Shown here piece by piece: positions 1 to 64,000 of a stretch of 64,000 nt of DNA. This DNA comes from Polynucleobacter acidiphobus. Lineage in GTDB: Bacteria; Pseudomonadota; Gammaproteobacteria; Burkholderiales; Burkholderiaceae. Position numbers and translations under genes: made by a program. The stretch covers positions 706,804 to 770,803 of the forward strand of contig NZ_CP023277.1 of NCBI RefSeq assembly GCF_003065385.1, given 5' to 3'. The number at the start of each line of letters is the position of its first letter. The first letter of the stretch is position 1. Below the pieces are notes generated by a model, which had not been told where the DNA came from, did not search any database, and was given only the letters and a program-made list of their open reading frames with translations.

Positions 1-228
1 AAACTCAGACCGCTGTTTGTGGAAATGCCAATCACATTGACCCAGCCCATGTCGATTTCATTATTGGCCAGCATTATTACCATGACCCCCGGGACGGTAT
101 CTGCTGAGCTCACGGATGATAATCGCGTATTAATCATCCACGCCCTCGATTGTGCTGACCCAAGTGCCCTAATTGCCGAAATTCAGAATCGATACGAAAA
201 ACCTCTCATGGAGATTTTTGGATGCTAG
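1..228 (+). CDS. Na+(K+)/H+ antiporter subunit E (MnhE/PhaE), 3' part
   Basis: The reading frame is open from the first base, so the gene begins outside the window and only about the last 75 codons are present. The visible part has the family's typical run: a membrane segment with TMTPGTVSAEL, then HALDC and a short cytoplasmic tail. MnhE/PhaE is a small membrane subunit of multisubunit Mrp-type cation/proton antiporters. The stop codon overlaps the start of the next gene by seven bases. The next two genes encode subunits F and G, which confirms the assignment; subunits A to D are presumably upstream of the window. Confidence 0.85.
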   Translation, partial: KLRPLFVEMPITLTQPMSISLLASIITMTPGTVSAELTDDNRVLIIHALDCADPSALIAEIQNRYEKPLMEIFGC

Positions 229-491
229 ATCTTTCTATCAAAATCACCTTAGTCGCAATTGCGCTCTCAATGGGCATTACGGTGTATCGCTTAATTAAGG
301 GGCCCGATGCGCCGGATCGTATTTTGGCTTTAGATACCTTGTATGTCACTGCGGTAGCACTTTTAATTGTGCTCGGTATTTATGATGGTAGCCCCATCTA
401 TTTTGAAGCCGCATTATTAATTGCCTTGATGGGTTTCGTGGGCACGGTTGCGCTATCGCGCTATTTGGCTCGTGGCGATGTGATGGACTAA
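222..491 (+). CDS. Cation/proton antiporter subunit F (MnhF/PhaF)
   Basis: This 89-residue protein has three predicted membrane helices and the family hallmark RLIKGPDAPDRILALD at about residues 23-38. The length is usual for subunit F of Mrp/Pha antiporters, which exchange Na+ or K+ for protons across the inner membrane. The ATG lies inside the end of subunit E and has a GGAG motif about ten bases upstream, which points to translational coupling. Which cation is moved cannot be read from the sequence. Confidence 0.92.
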   Translation: MLDLSIKITLVAIALSMGITVYRLIKGPDAPDRILALDTLYVTAVALLIVLGIYDGSPIYFEAALLIALMGFVGTVALSRYLARGDVMD

Positions 492-505
492 ATCGGGGAT
501 ATGCC

Positions 506-808
506 ATGCTTGAACTAATCACCTCTGTCTTATTGCTCATCGGCGCCTTCTTTATTTTCGTTGGCTCTTTGGGATTATTACGTTTGCCCGATTTCTTTAT
601 GCGCTTGCATGCGCCCACCAAAGCATCAACCCTGGGAGTGGGTGGAGTTCTGCTTGCATCCATGGCCTATGCCCTAAAAGACGGTCTGCTTATTCACGAG
701 TTGATCATCACCTTGTTTGTATTTCTGACTGCCCCTGTAAGCGCTCATCTCCTGGCACAGGCTGCATTACGCCTGCGCCTCTACTCGAAAGCAAAGCTAC
801 CAGATTAA
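506..808 (+). CDS. Cation/proton antiporter subunit G (MnhG/PhaG)
   Basis: This 100-residue membrane protein has the subunit G pattern: GSLGLLRLPDFFMRLHAPTK at about residues 20-39, then TLGVGG and two more hydrophobic segments. It starts 14 bases after subunit F behind a GGGGAT ribosome binding site and is the last gene of the Mrp/Pha operon. The following gene converges on it eight bases away, so the transcription units meet here. G is an accessory subunit needed for assembly of the antiporter complex in known systems. Confidence 0.92.
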   Translation: MLELITSVLLLIGAFFIFVGSLGLLRLPDFFMRLHAPTKASTLGVGGVLLASMAYALKDGLLIHELIITLFVFLTAPVSAHLLAQAALRLRLYSKAKLPD

Positions 809-816
809 TAATCGAA

Positions 817-1188
817 TTAATTGGCAGACCGTGGCGGAATCCGTCGCCACAGATAGATCACCCAGATACTACAGAGTAGGTAGAGTCCCAAAAAGAATGC
901 GGGCGGTAAATCCCAGTAGAGCAGTTGATTAAGTTGGTAAGCCCAGAAAGACTCTGGGGCGTTTATTTCTCGAAGCCAGGATTCCAAAACGGTTAAAGGA
1001 CAGGTGATGGCAAACACTGCCTCAATCGCAACAAAGAGCATGAGACCCGCATGAATCTGCCTAAAGCGACGATTACGAATCCAGGACCAAGAACAAATAA
1101 ATCCAAGCGGAATGAGCAGTAAGCCCAGCGTAATAAAGAGGGCGATACCAAAGTGAAGGGCCAAGACAAGATCTGCAATGAGTGCCAT
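817..1188 (-). CDS. DUF2784 family membrane protein
   Basis: The protein has about 123 residues with four hydrophobic segments and resembles DUF2784, a small inner-membrane family of unknown function. Family-like features are the N-terminal LVLALHFGIALF, the IHAGLMLFVAIEA segment and the ITCPLTVLESWLRE stretch. The ATG at 1188 is preferred to a TTG six codons upstream because the family starts close to the first membrane segment. It is a single gene convergent with the antiporter operon and divergent from the thioredoxin-like gene. I cannot assign a role. Confidence 0.8.
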   Translation of the reverse strand: MALIADLVLALHFGIALFITLGLLLIPLGFICSWSWIRNRRFRQIHAGLMLFVAIEAVFAITCPLTVLESWLREINAPESFWAYQLNQLLYWDLPPAFFLGLYLLCSIWVIYLWRRIPPRSAN

Positions 1189-1279
1189 ACGTAATTTTAG
1201 GATCAAAAAACCTTCGTCATCGATTCGATATAGAATGAACTGATACCGATTTGACTTAATTCACTAGGAGTCTTCTATT

Positions 1280-1660
1280 ATGAAATCATTCTTACAGTTT
1301 TTTATTGGATTAGGGGTGCTTATTGCTACCAGTGTATTTGCTGCCGGTCAGCCAATTACAGCGACACAGCTAGCTGAAATTGAGAAGCAAGGTAAGTCAG
1401 CGGTGATCTCCGTCCATGCGGATTGGTGCTCCACATGCAAAACGCAAGACAAAATCTTGTCAGAGTTCATGAAAAATCCAGAGTATAAAAATGTTACTTT
1501 TTATCAGCTTGAATACGATACTCAGAAAGATCTTTTAAAAACGCTCAAGGTGCGCTCGCAAAGCACAATTATTGTTTTCAAGAATGGTAAAGAAGTTGCA
1601 CGCGCGACAGGGGATACAAAAGAGTCAGCACTTGCGAAGTTAACGAAGCAGGCGATTTGA
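1280..1660 (+). CDS. Periplasmic thioredoxin-family protein
   Basis: This 126-residue protein has an N-terminal signal peptide (cut near VFAAGQ, residue 21-22) and a compact thioredoxin fold. The active-site motif is WCSTC at about residues 49-53. The start has an AGGAG ribosome binding site. The gene overlaps the CcdA-like gene by four bases (ATGA), so the pair resembles a split DsbD: a membrane electron carrier feeding a periplasmic thioredoxin. It appears to be the first gene of an operon running to egtD, so it may keep a periplasmic thiol or selenol reduced. That link is inferred from position only. Confidence 0.85.
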   Translation: MKSFLQFFIGLGVLIATSVFAAGQPITATQLAEIEKQGKSAVISVHADWCSTCKTQDKILSEFMKNPEYKNVTFYQLEYDTQKDLLKTLKVRSQSTIIVFKNGKEVARATGDTKESALAKLTKQAI

Positions 1661-2388
1661 TGGATTTTGGGATTGGGTCATTCCTCTTTGCATTTCTAGC
1701 GGGCGTTTTATCGACTCTATCCCCTTGTGTTTTACCTCTAATTCCCATCATTATTGGGGCAGCCACTAATCAGCATCGACTGGGACCACTTGCGTTGGCA
1801 GGCGGCCTGACATTGTCGTTTGCTGTGATTGGTACGGCCTTGGCTAGTCTTGGGTCTTCGATTGGGATTGCTCAGGATGGATTTCGCTTGTTTGCAGCAA
1901 TCATCATGGGTCTGATTGGTATTGTCTTGATTTCTACACACTTACAAGAGCGTTTTGCGGTTGCCATGTCGGGTATTAGTGGCGCGGGCAACACCTTGTT
2001 ATCCAAAGTGAGTATTGATGGCTTATTTGGCCAGCTTCTGATTGGTATCTTGCTTGGCTTGGTCTGGACTCCCTGCGTAGGGCCCACCCTCGGGGCAGCC
2101 ATTACCCTGGCTAGTCAAGGTAAGGATCTTGAGAAAATCGTATTTGTTATGCTGGTCTTTGGTCTAGGAGCGGGCTTACCACTGGCATTGCTCGGTGTTT
2201 TATCGAGAAATGCTCTGATGACAGCCAAGGGAAAGCTTGGTCACGCAGGTAAGTTTGGTAAACAATTTCTAGGGGGATTTTTGATCCTCATTAGTGCGTT
2301 GGTTTTAACTGGATTAGATAAGCCTGTAGAAGCCTTCCTTCTAAAGCATTCACCCGCGTGGCTTACAGACTTAACCACGATGTTCTAA
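1657..2388 (+). CDS. CcdA/DsbD-beta family membrane thiol-electron carrier
   Basis: The protein has 243 residues and about six membrane helices. Two conserved cysteine sites typical of CcdA/DsbD-beta are present: LSPCVLPLIP at about residues 22-31 and WTPCVGPTLG at about residues 137-146. Such proteins pass electrons from cytoplasmic thioredoxin to periplasmic thioredoxin-like partners. The partner is very likely the preceding gene, which it overlaps by four bases. The next gene follows after about 30 bases on the same strand, suggesting co-transcription with the SRPBCC, ATP-grasp, senA-like and egtD genes. Confidence 0.88.
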   Translation: MMDFGIGSFLFAFLAGVLSTLSPCVLPLIPIIIGAATNQHRLGPLALAGGLTLSFAVIGTALASLGSSIGIAQDGFRLFAAIIMGLIGIVLISTHLQERFAVAMSGISGAGNTLLSKVSIDGLFGQLLIGILLGLVWTPCVGPTLGAAITLASQGKDLEKIVFVMLVFGLGAGLPLALLGVLSRNALMTAKGKLGHAGKFGKQFLGGFLILISALVLTGLDKPVEAFLLKHSPAWLTDLTTMF

Positions 2389-2416
2389 ATCCAGATTTAT
2401 GGATGTTGATTTTGTG

Positions 2417-2980
2417 ATGAGTAATAAAACGATTCGCCATTGCTTGGGTTTAATCGTGCTTTCTTGGACTGGGCTGGCCTCAGCTGCTTCGATTTCAGTT
2501 GAGATTCGTCAAACTGGGGGCGGATTTGATATTCAGGGGAGCTATATGTCACCCCTAACCCAATGTCAGGCCTATGTGTTGTTAACTGATTTTTCCTCCG
2601 ACGAGCCATCCGAGGGAATTAAATCCTCAAAAATTACTCGTTTGTCAGATCAGACTATTCGGGTAGAGCAAAAGGTGGAGGATCGATTTCTATTCTTCAC
2701 CACGAAATTTGAATCCATCATTGATTACACCGAGTATCCAATGCGCGGTATGGATCTCCAACAGGTCAAAGGCTACTTCAAAGAATATCGTGGTAGTTGG
2801 CGCTTAATCCCTAAAGAGGGTGGTACCTTATTTACCTATCAAGCGTTTATCCTGCCCGAATCATCAATCCCGATGTTTCTGATTGAGCATTTCATGAACA
2901 ATCGAGTCCAGCAACGCTTTGAGAAAATGGCCAATCGTGCCAACCGAAAAAAAGACTTCATACCTGAGCGCTGCCAATGA
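2417..2980 (+). CDS. Secreted SRPBCC (START/cyclase-like) protein
   Basis: From the ATG at 2417 the protein has 187 residues with a cleavable signal peptide ending near LASAA; the upstream ATG at 2399 would put charged residues before it and is less likely. The rest looks like the SRPBCC/polyketide-cyclase fold: alternating strands, a conserved-looking RGSWRLIPKEGGTLFTYQ stretch at about 130-147 and a C-terminal amphipathic helix. These folds bind hydrophobic ligands. Its stop overlaps the start of the ATP-grasp gene (ATGA), so the two are probably translated together. The ligand is unknown. Confidence 0.72.
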   Translation: MSNKTIRHCLGLIVLSWTGLASAASISVEIRQTGGGFDIQGSYMSPLTQCQAYVLLTDFSSDEPSEGIKSSKITRLSDQTIRVEQKVEDRFLFFTTKFESIIDYTEYPMRGMDLQQVKGYFKEYRGSWRLIPKEGGTLFTYQAFILPESSIPMFLIEHFMNNRVQQRFEKMANRANRKKDFIPERCQ

Positions 2981-4263
2981 AAAAAATCCTAGTGCTATTT
3001 GTAAAAGACTGGGATCAGCTCGCGATTCAAACCTATCAAGAGAGTAGTCGATACCAGTTCTATTTTGAAGGCTTTGATTTATTCCAGTTCCCGCAAAATG
3101 CTCGATTACTTCATTTTCAGGTCCTTGAGTACATTGGTCATCTGGAACGAAAGTACCGCAAAATTGGACTTGATGGCATTGTCAGCAATCACGAGCAGTA
3201 CGGCGCTTTAATTGCCGCGGTTCTAGCGGAGCGCTTGGGCCTGCCTGGGAATGATCCACGAGCGATCATCGCCTGCCAGCACAAGTATTACAGCCGTATG
3301 ATTCAAGAAAAGGTTGTTCCGGAAGCGGTCCCGCGCTACGCCCCAATTGCATTTCCTCTAAAAAAGGATCAAATCATCGATTTGCCGTACCCATTTTTTG
3401 TGAAGCCGATTAAAGCAACGTATTCAGTTTTAGCAAAAGCCATTCAGCAGCGATCGGAATTGGTTGATCTTCTCCATTTTGGCTATTTTGAGGAATGGAT
3501 TATTCGTCGTCTTGTAAAACCCTTTGCCGATATCATGCCTCTCTATAGTGACCATACTGTTGATCCCAGCGGAATGCTTGCCGAAGAAATCATGATTGGG
3601 GATCAAATCAATATTGATGGCTATTGCCATCAGGGCCAAGTATTTTTTCTGGGAACAATTGATGAAGTGATGTATCCCGGCACTAACGCCTTCATGCGTT
3701 TTGAATATCCATCGCAGTTATCGCCATCGATTCAAGAGCGCGCCAAGACTATCACTAAAAAAGTACTTGAAGCCATTCATTATCAGCATGGATTTTTTAA
3801 TATTGAATTCATTTACAACAAGAGTAATGATCAACTTAATATCATTGAAATTAATCCTCGGATGGCATCTCAGCTGGTTAATTTATACCAGCGGGTAGAT
3901 GGCTATAACCCATACGACATTCTTTTTGAACTCGCAGTTGGAGAAGAGCCAAAAGTAAGGCAAGAACCGTCGCAATTTCAATCGGCTGCCAGCTTTATTT
4001 TTCGGAAGTTTCATGAGCCCGCAGCCCAAAGTATTCCGACGTCAGACCAGATCCAACAAGCTCTCGTACCTTACCCGGATGCCAATCTGATGCTCTACTT
4101 CAAAAAGGGATCGCAATTAAAGCGGGAGTTGAAATGGCTAGGAAGTTATCGGTATGCCGTCCTCAATCTTGGCGGAATCAATCGAAGTGATCTTTTTGAG
4201 CGATGTCGGTCAATTTCCCATAGACTGCAGTTTGATTATCCATTTGAAGCAAACATTACATGA
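2977..4263 (+). CDS. ATP-grasp domain protein, probable carboxylate-amine ligase
   Basis: This 428-residue cytoplasmic protein has an N-terminal Rossmann-like domain (about 1-100) and an ATP-grasp core (about 105-310). Visible signatures are FFVKP near 138 (ATP-binding lysine), EEIMIGDQINIDGY near 208-221 and NIEFIYN..IIEINPRM near 275-294, with the acidic and Asn metal ligands of the family. ATP-grasp ligases join a carboxylate to an amine or thiol through an acyl-phosphate. The gene overlaps its neighbours by four bases on both sides, so it is a member of the senA/egtD operon. It is not GshA/EgtA, which has a different fold. The substrate is unknown; a hercynine- or selenoneine-derived compound is only a hypothesis. 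Confidence 0.83.
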   Translation: MKKILVLFVKDWDQLAIQTYQESSRYQFYFEGFDLFQFPQNARLLHFQVLEYIGHLERKYRKIGLDGIVSNHEQYGALIAAVLAERLGLPGNDPRAIIACQHKYYSRMIQEKVVPEAVPRYAPIAFPLKKDQIIDLPYPFFVKPIKATYSVLAKAIQQRSELVDLLHFGYFEEWIIRRLVKPFADIMPLYSDHTVDPSGMLAEEIMIGDQINIDGYCHQGQVFFLGTIDEVMYPGTNAFMRFEYPSQLSPSIQERAKTITKKVLEAIHYQHGFFNIEFIYNKSNDQLNIIEINPRMASQLVNLYQRVDGYNPYDILFELAVGEEPKVRQEPSQFQSAASFIFRKFHEPAAQSIPTSDQIQQALVPYPDANLMLYFKKGSQLKRELKWLGSYRYAVLNLGGINRSDLFERCRSISHRLQFDYPFEANIT

Positions 4264-5402
4264 CGCAATCCGTGATTCCTGATTACTTGCGATACACCCC
4301 ATATCCTAGTCAAGCAACGCTGCTGACTTGGCTTGGGGATTCAAATTCCTTGACCAGGCATATCCTGCAAAATCTGCAAGCCGGGCAAGAATCGGTTCCA
4401 GAGCAGGAGATTCTAAATCCTCCTCATTGGGAGTTCGGCCATATCAGCTGGTTTCATGAGTTTTGGGTTCATCGACGCGGATTAGAGACCAATCAATCCC
4501 GGCTTTCCAACGCGGATGGATTGTTTAATTCATCACTGGTATCGCATCGTTCGCGCTGGGGACTTCGGATTCCTGATCTCGATACACTTTTTACCTATAA
4601 CCAAGCAACATTTGAGCGCACCGCTGATCTATTGGGGCGACCTTTAGACAATGAACAGCTGTACTTCATTACGCTATCGATTTTTCATCAGGATATGCAT
4701 AATGAGGCTTTTGCCTATATGTGGCAAACCCTTGGCTATCCTCAACCCTTCATGCCAAACCATCAAAGTATGAACCCCCAAATTCCAGAGCGTGATCTGG
4801 AGTTTTCTGGCCAAACCCGACAATTTGGATCCCAGTTAGGTGAAGGCTTTGTATTTGACAACGAAAAGTGGGCCCACCCAATTCAACTCAAGCCTTTTTC
4901 AATCGCATCCCATCCGGTGACAAATGGCGAATATCTGGAGTTTTTACAATCTCAATCCAATCAGTTGGAGACTTGGATCCCCCGCTACTGGAAGCAGGAT
5001 GCTGGTCAATGGTATGAACGCTATTTTGATCAATGGCAAATTTTGCAAGAAAATATGCCTGTGCGACATGTTCGGCATGATCAGGCTCAGAGTTATTGTG
5101 AGTGGCGCCATCGACGACTACCTACGGAGCATGAACTGACGGTTTTGTATTCTAGCGGGGCGAATACCTATCAATCCTCAGGGCTATGGGAATGGAGCAG
5201 TAGCGTTTTTCAACCGTTCCCAGGCTTTACTGAAGACCCATACCGAGATTATTCGAGGCCATGGTTTGATGGTCGTCATCAAGTCTTGAAGGGTTGGAGT
5301 ACTTATACGCCAGAGCGTCTGCGCCGTGCGGCGTTTCGTAATTTTTATCAGCCCCAGCGCGCAGACATGTTTTGTGGATTTCGTACCTGTTTAATCGAGT
5401 GA
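4260..5402 (+). CDS. senA: EgtB/SenA-family non-haem iron oxygenase (probable selenoneine synthase)
   Basis: The 380-residue protein has an N-terminal DinB-like domain and a C-terminal formylglycine-generating-enzyme-like domain, the architecture of EgtB and SenA. The three-histidine iron site is visible: PPHWEFGHISWFHEFW at about 54-69 and HQDMHNEA at about 143-150. The C-terminal half carries HPVTNGEY, RLPTEHE and the end motif FRNFYQPQRADMFCGFRTC. These enzymes form a C-S or C-Se bond on hercynine. The SenA call, rather than EgtB, rests on a SenB-like gene 900 bases away and the absence of EgtA and EgtC genes nearby. It overlaps the ATP-grasp gene by four bases and egtD follows one base after its stop. 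Confidence 0.78.
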   Translation: MTQSVIPDYLRYTPYPSQATLLTWLGDSNSLTRHILQNLQAGQESVPEQEILNPPHWEFGHISWFHEFWVHRRGLETNQSRLSNADGLFNSSLVSHRSRWGLRIPDLDTLFTYNQATFERTADLLGRPLDNEQLYFITLSIFHQDMHNEAFAYMWQTLGYPQPFMPNHQSMNPQIPERDLEFSGQTRQFGSQLGEGFVFDNEKWAHPIQLKPFSIASHPVTNGEYLEFLQSQSNQLETWIPRYWKQDAGQWYERYFDQWQILQENMPVRHVRHDQAQSYCEWRHRRLPTEHELTVLYSSGANTYQSSGLWEWSSSVFQPFPGFTEDPYRDYSRPWFDGRHQVLKGWSTYTPERLRRAAFRNFYQPQRADMFCGFRTCLIE

Positions 5403-5403
5403 T

Positions 5404-6333
5404 ATGACATTGGCAATCAAAAGCAAAATTTTCCAAGAAATTGTTGATGGCTTACAAGCGAATCCGGCTTCAATTTCCCCAAAGTTTTTTTATGATGAAT
5501 TGGGTTCCAGTCTTTTTCAGGCGATTACCCACCTTGAGGAGTATTACCCAACCCGTGTAGAGCGGGGGATCATGCATTCCAAGCTTGCCGAGATTACAAA
5601 AGCGATTGCTGCAGTTGATGTCATTGTGGAGCTAGGGGCCGGTAATTGCGAAAAGGTTAGGCCGCTATTGGATAGCATTGTGCCTAAACAATATCGAGCC
5701 TTAGATATTTCAGTGGATTTTTTAGAGGCTGCCTTAGCTGATTTACATCAAGATTATCCAGCGATCGATATGCAGGCCATCGCCACGGACATTACAGAAG
5801 AACTCTTATTTACAGATTTACAAGATCAGAAAATACTATTCTTTTATCCTGGTTCATCGATTGGGAACTTTGATCCCCCCGAGGCCTCCCGTTTGTTCTC
5901 AAATCTGGCCAGGGAGTGTCATGGAAGCGGCGGTTTGCTGATTGGGGTTGATTTAATCAAGGACATTCACGTATTAGAGCGAGCTTACAACGATTCCCTG
6001 GGCGTAACCGCAGCATTTAATTTGAACGTGCTACGACAACTTAATCACGTGATCGGAAGTAATTTTTCTATTCCGGATTGGGAGCATTATGCCTTCTTTA
6101 ATCAAACCCGCGATCGCATTGAAATGCATCTTCGAGCCAAATCGGATCAGTTGGTAAGTTGGCCTGGTGGACATCGTCAGTTTTATGCTGGAGAAATGAT
6201 TCATACTGAAAATAGCTATAAATACCCTAATGCTACGTTTCTAAAAATGCTCCAGGAGGCTGGTTTTACTGAAGTGACAGCTTGGACTGATCCAGAGTCT
6301 AATTTCTTAGTCTGTTTTGCTGGATTTAAGTAA
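5404..6333 (+). CDS. egtD: L-histidine N-alpha-methyltransferase EgtD
   Basis: This 309-residue enzyme makes hercynine (N-alpha-trimethylhistidine) from histidine and three S-adenosylmethionine. The N-terminus has the family signature SPKFFYDELGSSLFQAI at about 24-40 and YYPTRVE near 47. The methyltransferase core has ELGAGNCEKVRPLL at about 75-88, FFYPGSSIGNFDP near 147 and IGVDLIKD near 180. Length and motifs fit full-length EgtD. It starts one base after the senA-like stop. Its 3' end overlaps the convergent senB-like gene by 27 bases. Hercynine would be the substrate for the preceding oxygenase. Confidence 0.93.
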   Translation: MTLAIKSKIFQEIVDGLQANPASISPKFFYDELGSSLFQAITHLEEYYPTRVERGIMHSKLAEITKAIAAVDVIVELGAGNCEKVRPLLDSIVPKQYRALDISVDFLEAALADLHQDYPAIDMQAIATDITEELLFTDLQDQKILFFYPGSSIGNFDPPEASRLFSNLARECHGSGGLLIGVDLIKDIHVLERAYNDSLGVTAAFNLNVLRQLNHVIGSNFSIPDWEHYAFFNQTRDRIEMHLRAKSDQLVSWPGGHRQFYAGEMIHTENSYKYPNATFLKMLQEAGFTEVTAWTDPESNFLVCFAGFK

Positions 6334-7275
6334 GCGAGTCACGAGTTTTTGTATAGAAGACCGTTCATGGCCGGGTTGGACAAGCTTTTGTAATTTCTTC
6401 ACTTGATCTTGAAGTTTCTTGTAGAACAATTGATCGGTTTCTGCGCGATGCAGAAGTTTGGCAAGGGCTTTTTCACTGCCAACCGGAAAATATCCCAAAT
6501 AATCTTTCCCAAGCAGCCCACAATTGCCTGCTATCTTTGAGGCAAGGACTGGAACATCTGCGGTAATTGCCTCAGAAACTACATGAGCACCACCTTCCAT
6601 GCGACTGGAGATAACCATGATGTGACTGCGCGCCAGGGTTCTTAGTGTCGTCTGATGACTCACCTTGCCTTGCCAGGTATAGCAACCATATTGTTTGGTG
6701 GCTTGCAACGCGATTTTTTCCATCTCCCCACTCATGGCCATCCCCAAGTGTTGAATAGTGATTTGACTATCGCTATGTAAGTGGGGTAGTGCGCGTACGA
6801 TACAAAAGGGATCTTTCTCAGGGCGAAGATGCCCAATCACACATATCCTGAATTGATCCTTAGGCTTCTGCTGTTTAGGTATCCGAGGTACCGACTGATG
6901 AATAACCGTTACCTTATGATGCCATTTTGCGGGAATGATTCGTAATGCCTCTGTTTGTAAAACTACCAATGCATTTGCTAATACCATCGATTCATGAACT
7001 TCAGGGTGGTTTGCCATATCCCGGTACAGATCGGTGCCTGTCAGAATCAGAATTAAAGGACGATTAGGGTGTGCTAACTTAAATGCATCAATTGATGCAT
7101 GGCTTCGGTAGGCATGTAAGGCAATCAAGAGATCGGCATCTTTTCCAGACCAGGATTCGGTGATGGGGACTTGATAGCCAAGTTGTCTTAAAAAACCTTG
7201 CCATCGTTTGGCGGTCATACGATTACCGTGAAGGCTCCCGGGAGGAGCAGGGGTAACGATTTCGATACGGTGCAT
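6307..7275 (-). CDS. senB: SenB-like selenosugar synthase (GT4-type glycosyltransferase)
   Basis: The protein is about 322 residues from the ATG at 7275; a TTG at 7281 overlaps the MFS stop and is an alternative. It is a two-domain GT-B glycosyltransferase. N-terminal features match my memory of SenB (TIGR04348-like): GNRMTAKRWQGFLRQLGY near 18-35, LLIALHAYRSHASI near 50-63 and LILTGTDLYRD near 76-86. The C-terminal nucleotide-sugar site is EGGAHVVSEAI near 227. SenB makes a selenosugar from a UDP-sugar and selenophosphate, which SenA joins to hercynine. The gene forms an operon with the MFS gene and converges on egtD. No selD/senC homologue is in the window. Confidence 0.78.
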   Translation of the reverse strand: MHRIEIVTPAPPGSLHGNRMTAKRWQGFLRQLGYQVPITESWSGKDADLLIALHAYRSHASIDAFKLAHPNRPLILILTGTDLYRDMANHPEVHESMVLANALVVLQTEALRIIPAKWHHKVTVIHQSVPRIPKQQKPKDQFRICVIGHLRPEKDPFCIVRALPHLHSDSQITIQHLGMAMSGEMEKIALQATKQYGCYTWQGKVSHQTTLRTLARSHIMVISSRMEGGAHVVSEAITADVPVLASKIAGNCGLLGKDYLGYFPVGSEKALAKLLHRAETDQLFYKKLQDQVKKLQKLVQPGHERSSIQKLVTRLLKSSKTD

Positions 7276-7277
7276 AT

Positions 7278-8471
7278 TCAAGACCTATTCTTTGAAATGC
7301 GATTCAGAAAAACAAGCCCCAATACAGGACCCGGCAATAATAACCATGTGATGTAGTGATTCATAAGTGGTAAGACTAGGGTGCTGATTTGAATGGAGAT
7401 CATCGTAATGGTGAAGCCAATCGCATTTTGAATCGTCAATGCAGTACCGACGATTTCGGGAGGGCAGGCTTGAGCTGATAGGGCCGAGAACTGTGGTGAG
7501 TCAGCGACGACACTCATGCCCCAAATAAGCCAAAACAGAATTTGTGCCCATAGTGGTAGCCCAGTAATCCATGGATACAGCAGACAACAGAGACCGGACA
7601 GTGCCAGGGCAGTTGAGGCAACCTTTATGCCACCCACCGATTTGCTAAGCTGCCCTCCAAGGAAACAGCCAAGTGCCCCAACACCGATCACCGAAAATGC
7701 CAACCCAGACAAATCTAAGGGGTTTTGAATGGGATATGTACTGGCAATCAGAAATGGCACCAGTGCCCAGAAGGCATAAAGCTCCCACATATGACCAAAA
7801 TAGCCCAATGCAGATCGACGATATTCGGGGATTGCAAAGAGCTGACGAAAGCCGCTTAGCTTCACCCGCGAGGCGGTACCTAATTTCAGGTGGGGACCAT
7901 CGCCAAGCCAAAAAATAATTGCCATCGCAATGACGGCTAGGAAGGAGGAGAACAGAATTACCTCTTGCCAAGGCCAATCCACACCGAAGAAGCGTGTGGC
8001 ATGTGGGATGGCCGTTCCCAGTGTTAGCATGCCGACCAGTTGAGCAATGCGTGATGATGCCTTCTGGGGATCCCAGGTCATGATCAGTTTCATGCCAATG
8101 GGGTATATGCCTGCTAAACAAATCCCAACCAAGAAGCGCAGCATCGATCCCATCCAGATGCTATCGGCCCAGATAGCAAATGCAGTATTAAATAGTGCAC
8201 CGAGCAGGGCGCAGGCAGCAAAAAGATGGCTGGGCTTAAACCGATCTGCGATGCCGCTTAAAGCAAATACCAAGGTGCCTGCTACAAAACCTAATTGCAC
8301 GGCATTGGTCAAAACACCAATGCCCGCAAGATTAATATCCCATGAATCAATCAAATTATCGGCTACTCCATTGATGGAGAACCATAAAGAAGTGCCCATC
8401 AGCTCGGCAATCACAATCAATAGCGAGGCTAAATTGGGGCTAATCGATCGAGCGGGTTTTGTAATATTCAA
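7278..8471 (-). CDS. MFS transporter, upstream of and overlapping senB
   Basis: This protein of up to 397 residues has about 12 membrane helices and general MFS features, such as the loop after TM2 with SGIADRFKPSH. The first possible start is TTG at 8471 with no clear ribosome binding site; the first internal ATG would remove half of TM1. Its stop overlaps the senB-like gene, so the two are coupled. It sits just behind the katG terminator on the same strand. By position it might import or export selenoneine, hercynine or a precursor, but the sequence gives no substrate. Confidence 0.8.
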   Translation of the reverse strand: MNITKPARSISPNLASLLIVIAELMGTSLWFSINGVADNLIDSWDINLAGIGVLTNAVQLGFVAGTLVFALSGIADRFKPSHLFAACALLGALFNTAFAIWADSIWMGSMLRFLVGICLAGIYPIGMKLIMTWDPQKASSRIAQLVGMLTLGTAIPHATRFFGVDWPWQEVILFSSFLAVIAMAIIFWLGDGPHLKLGTASRVKLSGFRQLFAIPEYRRSALGYFGHMWELYAFWALVPFLIASTYPIQNPLDLSGLAFSVIGVGALGCFLGGQLSKSVGGIKVASTALALSGLCCLLYPWITGLPLWAQILFWLIWGMSVVADSPQFSALSAQACPPEIVGTALTIQNAIGFTITMISIQISTLVLPLMNHYITWLLLPGPVLGLVFLNRISKNRS

Positions 8472-8472
8472 T

Positions 8473-8508
8473 TGAGGTGAAAAATTAGGGGTAGCCGAAG
8501 CTACCCCT
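8473..8508 (-). terminator. Rho-independent terminator after katG
   Basis: The inverted repeat AGGGGTAGC (8487-8495) / GCTACCCCT (8500-8508) makes a nine-base-pair stem with a CGAA-type tetraloop. Read on the minus strand it is followed by AATTTTTC. It lies 27 bases after the katG stop and ends almost at the start of the MFS gene, so it should separate katG from MFS-senB. Any read-through would couple the two units. Confidence 0.85.
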
Positions 8509-8534
8509 ATTATGGTACTGCCTAAGGTCGGGTA

Positions 8535-10724
<2,190 letters not shown>

Positions 10725-10805
10725 TTAAGCGGTGTAAGCTAAGTTTGCTAATAGCTTAATTAAAGTGTTGTGTGCAGATGACAGTGAGATGGCTGCTGTT
10801 TTCAT
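10725..10805 (-). CDS. Small ORF (26 codons) in the katG leader, possible leader peptide
   Basis: On the minus strand an ATG at 10805 is preceded by GGAGGAAAC, an almost perfect Shine-Dalgarno sequence, and reads 26 codons (begins MKTAAISLSS, ends LANLAYTA) to a TAA at 10725. The stop lies 24 bases before the katG start. The predicted peptide has a basic N-terminus and is moderately hydrophobic. It could be a regulatory leader peptide or a genuine small protein. I do not recognise it. The evidence is the ribosome binding site and position only. Confidence 0.5.
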   Translation of the reverse strand: MKTAAISLSSAHNTLIKLLANLAYTA

Positions 10806-10846
10806 GTTTCCTCCATTTGATGTGGTGTGTCCAATGTAATGGTAGG

Positions 10847-10899
10847 AAATTAATCTGTAAAACAAATTAATTTGATAAATATAATCGTTTAAATCGATT
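10847..10899 (-). promoter_or_regulatory. Inverted repeats in katG upstream region, possible operators
   Basis: Two dyads lie in the AT-rich segment upstream of the katG leader ORF: AAATTAAT / ATTAATTT (10847-10854 and 10866-10873) and AATCG-N7-CGATT (10883-10899). The second has the size of a LysR-type binding site, and OxyR is the usual katG activator, so it is a candidate OxyR site. Neither matches a consensus closely enough to be firm. Confidence 0.3.
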
Positions 10900-10958
10900 A
10901 AAGAATCATCACCAATCGAAGGTGATTAGTTTAGTGTAACCAGGCTTGAGGCAGTCAG

Positions 10959-11285
10959 TTACTCCAAGCTTGCATCCGCGTAGAGGGGCAAATTCCGAGT
11001 CAGCATGCTGCGGATACAAAATTCACTAATTTCTTCATTATCTTGATTACCAAGCTTTAATTCATAGCCCGGGAAGGGATGCTGCTCAAGCTGGTATTGC
11101 TCTTCTAGGGTGTCGAGCATTTCTTCAATCTGGTCTTTTAAGCTTGGAGGCAATTCCGGACAGCGATTGAGAGCGCGTAAGGAAATAGTGGTTTGCTCGG
11201 CAAGCACTGAACAATGCGTTCTAGAAAGTTCCATGACTTTTGCAAGTGCGCCCATGAGTAAAACAGTATGCTGGGTATTCATCAT
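10959..11285 (-). CDS. Hypothetical protein, probably Fur-regulated
   Basis: I do not recognise this acidic protein of about 108 residues. The ATG at 11285 has AAGGATACG just upstream; earlier in-frame ATGs lie inside the Fur box and are unlikely starts. The protein is predicted to be helical, with a Leu/Glu-rich segment (LKDQIEEMLDTLEEQYQLEQ) and only two cysteines. It has no signal peptide or membrane segment. It is divergent from the hemP/tonB/haem-receptor genes and shares their Fur-box promoter region, so it is probably expressed under iron starvation. Confidence 0.65.
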   Translation of the reverse strand: MMNTQHTVLLMGALAKVMELSRTHCSVLAEQTTISLRALNRCPELPPSLKDQIEEMLDTLEEQYQLEQHPFPGYELKLGNQDNEEISEFCIRSMLTRNLPLYADASLE

Positions 11286-11295
11286 CGTATCCTTA

Positions 11296-11324
11296 TTGAT
11301 AATCATTCTCATTTATAGTATCAT
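11296..11324 (+). promoter_or_regulatory. Fur box overlapping a sigma-70 promoter (hemP-tonB side)
   Basis: TGATAAT-C-ATTCTCA (11297-11311) matches the Fur 7-1-7 pattern with one mismatch. It overlaps a -35 TTGATA (11296-11301) placed 17 bases before a -10 TATCAT (11319-11324). Fur with iron would block this promoter. The box lies between two divergent genes and may control both. Confidence 0.78.
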
Positions 11325-11350
11325 ACGAATACATACAAAGGAATGCAAGG

Positions 11351-11449
11351 ATGATTGAAAAAAATAATATTCAGCCAAAGGATCGGGCAATTTTGGCCAT
11401 GAGCCTACTGACGATTACTGGAAGCATTCTTTTATGGATTGCAATCTAG
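11351..11449 (+). CDS. Small membrane peptide upstream of hemP (32 aa)
   Basis: This short ORF begins 27 bases after the -10 element of the Fur-controlled promoter, behind GCAAGG. The peptide has a charged N-terminus (MIEKNNIQPKDR) and one hydrophobic segment of about 18 residues (AILAMSLLTITGSILLWIAI), so it could be a single-pass membrane protein. It is the first ORF of the haem-uptake transcript and ends 16 bases before the hemP ATG. I do not recognise the family. A 32-codon ORF can arise by chance, but position and ribosome binding site favour expression. Confidence 0.5.
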   Translation: MIEKNNIQPKDRAILAMSLLTITGSILLWIAI

Positions 11450-11465
11450 AGTGAATGGATCTTCT

Positions 11466-11639
11466 ATGACTCGAGAGGAAGAAACATTAAAACCATCGGC
11501 GCCGATATCAAAAAATAATATGTGGGTATACCGCAGCGAAGTGCTGTTTGGTTCGAAAAGCGCGATTCAGATTAATCATCATGGTGTGATTTACACCTTA
11601 CGAGTTACCCAATTAGGTAAATTGATCTTAACCAAGTGA
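11466..11639 (+). CDS. hemP: Haemin uptake protein HemP
   Basis: This 57-residue protein ends in the HemP signature: SEVLFGSKSAIQINHHG, then YTLRVTQLGKLILTK. HemP is a small protein of haem uptake loci; in related Burkholderia it is needed for, or activates, haem receptor expression. The ATG at 11466 gives the usual length; a TTG at 11439 would overlap the preceding small ORF. It lies behind a Fur box and directly before tonB. Confidence 0.88.
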   Translation: MTREEETLKPSAPISKNNMWVYRSEVLFGSKSAIQINHHGVIYTLRVTQLGKLILTK

Positions 11640-11640
11640 T

Positions 11641-12228
11641 ATGAATTCAGAACAGTTACTGCGTTCGTCTTCATTCAAAATTACTCTATCGGTATGCATA
11701 GGACATGCCATGCTAATTGGTTGGATGATGACTGCAATAACTAATCATCGGCCTGAGTCGCCTGCCATCCTTTATGGACAATTGGTTGAGCGCGAGTCGA
11801 ATACGATTCAAAAAACAGTAACTTCGCCTATTCATGCAAAGCAAGATCCCATTAATCAAGCGAGTGTACCGATTGTTGAGAGTAGCCAGGGGATCACAAC
11901 CAGTCAACAGTCAGATAGCAGAAGCCCAAATGTTTCATCTGCACCCATATCCTTACCATCCGCTGCTGACCCTAGGTTCAATAACCCAAAGCCGCCGTAT
12001 CCGATCGCTAGTCGAGAAAACGGCGAGGAGGGCAGGGTATGGCTTTCATTATGCGTATCTGAGCATGGCGCTATCAGTCGCTTGCAATTAGCTCAATCAT
12101 CTGGTCATCCAGCGCTCGATCGTTCGGCCTTGAATACGGTGACTCATTGGAAATTTCATCCGGCGCGCCAAAATGGTGCTGCTATTCCTTACTGTTATCG
12201 ATTGCCTATCGTCTTTGTATTAGCTTAA
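11641..12228 (+). CDS. tonB: TonB-family energy transducer for haem uptake
   Basis: The 195-residue protein has an N-terminal membrane anchor (about residues 12-32), a Ser/Pro/Gln-rich periplasmic linker and a C-terminal TonB domain (about 110-195). The domain shows GRVWLSLCVSEHG, LAQSSGHPALDRSAL and WKFHPARQNG. TonB passes proton-motive-force energy from ExbB/ExbD to outer-membrane receptors; exbB and exbD are not in the window. It begins one base after hemP stops. The linker is short and lacks the long Pro-Glu/Pro-Lys repeats of E. coli TonB. Confidence 0.9.
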   Translation: MNSEQLLRSSSFKITLSVCIGHAMLIGWMMTAITNHRPESPAILYGQLVERESNTIQKTVTSPIHAKQDPINQASVPIVESSQGITTSQQSDSRSPNVSSAPISLPSAADPRFNNPKPPYPIASRENGEEGRVWLSLCVSEHGAISRLQLAQSSGHPALDRSALNTVTHWKFHPARQNGAAIPYCYRLPIVFVLA

Positions 12229-12258
12229 TTTCCATACAAGAAATATTGTCAATAGCAC

Positions 12259-12287
12259 TTGACAATGAGAATCATTCTCATTAAAGT
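12259..12287 (+). promoter_or_regulatory. Fur box overlapping the haem receptor promoter
   Basis: AATGAGAATCATTCTCATT (12264-12282) is a 19-base palindrome, perfect except for its unpaired centre, and fits the Fur 7-1-7 pattern (TGAGAAT-C-ATTCTCA). It overlaps a consensus -35 TTGACA (12259-12264) with a -10 TAAAGT 17 bases downstream (12282-12287). Iron-loaded Fur would repress the receptor and hmuSTUV genes from here. Confidence 0.88.
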
Positions 12288-12369
12288 AGAGATTCGTTTA
12301 AACTAAAAAACGATTATGTAAACGTCACAGCCCGCCGTCGCTAGCTAGTGTCATCAAATTCTAGCGAGC

Positions 12370-14673
12370 ATGAGTCTAAGAAAACACCCATTTGCGGCTA
12401 TTGCAGCCATCACCATGGCGAGTATTGCCATGAGTGCCCATAGTCAGACAGCAACCACTGAAGATGGAAGACCCATTGAACAATCCCGTGGCGAGCGGGG
12501 CGAGGTGGATGTCATTCTGAAAGAGGTTACCGTAACATCGACTCGGTCCCCTCGGAAGGTGGATAACGTACCCAATGTTGTTACCGTAACAACGGCCGAA
12601 GAAATCCAAGAAAAGGGCGACCGGAATATTAAAGACCTTTTTAATAACTCCGTAGATGTTACGGTTCCCCAGCAAACGCAACGTTTCAGTTTGGCTGTCG
12701 GATCTCAGGGGCGGGCAGGAAATGAAAGTATCAATATTCGTGGTCTGCAAGGCAATAATGTTTTACTGCTTGTGGATGGGATTCGGGTGCCAAACGCGTT
12801 CTCGTTTGGGGCCCTATCGGTCGGGCGAGGAAACTTTCTGGATGTTGATGGGTTTCGTCGAGTCGAGGTAGTACGCGGCCCATCGTCAACCCAGTATGGC
12901 AGTGATGGCCTTGCTGGGATTGTGAACTTTCAGACCTTTAATCCAAGTGATTTCATCAAAAAGGGTGAGACTCACGGCGGATTTGCTCGTACCGGCTACT
13001 CGAGCGTCGATACATCTTCGAATACGACGTTTGGCTATGGCGGTATTCAGGACCATTTGCAAGGGATGGTGCTTGGAAACTTTCAAGCTGGCCATCAATA
13101 TCAAAATCAAGGATCCAATAACTCAACCGGCATCACCAGGACGGCGCCCAATCCAGCAGATTACAGCAATTGGTATGTTCTGACTAAGGGATTTGCCCAA
13201 ATCGATCGCAACCAAAAACTGGGCATTACCTATGAGTCTCAAAACGTCACGCAAAACGTGAATAACTTATCGGATTTGGGAACCGGCGGAGGTTGGATTT
13301 CCTTTGGAGGGCCTGGTGGATTTACCTATAACAATGTCGTGACATCCACCAGCCAAGATAAGACCACCCGCAATCGCGTCTCGGGTGAGTACGACTTTAA
13401 GGACAGTGGGGCGCTGTATGTTCAAAAAGCCAATGTCATGGTGTATTACCAAGATGCAGATGTCACTCAAAATGCCTACCAGCAGCAAGTTGGCAATTCA
13501 CGTCTCTCATCATGGCGCAGCCGCAACAACACCTATAGCCAAGATACCTACGGCATCAATACGACTCTAGAGAGTAATACCACCAGTATCGTCAATCAGC
13601 GACTGACCTATGGATTTGATTGGAGTTCTTCACGTATCTCGAGTCAACTCAATGCGGCGGGTAATGGAAGCTCAATTACACCCGCACCCAAATCAACTTA
13701 TAACTTAGGCGGCGCGTTTTTGCAAAGTGAAATGGAGTTTAATCAAGTGAGTGTGATTACAGCACTTCGCTATGATAGTTACTCGATTACACCAGTTACT
13801 GGTTCATTGCCATCGAACTCCGGATCAGCAGTATCCCCTCGAATTGGGGCTATCTGGAATATAGCTCGCGAGTTTCGTCCGTTTGCAAACTGGGGAACTG
13901 GATTTACTGCGCCTACACCGGATCAAACGCTATCTTATTTTGCGGGTAGCGGATATACCAACATCCCAAATCCCAATCTAAAACCGCAAACTGGCAATGG
14001 CTTTGAGGTCGGTGCTCGCGGTCAGCTTCAGCAGTTTCGTTATCAGGCATCGGGGTACGCAAACTATTACAAAGACTTTATCTCTCAGGTTAATTACTTA
14101 GGTTCGTATAACGGTAGTGCACCTCAGACCTTGTATCAATTTCAGAACTTATCTAACGTCAATATTTGGGGATGGGATGTTCGAACGGATTGGGCGTTTG
14201 CTCAGGGTTGGCAGGCGAATGCAGCGATGGCCTATAGCTATGGTGAGCAAACCCAAAATGGGATTTCAGCACCGCTAAATACGATTCAACCTTTGCGCGC
14301 CATTGCAGGATTGCGGTATGACGCTAGTACTTGGGGAGCGTTTGCCAATGTCATTTGGAATCAGGGTAAATCGGCTGATCGTGTGAACTTTAATAACGCT
14401 ACCGGTGGTACAGCCAATCAATTTTTGTCGCCCACATCCACCGTTCTTAATCTGACCGGTTATTGGAAGCCTCTTAAAAAACTAACGATCAATGCCAATC
14501 TCAATAATGTGTTCAACACCACCTATTGGAACTGGTCGGATGTTCAAGGTTCGGTTTTAACTCAAAACCGAGCAGCGGCTGGCGGATTTTCGGGGTACAA
14601 CGCCCAAGCTGCTCAACAATCAGCCACGGCAGCGCCGCGGAACTGGCAAATCTCAGCTCGTTATGACTTTTAA
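12370..14673 (+). CDS. TonB-dependent haem/haemoglobin receptor
   Basis: The 767-residue outer-membrane receptor has a signal peptide (cut near AHSQ, residue 26), a TonB-box-like stretch KEVTVTSTRSPRKVD near 51-65, a plug domain (about 65-190, with NIRGLQGNNVLLLVDGIRVP) and a 22-strand-type barrel ending in aromatic F. The haem-receptor motif is recognisable as GFTAPTP (FRAP box) and NPNLKPQTG near 515-545. It lies behind a Fur box and is followed nine bases later by hmuS, so it imports haem for the HmuTUV transporter. Symbols hmuR, bhuR or hutA would all be possible. Confidence 0.93.
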   Translation: MSLRKHPFAAIAAITMASIAMSAHSQTATTEDGRPIEQSRGERGEVDVILKEVTVTSTRSPRKVDNVPNVVTVTTAEEIQEKGDRNIKDLFNNSVDVTVPQQTQRFSLAVGSQGRAGNESINIRGLQGNNVLLLVDGIRVPNAFSFGALSVGRGNFLDVDGFRRVEVVRGPSSTQYGSDGLAGIVNFQTFNPSDFIKKGETHGGFARTGYSSVDTSSNTTFGYGGIQDHLQGMVLGNFQAGHQYQNQGSNNSTGITRTAPNPADYSNWYVLTKGFAQIDRNQKLGITYESQNVTQNVNNLSDLGTGGGWISFGGPGGFTYNNVVTSTSQDKTTRNRVSGEYDFKDSGALYVQKANVMVYYQDADVTQNAYQQQVGNSRLSSWRSRNNTYSQDTYGINTTLESNTTSIVNQRLTYGFDWSSSRISSQLNAAGNGSSITPAPKSTYNLGGAFLQSEMEFNQVSVITALRYDSYSITPVTGSLPSNSGSAVSPRIGAIWNIAREFRPFANWGTGFTAPTPDQTLSYFAGSGYTNIPNPNLKPQTGNGFEVGARGQLQQFRYQASGYANYYKDFISQVNYLGSYNGSAPQTLYQFQNLSNVNIWGWDVRTDWAFAQGWQANAAMAYSYGEQTQNGISAPLNTIQPLRAIAGLRYDASTWGAFANVIWNQGKSADRVNFNNATGGTANQFLSPTSTVLNLTGYWKPLKKLTINANLNNVFNTTYWNWSDVQGSVLTQNRAAAGGFSGYNAQAAQQSATAAPRNWQISARYDF

Positions 14674-14682
14674 GGAGGCATT

Positions 14683-15765
14683 ATGAAACCGACTATTCAT
14701 CGCATTCGTCAATCGTTTATCACCTTGCGCAAAGAGGGACGCTTACGGCATCGAGAAATTGCTGCGATGCTTACTATTTCTGAGGGTGAGTTGATTGCCG
14801 CTCACGTTGGACTTGGTGCTACGGCAGCTAAGGGCTTAAGAGCAATTCGTCTGGATGCTAATTGGCCTGTGCTGATAGCCTCGATTGAGTCGATTGGGGA
14901 GGTCATGGCTCTCACCCGTAACGAAGCCTGCGTCCATGAAAAAATTGGTCAATACCGTCAAGTAAGTCAAGAGGGGTCGGTAGGTCTGGTCGTGGGTGAG
15001 ATTGACTTGCGGATCTTTTATCAACAGTGGTTTGCAGGATTTGCGGTTACTGAAAGTAGTTCTCAGGGAGAGCAGCGCAGCTTGCAATTCTTTGATGCGC
15101 AGGGACGGGCGATTCATAAGGTTCATCTGAAGCCACAGAGTGATGTGTCGGCATTTGACGCAATCGTTTCATTGTTTGCGACCCCTCAACAAGAGCCTGG
15201 TCTTGAGGTATTAACGCTCAAGGTAAAGCCAACCCCAGCCCCAGATTCAGAGATCGATCGCGCCGGATTTTGGCAGGCATGGAGAGATCTCAAGGATACC
15301 CATGACTTTTATCCACTCTTACGAAAATACACACTTACACGCACTCAGGCACTTCGTTTAGCGGAGCCAGAGTTTGTTCGGGAAGTTTCTAAAGACTGCC
15401 TACGATCAATGTTGCAGCGTGCAGCACAGACTAAAACCCCCATCATGGTTTTTGTTGGTAATCCTGGAATGATTCAGATACATTCGGGACCCATTAATCG
15501 GATCATGGAACAGGGGTCTTGGATCAATGTGATGGATCCCCGCTTTAATTTACACCTTCGTCAGGATCTGATTGAGCGTGCCTGGATTGTTCGTAAGCCA
15601 ACGGTCGATGGCATCGTTACTTCCATTGAGTTTTTTGATCAGGGCGGCGAGGCCATTGCAATGTTTTTTGGAGAGCGCAAGCCTGGTAAAGCTGAACTTG
15701 CATCCTGGCGAGATCTGGTAACCGAGATTGAGGGTGAACATGGATTAATGGAGGCCTGCCAATGA
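14683..15765 (+). CDS. hmuS: Haemin-degrading/haem-trafficking factor HmuS/HemS
   Basis: The 360-residue cytoplasmic protein contains the two repeated HemS-like halves (about 1-180 and 190-355). Family-like segments include LRHREIAAMLTISEGELIAAH near 22-42, the second-half FVREVSKDCLRSMLQRA near 231-247 and IMVFVGNPGMIQIHSG near 253-268. HmuS binds incoming haem and hands it over or breaks it down. The ATG is preceded by a perfect AAGGAGG. It overlaps hmuT by four bases. Confidence 0.92.
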   Translation: MKPTIHRIRQSFITLRKEGRLRHREIAAMLTISEGELIAAHVGLGATAAKGLRAIRLDANWPVLIASIESIGEVMALTRNEACVHEKIGQYRQVSQEGSVGLVVGEIDLRIFYQQWFAGFAVTESSSQGEQRSLQFFDAQGRAIHKVHLKPQSDVSAFDAIVSLFATPQQEPGLEVLTLKVKPTPAPDSEIDRAGFWQAWRDLKDTHDFYPLLRKYTLTRTQALRLAEPEFVREVSKDCLRSMLQRAAQTKTPIMVFVGNPGMIQIHSGPINRIMEQGSWINVMDPRFNLHLRQDLIERAWIVRKPTVDGIVTSIEFFDQGGEAIAMFFGERKPGKAELASWRDLVTEIEGEHGLMEACQ

Positions 15766-16664
15766 ATAATCTTAGTCATACAGGGCGTCGTCGTTTTCTG
15801 TGCGCAATGGCAGCCATCCCGATGGCATGGCTTGAGAAGCCAGCTTGGGCAGAGCGAACTCAAGCTACCCTAGGTCGCCAACGTCTGATTTGTATTGGAT
15901 CGGCAGTTACAGAAATTGTGTATGCACTAAATGCTAGTAATTTGATTGTGGGGGTTGATACGACCTCGATTTATCCGGATGCCGCACGCACGTTACCCAG
16001 TGTTGGGTATTCAAGAACCTTATCGGCAGAGGGCGTTTTATCGCTATCCCCAACCCAAATCTTATGTACCGAGGATGCCGGACCTCCGGTAGTTATTCGC
16101 CAGATTCAAGATGCTGGGATTCAGATACGGCGCTTGCCTGCCCATCACACCTTTACCGGAATCTGCGATCGGGTGATTGCGATTGGTCAAGCGATTCATC
16201 AACAAACTCGAGCCGATCAATTGAAGCTTCAGTTGCAGCAGCAGTGGGCTCGTATCGAAGATGAGATGCAAGCCAAACCCTTTCCAAGCACAACCCCTCG
16301 TGTGCTCTACATTCATTCAATGAACCCCTCCCAAGTGATGGTCTCTGGCCAAGAAACCAATGCCAATGCCATGATCCGGTACGCTGGTCTACGAAATGCG
16401 CTCGATGGTTTTAAAGGGTACAAACCGCTAACTCCCGAAGCAGTGATTATGGCCAACCCCGATTTAATCCTGGTCACAGATCAAGGGCTGCAAGCGATTG
16501 GCGGACGTAGTCAGCTTGCACGCCTGCCCGGTATGGAAAGAACGAAAGCGATTCTGCGTCAGAAGATTATTTCAATGGATGCCGTTTATTTATTGGGATT
16601 TGGTCCACGAATGCCGGATGCAGTCTTAACGCTTCATCGTCAGGCACGCACCTTGTTAGGATGA
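15762..16664 (+). CDS. hmuT: Haem ABC transporter periplasmic binding protein HmuT
   Basis: The 300-residue protein has an N-terminal export signal with a twin-arginine-like GRRRFL followed by a hydrophobic run and cleavage near AWAER (about 31). The mature part is a class III (helical-backbone) binding protein: RLICIGSAVTEIVYAL, YSRTLSAEGVLSLSPTQIL and SGQETNANAMIRYAG. It carries haem from the outer-membrane receptor to HmuU. It overlaps hmuS and hmuU by four bases each. Confidence 0.93.
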   Translation: MNNLSHTGRRRFLCAMAAIPMAWLEKPAWAERTQATLGRQRLICIGSAVTEIVYALNASNLIVGVDTTSIYPDAARTLPSVGYSRTLSAEGVLSLSPTQILCTEDAGPPVVIRQIQDAGIQIRRLPAHHTFTGICDRVIAIGQAIHQQTRADQLKLQLQQQWARIEDEMQAKPFPSTTPRVLYIHSMNPSQVMVSGQETNANAMIRYAGLRNALDGFKGYKPLTPEAVIMANPDLILVTDQGLQAIGGRSQLARLPGMERTKAILRQKIISMDAVYLLGFGPRMPDAVLTLHRQARTLLG

Positions 16665-17704
16665 GACAGGTCGTCAGTCCACTTGACTACTCAGCCTGGG
16701 GTGCGAGGCTTGGGTTACTTCTTGTAGGGTTAACTGCATTTCTAATCGCAGTGAACTTAGGTGCTGTGGATATTCATGGTTTGGACTGGTTGCAAGTTTT
16801 TAATCCACAGAATGGTTATGAGGGTGCCAGTTATGTGCTTTGGAACATTCGGATCCCGCGCGCCTTATTGGCCATTACGGTTGGAGCAGCACTGGGCGTT
16901 GCAGGCGCTCTCGCACAAAGCTTATTTCGTAACCCCTTAGCTGATCCAGGCCTATTGGGGGTCTCTGCGGGAGCCAGTTGTAGCGTAGCGATCGGTATCG
17001 TGATATTTGATGGCTTTCGTTTTATTCCGACGGAGGAGCTACGGGTCTGGGCAATCCCAGTTTTTGCATTCTTGGGTGCTATAGCGGTTTGTTTCTGCCT
17101 TGATTATGTCGCCCGTGTTATATCTCCGGGATCGATTGCGGGTCTGCTATTAACCGGCATTGCATTGAATGCCCTAGCGGGTGCCGTGATCGGTCTATGT
17201 ACCTATTTAGCCAACGATGAACAATTGCGCAGCTTTACCTTTTGGACCCTTGGGTCTCTCGCAAGCGCACGCTGGATGATGGTCGGGGTGTTGGTTGGAG
17301 CCATAGTTATCGGATGGGTCTGGATTCGAACTCTTTTACAGGATCTCAATGCCTTGACATTGGGTGAGAACATTGCCAATCATCTCGGGGTAGATGTTTC
17401 ACACCTACGAACCAAGGTCATCGTTTTGGTTGCCACTCTTTCTGGATTGGCTGTTGCATGGTGCGGCATGATTGGCTTTATTGGTTTAATGGCGCCCAAC
17501 CTTGTGCGTATTTGCTTGGGGTCTGATCAAAAGAGGGTAGTTCCCTATTCCGCAGGGGTGGGGGCTATTCTGCTACTCATTGCCGACACAATTGCCAGAA
17601 CCATTGCAATCCCTGCAGAGGTGCCAGTCGGTATTTTCACTGCCCTGTTAGGCGGCCCATTATTTTTGATCTTATTACGGCAATATCGATCAAGGCTTGA
17701 TTGA
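16661..17704 (+). CDS. hmuU: Haem ABC transporter permease HmuU
   Basis: This 347-residue permease has about ten membrane helices of the FecCD/BtuC class. Typical segments are RIPRALLAITVGAALGVAGA near 66-85, NPLADPGLLGVSAGAS near 91-106, and the coupling region GMIGFIGLMAPNLVRICLG near 267-285. It overlaps hmuT by four bases and ends at the hmuV start. It moves haem across the inner membrane. Confidence 0.94.
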   Translation: MRQVVSPLDYSAWGARLGLLLVGLTAFLIAVNLGAVDIHGLDWLQVFNPQNGYEGASYVLWNIRIPRALLAITVGAALGVAGALAQSLFRNPLADPGLLGVSAGASCSVAIGIVIFDGFRFIPTEELRVWAIPVFAFLGAIAVCFCLDYVARVISPGSIAGLLLTGIALNALAGAVIGLCTYLANDEQLRSFTFWTLGSLASARWMMVGVLVGAIVIGWVWIRTLLQDLNALTLGENIANHLGVDVSHLRTKVIVLVATLSGLAVAWCGMIGFIGLMAPNLVRICLGSDQKRVVPYSAGVGAILLLIADTIARTIAIPAEVPVGIFTALLGGPLFLILLRQYRSRLD

Positions 17705-17705
17705 T

Positions 17706-18482
17706 ATGAAATTACAACTCCATCATGCCTCTTTACAGCTTGGAAAAAAACTCTTTGGGCCATTTGATTTCACGATCAAGCCGGGTGAGCGGATTGCGAT
17801 CCTGGGTAAAAGCGGTGCCGGTAAGTCAACGATTATTCGACTGATTGCGCGAGAGTATCAAATTAAAAGCGGCTCAATTTTGATGAATGGCACCTCGATT
17901 GAGCAGTATTCCTCGGCGCAACTAAGTCGGATACGAGGGGTCTTACCTCAGAATACTCAGATTGCCTTTGGGCTGATGACTGATCTTGTGATTGAGCTAG
18001 GACGAGTGAGCGCCACTAATAAGATCAACCACGAAACGATCGTTATACACGCAGCCCAGATGGCGTGCGCAGAGCATCTTTTGGGGCGTGCATTTAATAC
18101 TCTGTCTGGCGGTGAGCAAGCACGAATTCATCTGGCAAGAGTATTTGCTCAGCTATGGGATGTCCGCGATGGTCTGATTTTGGTGGATGAGCCAGTGGCA
18201 GCATTAGACCCAGGGCTGCAGTATCAATTGCTGGATACCATTGACCGTTTTGCGAGAGAAAGAAACCACGCGGTGCTAGCAGTTTTGCATGATATTAATC
18301 ATGCCCTTGATTTTGATCGATTGCTTCTAGTGGAGCAGGGGCGCATTATTTTGGATTGTTCAGCTGATCATCATGCCCTAGAAGACCTAGAGCGTTTATA
18401 TGGAATTCAGTTAGAGCATCTACGCGATAGTCAGGGTAGGAGTGTGCTGATTCAGGTTCGCCCATCCGGTATTTACTCATAA
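17706..18482 (+). CDS. hmuV: Haem ABC transporter ATP-binding protein HmuV
   Basis: This ABC ATPase of about 258 residues has Walker A GKSGAGKST near 35-43, signature LSGGEQARIHLAR near 138-150, Walker B LILVDEPVAALDP and switch His VLHDINHA. The ATG at 17706 lies just after the hmuU stop (17704); an in-frame TTG at 17697 is the alternative. It powers HmuU and is the last gene of the haem uptake operon. Confidence 0.94.
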   Translation: MKLQLHHASLQLGKKLFGPFDFTIKPGERIAILGKSGAGKSTIIRLIAREYQIKSGSILMNGTSIEQYSSAQLSRIRGVLPQNTQIAFGLMTDLVIELGRVSATNKINHETIVIHAAQMACAEHLLGRAFNTLSGGEQARIHLARVFAQLWDVRDGLILVDEPVAALDPGLQYQLLDTIDRFARERNHAVLAVLHDINHALDFDRLLLVEQGRIILDCSADHHALEDLERLYGIQLEHLRDSQGRSVLIQVRPSGIYS

Positions 18483-18549
18483 CCGAACACTTTAATTTAT
18501 TTGTTGAATGTCATATGATCCATTCATTAGCAACTGTCATGGAGGGGAC

Positions 18550-18942
18550 ATGATTGATCATCTGGATCATTTGGTTTTGACAACAGCGCACGAGGAACAG
18601 TGCATTCATTTCTATACGAGCGTACTTGGTATGAAACTCGAGTCATTTATTGGCGGCACACCACCGGTTGAGCGCAAAGCATTCAAGTTCGGTCAGCAGA
18701 AGATTAATCTTCACATCAAGGGTAAAGAATTTGAACCCAAGGCGGATCTTCCAACACCCGGTTCCTTGGATCTGTGTTTTATTGCAGACCGTCCCTTGAG
18801 AGAGGTGATTGAGCAATTGAATGCTAAAAACTGGCCCATTATCGAGGGACCGGTGGTTCGCACTGGCGCAACGACCAAAATCAATTCAGTCTATGTGCGC
18901 GATCCCGACCAAAATCTAATCGAGATTAGCGAGCTACTTTAA
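18550..18942 (+). CDS. VOC-family (glyoxalase/dioxygenase-fold) protein
   Basis: From the ATG at 18550, behind a strong GGAGGGG, the protein has 130 residues; the longer ORF start lacks a ribosome binding site. It has two beta-alpha-beta-beta-beta modules of the vicinal-oxygen-chelate fold, with DHLDHLVLTT at the start and the C-terminal VYVRDPDQNLIEISE holding the usual final Glu ligand. A catalysed reaction cannot be deduced. Single gene between hmuV and the convergent GNAT gene. Confidence 0.85.
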   Translation: MIDHLDHLVLTTAHEEQCIHFYTSVLGMKLESFIGGTPPVERKAFKFGQQKINLHIKGKEFEPKADLPTPGSLDLCFIADRPLREVIEQLNAKNWPIIEGPVVRTGATTKINSVYVRDPDQNLIEISELL

Positions 18943-18952
18943 GAGCGCGCTT

Positions 18953-19501
18953 TCAGGTAGCTTTCGAGTCCTTGAGCCGCTCTTGAAGAAAGTAATACCA
19001 ATTAGCCTGGCGCTGCCAATACTCCTTCCATAGCGATCGCCAGCTCGCCTTAGGTAAGCGCATATGTCCCTCGACATCGCCGTAGATATTCCTCGATTGC
19101 AAGCCATGCTTAGCGCATAAATATCGGATCGCTTGATTTTCGATCACGCAGTGCATATAGAGAGTGCGATATCCACGGTTTTGGGCCCAGGTGATTGCTT
19201 CACTGAGTAGCTGATCAGCTATTCCTTGGCGACGAAACTCTTTTTTCACAATCACCCCAAATTCAACTGCATCATTGAGACAGGCAATATGAATCACGCC
19301 AGCCCAATGACCATCATGATGAGCAATCAGAAAATGATGATTTGCTTTGTCCTGTTTAAATTTACGGACGAGGCGATTGATGCCCTCAGCGCTTAAGCTA
19401 ATCCCAAAGTAGTTTCTAAGTGTCTGCGGATCCAAGGTTTTCAGCCACGATCCATACCGATTGATTTGGGTATTGGGCAGAAAGTGGGTAAAGACCGTCA
19501 T
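18953..19501 (-). CDS. GNAT-family N-acetyltransferase
   Basis: This 182-residue protein contains a GNAT fold with the acetyl-CoA motif VKKEFRRQGIADQLLSEAI at about 83-101 and a following YMHCVIENQAIRYLCAKHG. The C-terminal extension, rich in Trp and Tyr, ends in KDSKAT. The target is unknown. Its ATG lies one base after the stop of a 34-codon ORF on the same strand, so translation may be coupled. Confidence 0.87.
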   Translation of the reverse strand: MTVFTHFLPNTQINRYGSWLKTLDPQTLRNYFGISLSAEGINRLVRKFKQDKANHHFLIAHHDGHWAGVIHIACLNDAVEFGVIVKKEFRRQGIADQLLSEAITWAQNRGYRTLYMHCVIENQAIRYLCAKHGLQSRNIYGDVEGHMRLPKASWRSLWKEYWQRQANWYYFLQERLKDSKAT

Positions 19502-19502
19502 C

Positions 19503-19607
19503 TTAGGACCCCATGGGGTAACTTTTTCGGTTTCTTGCGATGTACGCTAAGCGAGCCTCAGACCAGGCTTCAATGATGCTTTTTAGGTATTTCACTAGAT
19601 TTTTCAT
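19503..19607 (-). CDS. Small basic protein (34 aa) just upstream of the GNAT gene
   Basis: The minus-strand ATG at 19607 follows AGAGGATAGAAT, a good ribosome binding site, and reads 34 codons to a TAA at 19503, one base before the GNAT start. The peptide begins MKNLVKYLKSIIEAWSEARL and continues AYIARNRKS. It is predicted to be a basic amphipathic helix, like small DUF-type proteins of proteobacteria. Function unknown. The arrangement suggests a two-gene unit with the acetyltransferase. Confidence 0.6.
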   Translation of the reverse strand: MKNLVKYLKSIIEAWSEARLAYIARNRKSYPMGS

Positions 19608-19657
19608 ATTCTATCCTCTTGTAAAGGGTTGATTTCAATAGGAATTAACTCTTTTTA

Positions 19658-19669
19658 AGGGTTAACCCT
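19658..19669. promoter_or_regulatory. 12-base perfect palindrome in intergenic region
   Basis: AGGGTTAACCCT is a perfect palindrome in the region between the divergent small-ORF/GNAT unit and the YbaL-like antiporter gene. A related half-site AAGGGTT occurs at 19624-19630. It could be a repressor operator. The rest of 19608-19899 shows no convincing gene. Confidence 0.3.
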
Positions 19670-19899
19670 AGTTACACTATACGCCCTTTTTCAGAATGCT
19701 GCATGACAGCAAAAAAAAGAGGAATCCAAACCCATACTCACAGATCCCAAAGGGTTGGCCATGGTTGATTGGCTAAGTTCATCACCTGTTCACTAAATAC
19801 GGAACAAATTACAACTTGGGGTTATCAGTACGGGGCAGTACAAAATCAAAACTGATACCATCGAATGGTTCAATTCATTAAAAATAACAAGACCGATCG

Positions 19900-21597
19900 A
19901 TGCCGCATGACGTTACCTTAATTGCAATTCTGGCTGGAGGCTTTGGGCTCGCTCTTGTTTTTGGGCTTGCGGTCTCTTACCTGAAGATGCCACCGTTATT
20001 AGGCTATCTAATTGCAGGCGTGGTAATTGGCCCGGCAACGCCAGGCTTTGTTGCCGACATTGGTTTATCGACTCAGCTTGCAGAAATTGGAGTGATGTTA
20101 CTGATGTTTGGGGTGGGACTTCATTTCTCAATTAATGATCTGCTGGCAGTCAAAAAAATTGCGGTTCCTGGTGCACTTTTCCAAATGGCAGTTGCCACTG
20201 CACTTGGTTATTTGGTGGCGCATTACTGGGGCTGGTCCTTAATTGGCTCCATCATATTTGGCTTAAGTTTATCGGTAGCTAGTACCGTTGTTTTACTGCG
20301 AGCCCTCGAGTCAAAGGGGCTTTTAGAGACCGTGAATGGCCAGATTGCAGTCGGGTGGTTGGTGGTTGAGGACTTGATGATGGTTCTAGCCTTAGTGTTG
20401 GTACCGGTGATGGCTGAGATCTATGGCAATGATGGATCGGCTGCACACTCCACCAGCCCCAGTGAATTACTAAGCTTGGTCGGAATAACCTTGGCCAAGG
20501 TCACTGCATTTATCGTTTTGATGTTGGTCGTGGGCAAACGCTTGCTACCAAAAATGCTATGGATCGTTGCGAAGAGTGGTTCACGCGAGCTCTTTACCTT
20601 AGCGGTGATTGCAGCAGCAATTGGGATTGCTTTCTTAGCCGCAGAACTATTTGACGTCTCGTTTGCTCTGGGCGCTTTCTTTGCTGGCATGATGCTTGGT
20701 GAGTCTGAGCTTAGTAAGCGAGCAGCCGATGAGTCATTACCGCTCCGCGACGCATTTGCAGTATTGTTCTTTGTATCCGTCGGCATGCTTTTTAATCCAG
20801 AGATTATTTGGCAAGAGCCCATCAAATTACTGATTGTGATTGCCATCATCATGGTTGGTAAAACATTAGCGGCAATTTTGTTGGTGTTGTTATTTAAGTA
20901 CCCCTTGGGCACTGCCTTGACCGTTGGCGTTAGTTTGGCGCAGATTGGCGAGTTCTCATTCATTCTCGCTGGTATGGGCCTTGCCATGAATCTAATTCCG
21001 AATGAGGCATACAGCCTAATTCTGGCGGGAGCGATTTTATCGATCGCCTTTAACTCCTTCTTATTTAATGGGATCGAACCAGCCTTAGTATGGGCCAGAA
21101 AGCGCTCACACCTGGCACGTAAGCTTGATGAGCGCTTGGACCCCCTGTCATTATTACCCACCACCGTTAATGAATCGCTCTTGCATAAGCAAGTGGTGAT
21201 TGTTGGTTACGGTCGTGTTGGTAAGAAAGTCTTTGAGAACCTCAAAGCACAAAATATTAACTGTGTGATCGCTGAAAAAGAGCGTGGCATGGTTGAAGAG
21301 CTACGCAAGCAAAATATCCCAGCGGTGACTGGTGATGCAGCCGACCCCTTTGTTTTGATTCAGGCACATATCGCCCGTGCAGCAATCTTGGTCATTGCAA
21401 CCAAGGATTCAATTGATATTAGTAAGATGGTGGAGACTGCGCGCACCCTTAATCCCGAGGTCAAAATCTTTATCCGAGCGCGAAGTCCTGAAGAGATCGA
21501 GCTCTATGAGAAAGAGGGCTGGGGTAAATCCTTTACGCCCGAGGATGAGTTGGCAGCACGCATAGCTGGTGAGGTCATCGCGGAGATGGCAAAATAA
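19900..21597 (+). CDS. CPA2-family K+/H+ antiporter with TrkA-N domain (KefB/YbaL-like)
   Basis: The 565-residue protein has about 12-13 membrane helices of the CPA2 Na+(K+)/H+ exchanger domain (about 1-390) and a cytoplasmic RCK/TrkA-N domain (about 425-545) with the nucleotide-binding VVIVGYGRVGKKVFENL. Motifs PPLLGYLIAGVVIGP near 31-45 and SFALGAFFAGMMLGES near 250-265 are typical. The length matches YbaL better than KefB/KefC. It probably exports K+ or another cation in response to nucleotide or redox signals. DUF3300 follows after 28 bases. Confidence 0.9.
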   Translation: MPHDVTLIAILAGGFGLALVFGLAVSYLKMPPLLGYLIAGVVIGPATPGFVADIGLSTQLAEIGVMLLMFGVGLHFSINDLLAVKKIAVPGALFQMAVATALGYLVAHYWGWSLIGSIIFGLSLSVASTVVLLRALESKGLLETVNGQIAVGWLVVEDLMMVLALVLVPVMAEIYGNDGSAAHSTSPSELLSLVGITLAKVTAFIVLMLVVGKRLLPKMLWIVAKSGSRELFTLAVIAAAIGIAFLAAELFDVSFALGAFFAGMMLGESELSKRAADESLPLRDAFAVLFFVSVGMLFNPEIIWQEPIKLLIVIAIIMVGKTLAAILLVLLFKYPLGTALTVGVSLAQIGEFSFILAGMGLAMNLIPNEAYSLILAGAILSIAFNSFLFNGIEPALVWARKRSHLARKLDERLDPLSLLPTTVNESLLHKQVVIVGYGRVGKKVFENLKAQNINCVIAEKERGMVEELRKQNIPAVTGDAADPFVLIQAHIARAAILVIATKDSIDISKMVETARTLNPEVKIFIRARSPEEIELYEKEGWGKSFTPEDELAARIAGEVIAEMAK

Positions 21598-21625
21598 TTT
21601 ATCTATTTGTTTAGTACTGAAAATA

Positions 21626-22744
21626 ATGGACCACAAAACCTTGATGGCTAAACCAAAAAAGCCCATTTGCATTGCAGTAAGTATTGCGGCGACCTTATTG
21701 CTAGGTGCTTGTGCGGGAGGCCAGTCCAATAATAACTTTGGGAATGCTGCAAACGTGAGTGCGAGCCCTCAAATGTTATCGAGTGCACAGTTGGAGTCAT
21801 TGGTTTCTCCAATCGCCCTATACCCTGATTCATTACTATCCATTATGTTGTTGGCTTCAACCTACCCACTTGAAGTTGCTGAGGCCTATAACTGGCGCTC
21901 GAGCAATGCAAGTTTGCAAGGTAGTGCGCTTACGAATGCACTCAATGCCCAATCATGGAACGATAGCGTCAAGTCATTGATTTCATTTTCTCAGGCATTA
22001 AGCATGATGGGTAAGCAGTTGCAGTGGACACAAAATCTCGGAAATGCTTATAAGTTGCAACCGGCAGATACGATGAAAGCCGTGCAAGCACTGCGCAAGA
22101 AAGCACTAACCGCCGGTACCTTAAAAAGCAATGCCCAAATGACTGTGAGCACTGATGCCAGCGGGAACATCATTATCGCGCCGCCCAATACACAAATTGT
22201 GTATGTACCAACCTATAACCCAACCCAAGTTTATGGTCCTTGGCCCTATCCTGATTACCCGCCATACCCCGCGTACGATCCAGCCTGGGGCGCAATGTCA
22301 TTTGGTGTGGGTTTAGCCGTTGGAGGGGCCTTATGGGCAACGCCGGCTTGGTCAAGTGGCACGATTAATGTAAACAATAATGAGCAACGTCCTAACCGAG
22401 GCTTAATTGGTCCGAGCAGTATTGCCAATCAGCAACGCCTCTTAAACGATTGGAAAAATAACGCCACTCCACAAGAGCGACAAGATGCCCGCAATGCTGC
22501 GCAGCGTGCCGATAGTGCATTTGAGAAAAATGCTACAGCCCAAGAGAAGGCTCAAGCCAGCCGTCTTGATCAAGAAGGGCGTTCCGCAATTGCAGCGGAT
22601 CGAGCCAACCCCAATGCAACTCGGGAGGCCGCTCAAGAAAATGCGATGCGGGAACAGGCGCGCTTTGATGAGAGTCGGGATCGCTTCGGAGGCTTCCGTG
22701 GAGGAGGTTTTGGCGGTGGTCGCATGGGTGGATTTAGGCGCTAA
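21626..22744 (+). CDS. DUF3300 family lipoprotein
   Basis: From ATG 21626 (or 21644) the protein has about 372 residues and begins with a lipoprotein signal, lipobox LLGAC. The DUF3300 domain follows, with LVSPIALYPDSLLSIMLLAS and APPNTQIVYVPTYNPTQVYG. The second half has a Pro/Tyr-rich stretch, a charged Ala/Gln/Arg-rich region and a C-terminus rich in Gly and Arg (FRGGGFGGGRMGGF). Function unknown; it should be anchored in the cell envelope. It is followed after two bases by a Rap1a/Tai-like gene. Confidence 0.88.
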   Translation: MDHKTLMAKPKKPICIAVSIAATLLLGACAGGQSNNNFGNAANVSASPQMLSSAQLESLVSPIALYPDSLLSIMLLASTYPLEVAEAYNWRSSNASLQGSALTNALNAQSWNDSVKSLISFSQALSMMGKQLQWTQNLGNAYKLQPADTMKAVQALRKKALTAGTLKSNAQMTVSTDASGNIIIAPPNTQIVYVPTYNPTQVYGPWPYPDYPPYPAYDPAWGAMSFGVGLAVGGALWATPAWSSGTINVNNNEQRPNRGLIGPSSIANQQRLLNDWKNNATPQERQDARNAAQRADSAFEKNATAQEKAQASRLDQEGRSAIAADRANPNATREAAQENAMREQARFDESRDRFGGFRGGGFGGGRMGGFRR

Positions 22745-22770
22745 TCATGCTATCAATCAAAATACGATCA

Positions 22771-23136
22771 ATGAAAACAATGAAGATACTTTTGGGATTG
22801 ACATTCGGATATTTGGCCATCATTCCGGCAATCAGTTATGGGCAAGCAAAACCGCATGATGCGTCGACTGCTGCCATGGTAGAACTTTGCAAGGCGCGAA
22901 ACGATATTGATGCTCAGAACTTTTGTTTTGGATTTGGTGAGGGGGTGTATCAGGCTTATTTAGCCAGTCGCCCAGCGGGCTCAAAGCCTAGCATCTGCTT
23001 TGCATCCAGCAACCACACGCGCGAGCAAGTGCTAGAGGATTTTCTGAAATGGAATCAACAAAATCCTCAATTTAATCAAGAGCAGGCCGCCAAAACCCTG
23101 GTACGTTTCTTTAGACAGCGCTACCCCTGCAAATAG
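22771..23136 (+). CDS. Rap1a/Tai-family secreted protein
   Basis: The protein has 121 residues from ATG 22771 (ATGs at 22747 and 22780 are alternatives) and carries a signal peptide ending near SYGQA. The mature part has four cysteines in the pattern of the Rap1a/Tai family (ELCKARN, NFCFGFGEG, SICFAS, YPCK). Members include immunity proteins against type VI amidase effectors, but many are stand-alone. No effector is next to it, so a role in immunity is unproven. It is probably co-transcribed with the DUF3300 gene. Confidence 0.75.
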   Translation: MKTMKILLGLTFGYLAIIPAISYGQAKPHDASTAAMVELCKARNDIDAQNFCFGFGEGVYQAYLASRPAGSKPSICFASSNHTREQVLEDFLKWNQQNPQFNQEQAAKTLVRFFRQRYPCK

Positions 23137-23207
23137 TGGCTTATTAAGGCAATCGTTATACAATCATTTTGAGTCCCGCCGATCCTCTTTGCTGAAAGGA
23201 AAAAAAC

Positions 23208-23426
23208 ATGCTCCAGATGCTAATTAATGATTCAATGAGTACCACTGACAAGATCATGAAAATTGCTGGTTTTATTGGTATGGTGGTTAGTATTACGGTT
23301 GCGTTTTACTTAATCTTCTCCGCAAGCGCCCCTGACTCAAAAACCGCTGTGTTTGTCTTCTCTCTGGGCTCTGGTCTTGCCCTTGGTTATTTGTCATTTG
23401 CGATTAAACAAAAATCCCGAAACTAA
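23208..23426 (+). CDS. Small two-helix membrane protein, unknown function
   Basis: This 72-residue protein has two membrane segments (IAGFIGMVVSITVAFYLIF and VFVFSLGSGLALGYLSFAI) and a short basic tail. The ATG is preceded by AAAGGA. I do not recognise the family. It has its own strong terminator 20 bases downstream, so it is probably transcribed alone. Confidence 0.75.
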   Translation: MLQMLINDSMSTTDKIMKIAGFIGMVVSITVAFYLIFSASAPDSKTAVFVFSLGSGLALGYLSFAIKQKSRN

Positions 23427-23446
23427 TTAAATAGACTCAACCCTTG

Positions 23447-23476
23447 ATGGCTCCATTGCGGAGCCATTTTATTTTT
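23447..23476 (+). terminator. Rho-independent terminator
   Basis: ATGGCTCC (23447-23454) and GGAGCCAT (23460-23467) form an eight-base-pair stem with a five-base loop, followed by TTTATTTTT. It ends the small membrane protein transcript 12 bases before the EamA gene start. Confidence 0.9.
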
Positions 23477-23487
23477 AAGAGCACTCA

Positions 23488-24369
23488 ATGAAAAATGAAA
23501 CCAAAGGCATGCTGATTGGTTTCATTGGTATTTTTATATTCAGCCTGACCCTACCAGTTACCAAAATAACCGTTGAGACTCTTAATCCCTATTTTTTGTG
23601 CTTCGCGCGTGCATTGCTCGCTGGAATCTTGGCGGGAGGCTATCTAATCTATACCAAAGCACCCATTCCAGATACGAAACAAATTCGTCAATTTGCAATT
23701 GTGGCGCTTGGCGTGGTCTTTATCTTCCCGCTATTCATTAATATCGCGATGACTACGGGTGAGGCCTCTCACGCTGGGGTTATTTTGGGAATCATGCCAT
23801 TGGCTACGGTCGTTGCAGGAGTGTTGCTCTTTCAAGAGCGCCCGTCCTTGGGCTTTTGGGCGAGCGCTTTAACAGGCTGCTTCTTAGTTTGCACCTACGC
23901 ATATTTAAATAGTGAAGGGGGGTTTCGGTATACCGATCTCTTATTATTAATTGCTTGTGCAGCCAATGGAATTGCCTATGCAATTGGCGGCAACTTGTCG
24001 CGTACGATGAATGCCAAACAAGTGATCTCATGGACCTTAGTTCTCTCATTGCCGATCAACTTGATTGGAAGTGTCTTCACGTTTCAAGAGTCTTACTTAG
24101 TAGCGAGTGCCAGTATCTGGATTAGCTTTTTATACCTCGGGATCTTTTCAATGTTTATTGGATTCTTCTTTTGGTATGGCGGTATGGCGATTGGCGGAAT
24201 CTCACGCGTGAGTCAGGTTCAATTATTGCAACCCTTTTGTACCTTACTAGCCTCTGCTATTTTGGTCTCCGAGCCCATTACATGGATGAACATCCTATTT
24301 GCCGGTCTGGTGATTACAACAGTCATGATTGGGCGCAAGATGTTGGTGCGTCGGGGACCGGCTGTCTAA
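23488..24369 (+). CDS. EamA/DMT-family transporter
   Basis: The 293-residue protein has ten predicted membrane helices in two EamA repeats (about 5-140 and 150-285). Typical stretches are FARALLAGILAGGYLIY near 38-54 and the C-terminal PFCTLLASAILVSEPITW. DMT family members export metabolites or amino acids; the substrate is not evident. It starts just after a terminator, and its promoter probably lies in or before that region. Confidence 0.88.
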   Translation: MKNETKGMLIGFIGIFIFSLTLPVTKITVETLNPYFLCFARALLAGILAGGYLIYTKAPIPDTKQIRQFAIVALGVVFIFPLFINIAMTTGEASHAGVILGIMPLATVVAGVLLFQERPSLGFWASALTGCFLVCTYAYLNSEGGFRYTDLLLLIACAANGIAYAIGGNLSRTMNAKQVISWTLVLSLPINLIGSVFTFQESYLVASASIWISFLYLGIFSMFIGFFFWYGGMAIGGISRVSQVQLLQPFCTLLASAILVSEPITWMNILFAGLVITTVMIGRKMLVRRGPAV

Positions 24370-24639
24370 TTGGATTGACGGATAAATGGATTCAGATTAT
24401 GAAATTAACCGCAGAATCAAGCCAGTAAAGGGTCTGATGGCGGTCAAGATCCCAAAAAAATGCGGGATTATCCCTAGAGTAATCCCCTTGTGTTCATGGA
24501 ATCTGTGTTGCAAACTCTAATCGTTATCAGTTGCAAATCACTCGGTAATTGGTAATAAAGATTTAGGAGACTTCTATTTTGGGCTGCTGATGCAGTCCAT
24601 TTTTGTAAAGTTTATTAATTGTTTGTTTAAAGGAAAAAT

Positions 24640-24921
24640 ATGAATAAAGCTGAACTCGTAGAAAAAATTGCTGATGATGCTGAACTTTCAAAAGCTAGTG
24701 CAGAGCGCGCTCTAAACTCCGCAATTGAAAATATTATCAAAGCAGTAACGAAAGGTGACTCTGTTCAGTTAGTTGGTTTTGGAACCTTTAGCCAAGGTAA
24801 GCGCTCAGCACGTACTGGCCGCAATCCAAAGACTGGTGAAGCAATTAAGATTGCTGCATCAAAGACCGCAAAGTTCTCTGCTGGTAAGGCGTTCAAAGAC
24901 GCTGTCAACAAGCGCAAGTAA
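24640..24921 (+). CDS. HU-family nucleoid DNA-binding protein
   Basis: This 93-residue protein has the HU fold: dimerising helices ([18 protein letters not shown]) and DNA-binding arms ([20 protein letters not shown], residues about 47-66). It bends and compacts DNA. The ATG is preceded by AAAGGAAAAAT. The 270-bp region upstream holds two TTGCAAA repeats (24508 and 24531) and a GGGATTA/TAATCCC dyad but no gene I can support. A clear terminator follows. Confidence 0.95.
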
Positions 24922-24940
24922 TACCAATTCGGTATTTCCA

Positions 24941-24967
24941 AAAAGCCGCCCACGAGGCGGTTTTTTG
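24941..24967 (+). terminator. Rho-independent terminator after HU gene
   Basis: CCGCC (24946-24950) and GGCGG (24956-24960) form a GC-rich stem with a five-base loop, extended by A/T pairs, followed by TTTTTTGTT. It ends the HU transcript. Confidence 0.9.
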
Positions 24968-25034
24968 TTGCCACGCATCATTTTTAAACGCCTAAATACT
25001 CAGCGTTACCTATTTAATGGGCTAGAATCCAAAC

Positions 25035-25412
25035 ATGCTTGAGTTCATTCGCAAAAAATTGGTTCATACCTTTGTGATTGCCTCCATTATTTTTGGATGC
25101 TCAGTTCAGGCCGCCACCCCGTCTTTTAAAGAAGATTTAGACGATTTTGAAGAGATGCACTATGTGCATCAGGAGGGCTTATCTGTATTACAAGCTGAGC
25201 CCCTGGTTATTTTGTGGCAAAACGAAGATTTAGCGCAGGCGCTCATTTGCTCGTGTGGTGCAACCGATGACCTTGAGCAATATTCGCCGGTGATTTCTCA
25301 CAGTCATTTTGTTCTTACCTTAAGTAATCGCCCGCATTTCTTTTCCCATCGTGGGCTACCAAAACATCCAATAGGCCTTTCTCAGGCCAGAGCACCGCCA
25401 TCGTTTATTTGA
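25035..25412 (+). CDS. Exported Cys/His-rich protein leading an RND operon
   Basis: The protein has 125 residues with a signal peptide ending near VQAATP. The mature part is acidic (EDLDDFEEM), with a CSCG pair in the middle and many histidines toward the C-terminus (SHSHF, RPHFFSHRG, PKHP), which suggests metal binding. I do not recognise a named family. It precedes a CusCBA/CzcCBA-type operon by about 60 bases and may be a periplasmic metal sensor or chaperone for it. A possible -10 TAGAAT lies at 25023-25028, only seven bases before the ATG. Confidence 0.65.
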   Translation: MLEFIRKKLVHTFVIASIIFGCSVQAATPSFKEDLDDFEEMHYVHQEGLSVLQAEPLVILWQNEDLAQALICSCGATDDLEQYSPVISHSHFVLTLSNRPHFFSHRGLPKHPIGLSQARAPPSFI

Positions 25413-25471
25413 GTTAGAACGATTGGGGTAGAGCTTGCTCTACATGTGTATGCCTCTTGCTCGGAGGGTCA

Positions 25472-26764
25472 ATGTATTTTTTAAAACTGCAACTTTGTTT
25501 GCTGCTATGTTGCCTAAGCATCAATCAAAGTTTTGCTCAACAGCCATCAAAGGGGATGGATTTGAGGCAATTGTGGAGTGAGTTGAAACTCCATAATCCT
25601 CAACTTACCTCTTTGCGCGAGAATTACTTATCGGTTAAGGCAACGGTGCCGCAGATTGCTGCGCCCGCTAATCCTCAATTGGGGTTGGTATGGTCAGGAA
25701 TGCCGCCCAATTCGCCGTTGGGACTTGGCGGTGCAAACGCGAATGATATTAGTAGTAACAATTCAATATCCATTGCTCAGCCTTTTCAATTTCCCGGTAA
25801 AAAAAGTCTCGCATCAGAAATTGCTAATACCTCGGCAGAATCACTTTTGGCTCAGAGTGAGGCCTCTTACCTGAGCCTTGGGGCGCAGTTATCAACCCTG
25901 TATTACAGTGCACTCTCGGCGCAGAAGCAATTGGAGGTCTCAAAAGAGGTGGTTGCACGATTTGAGTTGGTAAAGAATGTATCACGTGCTCGATATGCCA
26001 ATAATTCAGCTGCCTACGTTGAGTTTTTAAATACTCAGGTCGCCCAGAGTGCGGCGATTGCGGATCAGTTCAATATAGAAAAACAACTTCAAACCGCCTA
26101 TCGGAGCATTAATCAATTAATCGGTCGAGATCCACGTGAAAAAATTACTTTATCCGGAAATGTTCAGCAGGCGATTCGAATGGTACCAACCCTTATGGAG
26201 CTTGAGAACTATGCAGAAACTAGCCACCCTCTATTGCGAAGCTCCCAACTCGATGTAGATGCTGCCCGCAAAGGAGTCAGCCTTGCTCGAAAAGCCTATC
26301 TCCCAGATTTTCAAATTATTGGATCTTCTTACACCCCCCGGGGCCCATTTGCATCCAATAATGGAGCACTCTTTTATCAATTGGAATTCGATATCGTGAT
26401 CCCTCTTTATTTCTTCATGAAGGAGAAATATGGAGTAGAGCAGGCAATTCGAAAACAAGCTTCGGTCGAAGCAAGCAATATTGCCAATCGACAGCAAATT
26501 ATTTTGGGCGTTACCAATGCTTATACCGCCTATGAGCAAGCCAAAAATCGTATGCAGTTTATTCGTGACAGTCAGCTATCACAGGCCGATGCAGCTTACA
26601 AGGTTTCGCTTGCGCAGTACTCAAATAATGGTCAGGGATTCAATGACTTGCTAACTGCACAAAATCAATTACGACTTATTCAAAACCAACTGACAGTAGC
26701 GGAAAGTGATGTTTTACAAACTTACGCTGTACTGATGGTTGCTGCTGGACGTGAACCTTTTTAG
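25472..26764 (+). CDS. TolC-family outer-membrane efflux protein (CzcC/CusC-like)
   Basis: From the ATG at 25472, behind GGAGGG, the protein has 430 residues with a signal peptide (cut near SFAQQ). It has the two OEP repeats of long coiled-coil helices: LRENYLSVKATVPQIAAPANP early, and the repeat end FNDLLTAQNQLRLIQNQL near 390. It forms the outer-membrane channel of the heavy-metal RND pump encoded by the next two genes. The lack of an N-terminal lipobox separates it from NodT-type channels. Confidence 0.9.
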   Translation: MYFLKLQLCLLLCCLSINQSFAQQPSKGMDLRQLWSELKLHNPQLTSLRENYLSVKATVPQIAAPANPQLGLVWSGMPPNSPLGLGGANANDISSNNSISIAQPFQFPGKKSLASEIANTSAESLLAQSEASYLSLGAQLSTLYYSALSAQKQLEVSKEVVARFELVKNVSRARYANNSAAYVEFLNTQVAQSAAIADQFNIEKQLQTAYRSINQLIGRDPREKITLSGNVQQAIRMVPTLMELENYAETSHPLLRSSQLDVDAARKGVSLARKAYLPDFQIIGSSYTPRGPFASNNGALFYQLEFDIVIPLYFFMKEKYGVEQAIRKQASVEASNIANRQQIILGVTNAYTAYEQAKNRMQFIRDSQLSQADAAYKVSLAQYSNNGQGFNDLLTAQNQLRLIQNQLTVAESDVLQTYAVLMVAAGREPF

Positions 26765-26772
26765 GACATATT

Positions 26773-28008
26773 GTGAAACACCATTTCAATCCAAAACTGA
26801 TTGCCTACCTAGAGTCATTGTTTAGTCAATTAGCCAATCAGATCGTTACCCTCCCTAATTATTACTGGAAGCTGTCGCCAGAAAAGCGTTATCGACTTCG
26901 GTTGGCTGCATTTGCATTTGCAATCTTGGTAATTGGATTTACCATCGGCCGTATTACGAATGTTAATCGTGAAGTTCGCATTGAGGCGCAGGAACGGCAG
27001 CTGATGGTTGATAAGACTGGAGCTATGTCGCTTCAGTTGCCTGGGGTTACTTTAAATCCAGAAATATACCGATTTGAGCGATTAAAGTTAGAAACGCTTC
27101 CACAAGAATTAAAAGTGCCCGGGCGCCTTACATTCAATGCCGAACAGGGGAAATTACTTAGTTCGAGAGTCACTGGTCGGGTTGAAAGAATCTATACCTT
27201 TGAGGGCTCTCCCGTAAAAGTTGGAAGTCCCGTGCTGGAGCTCTACAGCCCTGAATTTCAATCGGCTCAACAGGAGTATTTAATAACAAATCGAACAGTC
27301 AAGATATTGAGTGAAGGGACGACCCTGACCAACTTATTGGCTGATGCAAAGATTACTCTCGATGCAGCGACTAATCGACTGCGTAATCTTGGATTTGCTG
27401 ATGCGGATATTCTGCAACTAGGCAAAACTGGTCAGGCCAATCCAAATCTAATCATGCGCTCGCCAATCTCGGGAATTGTGGTGAAGCGGCATATTGAGCC
27501 TGGTGCCAGCGTTGCGGTAGGTGAGCCCTTGGTATTTCTTGCGAACCCCAATGCACTATGGTTTGTAGGAAATGTTTTTGAGCAAGACGCGCGTTTGATT
27601 GAGCGGGGACAAAGCATCAAAATTTCCTTAGAGGCATTTCCAGACCGCGAAATTTTTGCCAAAGTAAATTATGTGGCGCCAACTATTGATTCGCAAACGC
27701 GCGGGTTGCTAATACGAGCAGATATTACCAATCCTGATGGATTTTTACGTCCCGATATGTTTGCTAATGCTAGGTTACAAATTGGATTAGCGCAAGCTAT
27801 CGCTGTTCCACAGGCAGCAATTGTGCGAGATAAAGATATCCGTTATGCCTTTATTCGTACCTCTTCAGAAAGTTATCGACGAGTGATTGTTAAAGGGTAT
27901 GACCTTGATGGTCGACGTTTTGCAATTACTGAAGGGGTGAGCCCAAATGATGAAATACTCACTCAGGGTGCCGTTTTGCTTAATGAACGATTTAGTAAGC
28001 AGGACTAA
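26773..28008 (+). CDS. RND efflux periplasmic adaptor (CzcB/CusB-like)
   Basis: The 411-residue protein starts at GTG behind AGGA. It has one N-terminal membrane anchor (about 37-57), then barrel-sandwich/lipoyl and beta-barrel domains. The segments ARVTGRVERIYTFEG-like near 130 and MRSPISGIVVKRHIEPGASV near 228-247 are typical. It links the inner-membrane pump to the outer channel. There is no His-rich N-terminal metal-binding extension. Confidence 0.92.
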   Translation: MKHHFNPKLIAYLESLFSQLANQIVTLPNYYWKLSPEKRYRLRLAAFAFAILVIGFTIGRITNVNREVRIEAQERQLMVDKTGAMSLQLPGVTLNPEIYRFERLKLETLPQELKVPGRLTFNAEQGKLLSSRVTGRVERIYTFEGSPVKVGSPVLELYSPEFQSAQQEYLITNRTVKILSEGTTLTNLLADAKITLDAATNRLRNLGFADADILQLGKTGQANPNLIMRSPISGIVVKRHIEPGASVAVGEPLVFLANPNALWFVGNVFEQDARLIERGQSIKISLEAFPDREIFAKVNYVAPTIDSQTRGLLIRADITNPDGFLRPDMFANARLQIGLAQAIAVPQAAIVRDKDIRYAFIRTSSESYRRVIVKGYDLDGRRFAITEGVSPNDEILTQGAVLLNERFSKQD

Positions 28009-28010
28009 TA

Positions 28011-31000
28011 ATGAGCTTAATCACTTCATTAGTCCGGGGCGTTATTCATAAACGGGGCATTGTTTTAGCTTGTTGCGCTGTGTTGCTCATTCTGGGGGTA
28101 TTGGCACTCCGATCGCTCCCAATCCAACCTTACCCTGGGGTTGCTCCTTTGACGATACAGGCTATTTCCCAATGGCCGGGTCGCGGAACAACCGAGGTCG
28201 AGCAGCAAATCACAATTCCTGTTGAGAATGCGCTTGCTGGTATTCCTGGTGTGCAAACATTTCGGTCAGTGTCCTTATTTGGCCTGTCCGTTGTGACCCT
28301 GAAATTTGATAATCGAAGCGATGCATTTAAAGCAAGACAAATTTTTACTGCAAACCTTTCTAAGGTTGAGTTTCCTCCTGGCGTGATTTCAACCATAAGT
28401 CCCGACTCCGATGCGACGGGTGAGATCATGCGCTATCAAGTAACTTCCAATCATGCCGACTCACAACAATTAAAAACACTTCAGAACTATGAAATTTACA
28501 AAGAGTTAAAGCAAACACCTGGGGTTGCTGAGGTATCTTCGTTCGGTGGCAAAGTTCGTCAATATCAGGTGATCATCCGCCCCGAGGCTCTGCAGGCAAA
28601 AAATATAACGCTAACTCAGCTGATTGATGCTCTTTCGGCCTCAAATATTAATACTGGTGGCGGTTTATTTCCAAGTGGTGAGCAACAATTTGTTGTGCGA
28701 GGCGTTGGACTGCTCAAAAACGTAAACGATATTAAGCAAGTTGTAGTAACCAATAACAATGGCATCCCCATTCGCATCGGAGATATTGCTGAAGTCAAAA
28801 TAGGACATGCTCCGCGATTGGGTATGTTTCAGTTTAATGATCAGCCCGATGAGGTTGAGGGCATTATCTATTTACGTCGAGGGGAAAAGGCAACCGAAGT
28901 GCTGGCTCGTGTTCGGGAGCGTATTCACAACTTAAATACGAATGTCCTGCCGCCAGGGATTGAGATTAAGCCATTTTATGATCGTCAAAATTTATTGGAT
29001 ATTACAGTTGGTACCGTAAAACACACATTATTTTTTGGCATCTCACTAGTGCTGGTGGTTTTATATGTTTTCTTAGGTAATTTGCGCGCTGCCGCAGTTG
29101 TTGCAGCGATTATTCCCCTGGCATTATGTTTTTCATTTATCCAGATGGATTTATTTTCAGTCCCTGCCAATTTGATTTCGTTGGGGGCAATTGATTTCGG
29201 AATCATTGTAGACGCCGCGGTGATTGTGACCGAAAACGTCATGCGGCATCTGGAGGATGGCAAAAAGCGTCTAAACCAAAGCATCGTGCTGGCTGTCAGC
29301 GAGGTTCAGCGAGCGATGATTTATTCGGTTTGCATCATCATTGTGGCCTACTCTCCATTATTTTTAATGGGTGGGGTAGAGGGCATTATTTTTAAACCAA
29401 TGGCATTTACCATGGGTTTTGCATTAATTGCAGCCATGATTCTCAGCTTAACGTTTCTACCGGCAATCATGTCATTGATCTTTGGAGAAAACTTCCATCA
29501 TCGGCCACCAAAATTCATTACCTCCATTCTGATTTGGTACAAGCCATTACTGCGTGGTTGGATGGATAAGCCGCGTACCATTGCCGCAGCCTCTGTTTTT
29601 ATTTTGGGCCTAACGCTATTGAGTGCCACCCGACTAGGAACTGCCTTTCTACCGACACTTGAAGAAAATAATATTTGGCTTCGCGTGACCCTACCTAATA
29701 CGGTTGACTTGGATTACTCGGTCAAAATTGCCAATCAACTGCGGGAGTTGTTTCGAAAACAGCCAGAGATTCAAAATGTAGCAGTTCAAATTGGTCGCCC
29801 AGATGATGGGACGGATCCTACCGGGGTCTTTAACCAAGAGTATGGGTTATATCTTAAGCCGCCAGATCAGATGCCAAAGGGCAGTAGTAAGAAATTATTG
29901 ATTAATCATCTAGAGGATGAGCTCAACACAATTCCGGGAATTACGTACAGCTTCTCGCAGTACATTCAAGATAATGTGAATGAAGCTATTTCAGGTGTGA
30001 AGGGTGAGAATTCCATCAAAATTTATGGCCCTGATCTAGAGATATTGGATCAGAAGGCGAATGAGGTTCTTAAGGTCCTTCGGCAAGTCAAGGGTGTTAC
30101 GGATGAGGGAATATTAAAAGAGCTCGGTCAACCTACTCTAAATATTGAAATTGATCGAGAGCGTGCCGCACGTTATAACATTGAGATGGATGAAATCCAA
30201 GTCGTGGTATCCAATGCGATTGGAGGAACTCCTATCACGCAGTTATTAGAAGACGAAAAGAGCTTTGGTATAGCGATTCGTTTAAATGAGAATAATCGTA
30301 ACGATACAACCGACATTGCCAGTTTGCTAATTGATACACCCAGTGGCGCGCGAATACCGTTATCAATGGTTGCCAATGTCAAGATAGGTGATGGCCCATT
30401 CTTTATTTATCGTGAATCTGGCAAGCGCTATATTGCGATTAAATTTAGTGTTCGAGATCGAGACCTTGGAAGTACTGTCGAGGATGCGAAATACTTAGTT
30501 GGCAAATCGATCTCCCTTCCCCCTAATTACTCCATTTCGTGGGATGGTCAGTTCAATCAGATGAAAGAGGCACAAAAACGCCTAATGTTTATTGTGCCAC
30601 TTGCATTATTGGCTATCTTGCTATTGTTAATTAGTGTCTTTGGCAATTTAAGAGATGCATTAATTGTATTGATCAACGTTCCATTTGCCGCAATCGGAGG
30701 GATTGTTGCTTTGCACTTAGCTGGTGAGACATTAAGCATTTCTGCGCTTTTTGGATTCTTGTCATTATTTGGTATCGCGATTTTGGATGGCGTTATTTTG
30801 ATCTCGTTTATTAACAAAGTACAAATTGAAAACCTGTCTGACATGAAAAATGCCATGGTCGAAGGTGCTAGCTTAAGGGTCCGCCCTGTTTTAATGACAG
30901 CGCTACTATCAGGCCTGGGCCTATTGCCCGCCGCGCTCTCTCAATCAATTGGCTCGGAAGCGCAGCGACCCTTGGCTCTCGTGATTGTGGGAGGAATGGT

Positions 31001-31088
31001 GACTGCCGCCACCTTAACTCTCTTTGTTCTTCCAGTGCTGTATGCATGGGTTCGATCAAGATCATTCGCCAAGAACTATACTGTCTAA
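28011..31088 (+). CDS. Heavy-metal RND pump (CzcA-like, DFG-type)
   Basis: This 1025-residue proton-driven exporter has 12 membrane helices and two large periplasmic loops. TM4 contains DFGIIVDAAVIVTEN (about 397-411), the D-F-G-D-E pattern that HME-RND literature links to divalent cations such as Co, Zn, Cd or Ni. The ATG lies two bases after the adaptor stop with AGGA upstream. It forms a tripartite pump with the two preceding genes. The exact metal cannot be told from sequence. Confidence 0.93.
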   Translation: MSLITSLVRGVIHKRGIVLACCAVLLILGVLALRSLPIQPYPGVAPLTIQAISQWPGRGTTEVEQQITIPVENALAGIPGVQTFRSVSLFGLSVVTLKFDNRSDAFKARQIFTANLSKVEFPPGVISTISPDSDATGEIMRYQVTSNHADSQQLKTLQNYEIYKELKQTPGVAEVSSFGGKVRQYQVIIRPEALQAKNITLTQLIDALSASNINTGGGLFPSGEQQFVVRGVGLLKNVNDIKQVVVTNNNGIPIRIGDIAEVKIGHAPRLGMFQFNDQPDEVEGIIYLRRGEKATEVLARVRERIHNLNTNVLPPGIEIKPFYDRQNLLDITVGTVKHTLFFGISLVLVVLYVFLGNLRAAAVVAAIIPLALCFSFIQMDLFSVPANLISLGAIDFGIIVDAAVIVTENVMRHLEDGKKRLNQSIVLAVSEVQRAMIYSVCIIIVAYSPLFLMGGVEGIIFKPMAFTMGFALIAAMILSLTFLPAIMSLIFGENFHHRPPKFITSILIWYKPLLRGWMDKPRTIAAASVFILGLTLLSATRLGTAFLPTLEENNIWLRVTLPNTVDLDYSVKIANQLRELFRKQPEIQNVAVQIGRPDDGTDPTGVFNQEYGLYLKPPDQMPKGSSKKLLINHLEDELNTIPGITYSFSQYIQDNVNEAISGVKGENSIKIYGPDLEILDQKANEVLKVLRQVKGVTDEGILKELGQPTLNIEIDRERAARYNIEMDEIQVVVSNAIGGTPITQLLEDEKSFGIAIRLNENNRNDTTDIASLLIDTPSGARIPLSMVANVKIGDGPFFIYRESGKRYIAIKFSVRDRDLGSTVEDAKYLVGKSISLPPNYSISWDGQFNQMKEAQKRLMFIVPLALLAILLLLISVFGNLRDALIVLINVPFAAIGGIVALHLAGETLSISALFGFLSLFGIAILDGVILISFINKVQIENLSDMKNAMVEGASLRVRPVLMTALLSGLGLLPAALSQSIGSEAQRPLALVIVGGMVTAATLTLFVLPVLYAWVRSRSFAKNYTV

Positions 31089-31111
31089 AATAATTCAAAA
31101 AAGTTATGTAG

Positions 31112-32464
31112 GTGAATAAAGAGACGGATATCTTAATCATTGGCGATGGTTTCTCAGCCGCTGTCGCCTTGATTCATCTGCTGCGTCAAGGGATCGATGC
31201 GCAGTCAATTACGATTCTTGGTAAGCATTCTCCCGGACGGGGTAATGCATATGGGTGCACAAGCCCAGCATTTCGGTTAAATGTCCGTGAAGATCTTCCA
31301 ATTATCTTCTCCGAAGACCCGCTGCATTTTGCCAGGTGGGCAAATGAGCATATTAAGGATCCCCAAGCTAAAACAAGCGCAGGCTACTTCTATCGCCGCA
31401 GTGATTTTGGCACTTACATGAATCAATTGGTTAATCACCAACTCGACGGTAGAGACCTTAATCATATTCAAGGTGAGGCACAGCGCATCACCGGGTCTGA
31501 TGGTCGGTGGAGAGTGGAGCTCAAGACTGGTGAGTATATCGATGCAAAGGTAATGATTCTGGCGACTGGCAATGCCACGCCGACCTGGCCATGCCCAGTT
31601 CACATTGAGCAGACCTCAAGTCAGCTCACTCTGACTGAGAACCCATGGCCGGGTGACTACCTTCATCGGATACCCGTAAATGATCATGTCCTATTACTCG
31701 GCGGTGGATTAACCGCATTGGATGCCATTAATGGTTTGGTAGAGCAGGGCCACCAAGGAAAAGTCTCAGTGATTTCTCCACGAGTACTTTTTCCCCCATC
31801 TCAGGCGCCATGGACCAGAACCAAGCAACCACAATGGCCTAATCCCATTACACCTGCACGATTGGTACGCTTCATGCGCCACTATCTCCCGAATACCCCA
31901 ACCGATCAATCGGAATGGCAATGTGCCTGGGAAGAGCTGCGACCCGATCTCAATCGTATTTGGCAGGGATTTAATGCTTATCAGCGCAGAATCTTGATGA
32001 AACGCTTTGGCTGGCTTTGGAATCTCTATCGATTTCGGGCTTCACCCCAAACTATTGCGGCTTACCATCAAATGCGCGATCAGCAACAGATTGAGTTTCG
32101 ATGCGGACGCGCCAAGAATATTACTGTTCGTGATGGTGCGATTCATGTAACACTTCATGATGGAGAAGTAGTACATGGCCACCATTTAATTAATTGCACT
32201 GGGGTAGCGCGCGATCGATTACTTGATCAATTGATAAGCGACGCCATTGCAAGCCCTGATGCACTCAAGAGTTCGATCGCAATCGATTCACAGCTTAGTG
32301 TTCTTGATCCAAGGGGCAGGGCCCATCAAAGCCTTTGGATGATTGGACCAGCAACTATGGGCAGTTTGGGGGACGTGATTGCGGCAAGCGCAATTGCTAA
32401 GCAAGCCGAGCAACTCGCTAAAGCAATCCGATTAAACTGGATGCCTAGTTCAAATGTTCAATAA
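31112..32464 (+). CDS. FAD/NAD(P)-binding oxidoreductase
   Basis: The 450-residue protein starts at GTG (31112) and begins with a dinucleotide-binding motif ILIIGDGFSAAVALIHLL. It has the conserved NVREDLPIIFSEDPLHFARW region near 52-71, a second nucleotide site VLLLGGGLTALDAINGL near 192-208 and LINCTGVARDRL near 348. This matches the NAD_binding_9 type of FAD-dependent proteins, often seen beside siderophore or peptide genes. The substrate is unknown. It follows the RND operon by 23 bases and may be co-transcribed. Confidence 0.8.
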   Translation: MNKETDILIIGDGFSAAVALIHLLRQGIDAQSITILGKHSPGRGNAYGCTSPAFRLNVREDLPIIFSEDPLHFARWANEHIKDPQAKTSAGYFYRRSDFGTYMNQLVNHQLDGRDLNHIQGEAQRITGSDGRWRVELKTGEYIDAKVMILATGNATPTWPCPVHIEQTSSQLTLTENPWPGDYLHRIPVNDHVLLLGGGLTALDAINGLVEQGHQGKVSVISPRVLFPPSQAPWTRTKQPQWPNPITPARLVRFMRHYLPNTPTDQSEWQCAWEELRPDLNRIWQGFNAYQRRILMKRFGWLWNLYRFRASPQTIAAYHQMRDQQQIEFRCGRAKNITVRDGAIHVTLHDGEVVHGHHLINCTGVARDRLLDQLISDAIASPDALKSSIAIDSQLSVLDPRGRAHQSLWMIGPATMGSLGDVIAASAIAKQAEQLAKAIRLNWMPSSNVQ

Positions 32465-32471
32465 CGCTATT

Positions 32472-32717
32472 ATGAAACGACTCTCGACTTCCTCCCAGTG
32501 CAAATTCATCGTATTGGCCGCATTAATAATGCTGCAGGGCTGCGCTGCTGTCTTTACGGATGCATCGGACGCCAATCATGTCACCTTTTTGAATAGCGCA
32601 GATGAGTCACTTCCTCAACTGACAGAGAAAGCAAATGCCTACTGCCAACAGTACGGCAAGAGAGCGGTGTATCGCAAGGGCGATAATTTACTAGTCGCTG
32701 TATTTGACTGCCGCTAA
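32472..32717 (+). CDS. Small lipoprotein, unknown function
   Basis: From the ATG at 32472 the protein has 81 residues with a lipoprotein signal (lipobox LQGC, about 23-26). The mature part has two further cysteines (AYCQQYGK and FDCR at the end), which may form a disulfide. I do not recognise a named family. The gene starts eight bases after the oxidoreductase stop and converges with the patatin gene. Confidence 0.7.
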   Translation: MKRLSTSSQCKFIVLAALIMLQGCAAVFTDASDANHVTFLNSADESLPQLTEKANAYCQQYGKRAVYRKGDNLLVAVFDCR

Positions 32718-32719
32718 GC

Positions 32720-33973
32720 TTACTTTGTTTTCTTGGGAGTCGGTTTAGTATTCAAAAGCTCAGGCTGCATCGTCGTATCTTCCTCGATTGATTTACGATA
32801 GCCCGGCGGGTACTTGCTCCAGTCATAGCCTTTGCGAGCTCGCTGATAAGCGTAGTCATAGAGCGCCTGCATGTATTTGGTATCAAATTCTTCAACATGC
32901 GGGAAAGTAAAGTCTGCGCCAATATAAGCTAGATTGAATCCAACTCGATCATCCTGGGTGATGTTGTAAATACGATAAAGATCGCCGAGGCCTTGCGATT
33001 GAATCAATTGCGAGATCGCACGACCCGCGATACTCAGGGTGCGACGCTCGGTTTGCTGCCAATCGACATCCAGGCGAGCATTGCGAATGATGTAGGCCTG
33101 GCGATTCGTATTACGCTTCACACCAATTTCCTTGGCACGGTTTGCTGCCGCCCCAGGATAGAGAAAAACCTGAGTGGTTGCACCACCATCAACATGCATC
33201 TCCTGAAACTCTTTGCCATCGATCATGAAATCAAACATTACAGGGGGAAAGGCCGCTGGAATCGAAGCCGAGGCTAGCAAGATCTTACGAAAGAGCTCTA
33301 GAGATTCAGGGGTGCCGATACTCGCGATTTGCCCCATATTCCAGATCACTGGAGTGCCTGCATCAATATTGGTTGTACCAATCAAAAGCCAGCGACCCCG
33401 GTTGTTGTACTCATGCGCCACTTTTTTCAAAAAGTCGGCGGTGACATATTTGGATATCAACTGAAACAAAGGGGAAGTATCCGCTAAGCCATCACCAAAG
33501 AACCCGGATAAAAAGCCGCGCGACTTAAAAATATCACTGGGCTTAACTTTAGTATAGACCTCGGTGAGAACAGGATCATAGTCTTTGCCTAAATAGGCAA
33601 AGGGTGCAATGAGGGCCCCGGTGCTAATGCCAGTCACCAAATTGAATTCAGGGCGCGTGCCTTGCTCAGTCCAGCCAACCAAAAGACCTGCACCAAATGC
33701 CCCATTATCACCACCACCGGATAGGGATAGATAATTGCTCTTGCCATCAAGAACCGTTTTGCCCAAGCGTTTATTGAGTTGATTGACATCATCAACAAAG
33801 CTGTTAATTCCGGCGGAAGTGGCGATTAAATAGCGCGAACTTTGCATGCCAGCAATTTGTGCACGGGTTAAATCCGAAGCTGGAACAGCGGCTTTGCGCT
33901 CTAAGGTACCGCAAGCGCTAAGCGCTAAAGTACTAAGAATGAAAACGGCATAACGGATGAATGGCGAGCGCAT
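32720..33973 (-). CDS. Patatin-like phospholipase lipoprotein
   Basis: The protein is about 417 residues from ATG 33973 (a TTG at 33985 is the alternative) and begins with a lipoprotein signal, LALSAC. The patatin domain shows the oxyanion glycine-rich loop SGGGDNGAFGAGLL near 89, the nucleophile elbow GISTG near 119, and the catalytic DGG (HVDGGAT) near 265. It should hydrolyse acyl esters of lipids at the cell envelope. It is the last gene of a minus-strand cluster with NodT, HlyD and DUF3302 genes, separated from nodT by about 50 bases. Confidence 0.88.
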   Translation of the reverse strand: MRSPFIRYAVFILSTLALSACGTLERKAAVPASDLTRAQIAGMQSSRYLIATSAGINSFVDDVNQLNKRLGKTVLDGKSNYLSLSGGGDNGAFGAGLLVGWTEQGTRPEFNLVTGISTGALIAPFAYLGKDYDPVLTEVYTKVKPSDIFKSRGFLSGFFGDGLADTSPLFQLISKYVTADFLKKVAHEYNNRGRWLLIGTTNIDAGTPVIWNMGQIASIGTPESLELFRKILLASASIPAAFPPVMFDFMIDGKEFQEMHVDGGATTQVFLYPGAAANRAKEIGVKRNTNRQAYIIRNARLDVDWQQTERRTLSIAGRAISQLIQSQGLGDLYRIYNITQDDRVGFNLAYIGADFTFPHVEEFDTKYMQALYDYAYQRARKGYDWSKYPPGYRKSIEEDTTMQPELLNTKPTPKKTK

Positions 33974-34026
33974 AGAGAGTTTCAATCAAAAAATAAAGGG
34001 ATAAAAAAGTTCAGGTATGAAAGAGT

Positions 34027-35424
34027 CTAAGGAGTAGCGGAGCCACCTAAGGCAAGGTATAGATTGACTCGTTGGGTTAGGGCATCAACTTGCCCCTGAC
34101 GGAAATTGATCTCAGTAGTATTTGTTTTGATCTTCTGTTGCTGAATCTGACGTTGGTCAATACGACCAATCACAAACTCTTGTTCGGTATTTTGTAGGAT
34201 TTGTTTTTGCTCCTTCAGTTGGGTCTGCAGTGCGAGGGTGCGCTCGCGCCAAGTCATTTCACCATTGAGGGCATTCTCAACATCACCAAACGCATTTAGA
34301 ACGACTTTCCCATAGTTGGCTAATGCTGCTTGTGCCTCTGCATTCTGATAGGCAATTTGTGCCTCAATCGCACCACCCTGAAAGAGTGGCATCATGACAT
34401 TTGCCCCAACACCCAAACTACTGCTTGGGCCACTGATCAAACTAAACACTTGGCTATTGATATAGCCAAATCCAGCGGTCAAGCTAATCTTGGGAAGACG
34501 CGCCATGCGTTTCTCGGCAGCGGCATAGAAGGCGCTGTTCACACGTGCCTCGGCCGCCATAATATCGGGGCGACGCTCTAAAATATCAGTTGGAATACCT
34601 GGCGCAACTGGAGGTGGTAAGGCAGGAAGCTGTGTGCTCTTGAGTGGTTTGGCGTGGGGATAGCGCCCCACTAAAATCTCAACGGCGCGCAGTGCCTGAT
34701 CGCGTGCCTGTTTCGCAATCAGTTCCGCCTCTTTGCTTTGTGCAGCGCTTGCTTTTGCTGTCGAGACCTCGGACTTCGATGAGGCGCCAATATCTTCCCG
34801 TATGGCAGTGAGCTCGGCATAGCGTGCTGCAGCATTGGCATTCTCTTCGGCTAAGCGTGCCTGATCTTGTAGTCCTCTGGCAAGCCATACCGTTTTGGTC
34901 AAGGTTCCCACCAGCGAGAGTTGGGCTGCCTCTTGTTCTGCATTGAGGGCACGTGCATTCTCACGCGCACCAGCGACCTGATTACGTACTCGACCCCAGA
35001 GGTCTAGTTCCCAATTGGCACCAATGTAATAACCAGTTAAGCCTGTACCACTTGATCCAACCCGACCGCCCGTATTGCCAACCACCCCTAAGCTTGGGTA
35101 TTGCGCACCACCTGCCGCATCAATCAAAGCCTGGGCCTGTAAGCGCCGTGCAGCCATCACCCGAATGTCGGGCTGATTTAGTAGTGCCTCGGCTACTAAC
35201 TCATTCAGTTCTGGATCATTAAATTGTGCAAGCCATGCCTTATCGAGCGCTGGTCCGCTTACGCTTGGGGTGCTAAATTGATTGGGGATGGCGACCTTGG
35301 GTAAGGACTGCTCACGTAGCGCCTGACCTGTTAATGGATCTTGAATTGCGCATGCACTTAGCCCCAGTGCTAGAGCACCGCTAATGCTGGTAATGAATCG
35401 AGTGCGCATCCGCCTAAATATCAT
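34027..35424 (-). CDS. NodT-family outer-membrane efflux lipoprotein
   Basis: This 465-residue TolC-like channel has a lipoprotein signal (GLSACAIQD, Cys near 25) and two OEP repeats. Family marks are LDKAWLAQFNDPELNELVAEAL near 60-81, the LERRPDIMAAEARVNSAFY stretch near 287 and GGSATP at the C-terminus. It begins directly after the HlyD-like gene. It should be the outer-membrane exit for the HlyD-family adaptor, but no inner-membrane pump of the RND, MFS or ABC type is in the cluster. Confidence 0.9.
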   Translation of the reverse strand: MIFRRMRTRFITSISGALALGLSACAIQDPLTGQALREQSLPKVAIPNQFSTPSVSGPALDKAWLAQFNDPELNELVAEALLNQPDIRVMAARRLQAQALIDAAGGAQYPSLGVVGNTGGRVGSSGTGLTGYYIGANWELDLWGRVRNQVAGARENARALNAEQEAAQLSLVGTLTKTVWLARGLQDQARLAEENANAAARYAELTAIREDIGASSKSEVSTAKASAAQSKEAELIAKQARDQALRAVEILVGRYPHAKPLKSTQLPALPPPVAPGIPTDILERRPDIMAAEARVNSAFYAAAEKRMARLPKISLTAGFGYINSQVFSLISGPSSSLGVGANVMMPLFQGGAIEAQIAYQNAEAQAALANYGKVVLNAFGDVENALNGEMTWRERTLALQTQLKEQKQILQNTEQEFVIGRIDQRQIQQQKIKTNTTEINFRQGQVDALTQRVNLYLALGGSATP

Positions 35425-36381
35425 TTAGTGCAGCTTTGGAATGATGTAATTGAGTTTGGTGCCGACTCTTAACATCACCTTACGAATAATATGTAAAAAG
35501 GCTAAGTGATTGGTATAGACCGCACCTTCGCCAACTGCACCTGCAGGAAGGAGGGGATAGTTCTTGGTCTCATCCAGGGACAACTTAACGGCAAAGCGAT
35601 TCGCAGTAATGTCTCTCAGGCCAATCGTAGGCAGATTGCCGCTGACATTGAGCTGACCTTGACCCTCGGCATAAATGATCGATTCAACTTTAGCCTTGAG
35701 GATCTCCCCTGGAAGACTCGGAATGAAGAACTCTGCTTCATTCCCAGGCTCAATCTGATGCAACTCATTTTGTTTAAAGAGGGCATAAATTTGTGGGGTG
35801 TCCTCCATAAAGGTCATCACCGAGGAGATCGGAAAGGCTGCCACATAAGCACCTGGTCGCAGTTGCACATTCACTATGATGCCGTCAGACGGAGCGCGCA
35901 TCACCGTTTGCTCGAGATCATATTGCGCATGCTTGAACTGTTCTTGAAGATCAAGTAAATCCGCCTCTGCCTTCTCAAGATCAAAACGATTGCCAGCACC
36001 TGCGGCAACTAAGCGTTGATTTTCTGAGACCCGAAGTTTGGCTAGATCCAGTTTTGCCTTAATCGAATTTACCTGGGCTTGGTATTGGGTCGCATCAATC
36101 TTAAACAGCACATCTCCCTGTTTGACACGCTGATTAATATGCACAGGAACTTCAACGACGCGGCCTTTCACCTGACTCACAATCCCTACGCTATTGCGAA
36201 CAACGATCACATCCCCAGAGGATGGGGCAAAGACGTTGAGCAACAAAATCATCGTAATCATGCCGACTACTGGAATGGTCACCACAATGACCTTGGCCGA
36301 GGTGGTCCAAGGCAACAGCTTGAACTTAAAAAAGATGAGCCAAACAATCGTGGCATAGATGGCAAGGAGTAATGCTTCCAT
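35425..36381 (-). CDS. HlyD-family membrane fusion protein (EmrA/AaeA-like)
   Basis: The 318-residue protein has two N-terminal hydrophobic segments (about 3-17 and 28-52), a lipoyl/coiled-coil hairpin (VEVPVHINQRVKQGDVLFKI near 96-115, VMRAPSDGIIVNVQLRPGAY near 163-182) and a C-terminal beta-barrel. The extra hydrophobic segment at the start resembles the YibH/AaeA type that pairs with a small DUF3302-like protein. It overlaps the DUF3302 stop by one base and abuts nodT. Confidence 0.88.
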   Translation of the reverse strand: MEALLLAIYATIVWLIFFKFKLLPWTTSAKVIVVTIPVVGMITMILLLNVFAPSSGDVIVVRNSVGIVSQVKGRVVEVPVHINQRVKQGDVLFKIDATQYQAQVNSIKAKLDLAKLRVSENQRLVAAGAGNRFDLEKAEADLLDLQEQFKHAQYDLEQTVMRAPSDGIIVNVQLRPGAYVAAFPISSVMTFMEDTPQIYALFKQNELHQIEPGNEAEFFIPSLPGEILKAKVESIIYAEGQGQLNVSGNLPTIGLRDITANRFAVKLSLDETKNYPLLPAGAVGEGAVYTNHLAFLHIIRKVMLRVGTKLNYIIPKLH

Positions 36382-36773
36382 TATGTGTTACTCGACTCGG
36401 GTTTGGATTTGGTATCGGCCTCGTTAATCGGTGAGTACCGATCCGTTCCATAGGCGAGCTTGTACATGGTCGGACGCGTATAGGCCCATAAATAGGCAAA
36501 GGGCCACAGAAGACCCCCAAAGAATAAGGAGAGAACGCAGAGCGCATGAATGGCATCGCGTTGCGGATGCTGACGTCGCTTTGCAACCGTATCGGGCCAA
36601 ATATGGACAAACCAAAAGAGCGCAATTAGCGCAATTGGCAACACAATAATCACCACCCAGGAAACAATATTTGCAAAGCCATCAATTAAATGAGCTGGCA
36701 TGAATGAAGCATGGGCGGGTAGGGGCAGGAGTAATACAACCATCATCGCAAAAAGGAGGGCGCGAGTATTCAT
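36381..36773 (-). CDS. DUF3302 family inner-membrane protein
   Basis: From ATG 36773 the protein has 130 residues with a signal-like first segment (MNTRALLFAMMVVLLLPLPAHA), then two membrane helices around FANIVSWVVIIVLPIALIALF and LSLFFGGLLWPFAYLWAY. This matches DUF3302 (YiaW/YibI-like), often encoded beside HlyD-type proteins. It is probably the membrane partner of the following adaptor. Family function is unknown. Confidence 0.85.
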   Translation of the reverse strand: MNTRALLFAMMVVLLLPLPAHASFMPAHLIDGFANIVSWVVIIVLPIALIALFWFVHIWPDTVAKRRQHPQRDAIHALCVLSLFFGGLLWPFAYLWAYTRPTMYKLAYGTDRYSPINEADTKSKPESSNT

Positions 36774-36887
36774 TGGCAATTCCTTAAGTTGGCATGAATT
36801 GGGCAAGGCAAATCATACATTGCCCATAGTATTGTCGGTAGTCTAGGGTAAGGCTATTAGCTATAAGGCTAATATTCCTCTCTTCTT

Positions 36888-37895
36888 TTAGAAGGCTTCT
36901 TTCTCAGCTTCTAAATAGGCAAGGCTCGTGTACTTACCAATATTTCCATCAAAACCCTGCATTGTTTTGGCTCGCTTACTGACACGAGGATCTTTCAACA
37001 CCAATGATTTGGCCACACTTAAATCTTGACCATCTTTGACCGCTTTGACACAGGTATCGTAAATACCCGCTAAGAACTCGCCGTATTCATTGAGAAGCTG
37101 TTTGCTGGGTTCACCGTGCCCAGGCACCCACAACTGATCACCTTCGGTTGCTTGTAAATTCTGATAGGTCTTAAAGGTGCCGACATAGGAGCCGTCATCA
37201 ATATTGGCAATGCGATTGCCCATTGCAATATCACCGACATAGGTCACCTTATCTTCGATCACCTGCATGCATATATCACCAGGGGTGTGCGCAGTGCCAT
37301 GGTGATGCACCTTGATGCGCACATCGCCAAAATTAAATACATCACCTTGATTGGCGTCGTGAGTCGGCGGAATCACTTTGGTACCCGCGGTCGCTTGATT
37401 GGTCCAGCGCTCCATCAAATTACGCCAGGCATTACCTTCAATTCCTTTGATCTGTTTGATGGAATAAGGATGTGCATAAATGGGCATGTCCTTACTGTAG
37501 GTTTCTACAAATGCTTGATTACCTAAAAAATGATCGCCGTGGTAGTGCGAATTAAAAATCGCAATCACCGGTTTATTCGTGACCTTCTTAATCATGCGGA
37601 TTGCCATCTCACCAATTTGCAAGGAGGCACCGGTATCTAATATGACCACCCCTTTGCTAGTGTCCACGAAGGTTACATTAGCCATCATGCCGCGGTTCTC
37701 GGGTGTTGGGAAGCCATCGGGCGAGTAGATTAACCAAACGTGCTTACTAATCTGCTTGGCAGGAATATCCTTAACTGGCGGTCCCTTGAAAAAATCCTCC
37801 GCCGCACTGGCAAACTGCATGGCTTGCGGGGCAAGCATGATTCCCCCAGCTCCTGCGATCCATTTGAGTGCTTGACGACGTGTATCAGCAACCAT
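36888..37895 (-). CDS. Exported MBL-fold metallo-hydrolase
   Basis: The 335-residue protein has a twin-arginine-like signal (TRRQALKWIAGAGG) ending near ASAAED. The metallo-beta-lactamase core has the zinc motif SHYHGDH near 117-123, then HHHGTAHTPGDI near 199, with VGDIAM near 219 and VPGHGEPS near 255. It resembles quinoprotein-relay-associated or SoxH-type MBL hydrolases, but substrate is unknown. Single gene between DUF3302 and the SbtA-like gene. Confidence 0.88.
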   Translation of the reverse strand: MVADTRRQALKWIAGAGGIMLAPQAMQFASAAEDFFKGPPVKDIPAKQISKHVWLIYSPDGFPTPENRGMMANVTFVDTSKGVVILDTGASLQIGEMAIRMIKKVTNKPVIAIFNSHYHGDHFLGNQAFVETYSKDMPIYAHPYSIKQIKGIEGNAWRNLMERWTNQATAGTKVIPPTHDANQGDVFNFGDVRIKVHHHGTAHTPGDICMQVIEDKVTYVGDIAMGNRIANIDDGSYVGTFKTYQNLQATEGDQLWVPGHGEPSKQLLNEYGEFLAGIYDTCVKAVKDGQDLSVAKSLVLKDPRVSKRAKTMQGFDGNIGKYTSLAYLEAEKEAF

Positions 37896-37984
37896 TGAAT
37901 ACTCCCATTGATATATTCAGTTTAGCGAATATTTGCCCAGCCTATCAATTTCAATGATTACTTGAGTAATTTGTTCATCAATCG

Positions 37985-38944
37985 CTATCCCATGACCAAT
38001 TTAGCAATCTGGGTGTAGAGCGGGATCCCAAGGATTAAATTGAGTGGGAATGTGATACCCAGAGACATACCCATGTACAAAGCAGGGCTCACCTCGGGCA
38101 AAGCATGTCGTAATACAGCGGGCACCGCAATGTAAGACGCGCTAGCAGCTAGCACCATCAACAAAATCGTATTACCCAATTCCACCTTGAAGATGTAGCA
38201 GAGTAAAAGCGCAAAGAGAGAATGGCAAAGGGGTGCTACAAAGGCATACACAATCAAACGTCTGGGCTTGCCCTTGAGATCCACAAAACTCTTGGCGCTC
38301 ATTAAACCCATATCCAGTAAGAAAAATGCCAACATCCCTTTAAACAAATCCACGGAGAACGGTGCCATTACCTTTTGCCCATCGGGTCCCGAGATGATGC
38401 CAATTAACATCGCACCAAGCAGCAATAGTTGCGCGCCGTCCGTAAATGACTCGTGTAGCAGTTTGCCAACTCGCATAGGTTGCTTGGTTTGCAATACAGA
38501 GGATTTCGCACGATTGGCGAGGAAGATCGCCAAAATAATTGCTGGGGATTCCATCAGCGCCATGGCAGCAGCCATATGGCCACCATATTCGATCTGAACA
38601 TGGTTGAGATATTGAGTGGCAGTAATAAAAGTCACCGCACTGACCGACCCATACGTCGCGGCAATCGCTGCTGAATCAAGAGCGTTGAGTTTGGTCTTTA
38701 GAAAGTAATAACTAACGAGCGGAATAATGCAAGCAAGGGCAATCGCAATCCCCAAACTGGTGGTAATTGCGAAGGTAAGCCCAGATTGGTGCAAAGCGAA
38801 CCCGCCCTTGAGGCCCAAAGCCATTAAAAGGTAAAGAGACAGAAAGCGGGTGATGGGTTGCGGGATCTCAAGGTTGGAACGAACCAATCCTGCAAACACG
38901 CCAAAGATAAAAAACAGAATGGCGGGATCAATAATGGTACTCAT
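37985..38944 (-). CDS. SbtA-like sodium-dependent bicarbonate permease
   Basis: This 319-residue protein has about ten membrane helices in two inverted halves and matches the SbtA/DUF897 family. Visible family segments are SAVTFITATQYL near 99-110, ESPAIILAIFLAN near 132-144 and VLAASASYIAVPAVLRHALPE near 263-283. In cyanobacteria SbtA imports bicarbonate and is controlled by the PII-like SbtB. Here the host is apparently heterotrophic and no sbtB adjoins it, although a different PII-like gene ends the divergent operon. The substrate in this host is uncertain. Confidence 0.82.
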   Translation of the reverse strand: MSTIIDPAILFFIFGVFAGLVRSNLEIPQPITRFLSLYLLMALGLKGGFALHQSGLTFAITTSLGIAIALACIIPLVSYYFLKTKLNALDSAAIAATYGSVSAVTFITATQYLNHVQIEYGGHMAAAMALMESPAIILAIFLANRAKSSVLQTKQPMRVGKLLHESFTDGAQLLLLGAMLIGIISGPDGQKVMAPFSVDLFKGMLAFFLLDMGLMSAKSFVDLKGKPRRLIVYAFVAPLCHSLFALLLCYIFKVELGNTILLMVLAASASYIAVPAVLRHALPEVSPALYMGMSLGITFPLNLILGIPLYTQIAKLVMG

Positions 38945-38990
38945 GAGTTCTTATTTTCTCATTTTTATAAAACGTCCAGCAAAAAAGCGA

Positions 38991-39020
38991 TTTAACCCCC
39001 AAAAAGTGCTTGAGTAGAAT
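38991..39020 (+). promoter_or_regulatory. Candidate promoter for the riboswitch-RND operon
   Basis: A -10 TAGAAT (39015-39020) lies 18 bases after a weak -35 TTTAAC (38991-38996). Transcription from here would begin near 39027 and run through the riboswitch into the efflux genes. Confidence 0.4.
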
Positions 39021-39080
39021 AGACCCATGTTTACTAGGGAAATCACTAATTCGCGATCTATGGTCAAATTCACCTATCGA

Positions 39081-39206
39081 TTTTGGGGAGTAGCCTGCCT
39101 AGCAATGGGTCTTGCGCATCGACATTCCGGAAAGCCGTTAAGAGCCAACCCGGTGCGCGAGGGGAATCAGTCCTTGGCCAGACCAGTTTTAAGTATTGGA
39201 AAACTG
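39081..39206 (+). promoter_or_regulatory. Probable yybP-ykoY (manganese) riboswitch before an RND operon
   Basis: The leader opens with GGGGAGTAGC (39085-39094), the hallmark 5' motif of yybP-ykoY RNAs. A stem pairs 39111-39118 with 39154-39161 (eight pairs, one G-U) and encloses TCGACATTC, close to the conserved TCAACAT of loop L1, with CGG on the other side. The 3' end has GGCCAGACC (39177-39185), like the family's CNAGACC. Just after it CAGTTTT (39184-39190) can pair with AAAACTG (39200-39206), which covers the region of a GTG start. The same CCAG could instead close the aptamer base with TTGG (39083-39086). This would be a translational on-switch. In known cases the ligand is Mn2+. Confidence 0.72.
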
Positions 39207-40492
39207 TGGACCCCTATTTAAGCGTGATTCGCCGAGTAGTTCATATTGCCCTAATTTGGGCATGTGCTGCATTCCCCACCTGGGCGCAACCGCAATCCAC
39301 CAAAACCGTCTTTACTCTTGATCAGCTCATTCAACTTGCCTTAGAAAGTAATCCGCAGGTGATGGCCGCACGCGATCAGACTCGGGCGGTTAGCGGTCAA
39401 TTGCGTAGCGCGAGAGCGATTCCGAACCCGGAGTTTGAGGTCAATACCGGTCAGCAGCGTGGTACCTCGGGTGGACTGAGCACCGGTAACCTCTCCCAAT
39501 GGGTTGTGACCCAGCCTCTCGATATGCCGTATACCCGTTTCCCACGGGTGAATGCTGCTGAGGCCAGCATGCGTGCCGCTGAAGCAAATCGGATTGCGTT
39601 TGAAGTTGAGACGATTGCGCGTGTGCGCCAAAGTTTCTATGAGCTGGTGCGTCGTGAAGCCGAGTCACGCGCTGCGGATGAGGACTTGGATCTCACCAAA
39701 CAAATCCGCGATCGCATGCAATTGCGCTACGACGTGGGTGAGACCGCACGCTTTGAGTTGATTCGTGCACAGACCGAGTTTCTGAATGCTGAGATTGTGG
39801 CCCAAGGAAGCAAGCTCCGGATTGAACAGGCACGCAGTCAATTGCGTAAGGTCGTGGGCTTTAATCTTCCTGCAAACTTTGAGATCGCAGCCAAACTAGA
39901 TTCCATCCCTAAACTGCCCGATTTCAAAGTCTTATTGGATAACCTGCGCAATCAGAGTCCTGAGCTAAAGCGCGCCAAGGCCGAGGTTGAAGCCAGCGAG
40001 TCACGCCTAAGTTTTGAGCAAAACTCGCGCTTACCGCAATTGGCAATTAAGGCTCAGCAATACAACGACCCGAACTTTACCGATCGCCTCTATGGTTTGG
40101 TGGTCAGTATCCCGATTTGGGATTTCCGCCAAGGCCAAATTACAGAAGCCGAGGCCAATGCCTCGAAAGCCCGTAATCAATTGAATGCTCAGATGCAAAG
40201 CCTCGAGACTCAGCTCGAGTCAGCCTACAAACTCTTTGAGATCACGAGCTTTCAGGTCAAAACTTTGGACGAGCGGGTCGTGCAACTTGCGGCCAGTGCT
40301 CGCAAGATTGCGGAGACCTCTTATCGCTTTGGTGAACGTGGCATGTTGGAGTTCTTAGATGCGCAACGAACCTTTCGGGCCGCTCGTAATGATTTAATCC
40401 GAGCCCGCTTTGAGTTGGCATCGATTGTGAATGAGATTGAACGTTTAAGTGCCTCGCCAGAATGGGTGGCCATGATTGAAGGTAAAAAATAA
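39206..40492 (+). CDS. TolC-family outer-membrane efflux protein (CzcC/CusC-like), second set
   Basis: The mature protein is a complete two-repeat OEP channel of about 420 residues; VRQSFYELVRREAESRAADE and SYRFGERGMLEFLDAQRTFR are typical. The start is uncertain: GTG 39206 has TTGGAAAACT upstream and lies within the riboswitch hairpin, GTG 39224 is the alternative. Both give a signal peptide ending near PTWAQ. A longer in-frame ORF from 39083 would code through the riboswitch and is rejected. The stop overlaps the adaptor start (TAATG). Confidence 0.88.
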   Translation: MDPYLSVIRRVVHIALIWACAAFPTWAQPQSTKTVFTLDQLIQLALESNPQVMAARDQTRAVSGQLRSARAIPNPEFEVNTGQQRGTSGGLSTGNLSQWVVTQPLDMPYTRFPRVNAAEASMRAAEANRIAFEVETIARVRQSFYELVRREAESRAADEDLDLTKQIRDRMQLRYDVGETARFELIRAQTEFLNAEIVAQGSKLRIEQARSQLRKVVGFNLPANFEIAAKLDSIPKLPDFKVLLDNLRNQSPELKRAKAEVEASESRLSFEQNSRLPQLAIKAQQYNDPNFTDRLYGLVVSIPIWDFRQGQITEAEANASKARNQLNAQMQSLETQLESAYKLFEITSFQVKTLDERVVQLAASARKIAETSYRFGERGMLEFLDAQRTFRAARNDLIRARFELASIVNEIERLSASPEWVAMIEGKK

Positions 40493-41838
40493 TGAGTGCC
40501 GAACCAAAACTCACTAAAAAGTTAACTGACCACATTCAAAAAGGGCGTACCCTGATTGGGGAGCAAATCACCGCTGCAATTCATGCAATACGGGATTGGC
40601 AAAAGCAGGGCTACGGCCAAATTCGCGAGTTTGCAAATCAAAAAGCTCCCGCAGTTTTACAAAAGTATGATGCCAGTCCAGCTTGGGTCAAGTCAGGATT
40701 CTTCGTTTTGCCTTGGGTGGTGGTTGTTTTATTAACTCTGTATTACTTCGATGTATTTGATTCCAAGCCAACGCCTCGCCTAGTGCAAGACCCAAGCATT
40801 GTGTATGTGAACGATGATCTCGGTAACTTGATCAAAAACGGCAAAGTTGAGTTAGCCCCATTTGTCGAGGAGCTGCGAGTCTCTGGCCGAATTGATTTCA
40901 ATGAGCGCTTCTTGGCACGAATTGGTGCCAATGTAACCGGACGTGTCTCTGAAATCTTAGGTGTGCCTGGTCAAGAAGTTCAGCAGGGTGAGATCTTGGC
41001 GAAGATCACCTCAACCGAGCTCACTCAGTCACAACTTGCGTACTTGAAAGCACGAACCGCTAGCCAGCTAGCCGAGCAAGCCGCTAATCGCGCACGCATT
41101 CTCTATAAAGAAGACGTAATTGCTCTGGCTGAGTTGCAACGCCGTGAAGCTGAGGCCATGAGTGCCAAGGCTGAGTTACGTGCTGCGAACGATCAACTGC
41201 GAGTGCAGGGCATGGATCAGAAGAGTATTGATCGACTTGCTAAATCGGGTGTGATTGAGTCGATTAATAATGTTGTAGCAACAATCCCCGGTCAAATTGT
41301 GGAGCGCAAGATCAATAAAGGGCAGGTAGTGCAACCTTCTGAGGCGCTCTTTACGATTGCAGACCTCAGTACTCTGTGGGCGGTAGCTGAAGTGCCCGAA
41401 GGCAACTCTTCATTGCTCCAAAAGGGTCAAAAATCCTCGGTGATTATTCCTGCGCTGCGTAATCGCGTGATTGAAGGGGTGATCTCGCATGTGGATGCCA
41501 TCGTTAACCCACAAACGCGGACAGTCGTGGTGCGAATGGACATTCCCAACTCGACTGGGCAAATACGTCCCGGAATGTTAGCGACCATGTTGATTGATAG
41601 TGAGCCAGTGGAGCGCTTAGTCGTACCTAATTCTGCAGTGATTCGGGATGATAACCAAGATTACGTATTTGTACGAGGCGAGGACGATCAATACAAAATG
41701 GTTCCCGTCAAAGCAGGGCCTGAGGGCAAGGGGATGCGCGCGATTCTTTCTGGCCTCAAAGAGGGTGACGAGATTGCCATTGAAGGCGCATTTCATCTAA
41801 ACGCGGAACGCAAGCGTCAGCTTAGTGGTGGCGGCTAA
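40492..41838 (+). CDS. RND efflux periplasmic adaptor (CzcB/CusB-like), second set
   Basis: The 448-residue protein has a long cytoplasmic N-terminus, one membrane anchor (about 66-84), a lipoyl-type domain (GANVTGRVSEILGVPGQEV near 143-161), a helical hairpin and the beta-barrel region with IADLSTLWAVAEVPEG near 289-304. The ATG overlaps the preceding stop by one base. It joins the pump to the outer channel. The N-terminus of about 65 residues before the anchor is longer than in the first set. Confidence 0.92.
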   Translation: MSAEPKLTKKLTDHIQKGRTLIGEQITAAIHAIRDWQKQGYGQIREFANQKAPAVLQKYDASPAWVKSGFFVLPWVVVVLLTLYYFDVFDSKPTPRLVQDPSIVYVNDDLGNLIKNGKVELAPFVEELRVSGRIDFNERFLARIGANVTGRVSEILGVPGQEVQQGEILAKITSTELTQSQLAYLKARTASQLAEQAANRARILYKEDVIALAELQRREAEAMSAKAELRAANDQLRVQGMDQKSIDRLAKSGVIESINNVVATIPGQIVERKINKGQVVQPSEALFTIADLSTLWAVAEVPEGNSSLLQKGQKSSVIIPALRNRVIEGVISHVDAIVNPQTRTVVVRMDIPNSTGQIRPGMLATMLIDSEPVERLVVPNSAVIRDDNQDYVFVRGEDDQYKMVPVKAGPEGKGMRAILSGLKEGDEIAIEGAFHLNAERKRQLSGGG

Positions 41839-41849
41839 GGCCATTCAAT

Positions 41850-44800
41850 ATGATTGAGCGCATTGTCCGTTTTGCTCTTCAGCAACGCCTACTGGTGGTG
41901 GTGATCTCCGTTTGCCTATTCTTCGTGGGCTTATTTGCTACGAAGCGCTTATCAGTTGATGCCTTTCCAGATGTCACGAATATCCAGGTGCAAATCGCAA
42001 CCGAGGCTCCAGGTAAATCACCCGAAGAGGTCGAGCGTTTTGTCACCATCCCGATTGAGTTAGGCATGACGGGCTTGCCAGGGCTCGTAGAGATGCGTTC
42101 ACTTAATCGCAACGGTATTTCCATTGTGACCCTGGTCTTCACTGATAAGACCAGTATCTACTTCGCTCGTCAACTTGTTCTGGAACGTTTGATTGAGGTT
42201 GCCTCTCGCATGCCTGATGGGGTCACTCCTGTCTTGGCGCCACCGACCACGGGACTAGGGGAGGTTTATCAGTACACCCTAGAACATCCGTCCGATGGTA
42301 ATCGCGAGTTGACTGAAGACGAATTACAAGAGCGGCGCACGATTCAGGATTGGGTAGTACGGCCGATGTTGCGCTCGATTCCAGGTGTTGCTGAGATCAA
42401 CACCATGGGCGGCTTTGCCAAAGAGTATCAAGTGCTGGTTAATCCTGAGCGCTTGCGACACTATGGGATTACTTTGCAAGATGTGTATGTCGCGCTGGCT
42501 CGGAATAATGCCAATTCTGGTGGCGGCCAATTACCGACCTATGCAGAGCGGTATTTGATTCGTGGGGTTGGTCTTGTGGCAAAGCCAGAAGACATTGGCA
42601 AGATCATTCTGAAAGAAGTGAAGGGCACCCCAGTTTATGTACGCAACGTAGCTGAGGTCATGATTGGTAATGAGATTCGGCAGGGCGCCATTATTAAAAA
42701 TGGTGTTACCGAGGGTGTCGCCGGCATTATTCAGATGAACCGCGGCGCGAATGCTCGAGAGGTGGTCAATCGCATTAAGACCAAGGTCGCCGAGATTAAC
42801 GAGCGTAAGTTATTGCCTGAGGGTTTGCAGATTGTTCCGTTCTATGACCGAACTGATCTGGTCAATGCGGCGATGTTCAATGTTGCCAAGGTCTTAGTTG
42901 AGGGCATCATCTTGGTGATCGTGTTGCTCTTCTTGTTCTTGGGCGATGTGCGTTCATCGATCATTGTGGTGGCCACTCTGATCTTGACCCCGCTACTCAC
43001 ATTTTTTGTGATGAACCGCTATGGCATCTCTGCGAACTTGATGTCCTTGGGTGGTCTCGCAATCGCAATCGGCATTATGGTCGATGGCTCAGTCGTGGTG
43101 GTTGAAAACACTTTTGCTAAGTTAGGCGCTCGCCTAAAAATGGGTGAGTCCCGCAACCGTATTATCTTGGAGGCCGCTACCGAAGTTGGTAAACCTGTGC
43201 TCTTTGGTGTGGGCATCATCATTTTGGTATTTATGCCCTTACTTGCGCTCGAAGGCATGGAAGGCAAGATGTTTGCCCCGATGGCGATCACGATTGCGAT
43301 TGCGCTAACGATTTCATTAATTCTCTCGTTTGTACTATCTCCCGTCCTATGCTCATACATCCTCAAAGGCGGTAGCGAGGACGACACGAAGATTGTGGCA
43401 AAGCTGCGTAAACCCTATAACTTTATGCTCGATTGGAGCTTAAAGCATCCGCGTTTAGTCGTAAAACGCGCTCTGATCGCGCTGGGTGCCAGCGTTGTTC
43501 TATTTATCTTTTTGGGTAAATCATTTATCCCGGTGATGCAAGAGGGTTCAATCACTCCCGTGATTGTGCGCTCCGCCAATATTGCGCTCGATGAGTCGAT
43601 TAAATTGGAGTTTGAGGCCCTCAAACGAATCATGACTATTCCTGGTGTGGAAATGGCGGTATCCCGTCTAGGACGTGGCGAATCCCCAGCCGATCCTGGT
43701 CAGCCATTCGAGTCCGATCCGATCGTAACCTTGAAGCCCTTGGGTGACCGGGACTTGAGTCAAGAGGAGATTGCCAATCAAATCCGTGAGAAATTAAAGA
43801 CCTTGCCCGGTGTGGAGTTGGTGATCTCTCAACCGATTGCGGCACGGGTTGATGAAATGGTCTCGGGTGTACGCTCACAGGTGGCGATCAAGATTTTTGG
43901 TGACGATATTGAGACGCTCATCAAACTGGGTACTCAGATCAGCCAAATTTTGTCGCGCATGAAGGGCAGTACTGATCTGCGAATTGAGCAAGCCTCTGGC
44001 CAAAACTACCTCAATATCAAGATTGATCGCGATGCGATTGCGCGCTACGGTATCAATGTGGCCGATGTCAACGACGTGATCGAAACGGCAATCGGTGGAA
44101 AGCAGGCCTCCACGGTTTATGAGGGCGAGCGCCGTTTCCCAATGGTATTGCGCTATCCAGCTCCTTACCGTGACAAGATCGATGCTATTGAAAACATCAT
44201 CCTGCTATCGCCTAACGGCGCCCAGGTGCTCATGAAGGATCTGGCGAAGATTGAGTTACTTGATGGTCCGCCGCAAATCTCACGCGAGTCGGGTAAGCGT
44301 CGCTTAGTGATTGGAGTCAATGTACAGGGTCGAGATTTGGGCGGTTTTGTGGATGAGGCCCAAAAGAAAATTGCTCAGGATGTGAAGTTGCCCGAGGGCT
44401 ACACCTTAGTGTGGGGCGGTCAGTTTGAGAACATGGAGCGCGCCATGGCACGACTCATGATCATTATTCCGCTCACCATTGCTGCGATTTTCTTCTTACT
44501 CTTTATGCTATTCCAATCGATTCGCTTGGCTGGACTGATTATTTTGGTTCTGCCGTTTGCATCGATTGGGGGCATCTTCGGTCTTTTTATTACCGGCGAG
44601 TATTTATCGGTACCCGCCGCGGTCGGATTCATTAATCTTTGGGGTATTGCGGTACTAAATGGAGTGGTGTTGATCTCCTTTATCAAGCAATTGCGCGACG
44701 ATGGCATGCCTTTGCGTGAGGCTCTCATTGATGGGTGCGCACATCGTTTTAGACCTGTGATGATGACCGCCTCCGTCGCGATGTTGGCCTTAATTCCCAT

Positions 44801-44945
44801 GCTGTTCTCGGGAGGTCCAGGATCGGAGGTCACAAGACCTCTTGCTATTGTGGTTATTTCAGGTTTAATTACCTCAACGGGCTTAACATTATTGGTATTA
44901 CCGGTCTTATACGGTTGGTTTGAAGAGAAAAAGGTTGAAGCGTGA
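41850..44945 (+). CDS. Heavy-metal RND pump (CzcA/CusA-like, AIG-type), second set
   Basis: This 1031-residue proton-driven exporter has 12 membrane helices. TM4 reads GLAIAIGIMVDGSVVVVEN (about 399-417): the Asp and Glu are kept but DFG is replaced by AIG, as in CusA-like members. It therefore belongs to a different HME subgroup from the pump at 28011-31088. It ends in a four-base overlap with a PII-like gene. With a probable Mn riboswitch upstream, Mn2+ is a candidate substrate, but monovalent-type motifs argue for caution. Confidence 0.92.
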   Translation: MIERIVRFALQQRLLVVVISVCLFFVGLFATKRLSVDAFPDVTNIQVQIATEAPGKSPEEVERFVTIPIELGMTGLPGLVEMRSLNRNGISIVTLVFTDKTSIYFARQLVLERLIEVASRMPDGVTPVLAPPTTGLGEVYQYTLEHPSDGNRELTEDELQERRTIQDWVVRPMLRSIPGVAEINTMGGFAKEYQVLVNPERLRHYGITLQDVYVALARNNANSGGGQLPTYAERYLIRGVGLVAKPEDIGKIILKEVKGTPVYVRNVAEVMIGNEIRQGAIIKNGVTEGVAGIIQMNRGANAREVVNRIKTKVAEINERKLLPEGLQIVPFYDRTDLVNAAMFNVAKVLVEGIILVIVLLFLFLGDVRSSIIVVATLILTPLLTFFVMNRYGISANLMSLGGLAIAIGIMVDGSVVVVENTFAKLGARLKMGESRNRIILEAATEVGKPVLFGVGIIILVFMPLLALEGMEGKMFAPMAITIAIALTISLILSFVLSPVLCSYILKGGSEDDTKIVAKLRKPYNFMLDWSLKHPRLVVKRALIALGASVVLFIFLGKSFIPVMQEGSITPVIVRSANIALDESIKLEFEALKRIMTIPGVEMAVSRLGRGESPADPGQPFESDPIVTLKPLGDRDLSQEEIANQIREKLKTLPGVELVISQPIAARVDEMVSGVRSQVAIKIFGDDIETLIKLGTQISQILSRMKGSTDLRIEQASGQNYLNIKIDRDAIARYGINVADVNDVIETAIGGKQASTVYEGERRFPMVLRYPAPYRDKIDAIENIILLSPNGAQVLMKDLAKIELLDGPPQISRESGKRRLVIGVNVQGRDLGGFVDEAQKKIAQDVKLPEGYTLVWGGQFENMERAMARLMIIIPLTIAAIFFLLFMLFQSIRLAGLIILVLPFASIGGIFGLFITGEYLSVPAAVGFINLWGIAVLNGVVLISFIKQLRDDGMPLREALIDGCAHRFRPVMMTASVAMLALIPMLFSGGPGSEVTRPLAIVVISGLITSTGLTLLVLPVLYGWFEEKKVEA

Positions 44946-45277
44946 TTGAAATAAAAGCAGTCATTCGTCCCAATAAATTACCGATGGTGCGGGCCGCACT
45001 GATGGATACTCCTGGCTTTCCTGGGATGACAGTCACGAAGGTTGAGGGTTGCAGTGCCCCCACTCGAGTTGAAAAAACTACTATCAAAGATGAGCTAACC
45101 GATTACTCAGCAAAAGTTCGGATTGAGATCGTTTGCAACGATGAGGTAGCCGATACGATCATGGATCGCTTAGTTCAGGCTTGTCAGACCGGACAGGTGG
45201 GAGATGGCATTGTGTGGAAGGTGAATGTCGACCGTGCCTTCTTTATTGCGAAGAACTACCCAAACCCCATTAGTTAA
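44942..45277 (+). CDS. PII-like signalling protein of the RND-associated group (PII-NG type)
   Basis: The 111-residue protein has the PII trimer fold: MIEIKAVIRPNKLPMVRAAL at the start and the nucleotide-binding B-loop TGQVGDG at about 80-86. The T-loop (about 36-58) differs from GlnB/GlnK and lacks the uridylylated Tyr51 context. A PII subgroup with these traits, encoded next to metal RND pumps, has been described as PII-NG. The GTG start overlaps the pump stop (GTGA), so it is made together with the pump and may regulate it in response to ATP/ADP or a metal. It converges with a phosphatase gene by eight bases. Confidence 0.85.
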   Translation: MIEIKAVIRPNKLPMVRAALMDTPGFPGMTVTKVEGCSAPTRVEKTTIKDELTDYSAKVRIEIVCNDEVADTIMDRLVQACQTGQVGDGIVWKVNVDRAFFIAKNYPNPIS

Positions 45278-45824
45278 GTGCGCGACTGCTGATGGCTTTG
45301 CCTTGTGCGTTCACTTTTACAAGAAGCATTTGTCCTACACCAACCGACATACCTGTGTAGGCATAGGTATTGACCTGATGGGTCACCAAAATCAGCGGTA
45401 ACTTACTCGACTTTGATAGTTGCTGCCGCACAAATACCTCTAACTCCCTGGTCTGTTTACCGCTCTCGCTCATTTCATTAAAGAATGAACCGAGTGAACG
45501 CTCCGAGGTTACTGGCCCTTTATTCAGTAGAACCGCCGTATCGAGGCAGCGGCACCAGGGGCTACTGAAGACACGCGCTTCACTAATGCCCTGCTTACTT
45601 AACCATGCACCAATCTCTTTGGCTTGCTGACGTCCATACTCACCAAGATTGCGTTGGGTCGAGCAATCGCCAATCCGATAACCTTGGGGATCGCCGATCC
45701 CAGGGGCATCGGCATGACGCATGATGATGAGACTTGAGCCTGATTGAAGTTCAGAGAGCAGGTTGGCATTTGCCAATGGCATGAGCACCAGCCACGCCCA
45801 GAGCGCGACAAGGATTCGGATCAA
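45270..45824 (-). CDS. Exported histidine phosphatase superfamily protein
   Basis: The 184-residue protein begins with a signal peptide (cut near ANANLL) and has the catalytic LIIMRHADAPG motif near 32-42. The second conserved Arg and His follow (RVFSSPWCRCLDTA near 99-112, VTHQVN near 146). The start is a TTG overlapping the preceding stop (TTGA). Such periplasmic phosphatases act on small phosphate esters, but the substrate here is unknown. Confidence 0.82.
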   Translation of the reverse strand: MIRILVALWAWLVLMPLANANLLSELQSGSSLIIMRHADAPGIGDPQGYRIGDCSTQRNLGEYGRQQAKEIGAWLSKQGISEARVFSSPWCRCLDTAVLLNKGPVTSERSLGSFFNEMSESGKQTRELEVFVRQQLSKSSKLPLILVTHQVNTYAYTGMSVGVGQMLLVKVNAQGKAISSRALN

Positions 45825-47239
45825 GGTAATACCTTACCTGGATTCATGATGTTCTTGGGGTCTAGCGCAGTTTTAATGGAGCGCATCAGCTGGTGCGCCA
45901 CCGATCCGCGATGCGCTTCAAGGTCAGGGAGTTTGAGTTGCCCAATGCCATGTTCGGCCGAAATGGAGCCGTAGTGTTTCTCGACCTGAGAATAGACCAC
46001 ATCATGAATGGCTGCTTCATGAGCACGATTGAACTCGCTAGGATTAGCACCAAGTGGTGGCGCAATGTTGTAATGCAAATTACCGTCGCCCAAATGCCCA
46101 AAATTGATGATGCGTACCCCAGCAAATTTCCCCCGAATCAATTGATCGGTCTCGGTGATAAAGGCATCAAGACCTGAGATTGGTAGCGAGATATCGTGTT
46201 TTAGATTGGCGCCTTCTTGCGCTTGTGCCATGGTGATATGCTCACGCATGGTCCAAAACGATTGGGCTTGCGAGAGATTGCTCGCAATCACCGCATCACT
46301 CGCAATACCCGCTTCAAACGCAGATTCAAGAACTTGTTCCATTAGATTACGAGCGTGTTCTTCGCCCTCATGATCGGATAACTCGACCAAGACCGTATAA
46401 AGAGGGTCATTGGCAAGAGGGTTTTTCATGTGAGGAAATTGCTTAGCGGTGAGGTCCAAGGAGTCCTTTGACATCATTTCAAAGCCAGTGAGTAGGGCAG
46501 CAGTACGTTTCTGAAAAAGACTCAGCAACTCAATCGTCGCCGGAATATTCGGGACGGCCACTAAAGCAGTCCATTGGGTCACCGGTAAGGGATATAGCTT
46601 CATCACCGCGGCGGTAATGATGCCAAGACACCCCTCGGAACCAATGTATAAATCACGCAAATCAAATCCGGTGTTGTCCTTACGTAAGCTACGCAGGCCA
46701 TGCAAGATCTCGCCCTGGGCAGTGATCACCTCAAGGCCCAAACACAACTCACGGGCGTTGCCATAGCGTAAAACATTAGTGCCCCCCGCATTGGTGGCTA
46801 GATTGCCGCCAATCTGACAGCTACCCTGGGCGCCAAGACTAAGTGGAAATAAGAACCCCTGTGCTTTGGCAGCCTCTTGCAAGGTTTGCAAAATACAGCC
46901 TGACTCGACCACCATGGTTTGGTTGCTCGAATTAATTTCGCGGATCGCATTCATCCGCTTAAGATTCAGAACGATTTGCTTGCCCGAGTCATTGGGGGTC
47001 GCTGCCCCGCACATACTGGTATTGCCGCCTTGTGGAACAATGGAAATCGAAGCTTGATCGCACGCTTTGACAATCTTGGCAACCTCTTCGGTCGTTTTAG
47101 GAAGTAAAACGGCGAGCGCTTTACCGTGATAGCGATTGCGCCAATCGCTTAGATAAGGTGCTTGATCATTGGGGTCGACCAATACATAAGCATTTCCAAC
47201 AATCGACTGACAATGGGAAATAAATTCAGAGTGATTCAT
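45821..47239 (-). CDS. FAD-linked oxidase (D-2-hydroxyacid/D-lactate dehydrogenase-like)
   Basis: This 472-residue flavoprotein has a PCMH FAD-binding domain (about 40-215, with IVPQGGNTSMCGAA near 62-75 and GGNLATNAGGTNVLRYGNAR near 148-167) and a C-terminal GlcD-type domain ending in the HGIGQLKL and DPKNIMNPGKVL motifs. The metal-binding HLGDGNLHYN is near 383. It should oxidise a D-2-hydroxy acid such as D-lactate or 2-hydroxyglutarate. Downstream genes overlap it by four bases. Confidence 0.9.
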   Translation of the reverse strand: MNHSEFISHCQSIVGNAYVLVDPNDQAPYLSDWRNRYHGKALAVLLPKTTEEVAKIVKACDQASISIVPQGGNTSMCGAATPNDSGKQIVLNLKRMNAIREINSSNQTMVVESGCILQTLQEAAKAQGFLFPLSLGAQGSCQIGGNLATNAGGTNVLRYGNARELCLGLEVITAQGEILHGLRSLRKDNTGFDLRDLYIGSEGCLGIITAAVMKLYPLPVTQWTALVAVPNIPATIELLSLFQKRTAALLTGFEMMSKDSLDLTAKQFPHMKNPLANDPLYTVLVELSDHEGEEHARNLMEQVLESAFEAGIASDAVIASNLSQAQSFWTMREHITMAQAQEGANLKHDISLPISGLDAFITETDQLIRGKFAGVRIINFGHLGDGNLHYNIAPPLGANPSEFNRAHEAAIHDVVYSQVEKHYGSISAEHGIGQLKLPDLEAHRGSVAHQLMRSIKTALDPKNIMNPGKVLP

Positions 47240-47248
47240 GGGATGATT

Positions 47249-47635
47249 CTAGTGCTTTGCTTCATCAGCTGCTTTTGCCTTAGCCGCTGCCTTAATGGGT
47301 TTGAGATACATTAATAAGGCAATAAAAACTGTTACCGATAGGATCAGTTCTAGGATCGCCATCCACATATTCCAACCTGGTTCGGTAATCCGGGTCAAGG
47401 CTTCGGTGGTGTAAATCAGGATCGCCATGCTACTCCATTGCATGGTGTACACATTTGCGCGCCATACCCCTGGTAGCATGATGATTAAAGGTACTGCCTT
47501 TAATACTAACCATGAGCCCCCCGGCCGCAGCGGTGAAATAATCCACTCCCAAGCCACGCACAATACAATTAAGTCAACGATTGCAGCACTCGCAATCAGT
47601 ACATACTTATCTTTCTTTAGCAATCCACTTAGCAT
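47249..47635 (-). CDS. DUF2069 family membrane protein
   Basis: The 128-residue protein has four membrane helices and an Ala/Lys-rich cytoplasmic tail (KPIKAAAKAKAADEAKH). The central PLRPGGSWLVLKAVPLIIML and YTTEALTRITEPG are typical of DUF2069, whose genes in betaproteobacteria usually sit behind wrbA, as here (three bases apart). Function unknown. Confidence 0.85.
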   Translation of the reverse strand: MLSGLLKKDKYVLIASAAIVDLIVLCVAWEWIISPLRPGGSWLVLKAVPLIIMLPGVWRANVYTMQWSSMAILIYTTEALTRITEPGWNMWMAILELILSVTVFIALLMYLKPIKAAAKAKAADEAKH

Positions 47636-47638
47636 GAC

Positions 47639-49144
<1,506 letters not shown>

Positions 49145-49159
49145 TGCCATAATGACGGT

Positions 49160-50263
49160 ATGTCTGGAAATACCTTAGGCCTTCTATTTACTGTGACCAC
49201 CTTTGGTGAGTCACACGGTCCTGCGATCGGTGCAGTGGTGGATGGTTGTCCTCCTGGAATGGAGCTATCGGTCGATGATATTCAGGTGGATCTGGACCGT
49301 CGCAAACCTGGGACCTCGCGCCATGTGACCCAACGTAAGGAAGAGGACAAGGTTGAGATTTTGTCCGGCGTCTTCGAGGGCAAAACCACGGGCACCCCCA
49401 TTTGTTTATTGATTCGCAATACCGATCAACGTAGCCAAGATTACAGCGAGATCCTGCAAACCTTTCGTCCCGGTCATGCTGATTACACCTATCACTATAA
49501 GTACGGCTTTCGCGATCCACGCGGTGGTGGGCGCTCCTCGGCGCGTTTAACTGCTCCCGTGGTTGCTGCTGCCGCAATCGCAAAAAAATGGTTGCGGGAA
49601 CACTACGGCACCCAAATCGTGGCACATATGAGCCAACTGGGTGAGATTGCCATTCCATTTGAGGACGCAAAAGAAATTGCTCGCAATCCATTCTTTGCCG
49701 CGAATACCAGCATCATTCCAAAGCTCGAAGAGTATATGGATCGGCTCCGTAAAGCCGGGGATTCGTGTGGGGCCAAGATTGAGGTTGTGGCGCATCAGGT
49801 GCCGATTGGTTTGGGCGAGCCGCTCTTTGATAAGTTAGATGCCGATATCGCTCATGTGATGATGGGTATTAATGCCGTGAAGGGTGTTGAGATTGGCGAA
49901 GGATTTGGGGTAGTGGCCCAAAAGGGTAGCGCTCATGGTGATGAGATGCATCCAGATGGCTTTGCGAGTAATAATGCCGGCGGTGTATTGGGCGGGATTA
50001 GCACCGGGCAAGATATTCGTGTATCGATTGCGATTAAGCCGACTTCAAGCATCATGAGCCCCAAAGAGACCATTGACTTGCACGGTAAGCCCGCAACGAT
50101 TCAGACCAAAGGGCGTCATGATCCCTGCGTCGGAATTCGTGCCGCACCAATTGCTGAGGCGATGTTGGCTTTGGTGCTGATGGATCATGCTTTGCGTCAT
50201 CGTGCTCAGTGCGGTGATGTCGTGGTGAACCCTCCCGCAATTGCTGCCTCTCGTAGCACCTAA
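49160..50263 (+). CDS. aroC: Chorismate synthase
   Basis: This 367-residue enzyme converts 5-enolpyruvylshikimate-3-phosphate to chorismate using reduced FMN. All three family signatures are present: [18 protein letters not shown] near 15-32, [11 protein letters not shown] near 123-133 and [17 protein letters not shown] near 320-336. The length is normal. The MFS gene starts six bases downstream, so the two may share a transcript. Confidence 0.98.
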
Positions 50264-50269
50264 GGATTC

Positions 50270-51430
50270 ATGACAGCGTCTTCGCGTTGGGCCTTCGGGG
50301 CCTTTTTCTTTTTGTACTTCGCCTACATTGGCCTCATGTCGCCGTATGCAAGCTTGTACTTCTCGGAACTGGGGTTTGGGGCAATCGAGATTGCTGCTTT
50401 GATGTCGATGTTGCAGGTAACCCGCATCTTGGGGCCGTTCTCTTGGGGATGGCTCTCGGATTATTTATCCAACCGGGTGGGCATCATGCGTTTTTGTGGC
50501 GTCCTAGCGGTTCTATGTTTCTTGGTCATTTTCTATTTGGAGCAGTACATCCCATTTTTAATCTGGATGTTTATTCTGCACACCATTTTGAGCAGTATGG
50601 TTCCTCTTGGAGAGGCAGCCACTGTTCATGCCTTATTTAAAGATAACTCGTTTGACCATCGTTATGGGCGCTTGCGCCTGTGGGGATCGATTGGATTTAT
50701 TGCCATGGTCTTACTCGCTGGTGAAGTATTTCAATGGTGGGGGATTGAAGTCTTTCCATGGTTGGGTCTAGGCGTATTGATTGCATTAGCCATTGATACC
50801 TTTTTACTACGAGAGCCAAAAATAGAGCGTCAACCCTTGGTGCGCGGGGAGCTTCGTACGGTATTGCGGCGTGTAGAGGTGCGCTGGTTTTTGGTCTCCG
50901 CATTTGCCATGATCTTTGGTCATGCTGCACTCTATGTGTTCTATTCTCTATACCTTGCAGATTTGGGTTACAGCAAATCCGAGATTGGGTTTTTCTGGAC
51001 ATTGGGAGTGACCGCGGAAGTGATCTTCTTTTACTTTCAAAGTAAGGTCATGTCGCGATTCTCACCAACGAGTGTGTTGCAAGCAACATTCATCATCGCG
51101 GTGATCCGTTTTGTGTTGATTGGCTACTTTGCAAGTACCAGTCTCTTGATCCTAGCGCAGCTCATGCATGCTGCTACCTTTGCGGCACACCATAGTGCGA
51201 GTACCAAATTAATTCAGGGTTGGTTCAGTGGCCCCTTGCAAGCTCGCGGTCAGGCACTCTTTACGACGGTTGCCTATGGCTTTGGTGGAACCTTGGGTGG
51301 CTTATGCGCAGGCTGGATTTGGGATCATTGGGGCCCCAATCAAGTGTTTGGTATGGCAGCGGTGGCGTGCGCCTTGGCCGGTGTTGCGATTGCGCAGGTT
51401 AAAACCAAACAAATTGCTTTACATTCCTGA
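50270..51430 (+). CDS. MFS transporter (HcaT/LacY-like MFS_1_like)
   Basis: The 386-residue protein has 12 membrane helices. The N-terminus RWAFGAFFFLYFAYIGLMSP and segment ILGPFSWGWLSDYLSNR near 56-72 fit the MFS_1_like group that includes 3-phenylpropionate transporter HcaT. The substrate is not known. The 3' end overlaps the convergent ETF-ubiquinone oxidoreductase gene by 12 bases. Confidence 0.88.
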   Translation: MTASSRWAFGAFFFLYFAYIGLMSPYASLYFSELGFGAIEIAALMSMLQVTRILGPFSWGWLSDYLSNRVGIMRFCGVLAVLCFLVIFYLEQYIPFLIWMFILHTILSSMVPLGEAATVHALFKDNSFDHRYGRLRLWGSIGFIAMVLLAGEVFQWWGIEVFPWLGLGVLIALAIDTFLLREPKIERQPLVRGELRTVLRRVEVRWFLVSAFAMIFGHAALYVFYSLYLADLGYSKSEIGFFWTLGVTAEVIFFYFQSKVMSRFSPTSVLQATFIIAVIRFVLIGYFASTSLLILAQLMHAATFAAHHSASTKLIQGWFSGPLQARGQALFTTVAYGFGGTLGGLCAGWIWDHWGPNQVFGMAAVACALAGVAIAQVKTKQIALHS

Positions 51431-53089
51431 GTAATTGGGTCCACCGCCCCCTTCAGGGGTAACCCATACAATATTTTGGGTGGGATCTTTGATGTCACAG
51501 GTTTTGCAATGTACGCAATTTTGGGCATTGATTTGGAGCTTGGGCTTACCTTCCACCTCGATGTATTCGTAAACACCGGCAGGGCAATAGCGTTGCTCAG
51601 GACCCGCATAAATATCCAAATTAATGGCTACCGGCACACTTTCATCCTTGAGGGTTAAGTGGGCTGGTTGATTCTCTTCATGATTGGTATTGGAGATAAA
51701 TACTGAGGAGAGTCGATCAAAGGTAATCCTGCCATCGGGTTTTGGATATTCAATGACCTGATGTAAGCGAGCCGGTTCGAGATATTCGTAATCGGCTTTT
51801 TTCTGATGAATGGTCCATGGCACATTGCCACCAAACACTTTCTGTTCAATGCCAACCATGAGGGTGCCGAGATATAAACCTTTGGACATCCACGCCTTAA
51901 AGTTGCGCGCCTGCTTGAGTTCGGTATACAGCCAACTGTTTTTAAAGGCGCTGGGGTAAGCGCTCAAAATATCATTGGCCCGATTTTCAGAAAGTGCAGA
52001 CATGGCTGCCTGGGCCGCTAACATGCCGGATTTAATCGCTGCATGACTGCCCTTAATGCGGGATGCGTTGAGGTAGCCCGCATCGCAGCCAATCAGGGCA
52101 CCGCCGGGGAATACCGTTTGCGGCAAACTATTTAAGCCGCCAGCAGTAATGGCGCGCGCACCATAGGCCAAGCGCTTGCCACCCTCGAACGTCGGACGAA
52201 TCGCGGGGTGCAATTTATAGCGCTGGAACTCATCAAAGGGACTGAGATAAGGGTTGCGATAGGAGAGGCCAACCACCATTCCGACTGCAACCTTGTTCTC
52301 GCCAAAGTGATACAAAAATGATCCGCCATAGGTTTGGCGATCCAAGGGCCATCCTGCCGTATGAATCACAAGACCCGGGCGATGGTTCTCAGGTGTTACT
52401 TCCCAGAGTTCTTTAATGCCAATGCCATAACTCTGCGGATCGGACTCACGATCGAGTTGGTATTTAGTGATGAGTTGTTTACCAAGATGACCGCGTGAGC
52501 CCTCGGCAAATAAGGTGTACTTAGCTCGCAATTCCATGCCGAGCTGAAACTGTTCAGAGACCTGCCCATCTTTATGGATTCCTAAATTACCGGTAGCGAC
52601 CCCACACACCGCACCCTGGGCATTGAACAAAATTTCTGCAGCAGCAAACCCAGGGAAAATATCAACCCCCAGTTGCTCGGCTTGACCACCCAGCCAGCGC
52701 GTGAAATTACTTAAACTCAAAATGTAATTACCGCGGTTGCTAAAACAATTCGGGAGCAGAAGGTGGGGAACCGTGAAGGAGCTCGATTCGGTCAAAAAGA
52801 TGAATTGATCCTGACTAACTGGGGTCTCGAGCGGAGCCCCCAGTGCTTGCCAATCGGGAAATAATTCAGTGAGGGCACGCGGATCCATGATCGCGCCCGA
52901 CAAAATATGAGCACCGACCTCAGAACCCTTTTCTAACACGCAAACCGAGATCTCGCGACCCTCGCGTTGGGCAATTTGTTTGGCATGGATTGCGGCCGAT
53001 AGTCCAGCGGCACCACCCCCAACGATCACGAGATCATAGTCCATGGCCTCGCGCGGGCCGTATTGAGCAAGTAATTCCTCGGTATTCAT
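51419..53089 (-). CDS. Electron transfer flavoprotein-ubiquinone oxidoreductase
   Basis: This 556-residue enzyme passes electrons from ETF to ubiquinone. It has an N-terminal FAD site (DLVIVGGGAAGLSAAIHA near 19-36), the motif GAHILSGAIMDPRAL near 58-72 and a C-terminal 4Fe-4S domain with CPAGVYEY, then NCVHCKTCDIKDP near 525-537. It ends in the family's GGGGPNYSGM. This links fatty-acid or amino-acid oxidation to the respiratory chain. ETF subunit genes are not in the window. Confidence 0.96.
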   Translation of the reverse strand: MNTEELLAQYGPREAMDYDLVIVGGGAAGLSAAIHAKQIAQREGREISVCVLEKGSEVGAHILSGAIMDPRALTELFPDWQALGAPLETPVSQDQFIFLTESSSFTVPHLLLPNCFSNRGNYILSLSNFTRWLGGQAEQLGVDIFPGFAAAEILFNAQGAVCGVATGNLGIHKDGQVSEQFQLGMELRAKYTLFAEGSRGHLGKQLITKYQLDRESDPQSYGIGIKELWEVTPENHRPGLVIHTAGWPLDRQTYGGSFLYHFGENKVAVGMVVGLSYRNPYLSPFDEFQRYKLHPAIRPTFEGGKRLAYGARAITAGGLNSLPQTVFPGGALIGCDAGYLNASRIKGSHAAIKSGMLAAQAAMSALSENRANDILSAYPSAFKNSWLYTELKQARNFKAWMSKGLYLGTLMVGIEQKVFGGNVPWTIHQKKADYEYLEPARLHQVIEYPKPDGRITFDRLSSVFISNTNHEENQPAHLTLKDESVPVAINLDIYAGPEQRYCPAGVYEYIEVEGKPKLQINAQNCVHCKTCDIKDPTQNIVWVTPEGGGGPNYSGM

Positions 53090-53192
53090 ATCCCTAGTTT
53101 AGTGCTTTTGAGCCACGAATCGGTCATGCAGAGCGGTTATCATTTAGGTGATATGAGGTATTGATTGAAGAACGTGAAAGAAAGTTAGGCGA

Positions 53193-53888
53193 ATGAACAA
53201 GATATATCCCAATGCCCGCGCTGCTCTTGAGGACATTATGAAAGATGGGCAAACCATCGCGGTTGGCGGTTTTGGTTTGTGCGGTATCCCAGAGGCACTG
53301 ATTGCTGCAGTTAAAGACTTGGGTACCAAAAATCTCACAGCAATATCTAATAATGCTGGAGTCGATGATTTTGGCTTGGGGATTCTTCTGGCGACTCGGC
53401 AGATCAAAAAAATGATTGCTTCCTATGTCGGAGAAAACAAAGAGTTTGAGCGTCAATATTTGGCCGGCGAACTCGAACTGGAATTTACCCCTCAAGGTAC
53501 GCTCGCAGAAAAGTTGCGTGCGGGTGGCTGTGGTATCCCTGCGTTTTATACGAAGACTGGAGTTGGAACGATTGTGGCCGAGGGTAAGGATATGCGCGAG
53601 TTTGATGGCGAGCAATACATCCTGGAGCGCTCATTGGTTGCTGATGTCTCGCTTGTTAAGGCATGGAAAGCCGATAAAGCGGGTAACTTGCTGTATCGCT
53701 TAACGGCTCGTAACTTTAATCCAGTCGTCGCGATGGCAGGAAAGATCACCGTGGTGGAAGTTGAAGAGATCGTGGAGAACGGAGAGCTTATTCCAGATCA
53801 AATTCATACCCCTGGTATTTATGCCCATCGGATTGTGCTTAACCCTCAACCTGAAAAACGGATTGAGCAACGCACGCTTACTCAATAA
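53193..53888 (+). CDS. scoA: 3-oxoacid CoA-transferase subunit A
   Basis: The 231-residue protein matches the alpha subunit of succinyl-CoA:3-ketoacid (or acetate) CoA-transferase. Signature regions are VGGFGLCGIPEALI near 24-37, the SYVGENKEFERQYLAGELEL stretch near 73-92 and GIPAFYTKTGVGT. With subunit B, 36 bases downstream, it moves CoA between acyl groups, for example to activate acetoacetate. The ETF oxidoreductase gene is divergent, which suits a role in beta-oxidation or ketone metabolism. Confidence 0.93.
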   Translation: MNKIYPNARAALEDIMKDGQTIAVGGFGLCGIPEALIAAVKDLGTKNLTAISNNAGVDDFGLGILLATRQIKKMIASYVGENKEFERQYLAGELELEFTPQGTLAEKLRAGGCGIPAFYTKTGVGTIVAEGKDMREFDGEQYILERSLVADVSLVKAWKADKAGNLLYRLTARNFNPVVAMAGKITVVEVEEIVENGELIPDQIHTPGIYAHRIVLNPQPEKRIEQRTLTQ

Positions 53889-53924
53889 CCGCTCACTTGA
53901 AAAGATTACACAGAGGAAATTGCA

Positions 53925-54578
53925 ATGCCTTGGAATCGCGATGAAATGGCAGCCCGTGCTGCAAAAGAGTTAAAAGATGGTTACTACGTCAACTTAGGTA
54001 TTGGTATGCCCACCTTGGTGGCAAACCATGTTCCTGCTGGGATGGAAGTTTGGCTCCAGTCTGAGAATGGCTTGTTAGGGATTGGACCATTTCCCACGGA
54101 GGCGCAAGTGGATGCCGACATGATTAATGCCGGCAAGCAAACCGTGACCACTTTGCCAGGATCCGCTATTTTTTCATCGGCTGATTCGTTTGGAATGATT
54201 CGGGGCGGCAAGATCAATATTGCGATCTTGGGCGCGATGCAGGTCAGTGAGCATGGCGATTTAGCCAACTGGATGATTCCCGGAAAAATGGTGAAGGGCA
54301 TGGGTGGTGCGATGGACTTGGTTGCTGGCGTGAAACACGTCGTGGTATTGATGGAACACGTGGCCAAGAAAAAAGACGGTACCGAAGAAATCAAAATTCT
54401 GCCCAAGTGCACCTTGCCATTAACCGGATTGGGTGTAATTGATCGCATCATCACCGATTTGGGTGTTCTCGATATTACGCCCAAAGGATTGAAGTTGGTG
54501 GAGTTAGCGCCTGGCGTAACCAAAGAAGAGATTCAGGCGAAGACCGGCGCCCCCATCGATACTAGCGCGGTGCATTGA
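53925..54578 (+). CDS. scoB: 3-oxoacid CoA-transferase subunit B
   Basis: The 217-residue beta subunit carries the catalytic glutamate in [11 protein letters not shown] near 44-54, after [15 protein letters not shown] near 21-35. The ending [13 protein letters not shown] is typical. The ATG has GAGGAAATTGC upstream. The stop overlaps the TTG start of the CDF-hydrolase fusion gene. Confidence 0.94.
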
Positions 54579-56395
54579 AGAGCGATCCACTTCATGCTCA
54601 TAAACGCGGGGATGCGCGCCATACCCACGCGGTAGCCGATCGCAAGCAATCCTTTTTGTGGATTGCCATGCTTTTTACACTGGGCTTTGCATGCGTTGAG
54701 TTCTTTGCAGGTCTAATCTCAGGTTCCTTGGCACTGATGTCCGATGCCGGACATATGGTGACCGACTCTGCGGCACTGGGGCTTGCCATTCTGGCGCAAT
54801 ACATTGCAAGGCGCCCACCTTCAGCAAAGCATTCCTTTGGATTCGGTCGCGCCGAAGCGTTAGCGGCTTTTGTGAATAGCTTGGTGATGGTTGGTCTAGT
54901 CATTTGGATTGCGATTGAAGCCGTGAGTCGCATTCAGGACCCGCATCCAGTAGCAGGGATGACCGTGACGATTGTGGCTGCTCTGGGTCTTGCTGTAAAT
55001 CTGATCGTTGCTTGGGTACTATCACGCGATCAAAAGAGCGTCAATACCCGCGCCGCACTGGTGCATGTGATGGGCGATCTCTTGGGATCGATTGCTGCCT
55101 TGGTTTCGGGAGTGGTGATTCAGCTCACAGGGTGGATGCCGATTGATCCCATCTTATCGATCTTTGTGGCGCTCTTGATCCTCAAATCCACGGCAGCCAT
55201 TCTCAAAGAGTCCTATCACTTTTTGATGGAGGGTGTGCCGCTTCATATTGACTACGTGAAGGTCGGTGAAGACTTATCCCGTATTGAAGGGGTTATGGCA
55301 ATTCATGATTTGCATGTTTGGGAGATGAGCCCTGGTCACCCTGCATTAATCGCCCATGTGGAGATCAAACAATTTAAGCAGTGGCCGCGGATTCTTGCAA
55401 ACTTGACCACCATGCTGCGGGAGTCTTACGGCATTGACCACATTACGCTACAACCCGAAGAGGCTGGCAAACAAGAGCTTGAATCGCCTCCGGTCAGTGT
55501 TGAGCAAGCGCGTCATACCGCCTTACTCAATCGTGACCATCATGGTCATACGGATTACGTGCAATGCACCAGTCCAGCTGGATCGCACCGTATGGCGTTT
55601 CATACCTGGGGCGATCCACAGAATCCGAGCGTGCTGTATTGCGTGCATGGTCTATCGCGCCGGGGTAGTGATTTTCGGGCTATGGCTGAGGCCTTGTGCG
55701 ATCGCCATTTTGTGGTTTGCCCAGACATCGTCGGCCGAGGAGATTCTGATTACTTAAGTAATCCGATGTTCTACACCGTTCCCCAATACGTGACCGATAT
55801 GACCGCCCTAAGCGCTAAATTAGGCGTTCACTCGGTCAATTGGTTTGGAACCTCGATGGGTGGCTTAATTGGTATGGTGTATGCAGCCATTCCTGGCAAC
55901 GGCGTCAAGCGACTATTACTCAATGATGTCGGACCACGAATTGAACCGACGGCACTGATTCGGTTGGCGAGTTATGTCGGTAAACCCTTTTCCTATGTCA
56001 ATCGTGATGTAGCGATGGATAAGCTCAAATCGATTTGTGCTCCCTTCGGAAAACACACGGATGCCGAATGGGAGCTTCTCAATGGACCCATGCTGATTGA
56101 GAAAGATCAGCAGTGGGTCCTGCACTATGACCCAGCTATTTCAGTGCCATTTGCCTCAGTAACTCCGGCCTTGGCTCAAGCGGGTGAGCTAGCCATGTGG
56201 CAAAGTTTTCAGCAAATCGAGTGTCCAATTTTGATTGTGCGTGGTGCGGATTCGGATTTACTGTCAAGGCAAACAGTGGATGAGATGTGCCAATTAAATC
56301 CTCATGCAAAGAGCATTGAGATCCCCAATACTGGTCATGCCCCGGCCTTTATCAAAAAAGAGCAAATTGACATTGCGCGCCAATTCTTTCTATAG
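54575..56395 (+). CDS. CDF metal-cation exporter fused to an alpha/beta hydrolase
   Basis: A single uninterrupted 606-codon frame encodes two domains. Residues about 1-300 are a ZitB/CzcD-type cation diffusion facilitator with a His-rich start and the HxxxD metal sites [13 protein letters not shown] and HVMGDLLGS. After a linker of about 30 residues containing [10 protein letters not shown], residues about 335-606 are an alpha/beta hydrolase with nucleophile elbow GTSMGG near 425, acid in RGADSD near 557 and catalytic His in NTGHAP near 586. Both parts look complete. The start is a TTG overlapping scoB. I saw no sign of a frameshift, but a sequencing error removing a stop is possible. Confidence 0.85.
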
Positions 56396-56425
56396 TGGCT
56401 TATCTGCTAATAACGATTGATTGCT

Positions 56426-58426
56426 GTGAGTCCAAACGAGTCAGTATTGCCGTCGTCGACAAATCCCATCCAAGCGCTTGAGGGCGATGCCTGGTTTGGT
56501 GAGCCTGAAGAGGCTCATTCCCATGCTGTCGCAGAGATTTTACAAACGCTACGTCTGGATGAGGCAAGCATCATTGCTGCGCATCATTTACACAGCACCT
56601 TAGGCAAAGAAGCTTTAGTCAAGCAACTCGGACAAGATGCTGCCACCTTATTGATTGGGTACCGCGGCCTGCGTCAGGCGCAAGCGAAGCTGATTAAGCA
56701 CGACGGGCAGTCACGGGTAGCAGGCCAAGAAGAGATCTTGCGCAAAATGCTATTGGCATTTGGCAATGATCTTCGTGTGGTACTTATTTATTTAGCATCA
56801 CGCTTACAAACCCTACGCTGGATTGCAAGACATCGGATTGCAACACACGCTTCATGGGCTCAGGAGATCTTGGATATTGATGCGAGTCTCGCGAATCGCT
56901 TAGGTATTTGGCAAATGAAATGGGAGATGGAGGATCTGGCGTTTCGGGTTGTAGCGCCAGATACCTATAAAGAAATTGCGGGGCTATTGGATGCCAAACG
57001 CGTAGAGCGTGAGCAATTCATTGCCGATGTTATCAAGCGCCTCAATCACGAGCTATCGCTTGCCCACATTACAGCTGATGTCCAAGGAAGACCCAAGCAC
57101 ATCTACAGCATTTGGAAAAAAATGCAGGGCAAATCATTGGAGTTTGCCAATCTCTATGATGTGCGGGCATTTCGGGTATTGGTTGATGATGTCAAAGCCT
57201 GTTATGCGACTCTGGGCTTAGTGCACAACATTTGGCAACCGGTGCCAAAAGAGTTTGATGACTATATTGCTAGGCCCAAACCAAACGGTTATCAATCCCT
57301 GCACACGGTTGTGATTGATGAGAATGGGATTGCATTTGAGATTCAGATTCGCACGCAAGAGATGCACCGTCAGGCAGAGTACGGCTTAGCAGCACACTGG
57401 CGCTACAAAGAGGGCGCGTACGCAGCTCAAGCAAAAGATCTTGGAACCTATAGCGCTGCAGTAGCCTATGAGCGCCAAATCGCTTGGGCGCGACAGTTGA
57501 TTTCATGGAAAGAAGATGCCTGGGAACAGCTCAAGCATCACGAGATTGATGATCATATTTATGTGCTCACTCCACTAGGAAAAGTAATCGCTTTGGAAAA
57601 GGGTTCGTCGCCGATCGACTTTGCATATGCAGTGCATACCGATCTTGGCCATCGCTGTCGTGGCGCTCGGATTGATGGAGCCATGGTGCCACTCGATACT
57701 GCCTTAGACAATGGCCAGACTGTGGAAATTATTTCGGTGAAGCAAGGTGGGCCCTCAAGGGATTGGCTAAACCCTGAGCGTGGCTATTTGCGTTCACAAC
57801 GGGCACGGGCACGGGTGCGTGCGTGGTTCAATGCGCTTGATGATGAGGCGAGCCAAGCGCCCAGTAAAGCAAGTGATAGCAAGATTGATAAGGGCACAGA
57901 TAAGACACCCGATAAGAAGGAAGAGATTCAGATTCGCACGCGCGCAACCGCAGCCAATCAGCGCGGAGATGTATTGGTCGTGGGAGTGGATTCCTTACTC
58001 ACGCAATTGGCCAAATGCTGTCGACCGGTCCCCCCCGATCCAATCGCTGGATTTGTGACTCAAGGCCGTGGGGTATCGATTCATCGACGCAGTTGCAGAA
58101 CCTTTCGAGGGCTCTTGGAGCGTGCTCCAGAGCGTGTGATCCAAACCGCATGGAGTGCCAAATTAGATCCAGAGCAGGGCAGTAACAAAGAACGCGTTTT
58201 CCCTGCCGATTTATCAATCATTGGCCTTGATCGACCTGAGCTGATGCGGGAACTCTTTGAGATTACTTCCAAGATTGGCATCCATGTGATTGATCTCAAA
58301 AAATCGGTTCGCAAAGGCGTGGCGCATATTCAATTAACCGTTGAAATCTCCAATGCGGAGGCCCTTCGTTCAGTACAAACGGGGCTTGAGGGATTGCGCG
58401 GCGTTACCGAAGTGCGCCGGCGGTGA
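56426..58426 (+). CDS. relA: GTP pyrophosphokinase RelA (synthetase type)
   Basis: The protein has 666 residues from GTG 56426 (a TTG at 56417 is the alternative). The N-terminal hydrolase-like region lacks the HD catalytic pair. The synthetase domain has GRPKHIYSIWKKM near 229-241 and EFDDYIARPKPNGYQSLHT near 277-295; its EFDD fits the ExDD motif of monofunctional RelA. A TGS domain (HIYVLTPLGKVIALEKGSSP), a CCRPVPPDPI zinc-finger-like motif and a C-terminal ACT domain follow. It makes (p)ppGpp in amino-acid starvation. Confidence 0.93.
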   Translation: MSPNESVLPSSTNPIQALEGDAWFGEPEEAHSHAVAEILQTLRLDEASIIAAHHLHSTLGKEALVKQLGQDAATLLIGYRGLRQAQAKLIKHDGQSRVAGQEEILRKMLLAFGNDLRVVLIYLASRLQTLRWIARHRIATHASWAQEILDIDASLANRLGIWQMKWEMEDLAFRVVAPDTYKEIAGLLDAKRVEREQFIADVIKRLNHELSLAHITADVQGRPKHIYSIWKKMQGKSLEFANLYDVRAFRVLVDDVKACYATLGLVHNIWQPVPKEFDDYIARPKPNGYQSLHTVVIDENGIAFEIQIRTQEMHRQAEYGLAAHWRYKEGAYAAQAKDLGTYSAAVAYERQIAWARQLISWKEDAWEQLKHHEIDDHIYVLTPLGKVIALEKGSSPIDFAYAVHTDLGHRCRGARIDGAMVPLDTALDNGQTVEIISVKQGGPSRDWLNPERGYLRSQRARARVRAWFNALDDEASQAPSKASDSKIDKGTDKTPDKKEEIQIRTRATAANQRGDVLVVGVDSLLTQLAKCCRPVPPDPIAGFVTQGRGVSIHRRSCRTFRGLLERAPERVIQTAWSAKLDPEQGSNKERVFPADLSIIGLDRPELMRELFEITSKIGIHVIDLKKSVRKGVAHIQLTVEISNAEALRSVQTGLEGLRGVTEVRRR

Positions 58427-58444
58427 TAAACTCTTGATAAATAT

Positions 58445-58521
58445 AGGCTCGTAGCTCAGCTGGTTAGAGCACCACCTTGACATGGTGGGGGTCGTTGGTT
58501 CGAGTCCAATCGAGCCTACCA
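58445..58521 (+). tRNA. tRNA-Val (anticodon GAC)
   Basis: The sequence folds as a cloverleaf. Acceptor arms AGGCTCG and CGAGCCT pair perfectly, and the anticodon stem CCACC/GGTGG encloses the loop TTGACAT with anticodon GAC. The T-loop GGTTCGAGTCC is canonical, and the terminal CCA is encoded. It lies between relA and thrS. Confidence 0.97.
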
Positions 58522-58535
58522 ACGAAACAGATCGG

Positions 58536-58583
58536 ATGCGCGTTGTGTTCATAGTGTTTGGGACGAACGCGCATTCTCTTTTA
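58536..58583 (+). terminator. Hairpin between tRNA-Val and thrS: terminator or thrS leader
   Basis: ATGCGCGTT (58536-58544) and AACGCGCAT (58566-58574) form a nine-pair stem, with an inner GTTC/GGAC stem in the loop, followed by TCTCTTTTAT. This looks like the tRNA terminator, but it ends only about 20 bases before the thrS start and may attenuate thrS. Confidence 0.65.
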
Positions 58584-58597
58584 TGCATGGAGTGTGT

Positions 58598-60520
58598 ATG
58601 GTTGCGGTTACTCTTCCCGATGGTTCGAAGCGCGAGTTTGCTGCGCCAGTGACCATTGCTGAAGTTGCCCAATCCATTGGTAGCGGCCTAGCCAAAGCTG
58701 CACTTGCAGGCTCCGTGGATGGTCGCCTAGTGGACCTGAGTCACACGATTGACCATGATGTGCAATTGGCCATCATTACCGACAAAAATCCCGAGGGCCT
58801 GGACATCATTCGTCATTCCACCGCCCATCTACTTGCATATGCTGTTAAAGAATTGTTCCCCGATGCGCAGGTTACGATTGGCCCTGTGATTGAGAACGGC
58901 TTCTATTACGACTTCTCGTATCACCGACCCTTCACCCCAGATGACCTAGCCGCCCTAGAGAAAAAAATGTTGGAGCTGTCAAAGAAGGATGAGCCCGTTG
59001 TTCGTCAAGTGATGCCCCGAGATCAAGCGGTTGAGTTCTTCAAAAAGCAAGGCGAAATTTATAAAGCCGAGATCATTGCGAGCATTCCGCAAAATGAAGA
59101 GGTCTCGCTTTACACCGAGGGTAAATTTACCGACCTCTGCCGTGGTCCTCACGTGCCCTCGACTGGAAAACTCAAGGTATTCAAACTCATGAAGCTCGCC
59201 GGTGCGTATTGGCGCGGTGATAGCAAGAATGAGATGTTGCAACGGATTTATGGTACCGCTTGGACCAAGAAGGAAGATCAAGACGCCTACTTGCATATGC
59301 TGGAGGAGGCTGAGAAGCGTGATCATCGCCGCTTAGGTAAACAGCTTGATTTATTTCATTTTCAGGATGAGGCGCCAGGTCTGGTGTTCTGGCACCCCAA
59401 GGGTTGGGCCATTTGGCAAGAGGTTGAGCAGTACATGCGCCGCGTGTATCAGCAAGAGGGCTATCAGGAGGTCAAGGCTCCGCAAATCCTCGATCGTGGT
59501 CTTTGGGAAAAATCCGGACACTGGGACAACTACAAAGAGAATATGTTCACGACTGAGTCGGAGAACCGTGCCTATGCATTAAAGCCCATGAACTGCCCAG
59601 GCCATGTGCAAATCTTTAATTCAGGGTTGCATAGTTATCGTGAGTTACCGCTGCGCTTTGGTGAGTTTGGACAATGCCATCGTAACGAACCCTCAGGCGC
59701 ACTTCACGGATTGATGCGGGTGCGTGGATTCACCCAAGACGATGGCCACATCTTTTGTACCGAGGATCAGATTCAGGCAGAGGTCGCCGCATTTGACCAA
59801 GCAGTTCGAGCGGTCTATCGCGATTTTGGCTTTACAGAAGTCGCCGTGAAATTAGCCCTGCGCCCTGCTAAGCGGGTTGGGGATGATGCCATTTGGGATA
59901 AAGCCGAGGCATCGCTGCGGGGAGCACTCAAAGCATCCGGCCAAACCTGGGAAGAGCTTCCTGGTGAGGGCGCTTTCTACGGACCCAAGATTGAATACCA
60001 CCTAAAGGATTCGATTGGACGTTCTTGGCAATGCGGCACCATGCAAGTCGACTTTTCCATGCCAGCCCGCTTAGGTGCTGAGTACGTGGCCGAAGATAAC
60101 AGTCGTAAAGTACCCGTGATGCTGCATCGGGCCATTGTAGGTTCCTTGGAGCGATTTATCGGGATTCTGATTGAAAATCATGCCGGCGCCATGCCGGTTT
60201 GGCTCGCTCCAACCCAGGCAATCGTCCTCAATATCTCTGAAAATTCCGCCGAATATGCCCAAAAAATCCAGCAAATGCTGAAAAAACAAGGGTTTAGGGT
60301 GGAATCTGATTTGCGAAACGAGAAAATTACGTATAAAATACGCGAGCACGCATTACAAAAACTGCCTTATTTGCTTGTTGTTGGCGATAAAGAGCGTGAA
60401 AGTAATACGGTGGCCGTTCGTGCCCGTGGCGGAATTGATCTAGGGGTAATGCCCGTAGATGCCTTCGTCACCCGACTCCAGCAGGATATTGCCCAGAAAG
60501 TCGGACCCGAGCCTAGCTAG
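58598..60520 (+). CDS. thrS: Threonine--tRNA ligase
   Basis: From ATG 58598 the enzyme has 640 residues, the usual length. It has an N-terminal TGS domain, the editing domain with [20 protein letters not shown] near 72-91, and the class II core with [19 protein letters not shown] near 335. The anticodon-binding domain ends with [14 protein letters not shown]. An in-frame ATG five codons upstream is less likely. thrS heads the conserved thrS-infC-rpmI-rplT-pheST block. Confidence 0.97.
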
Positions 60521-60564
60521 GGGGTGTGATGGCTTTTGATTGTTTTTGAGAGAGGAATTAGAAG

Positions 60565-61086
60565 ATCGCTACTGAAAAATTGCAACGCATCAATCAGGAA
60601 ATTACTGCCCCTGTAGTGCGTTTGATCGGATCCGACGGCAATGTGGTCGGTGTAGTTAAGTTGAACGAAGCCTTGCGGTTGGCTGAGGAAGAAGATACCG
60701 ATTTAGTCGAGATTGCTCCGAATGCTGATCCACCCGTAGTCCGAGTGATGGACTTTGGTAAGTTCAAATACCAAGAAGCCAAGCGTCAGCACGAAGCTAA
60801 GCTGAAGCAAAAGGTGATTCAGGTAAAGGAAGTGAAATTCCGGCCTGGTACCGATGACGGTGATTATGGTGTGAAGCTACGGAATCTGATCCGCTTTTTA
60901 GAAGACGGCGATAAAACAAAAATTACGCTTCGGTTTCGGGGTCGCGAAATGGCCCATCAAGAAATCGGTGCAAAGATGTTGGATCGACTGAAGGTAGATT
61001 TAGAGCCTTATGGTCAAGTCGAGCAGTTTCCCAAGATGGAAGGCCGACAAATGGTGATGGTCTTAGCGCCCGCCAAGAAGAAGTAA
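60565..61086 (+). CDS. infC: Translation initiation factor IF-3, ATC start
   Basis: The 173-residue protein begins at a rare ATC codon (60565) with AGAGGA nine bases upstream, giving [13 protein letters not shown], the normal IF-3 N-terminus. The first ordinary start would be TTG 60580, which cuts this conserved segment. Non-AUG starts in infC let IF-3 limit its own translation. Family motifs include [20 protein letters not shown] near 47-66 and [15 protein letters not shown] near 87-101. Confidence 0.93.
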
Positions 61087-61187
61087 GAGTTTGTAGTAGT
61101 AGGCAGTACTAAGTAGCGAATCATCGGTACAGGAAGAGCAGCCGTCGGTTGCCACCGTAATCGCACAGAGAAGAAAAGGGAGCAGTC

Positions 61188-61385
61188 ATGCCCAAAATGA
61201 AGACCAAAAGTGGCGCAGCCAAGCGCTTCAAGGTCCGCGCAAGTGGATCAATTAAGCGAGGACAGGCATTCAAGCGTCACATCCTCACCAAGAAAACCAC
61301 CAAGAACAAGCGTCAATTGCGGGGTTCCGCTCCGGTCGCGAAATCCGATGTTAAGTCGATTCGCGCCATGATGCCTTACGCATAA
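61188..61385 (+). CDS. rpmI: Ribosomal protein bL35
   Basis: This 65-residue basic protein matches bL35 ([32 protein letters not shown]). The GGGAGCAG upstream is the ribosome binding site. The 100-base gap after infC has only short hairpins; in other bacteria the leader here is bound by L20 for autoregulation, which I could not confirm. Confidence 0.97.
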
Positions 61386-61401
61386 ATCTTAGGAGAGCAC
61401 A

Positions 61402-61764
61402 ATGCCAAGAGTAAAACGTGGGGTTACAGCGAGAGCCCGTCATAAGAAAGTCACCGATGCCGCAACCGGCTATCGTGGACGTCGTAAAAACGTATTCCGA
61501 ATTGCTAAAGAAGCGGTCATGCGCGCTGGGCAATACGCCTATCGCGATCGTCGTAACAAGAAGCGCGTATTCCGTGCTTTATGGATTGCTAGGATCAACG
61601 CTGCTGTGCGTGAACACGATATGACCTATAGCGTGTTCATGAATGGCATGAAGAAAGCGTCGATCGAACTCGATCGTAAAGTTCTCTCGGATATGGCTGT
61701 GTTTGACAAGGATGCATTTGCTGCCTTGGTCACACGCGTCAAATCTGCTGTAGCACACGCTTAA
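61402..61764 (+). CDS. rplT: Ribosomal protein bL20
   Basis: The 120-residue basic protein matches bL20: [17 protein letters not shown] at the start, then [20 protein letters not shown] and [20 protein letters not shown]. It binds 23S rRNA and is needed for early assembly of the large subunit. It follows rpmI by 16 bases and precedes pheS by 12. Confidence 0.98.
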
Positions 61765-62820
<1,056 letters not shown>

Positions 62821-62828
62821 TTCCCATC

Positions 62829-64000
62829 ATGCATTTTTCTGAATCCTGGTTACGCCAGTTCGTTAATCCACCCATTGATAGTGAGGCACTGTCGCATGCT
62901 CTGACCATGGCCGGTCTTGAGGTTGAGGAACGACGCTCACTAGCGCCACCATTTACTAAGATCGTGGTTGCTGAAATTATTTCAGCAGAGCAGCACCCCG
63001 ATGCTGATCGCTTACGGGTATGCCGCGTGAATGCAGGACCCGATCATCCCAATTTGCAAATTGTGTGTGGCGCGCCGAATGCACGTGCTGGCATCAAAAT
63101 TCCCTGCGCCTTGGTTGGGGCTGAGTTGCCGCCGAGTGAAGTTGGTGGAAAACCATTTCAGATCAAGGTTGGCAAGTTACGTGGTGTGGAAAGTAATGGG
63201 ATGTTATGTTCGGGACGCGAGTTGGGTCTCGGCGAAGATCATGCCGGGATTTTGGAGCTGCCCAGTGATGCGCCGATCGGTCAAGATCTGCGAACCTATT
63301 TGCACCTTGACGATCAACTCTTTACGATCAAATTAACTCCCAATAAAGCCGACTGCTTATCCATCATCGGGATTGCGAGAGAAGTTGCTGCGATTACAGG
63401 CGCTGCTCTTTGTGTTCCAAAGCGCGAGCCACTTGCGTCAACAATTAACGACCGTGTGCCGGTCAACATCATGGATTCAGATCTGTGCGGCCGCTTTGCC
63501 GGTCGCGTGATCCGTGGAGTGAACGTCAGGGTAGAGACACCAGCTTGGATCAAAGACCGCCTAGCGAGCGCTGGTCAGCGTAGTATTTCACCATTGGTAG
63601 ATATCTCCAACTATGTGATGCTCGAGATCGGCCAACCTAATCATATTTTCGATCTCGACCAACTCAAGGCTCCGATTGAAGTGCGTTGGGGTAAGCCAGG
63701 CGAGTCATTGAAGTTACTCAACGATCAAACCGTGGAAGCTCATTTAGAAGGACTACGCGTTGGAGTGGTTGCGGATCAAGCAGGCCCCATCAGTCTTGCT
63801 GGCATCATGGGCGGCGATCGTACCGCAGTGAGTGATGCAACTCAGAACATTTATGTTGAGGCAGCCTTTTGGTGGCCTGCTGCGATAGCAGGGCGTGCAA
63901 GGCGCTATCACTTTACGACCGATGCGGGACACCGCTTTGAGCGTGGCGTTGATCCGCAATTAACCATTTCTGCATTGGACTACCTAAGTCAGCTTATTGT
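62829..64000 (+). CDS. pheT: Phenylalanine--tRNA ligase beta subunit, 5' part
   Basis: The ATG at 62829 opens a frame ([20 protein letters not shown]) that runs to the window edge, about 390 of roughly 800 codons. Visible parts are the N-terminal domain with [11 protein letters not shown], the tRNA-binding OB fold ([20 protein letters not shown]) and the start of the B3/B4 domains with [20 protein letters not shown] and HRFERGVDP. It pairs with PheS. Confidence 0.97.

Follow-up and report, generated by a model that had tools for sequence, protein, structure and literature searches.

A predicted selenoneine gene cluster in Polynucleobacter acidiphobus preceded by redox, SRPBCC and ATP-grasp genes

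Gene organization of the locus

We analysed a 64,000-nucleotide stretch of the genome of the freshwater bacterium Polynucleobacter acidiphobus (hereafter the window). The gene set noticed at 1280-8471 in the initial annotation proved real, with all eight genes confirmed by position and profile matches:

trx, 1280..1660, + strand: thioredoxin fold with a WCSTC motif (PF00085, 52.1 bits)
ccdA, 1660..2388, + strand: DsbD/CcdA-type membrane protein (PF02683, 52.3 bits)
SRPBCC gene, 2399..2980, + strand: polyketide cyclase/START-like protein (PF03364, 26.9 bits; cut-off 23.4)
ATP-grasp gene, 2977..4263, + strand: ligase of an uncharacterised family (PF13535, 38.5 bits)
senA, 4260..5402, + strand: SenA-type selenoneine synthase, HX3HXE motif at residue 143
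egtD, 5404..6333, + strand: L-histidine N-alpha-methyltransferase (hercynine synthase; TIGR03438)
senB, 6307..7281, - strand: selenosugar synthase (TIGR04348)
MFS transporter gene, 7278..8471, - strand: upstream of senB on the same strand (PF07690, 71.8 bits)

The genes trx-ccdA-SRPBCC-ATP-grasp-senA-egtD are tightly packed in one operon, towards which senB and the MFS gene are oriented from the opposite strand. The overlap between trx and ccdA amounts to 1-4 bases, depending on the choice of start; the open reading frame of ccdA was listed from TTG 1657, and ATG 1660 is the likelier start as judged from relatives. ccdA is separated from the SRPBCC gene by 10 bases (28 if ATG at 2417 is taken as the start of the latter), the ATP-grasp gene overlaps both the SRPBCC gene and senA by 4 bases, and senA and egtD lie 1 base apart. 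These overlaps and small gaps support the proposed six-gene operon headed by the trx/ccdA pair. At the convergent end, egtD and senB overlap by 27 bases. Promoter-like or terminator-like sites were no more frequent within the region than in shuffled sequences, and none was found 5' of trx.

The start of the trx product is signal-peptide-like (by eye, with 10 relatives aligned), and the protein is probably periplasmic. By the same visual criterion, the SRPBCC protein also has a signal-peptide-like start. As in DsbD/CcdA-thioredoxin transfer, a separate CcdA-like membrane protein is accompanied by a thioredoxin-fold partner; unlike in that system, the pair in the window is tied to a selenoneine operon. 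More distant SRPBCC paralogues are common in the genus, and the candidate module-specific cysteines of the SRPBCC protein were dropped because both are also conserved in the paralogues.

Selenoneine versus ergothioneine

In selenoneine synthesis, SelD provides selenophosphate, SenB a selenosugar and EgtD hercynine, and SenA joins these en route to selenoneine. SenB of the window scored 398.8 bits with TIGR04348, above the curated cut-off of 300, which places it inside the SenB family, and it carries the EGGAHV motif, N20, T23 and a lysine at 156, residues reported for SenB. EgtD likewise passed its cut-off (TIGR03438, 355.7 bits versus 290.9).

The oxygenase required more than a profile score. 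With the SenA model NF041186 it reached 391.5 bits, below the equivalog cut-off of 420, and three other full-length SenA proteins of the genus also stayed under the cut-off (381-399); because a true EgtB scored 388.4 bits with the same model, the score of the window protein is not decisive on its own. With the EgtB model TIGR03440 it gave 182.4 bits, about half of the cut-off of 360. In a tree of 50 proteins, built by a quick method, it fell among the SenA proteins, separate from those of EgtB type (SH-aLRT of the branch, 100). Its assignment as EgtB was rejected on the basis of the EgtB-model score and its place in the SenA branch.

The only selD above cut-off in the window genome (G000:C1:691140-692069) is located about 16 kb upstream of the cluster, outside it, and encodes a GCGCK motif. 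In a relative, G181, selD is similarly about 10 kb from the cluster. SelU was found in all 13 genomes searched, including that of the window, and SelA in none of the 13. The presence of SelU in the window genome led us to reject selenoneine synthesis as the sole use of selenophosphate there.

The locus shares EgtD and a member of the SenA/EgtB superfamily with the ergothioneine pathway. Were the oxygenase an EgtB, the product would be ergothioneine and the SenB homologue would have another role, as might be argued from the SenA score below cut-off, the position of selD outside the cluster and the demand of SelU for selenophosphate. We consider this very improbable: SenB exceeds its cut-off and has the reported residues, the oxygenase stays far below the threshold of the EgtB model and does not branch with EgtB, and in 14/14 loci of the genus containing all three genes selD is located between senA and egtD. 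The SenB score, the SenA tree and the presence of selD with its GCGCK motif thus bear out selenoneine rather than ergothioneine, as the initial annotation had it. Judged from its genes, identification of the locus as a selenoneine cluster is well supported, and selenoneine production is predicted.

According to PMC9814287, PMC10702425 and PMC10891094, the sen cluster of Variovorax paradoxus consists of senA, senB and senC; these sources and PMC10903977 relay the founding study (Nature 2022). Both loci have SenA-type and SenB genes as neighbours, with SelD (SenC) encoded in the genome. The window differs in having egtD in the operon, selD 16 kb away, and trx, ccdA, the SRPBCC gene and the ATP-grasp gene before senA in the same operon. 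With the usual Polynucleobacter cluster (senA-selD-egtD with convergent senB), it shares senA, egtD, the convergent senB and the SenA clade. That cluster, however, contains selD, and its senA is not preceded by the four-gene module, the exceptions being G184 and, as far as the contig extends, G054. A putative selenate-transporter protein was present in 12 of the 17 usual Polynucleobacter clusters checked but was detected neither in the window nor in locus L087.

The upstream module in Polynucleobacter

With the ATP-grasp gene as the marker, ten of the 186 Polynucleobacter genomes have the extra genes. Nine of these ten are among the 55/186 genomes with a strong SenA match (p 8e-5). The gene adjoins senA in four (the window genome, G181, G184 and G054), lies apart from it in five (G103, G045, G118, G060 and G138) and stands at a contig end in G140, so that its placement relative to senA was not judged there. 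Conservation of the upstream genes together with senA and egtD, anticipated initially, was therefore found in part of the carriers only. A search of 36 other Polynucleobacter genomes detected no ccdA homologue at E<=1e-30. A related trx-ccdA pair occurs in G071, there without the ATP-grasp gene.

In G181, the seven genes from trx to senB occur twice, in the order seen in the window and at 86-95% protein identity; this recurrence speaks for more than chance. The two copies of the block have diverged, with dN/dS of 0.04-0.22 for every gene, indicating purifying selection. The MFS gene adjoins senB in one of the two copies, outside the duplicated block; it is thus a neighbour rather than a proven member, and we did not retain it among the firm components of the unit.

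Outside the genus, trx, ccdA and the SRPBCC gene were not found alongside the ATP-grasp gene in the loci searched. In other families, the ATP-grasp gene alone of the extra genes is located near sen genes, and it adjoins them in several families.

The ATP-grasp family and its possible role

The ATP-grasp domain, recognized by PF13535, appears intact: E277, E291, N293 and R295 are invariant in 32 aligned sequences, and we take these, from roles in the superfamily, to be the metal/ATP-type catalytic residues. Remote PDB profile matches include the L-amino acid ligase BL00235 and BacD, with similarity over the ATP-grasp domain and a conserved ExNPR-type motif; the window protein differs from both in its own C-terminal stretch, KWLGSYRY, and the similarity is very low. 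The protein belongs to an uncharacterised family that remotely resembles L-amino acid ligases, and its product is a prediction. Other recurrent neighbours of the ATP-grasp gene elsewhere are genes for a methyltransferase, a TVP38-FAD oxidoreductase, DUF547, DUF3047 and YHS proteins.

Of the 399 genomes sampled from the order, 44 had strong matches to the ATP-grasp protein; 42 of these were SenB-positive, versus 129/399 overall (Fisher p 7e-21); counted by genus, the figures were 23/24 versus 61/158 (p 2.5e-10), kinship above genus being ignored in both counts. In genomes with only weak matches to other ATP-grasps, SenB was found in 7/20 (p 0.48). Of 41 other genomes carrying both genes, 5 have the ATP-grasp gene no more than 10 kb from senB (0.21 expected). 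Within the order, as shown by these genome comparisons, the family is nested in SenB-carrying genomes, occurring almost only with a selenoneine gene, and its members are often neighbours of sen genes.

Some tblastn queries in the linkage analysis were stop-to-stop frames reaching into neighbour genes on the opposite strand, so that certain 'senA' and 'selD' matches were longer than the gene; 'senA' matches overlying senB (L215, L259) were treated as artefacts. Candidates with selD adjoining the ATP-grasp gene (L170, L173, L175) were dropped, the matching hits in L210 and L213 being only 25-26% identical (65-69 bits). These hits presumably represent a thiamine-phosphate kinase paralogue, and both loci were excluded from the linkage count.

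With a probability of roughly one half, we read the locus as a selenoneine cluster extended by a four-gene module, in which the ligase probably amidates selenoneine or hercynine and the other products serve as periplasmic redox and binding proteins. The ATP-grasp enzyme would activate the carboxylate of selenoneine (or hercynine) for coupling with an amine, for instance that of an amino acid. Several observations weigh against this reading: the SenA score below cut-off, the 87 of 129 SenB genomes that have no ATP-grasp gene, the module standing apart from senA in five of the ten carriers, the failure to find trx, ccdA and the SRPBCC gene with the ATP-grasp gene beyond the genus, the trx-ccdA pair of G071, and the neglect of kinship above genus in the co-occurrence counts. 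More speculatively, the SRPBCC protein might bind the product in the periplasm, and thioredoxin and CcdA might pass electrons across the membrane, for example keeping the selenol reduced. It had been suggested that the product is exported, membrane-linked or modified. Modification gains support from the nesting of the ATP-grasp family within the SenB carriers; for export or membrane linkage, the signal-peptide-like starts and CcdA are what can be cited.

The four upstream genes might instead constitute an independent redox/envelope operon sometimes located beside sen, with co-occurrence of the ATP-grasp and SenB arising from shared lifestyle or lineage rather than chemistry. The carriers with the module apart from senA, the other recurrent neighbours and the neglect of deeper kinship are consistent with this. 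We regard it as unlikely, because the association persists by genus while other ATP-grasps stay at background, linkage to senB recurs in other genomes, and G181 duplicated or acquired the seven genes as one block and kept both copies.

Alternatively, the ATP-grasp enzyme could make a pathway helper, such as a small peptide thiol reducing the selenenic-acid stage after SenA, without modifying selenoneine. L-amino acid ligases make dipeptides, and the module holds thiol-redox proteins. Passages of PMC10702425 describe a final reduction step for which they give no enzyme name. However, 87 of the 129 SenB genomes do without the ATP-grasp gene, and thioredoxin and CcdA appear to be extracytoplasmic in action, a location not expected for SenA; a helper is still less likely than an independent operon.

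To return to amidation, carriers may make a further selenium compound from selenoneine, since the family occurs in the order almost only with a selenoneine gene. More broadly and more tentatively, selenium metabolism could include a widespread branch, so far undescribed, in which this family couples the carboxylate of selenoneine or hercynine to an amine and so yields a family of selenoneine amides; in Polynucleobacter, the module would contribute periplasmic binding and thiol-redox proteins that handle the product.

No paper linking selenoneine with an ATP-grasp enzyme or with Polynucleobacter was found in the open-licence library searched; what is new here, on genomic grounds, is a family both uncharacterised and nested in SenB-carrying genomes. 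A passage of a 2026 review (PMC13188914) gives two microbial selenometabolites so far, selenoneine and ovoselenol, and the discoverers of the sen cluster, quoted in a commentary (PMC9814287), expect more. The ligase family would offer a gene-led route to another. If amidation holds, selenoneine would be an intermediate, not the end product, in about one third of the sampled SenB genomes of the order (42/129).

The extended selenoneine operon

The window corresponds to bases 706804-770803 of a 1.85-Mb single-contig genome. The initial annotation had placed eight genes in its first part, and we found all eight at the positions proposed:

1280-1660, plus strand: trx
1660-2388 (listed from TTG 1657), plus strand: ccdA
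2399-2980, plus strand: SRPBCC gene
2977-4263, plus strand: ATP-grasp gene
4260-5402, plus strand: senA
5404-6333, plus strand: egtD
6307-7281, minus strand: senB
7278-8471, minus strand: MFS gene

The extended selenoneine operon is real. Successive plus-strand genes either overlap by 1-4 bases or are 1-28 bases apart. Shuffled sequence gave promoter-like and terminator-like sites at least as often, and none was found in front of trx; a terminator-like hairpin (8509-8486) lies between the MFS gene and katG. Genes for a TonB-like protein and a TonB-dependent receptor are located 3' of katG (11641-14673).

Selenoneine is made via SelD, SenB, EgtD and SenA. SenB of the window scored 398.8 bits against TIGR04348 (cut-off 300), and EgtD 355.7 bits against TIGR03438 (cut-off 290.9). 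Numbered from TTG 7281, SenB possesses N20, T23, lysine 156 within GHLRPEKDP, and EGGAHV starting at residue 229. In papers on Variovorax SenB, N20, T23, K158 and the EGGAHV motif with E231 are described as important; we read K156 as the counterpart of K158. SenA scored 391.5 bits against NF041186, below the cut-off of 420, and 182.4 bits against the EgtB model (cut-off 360). With NF041186, three more full-length Polynucleobacter SenA proteins scored 381-399, the partial SenA of G054 (same genus) 221.5, and five SenA proteins from other families 423-508. Because a true EgtB (L041:7085-8368; EgtB model, 599.8) reaches 388.4 with the SenA model, that score alone cannot separate the two types. 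In a tree of 50 proteins, constructed by a quick method with SH-aLRT support only, all SenA proteins including that of the window were set apart with a branch support of 100 from four EgtB-type proteins, three of them labelled by position and similarity rather than by profile. The 32 Polynucleobacter SenA proteins formed a single clade.

The sole selD above cut-off in this genome, carrying GCGCK, lies about 16 kb upstream of trx; in Polynucleobacter genome G181, the distance is about 10 kb. SelU was present in 13/13 and SelA in 0/13 Polynucleobacter genomes searched.

The ATP-grasp family is nested in SenB-carrying genomes

Strong ATP-grasp matches (E at most 1e-50, a threshold chosen in this analysis) were found in 44 of 399 Burkholderiales genomes. 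SenB (E at most 1e-40, up to five candidates scored per genome) was present in 42 of these 44, compared to 129/399 overall (p 7e-21, kinship above genus ignored), and exceeded the curated cut-off in 40 of the 42. Counted by genus, the proportions were 23/24 versus 61/158 (p 2.5e-10, kinship above genus again ignored). The two exceptions were G243, a 130-contig assembly with the match on a 3-kb contig, and G485, with 31% identity. Genomes with only weaker ATP-grasp matches showed SenB in 7/20 cases (p 0.48). The converse fails: 87 of the 129 SenB genomes lack a strong ATP-grasp match. This nesting is the strongest new point of the analysis.

Of 41 other Burkholderiales genomes with both genes, five (G063, G358, G453, G446 and G518) have ATP-grasp and senB no more than 10 kb apart, where genome sizes predict 0.21 (p 2e-6). 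Among 26 ATP-grasp loci scanned in other families, senA, senB or egtD occurred in five (L040, L177, L183, L185 and L186); L184 (G518) showed only a piece of selD at the locus edge. A separate collection comprised 75 loci outside the genus, many of them short; all these sets overlap, G453 for example being both L177 and L215. Of the 75, six contained senA, senB, egtD or a SelD-type gene (L215, L218, L228, L232, L259 and L262), one further locus (L208) a putative selenate-binding protein, and 68 no sen-type gene counted. A SelD-like gene (41% identical to the SelD query) was seen near ATP-grasp at L218:11224-12405 and L284:10592-11686, both non-Polynucleobacter loci.

Grouping neighbours by similarity in 87 loci and profiling one representative per group, we found recurrent genes for a methyltransferase (21 loci), a TVP38-FAD oxidoreductase (15), DUF547 (15), DUF3047 (13) and a YHS seleno-domain protein (11). 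In betaproteobacterial loci (L258, L257, L254, L249, L247 and others), DUF547 and the TVP38-FAD oxidoreductase were located upstream of ATP-grasp and DUF3047 downstream.

Putative roles of the ATP-grasp protein and its partners

E277, E291, N293 and R295 are invariant in 32 family members, and the stretch KWLGSYRY is characteristic of them. Partial and remote PDB matches were carbamoyl-phosphate synthase, L-amino acid ligase BL00235 and BacD. In a naming survey with 8000 candidates scored, source names among the matches listed (120 of 3281) were 'ATP-grasp domain', 'ATP-grasp domain-containing protein', 'biotin carboxylase' and 'hypothetical protein'.

Gene content, order, conservation and nesting are direct observations. 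Since the ATP-grasp protein is found only with the pathway yet is dispensable for it, it would most simply act on the product, selenoneine, or on hercynine. In each of these compounds the carboxylate is free but no amine is, so either would probably be the activated acid, with some amine as the acceptor. Trx and SRPBCC start with what look by eye like signal peptides, and CcdA is a membrane electron carrier; on these grounds, the three proteins may serve a periplasmic step. trx, ccdA and the SRPBCC gene were seen alongside ATP-grasp in Polynucleobacter only. According to PMC10702425, a selenoneine-pathway intermediate sheds its sugar spontaneously, with reduction next.

The module and sen clusters in Polynucleobacter

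The ATP-grasp gene is carried by 10 of 186 Polynucleobacter genomes. A SenA match above 120 bits, even if broken or partial, occurs in 55 of the 186, and nine of the ten are among these (p 8e-5). In the tenth, G140, a contig end cuts the ATP-grasp gene, and the genes upstream are as in the window (92-95%). The usual cluster is senA-selD-egtD with senB convergent, and selD was central in 14/14 same-genus loci holding all three of senA, selD and egtD. ATP-grasp is a direct neighbour of senA in the window, in the two G181 copies, in G184 (where eleven genes share a strand, among them selD and the putative selenate transporter described below, with senB convergent) and in G054, whose contig stops inside senA. 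It lies apart from senA in G103, G045, G118, G060 (no SRPBCC gene beside it) and, on the visible side, G138. Module-linked SenA proteins occupy three tree positions (window plus G181; G184; G054); the linkage is thus either old and often lost, or of more than one origin.

No ccdA homologue at E<=1e-30 was found in 36 other Polynucleobacter genomes searched, all without ATP-grasp. Two findings argue that the unit is not a strict one: in G071, which belongs to another family, a related trx-ccdA pair (ccdA 55% identical) occurs without ATP-grasp, and distant SRPBCC paralogues occur in 29/61 genomes, including the window's own.

In G181, a 5,949-base block spanning trx through senB, with the MFS gene outside, is present twice (92.3% identical). 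For all seven genes, pairwise dN/dS among the window and the two copies fell in the range 0.04-0.22. By eye, a gene resembling a tyrosine recombinase lies about 6 kb from the second copy.

Similar exported proteins, recognized by eye (L087:3900-4541, L088:6324-6947 and L135:12777-13418), are encoded after selD in the window's genome and ahead of the trx module in G045 and G184, a hint that the module and selD once lay nearer each other. Upstream of the module in G054, L089:117-377 looks by eye like the end of a betaine-type ABC permease. The sen cluster of L142 (G134) looks decayed, with senA and senB matches split over several frames.

A binding protein resembling TIGR04553, a putative selenate-transporter family (query score 367.5, cut-off 250), was present in 12 of 17 usual-type Polynucleobacter loci checked, while neither the window nor the preceding 19.6 kb yielded one. 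Together with a PhnCDE-like ABC transporter, this binding protein is encoded in or close to many Polynucleobacter sen clusters (L135:3559-6874; also L137, L078, L080, L073, L069, L079, L084, L085, L072, L075, L070 and L140), and the same set lies close to ATP-grasp in L187, L208, L259 and L040.
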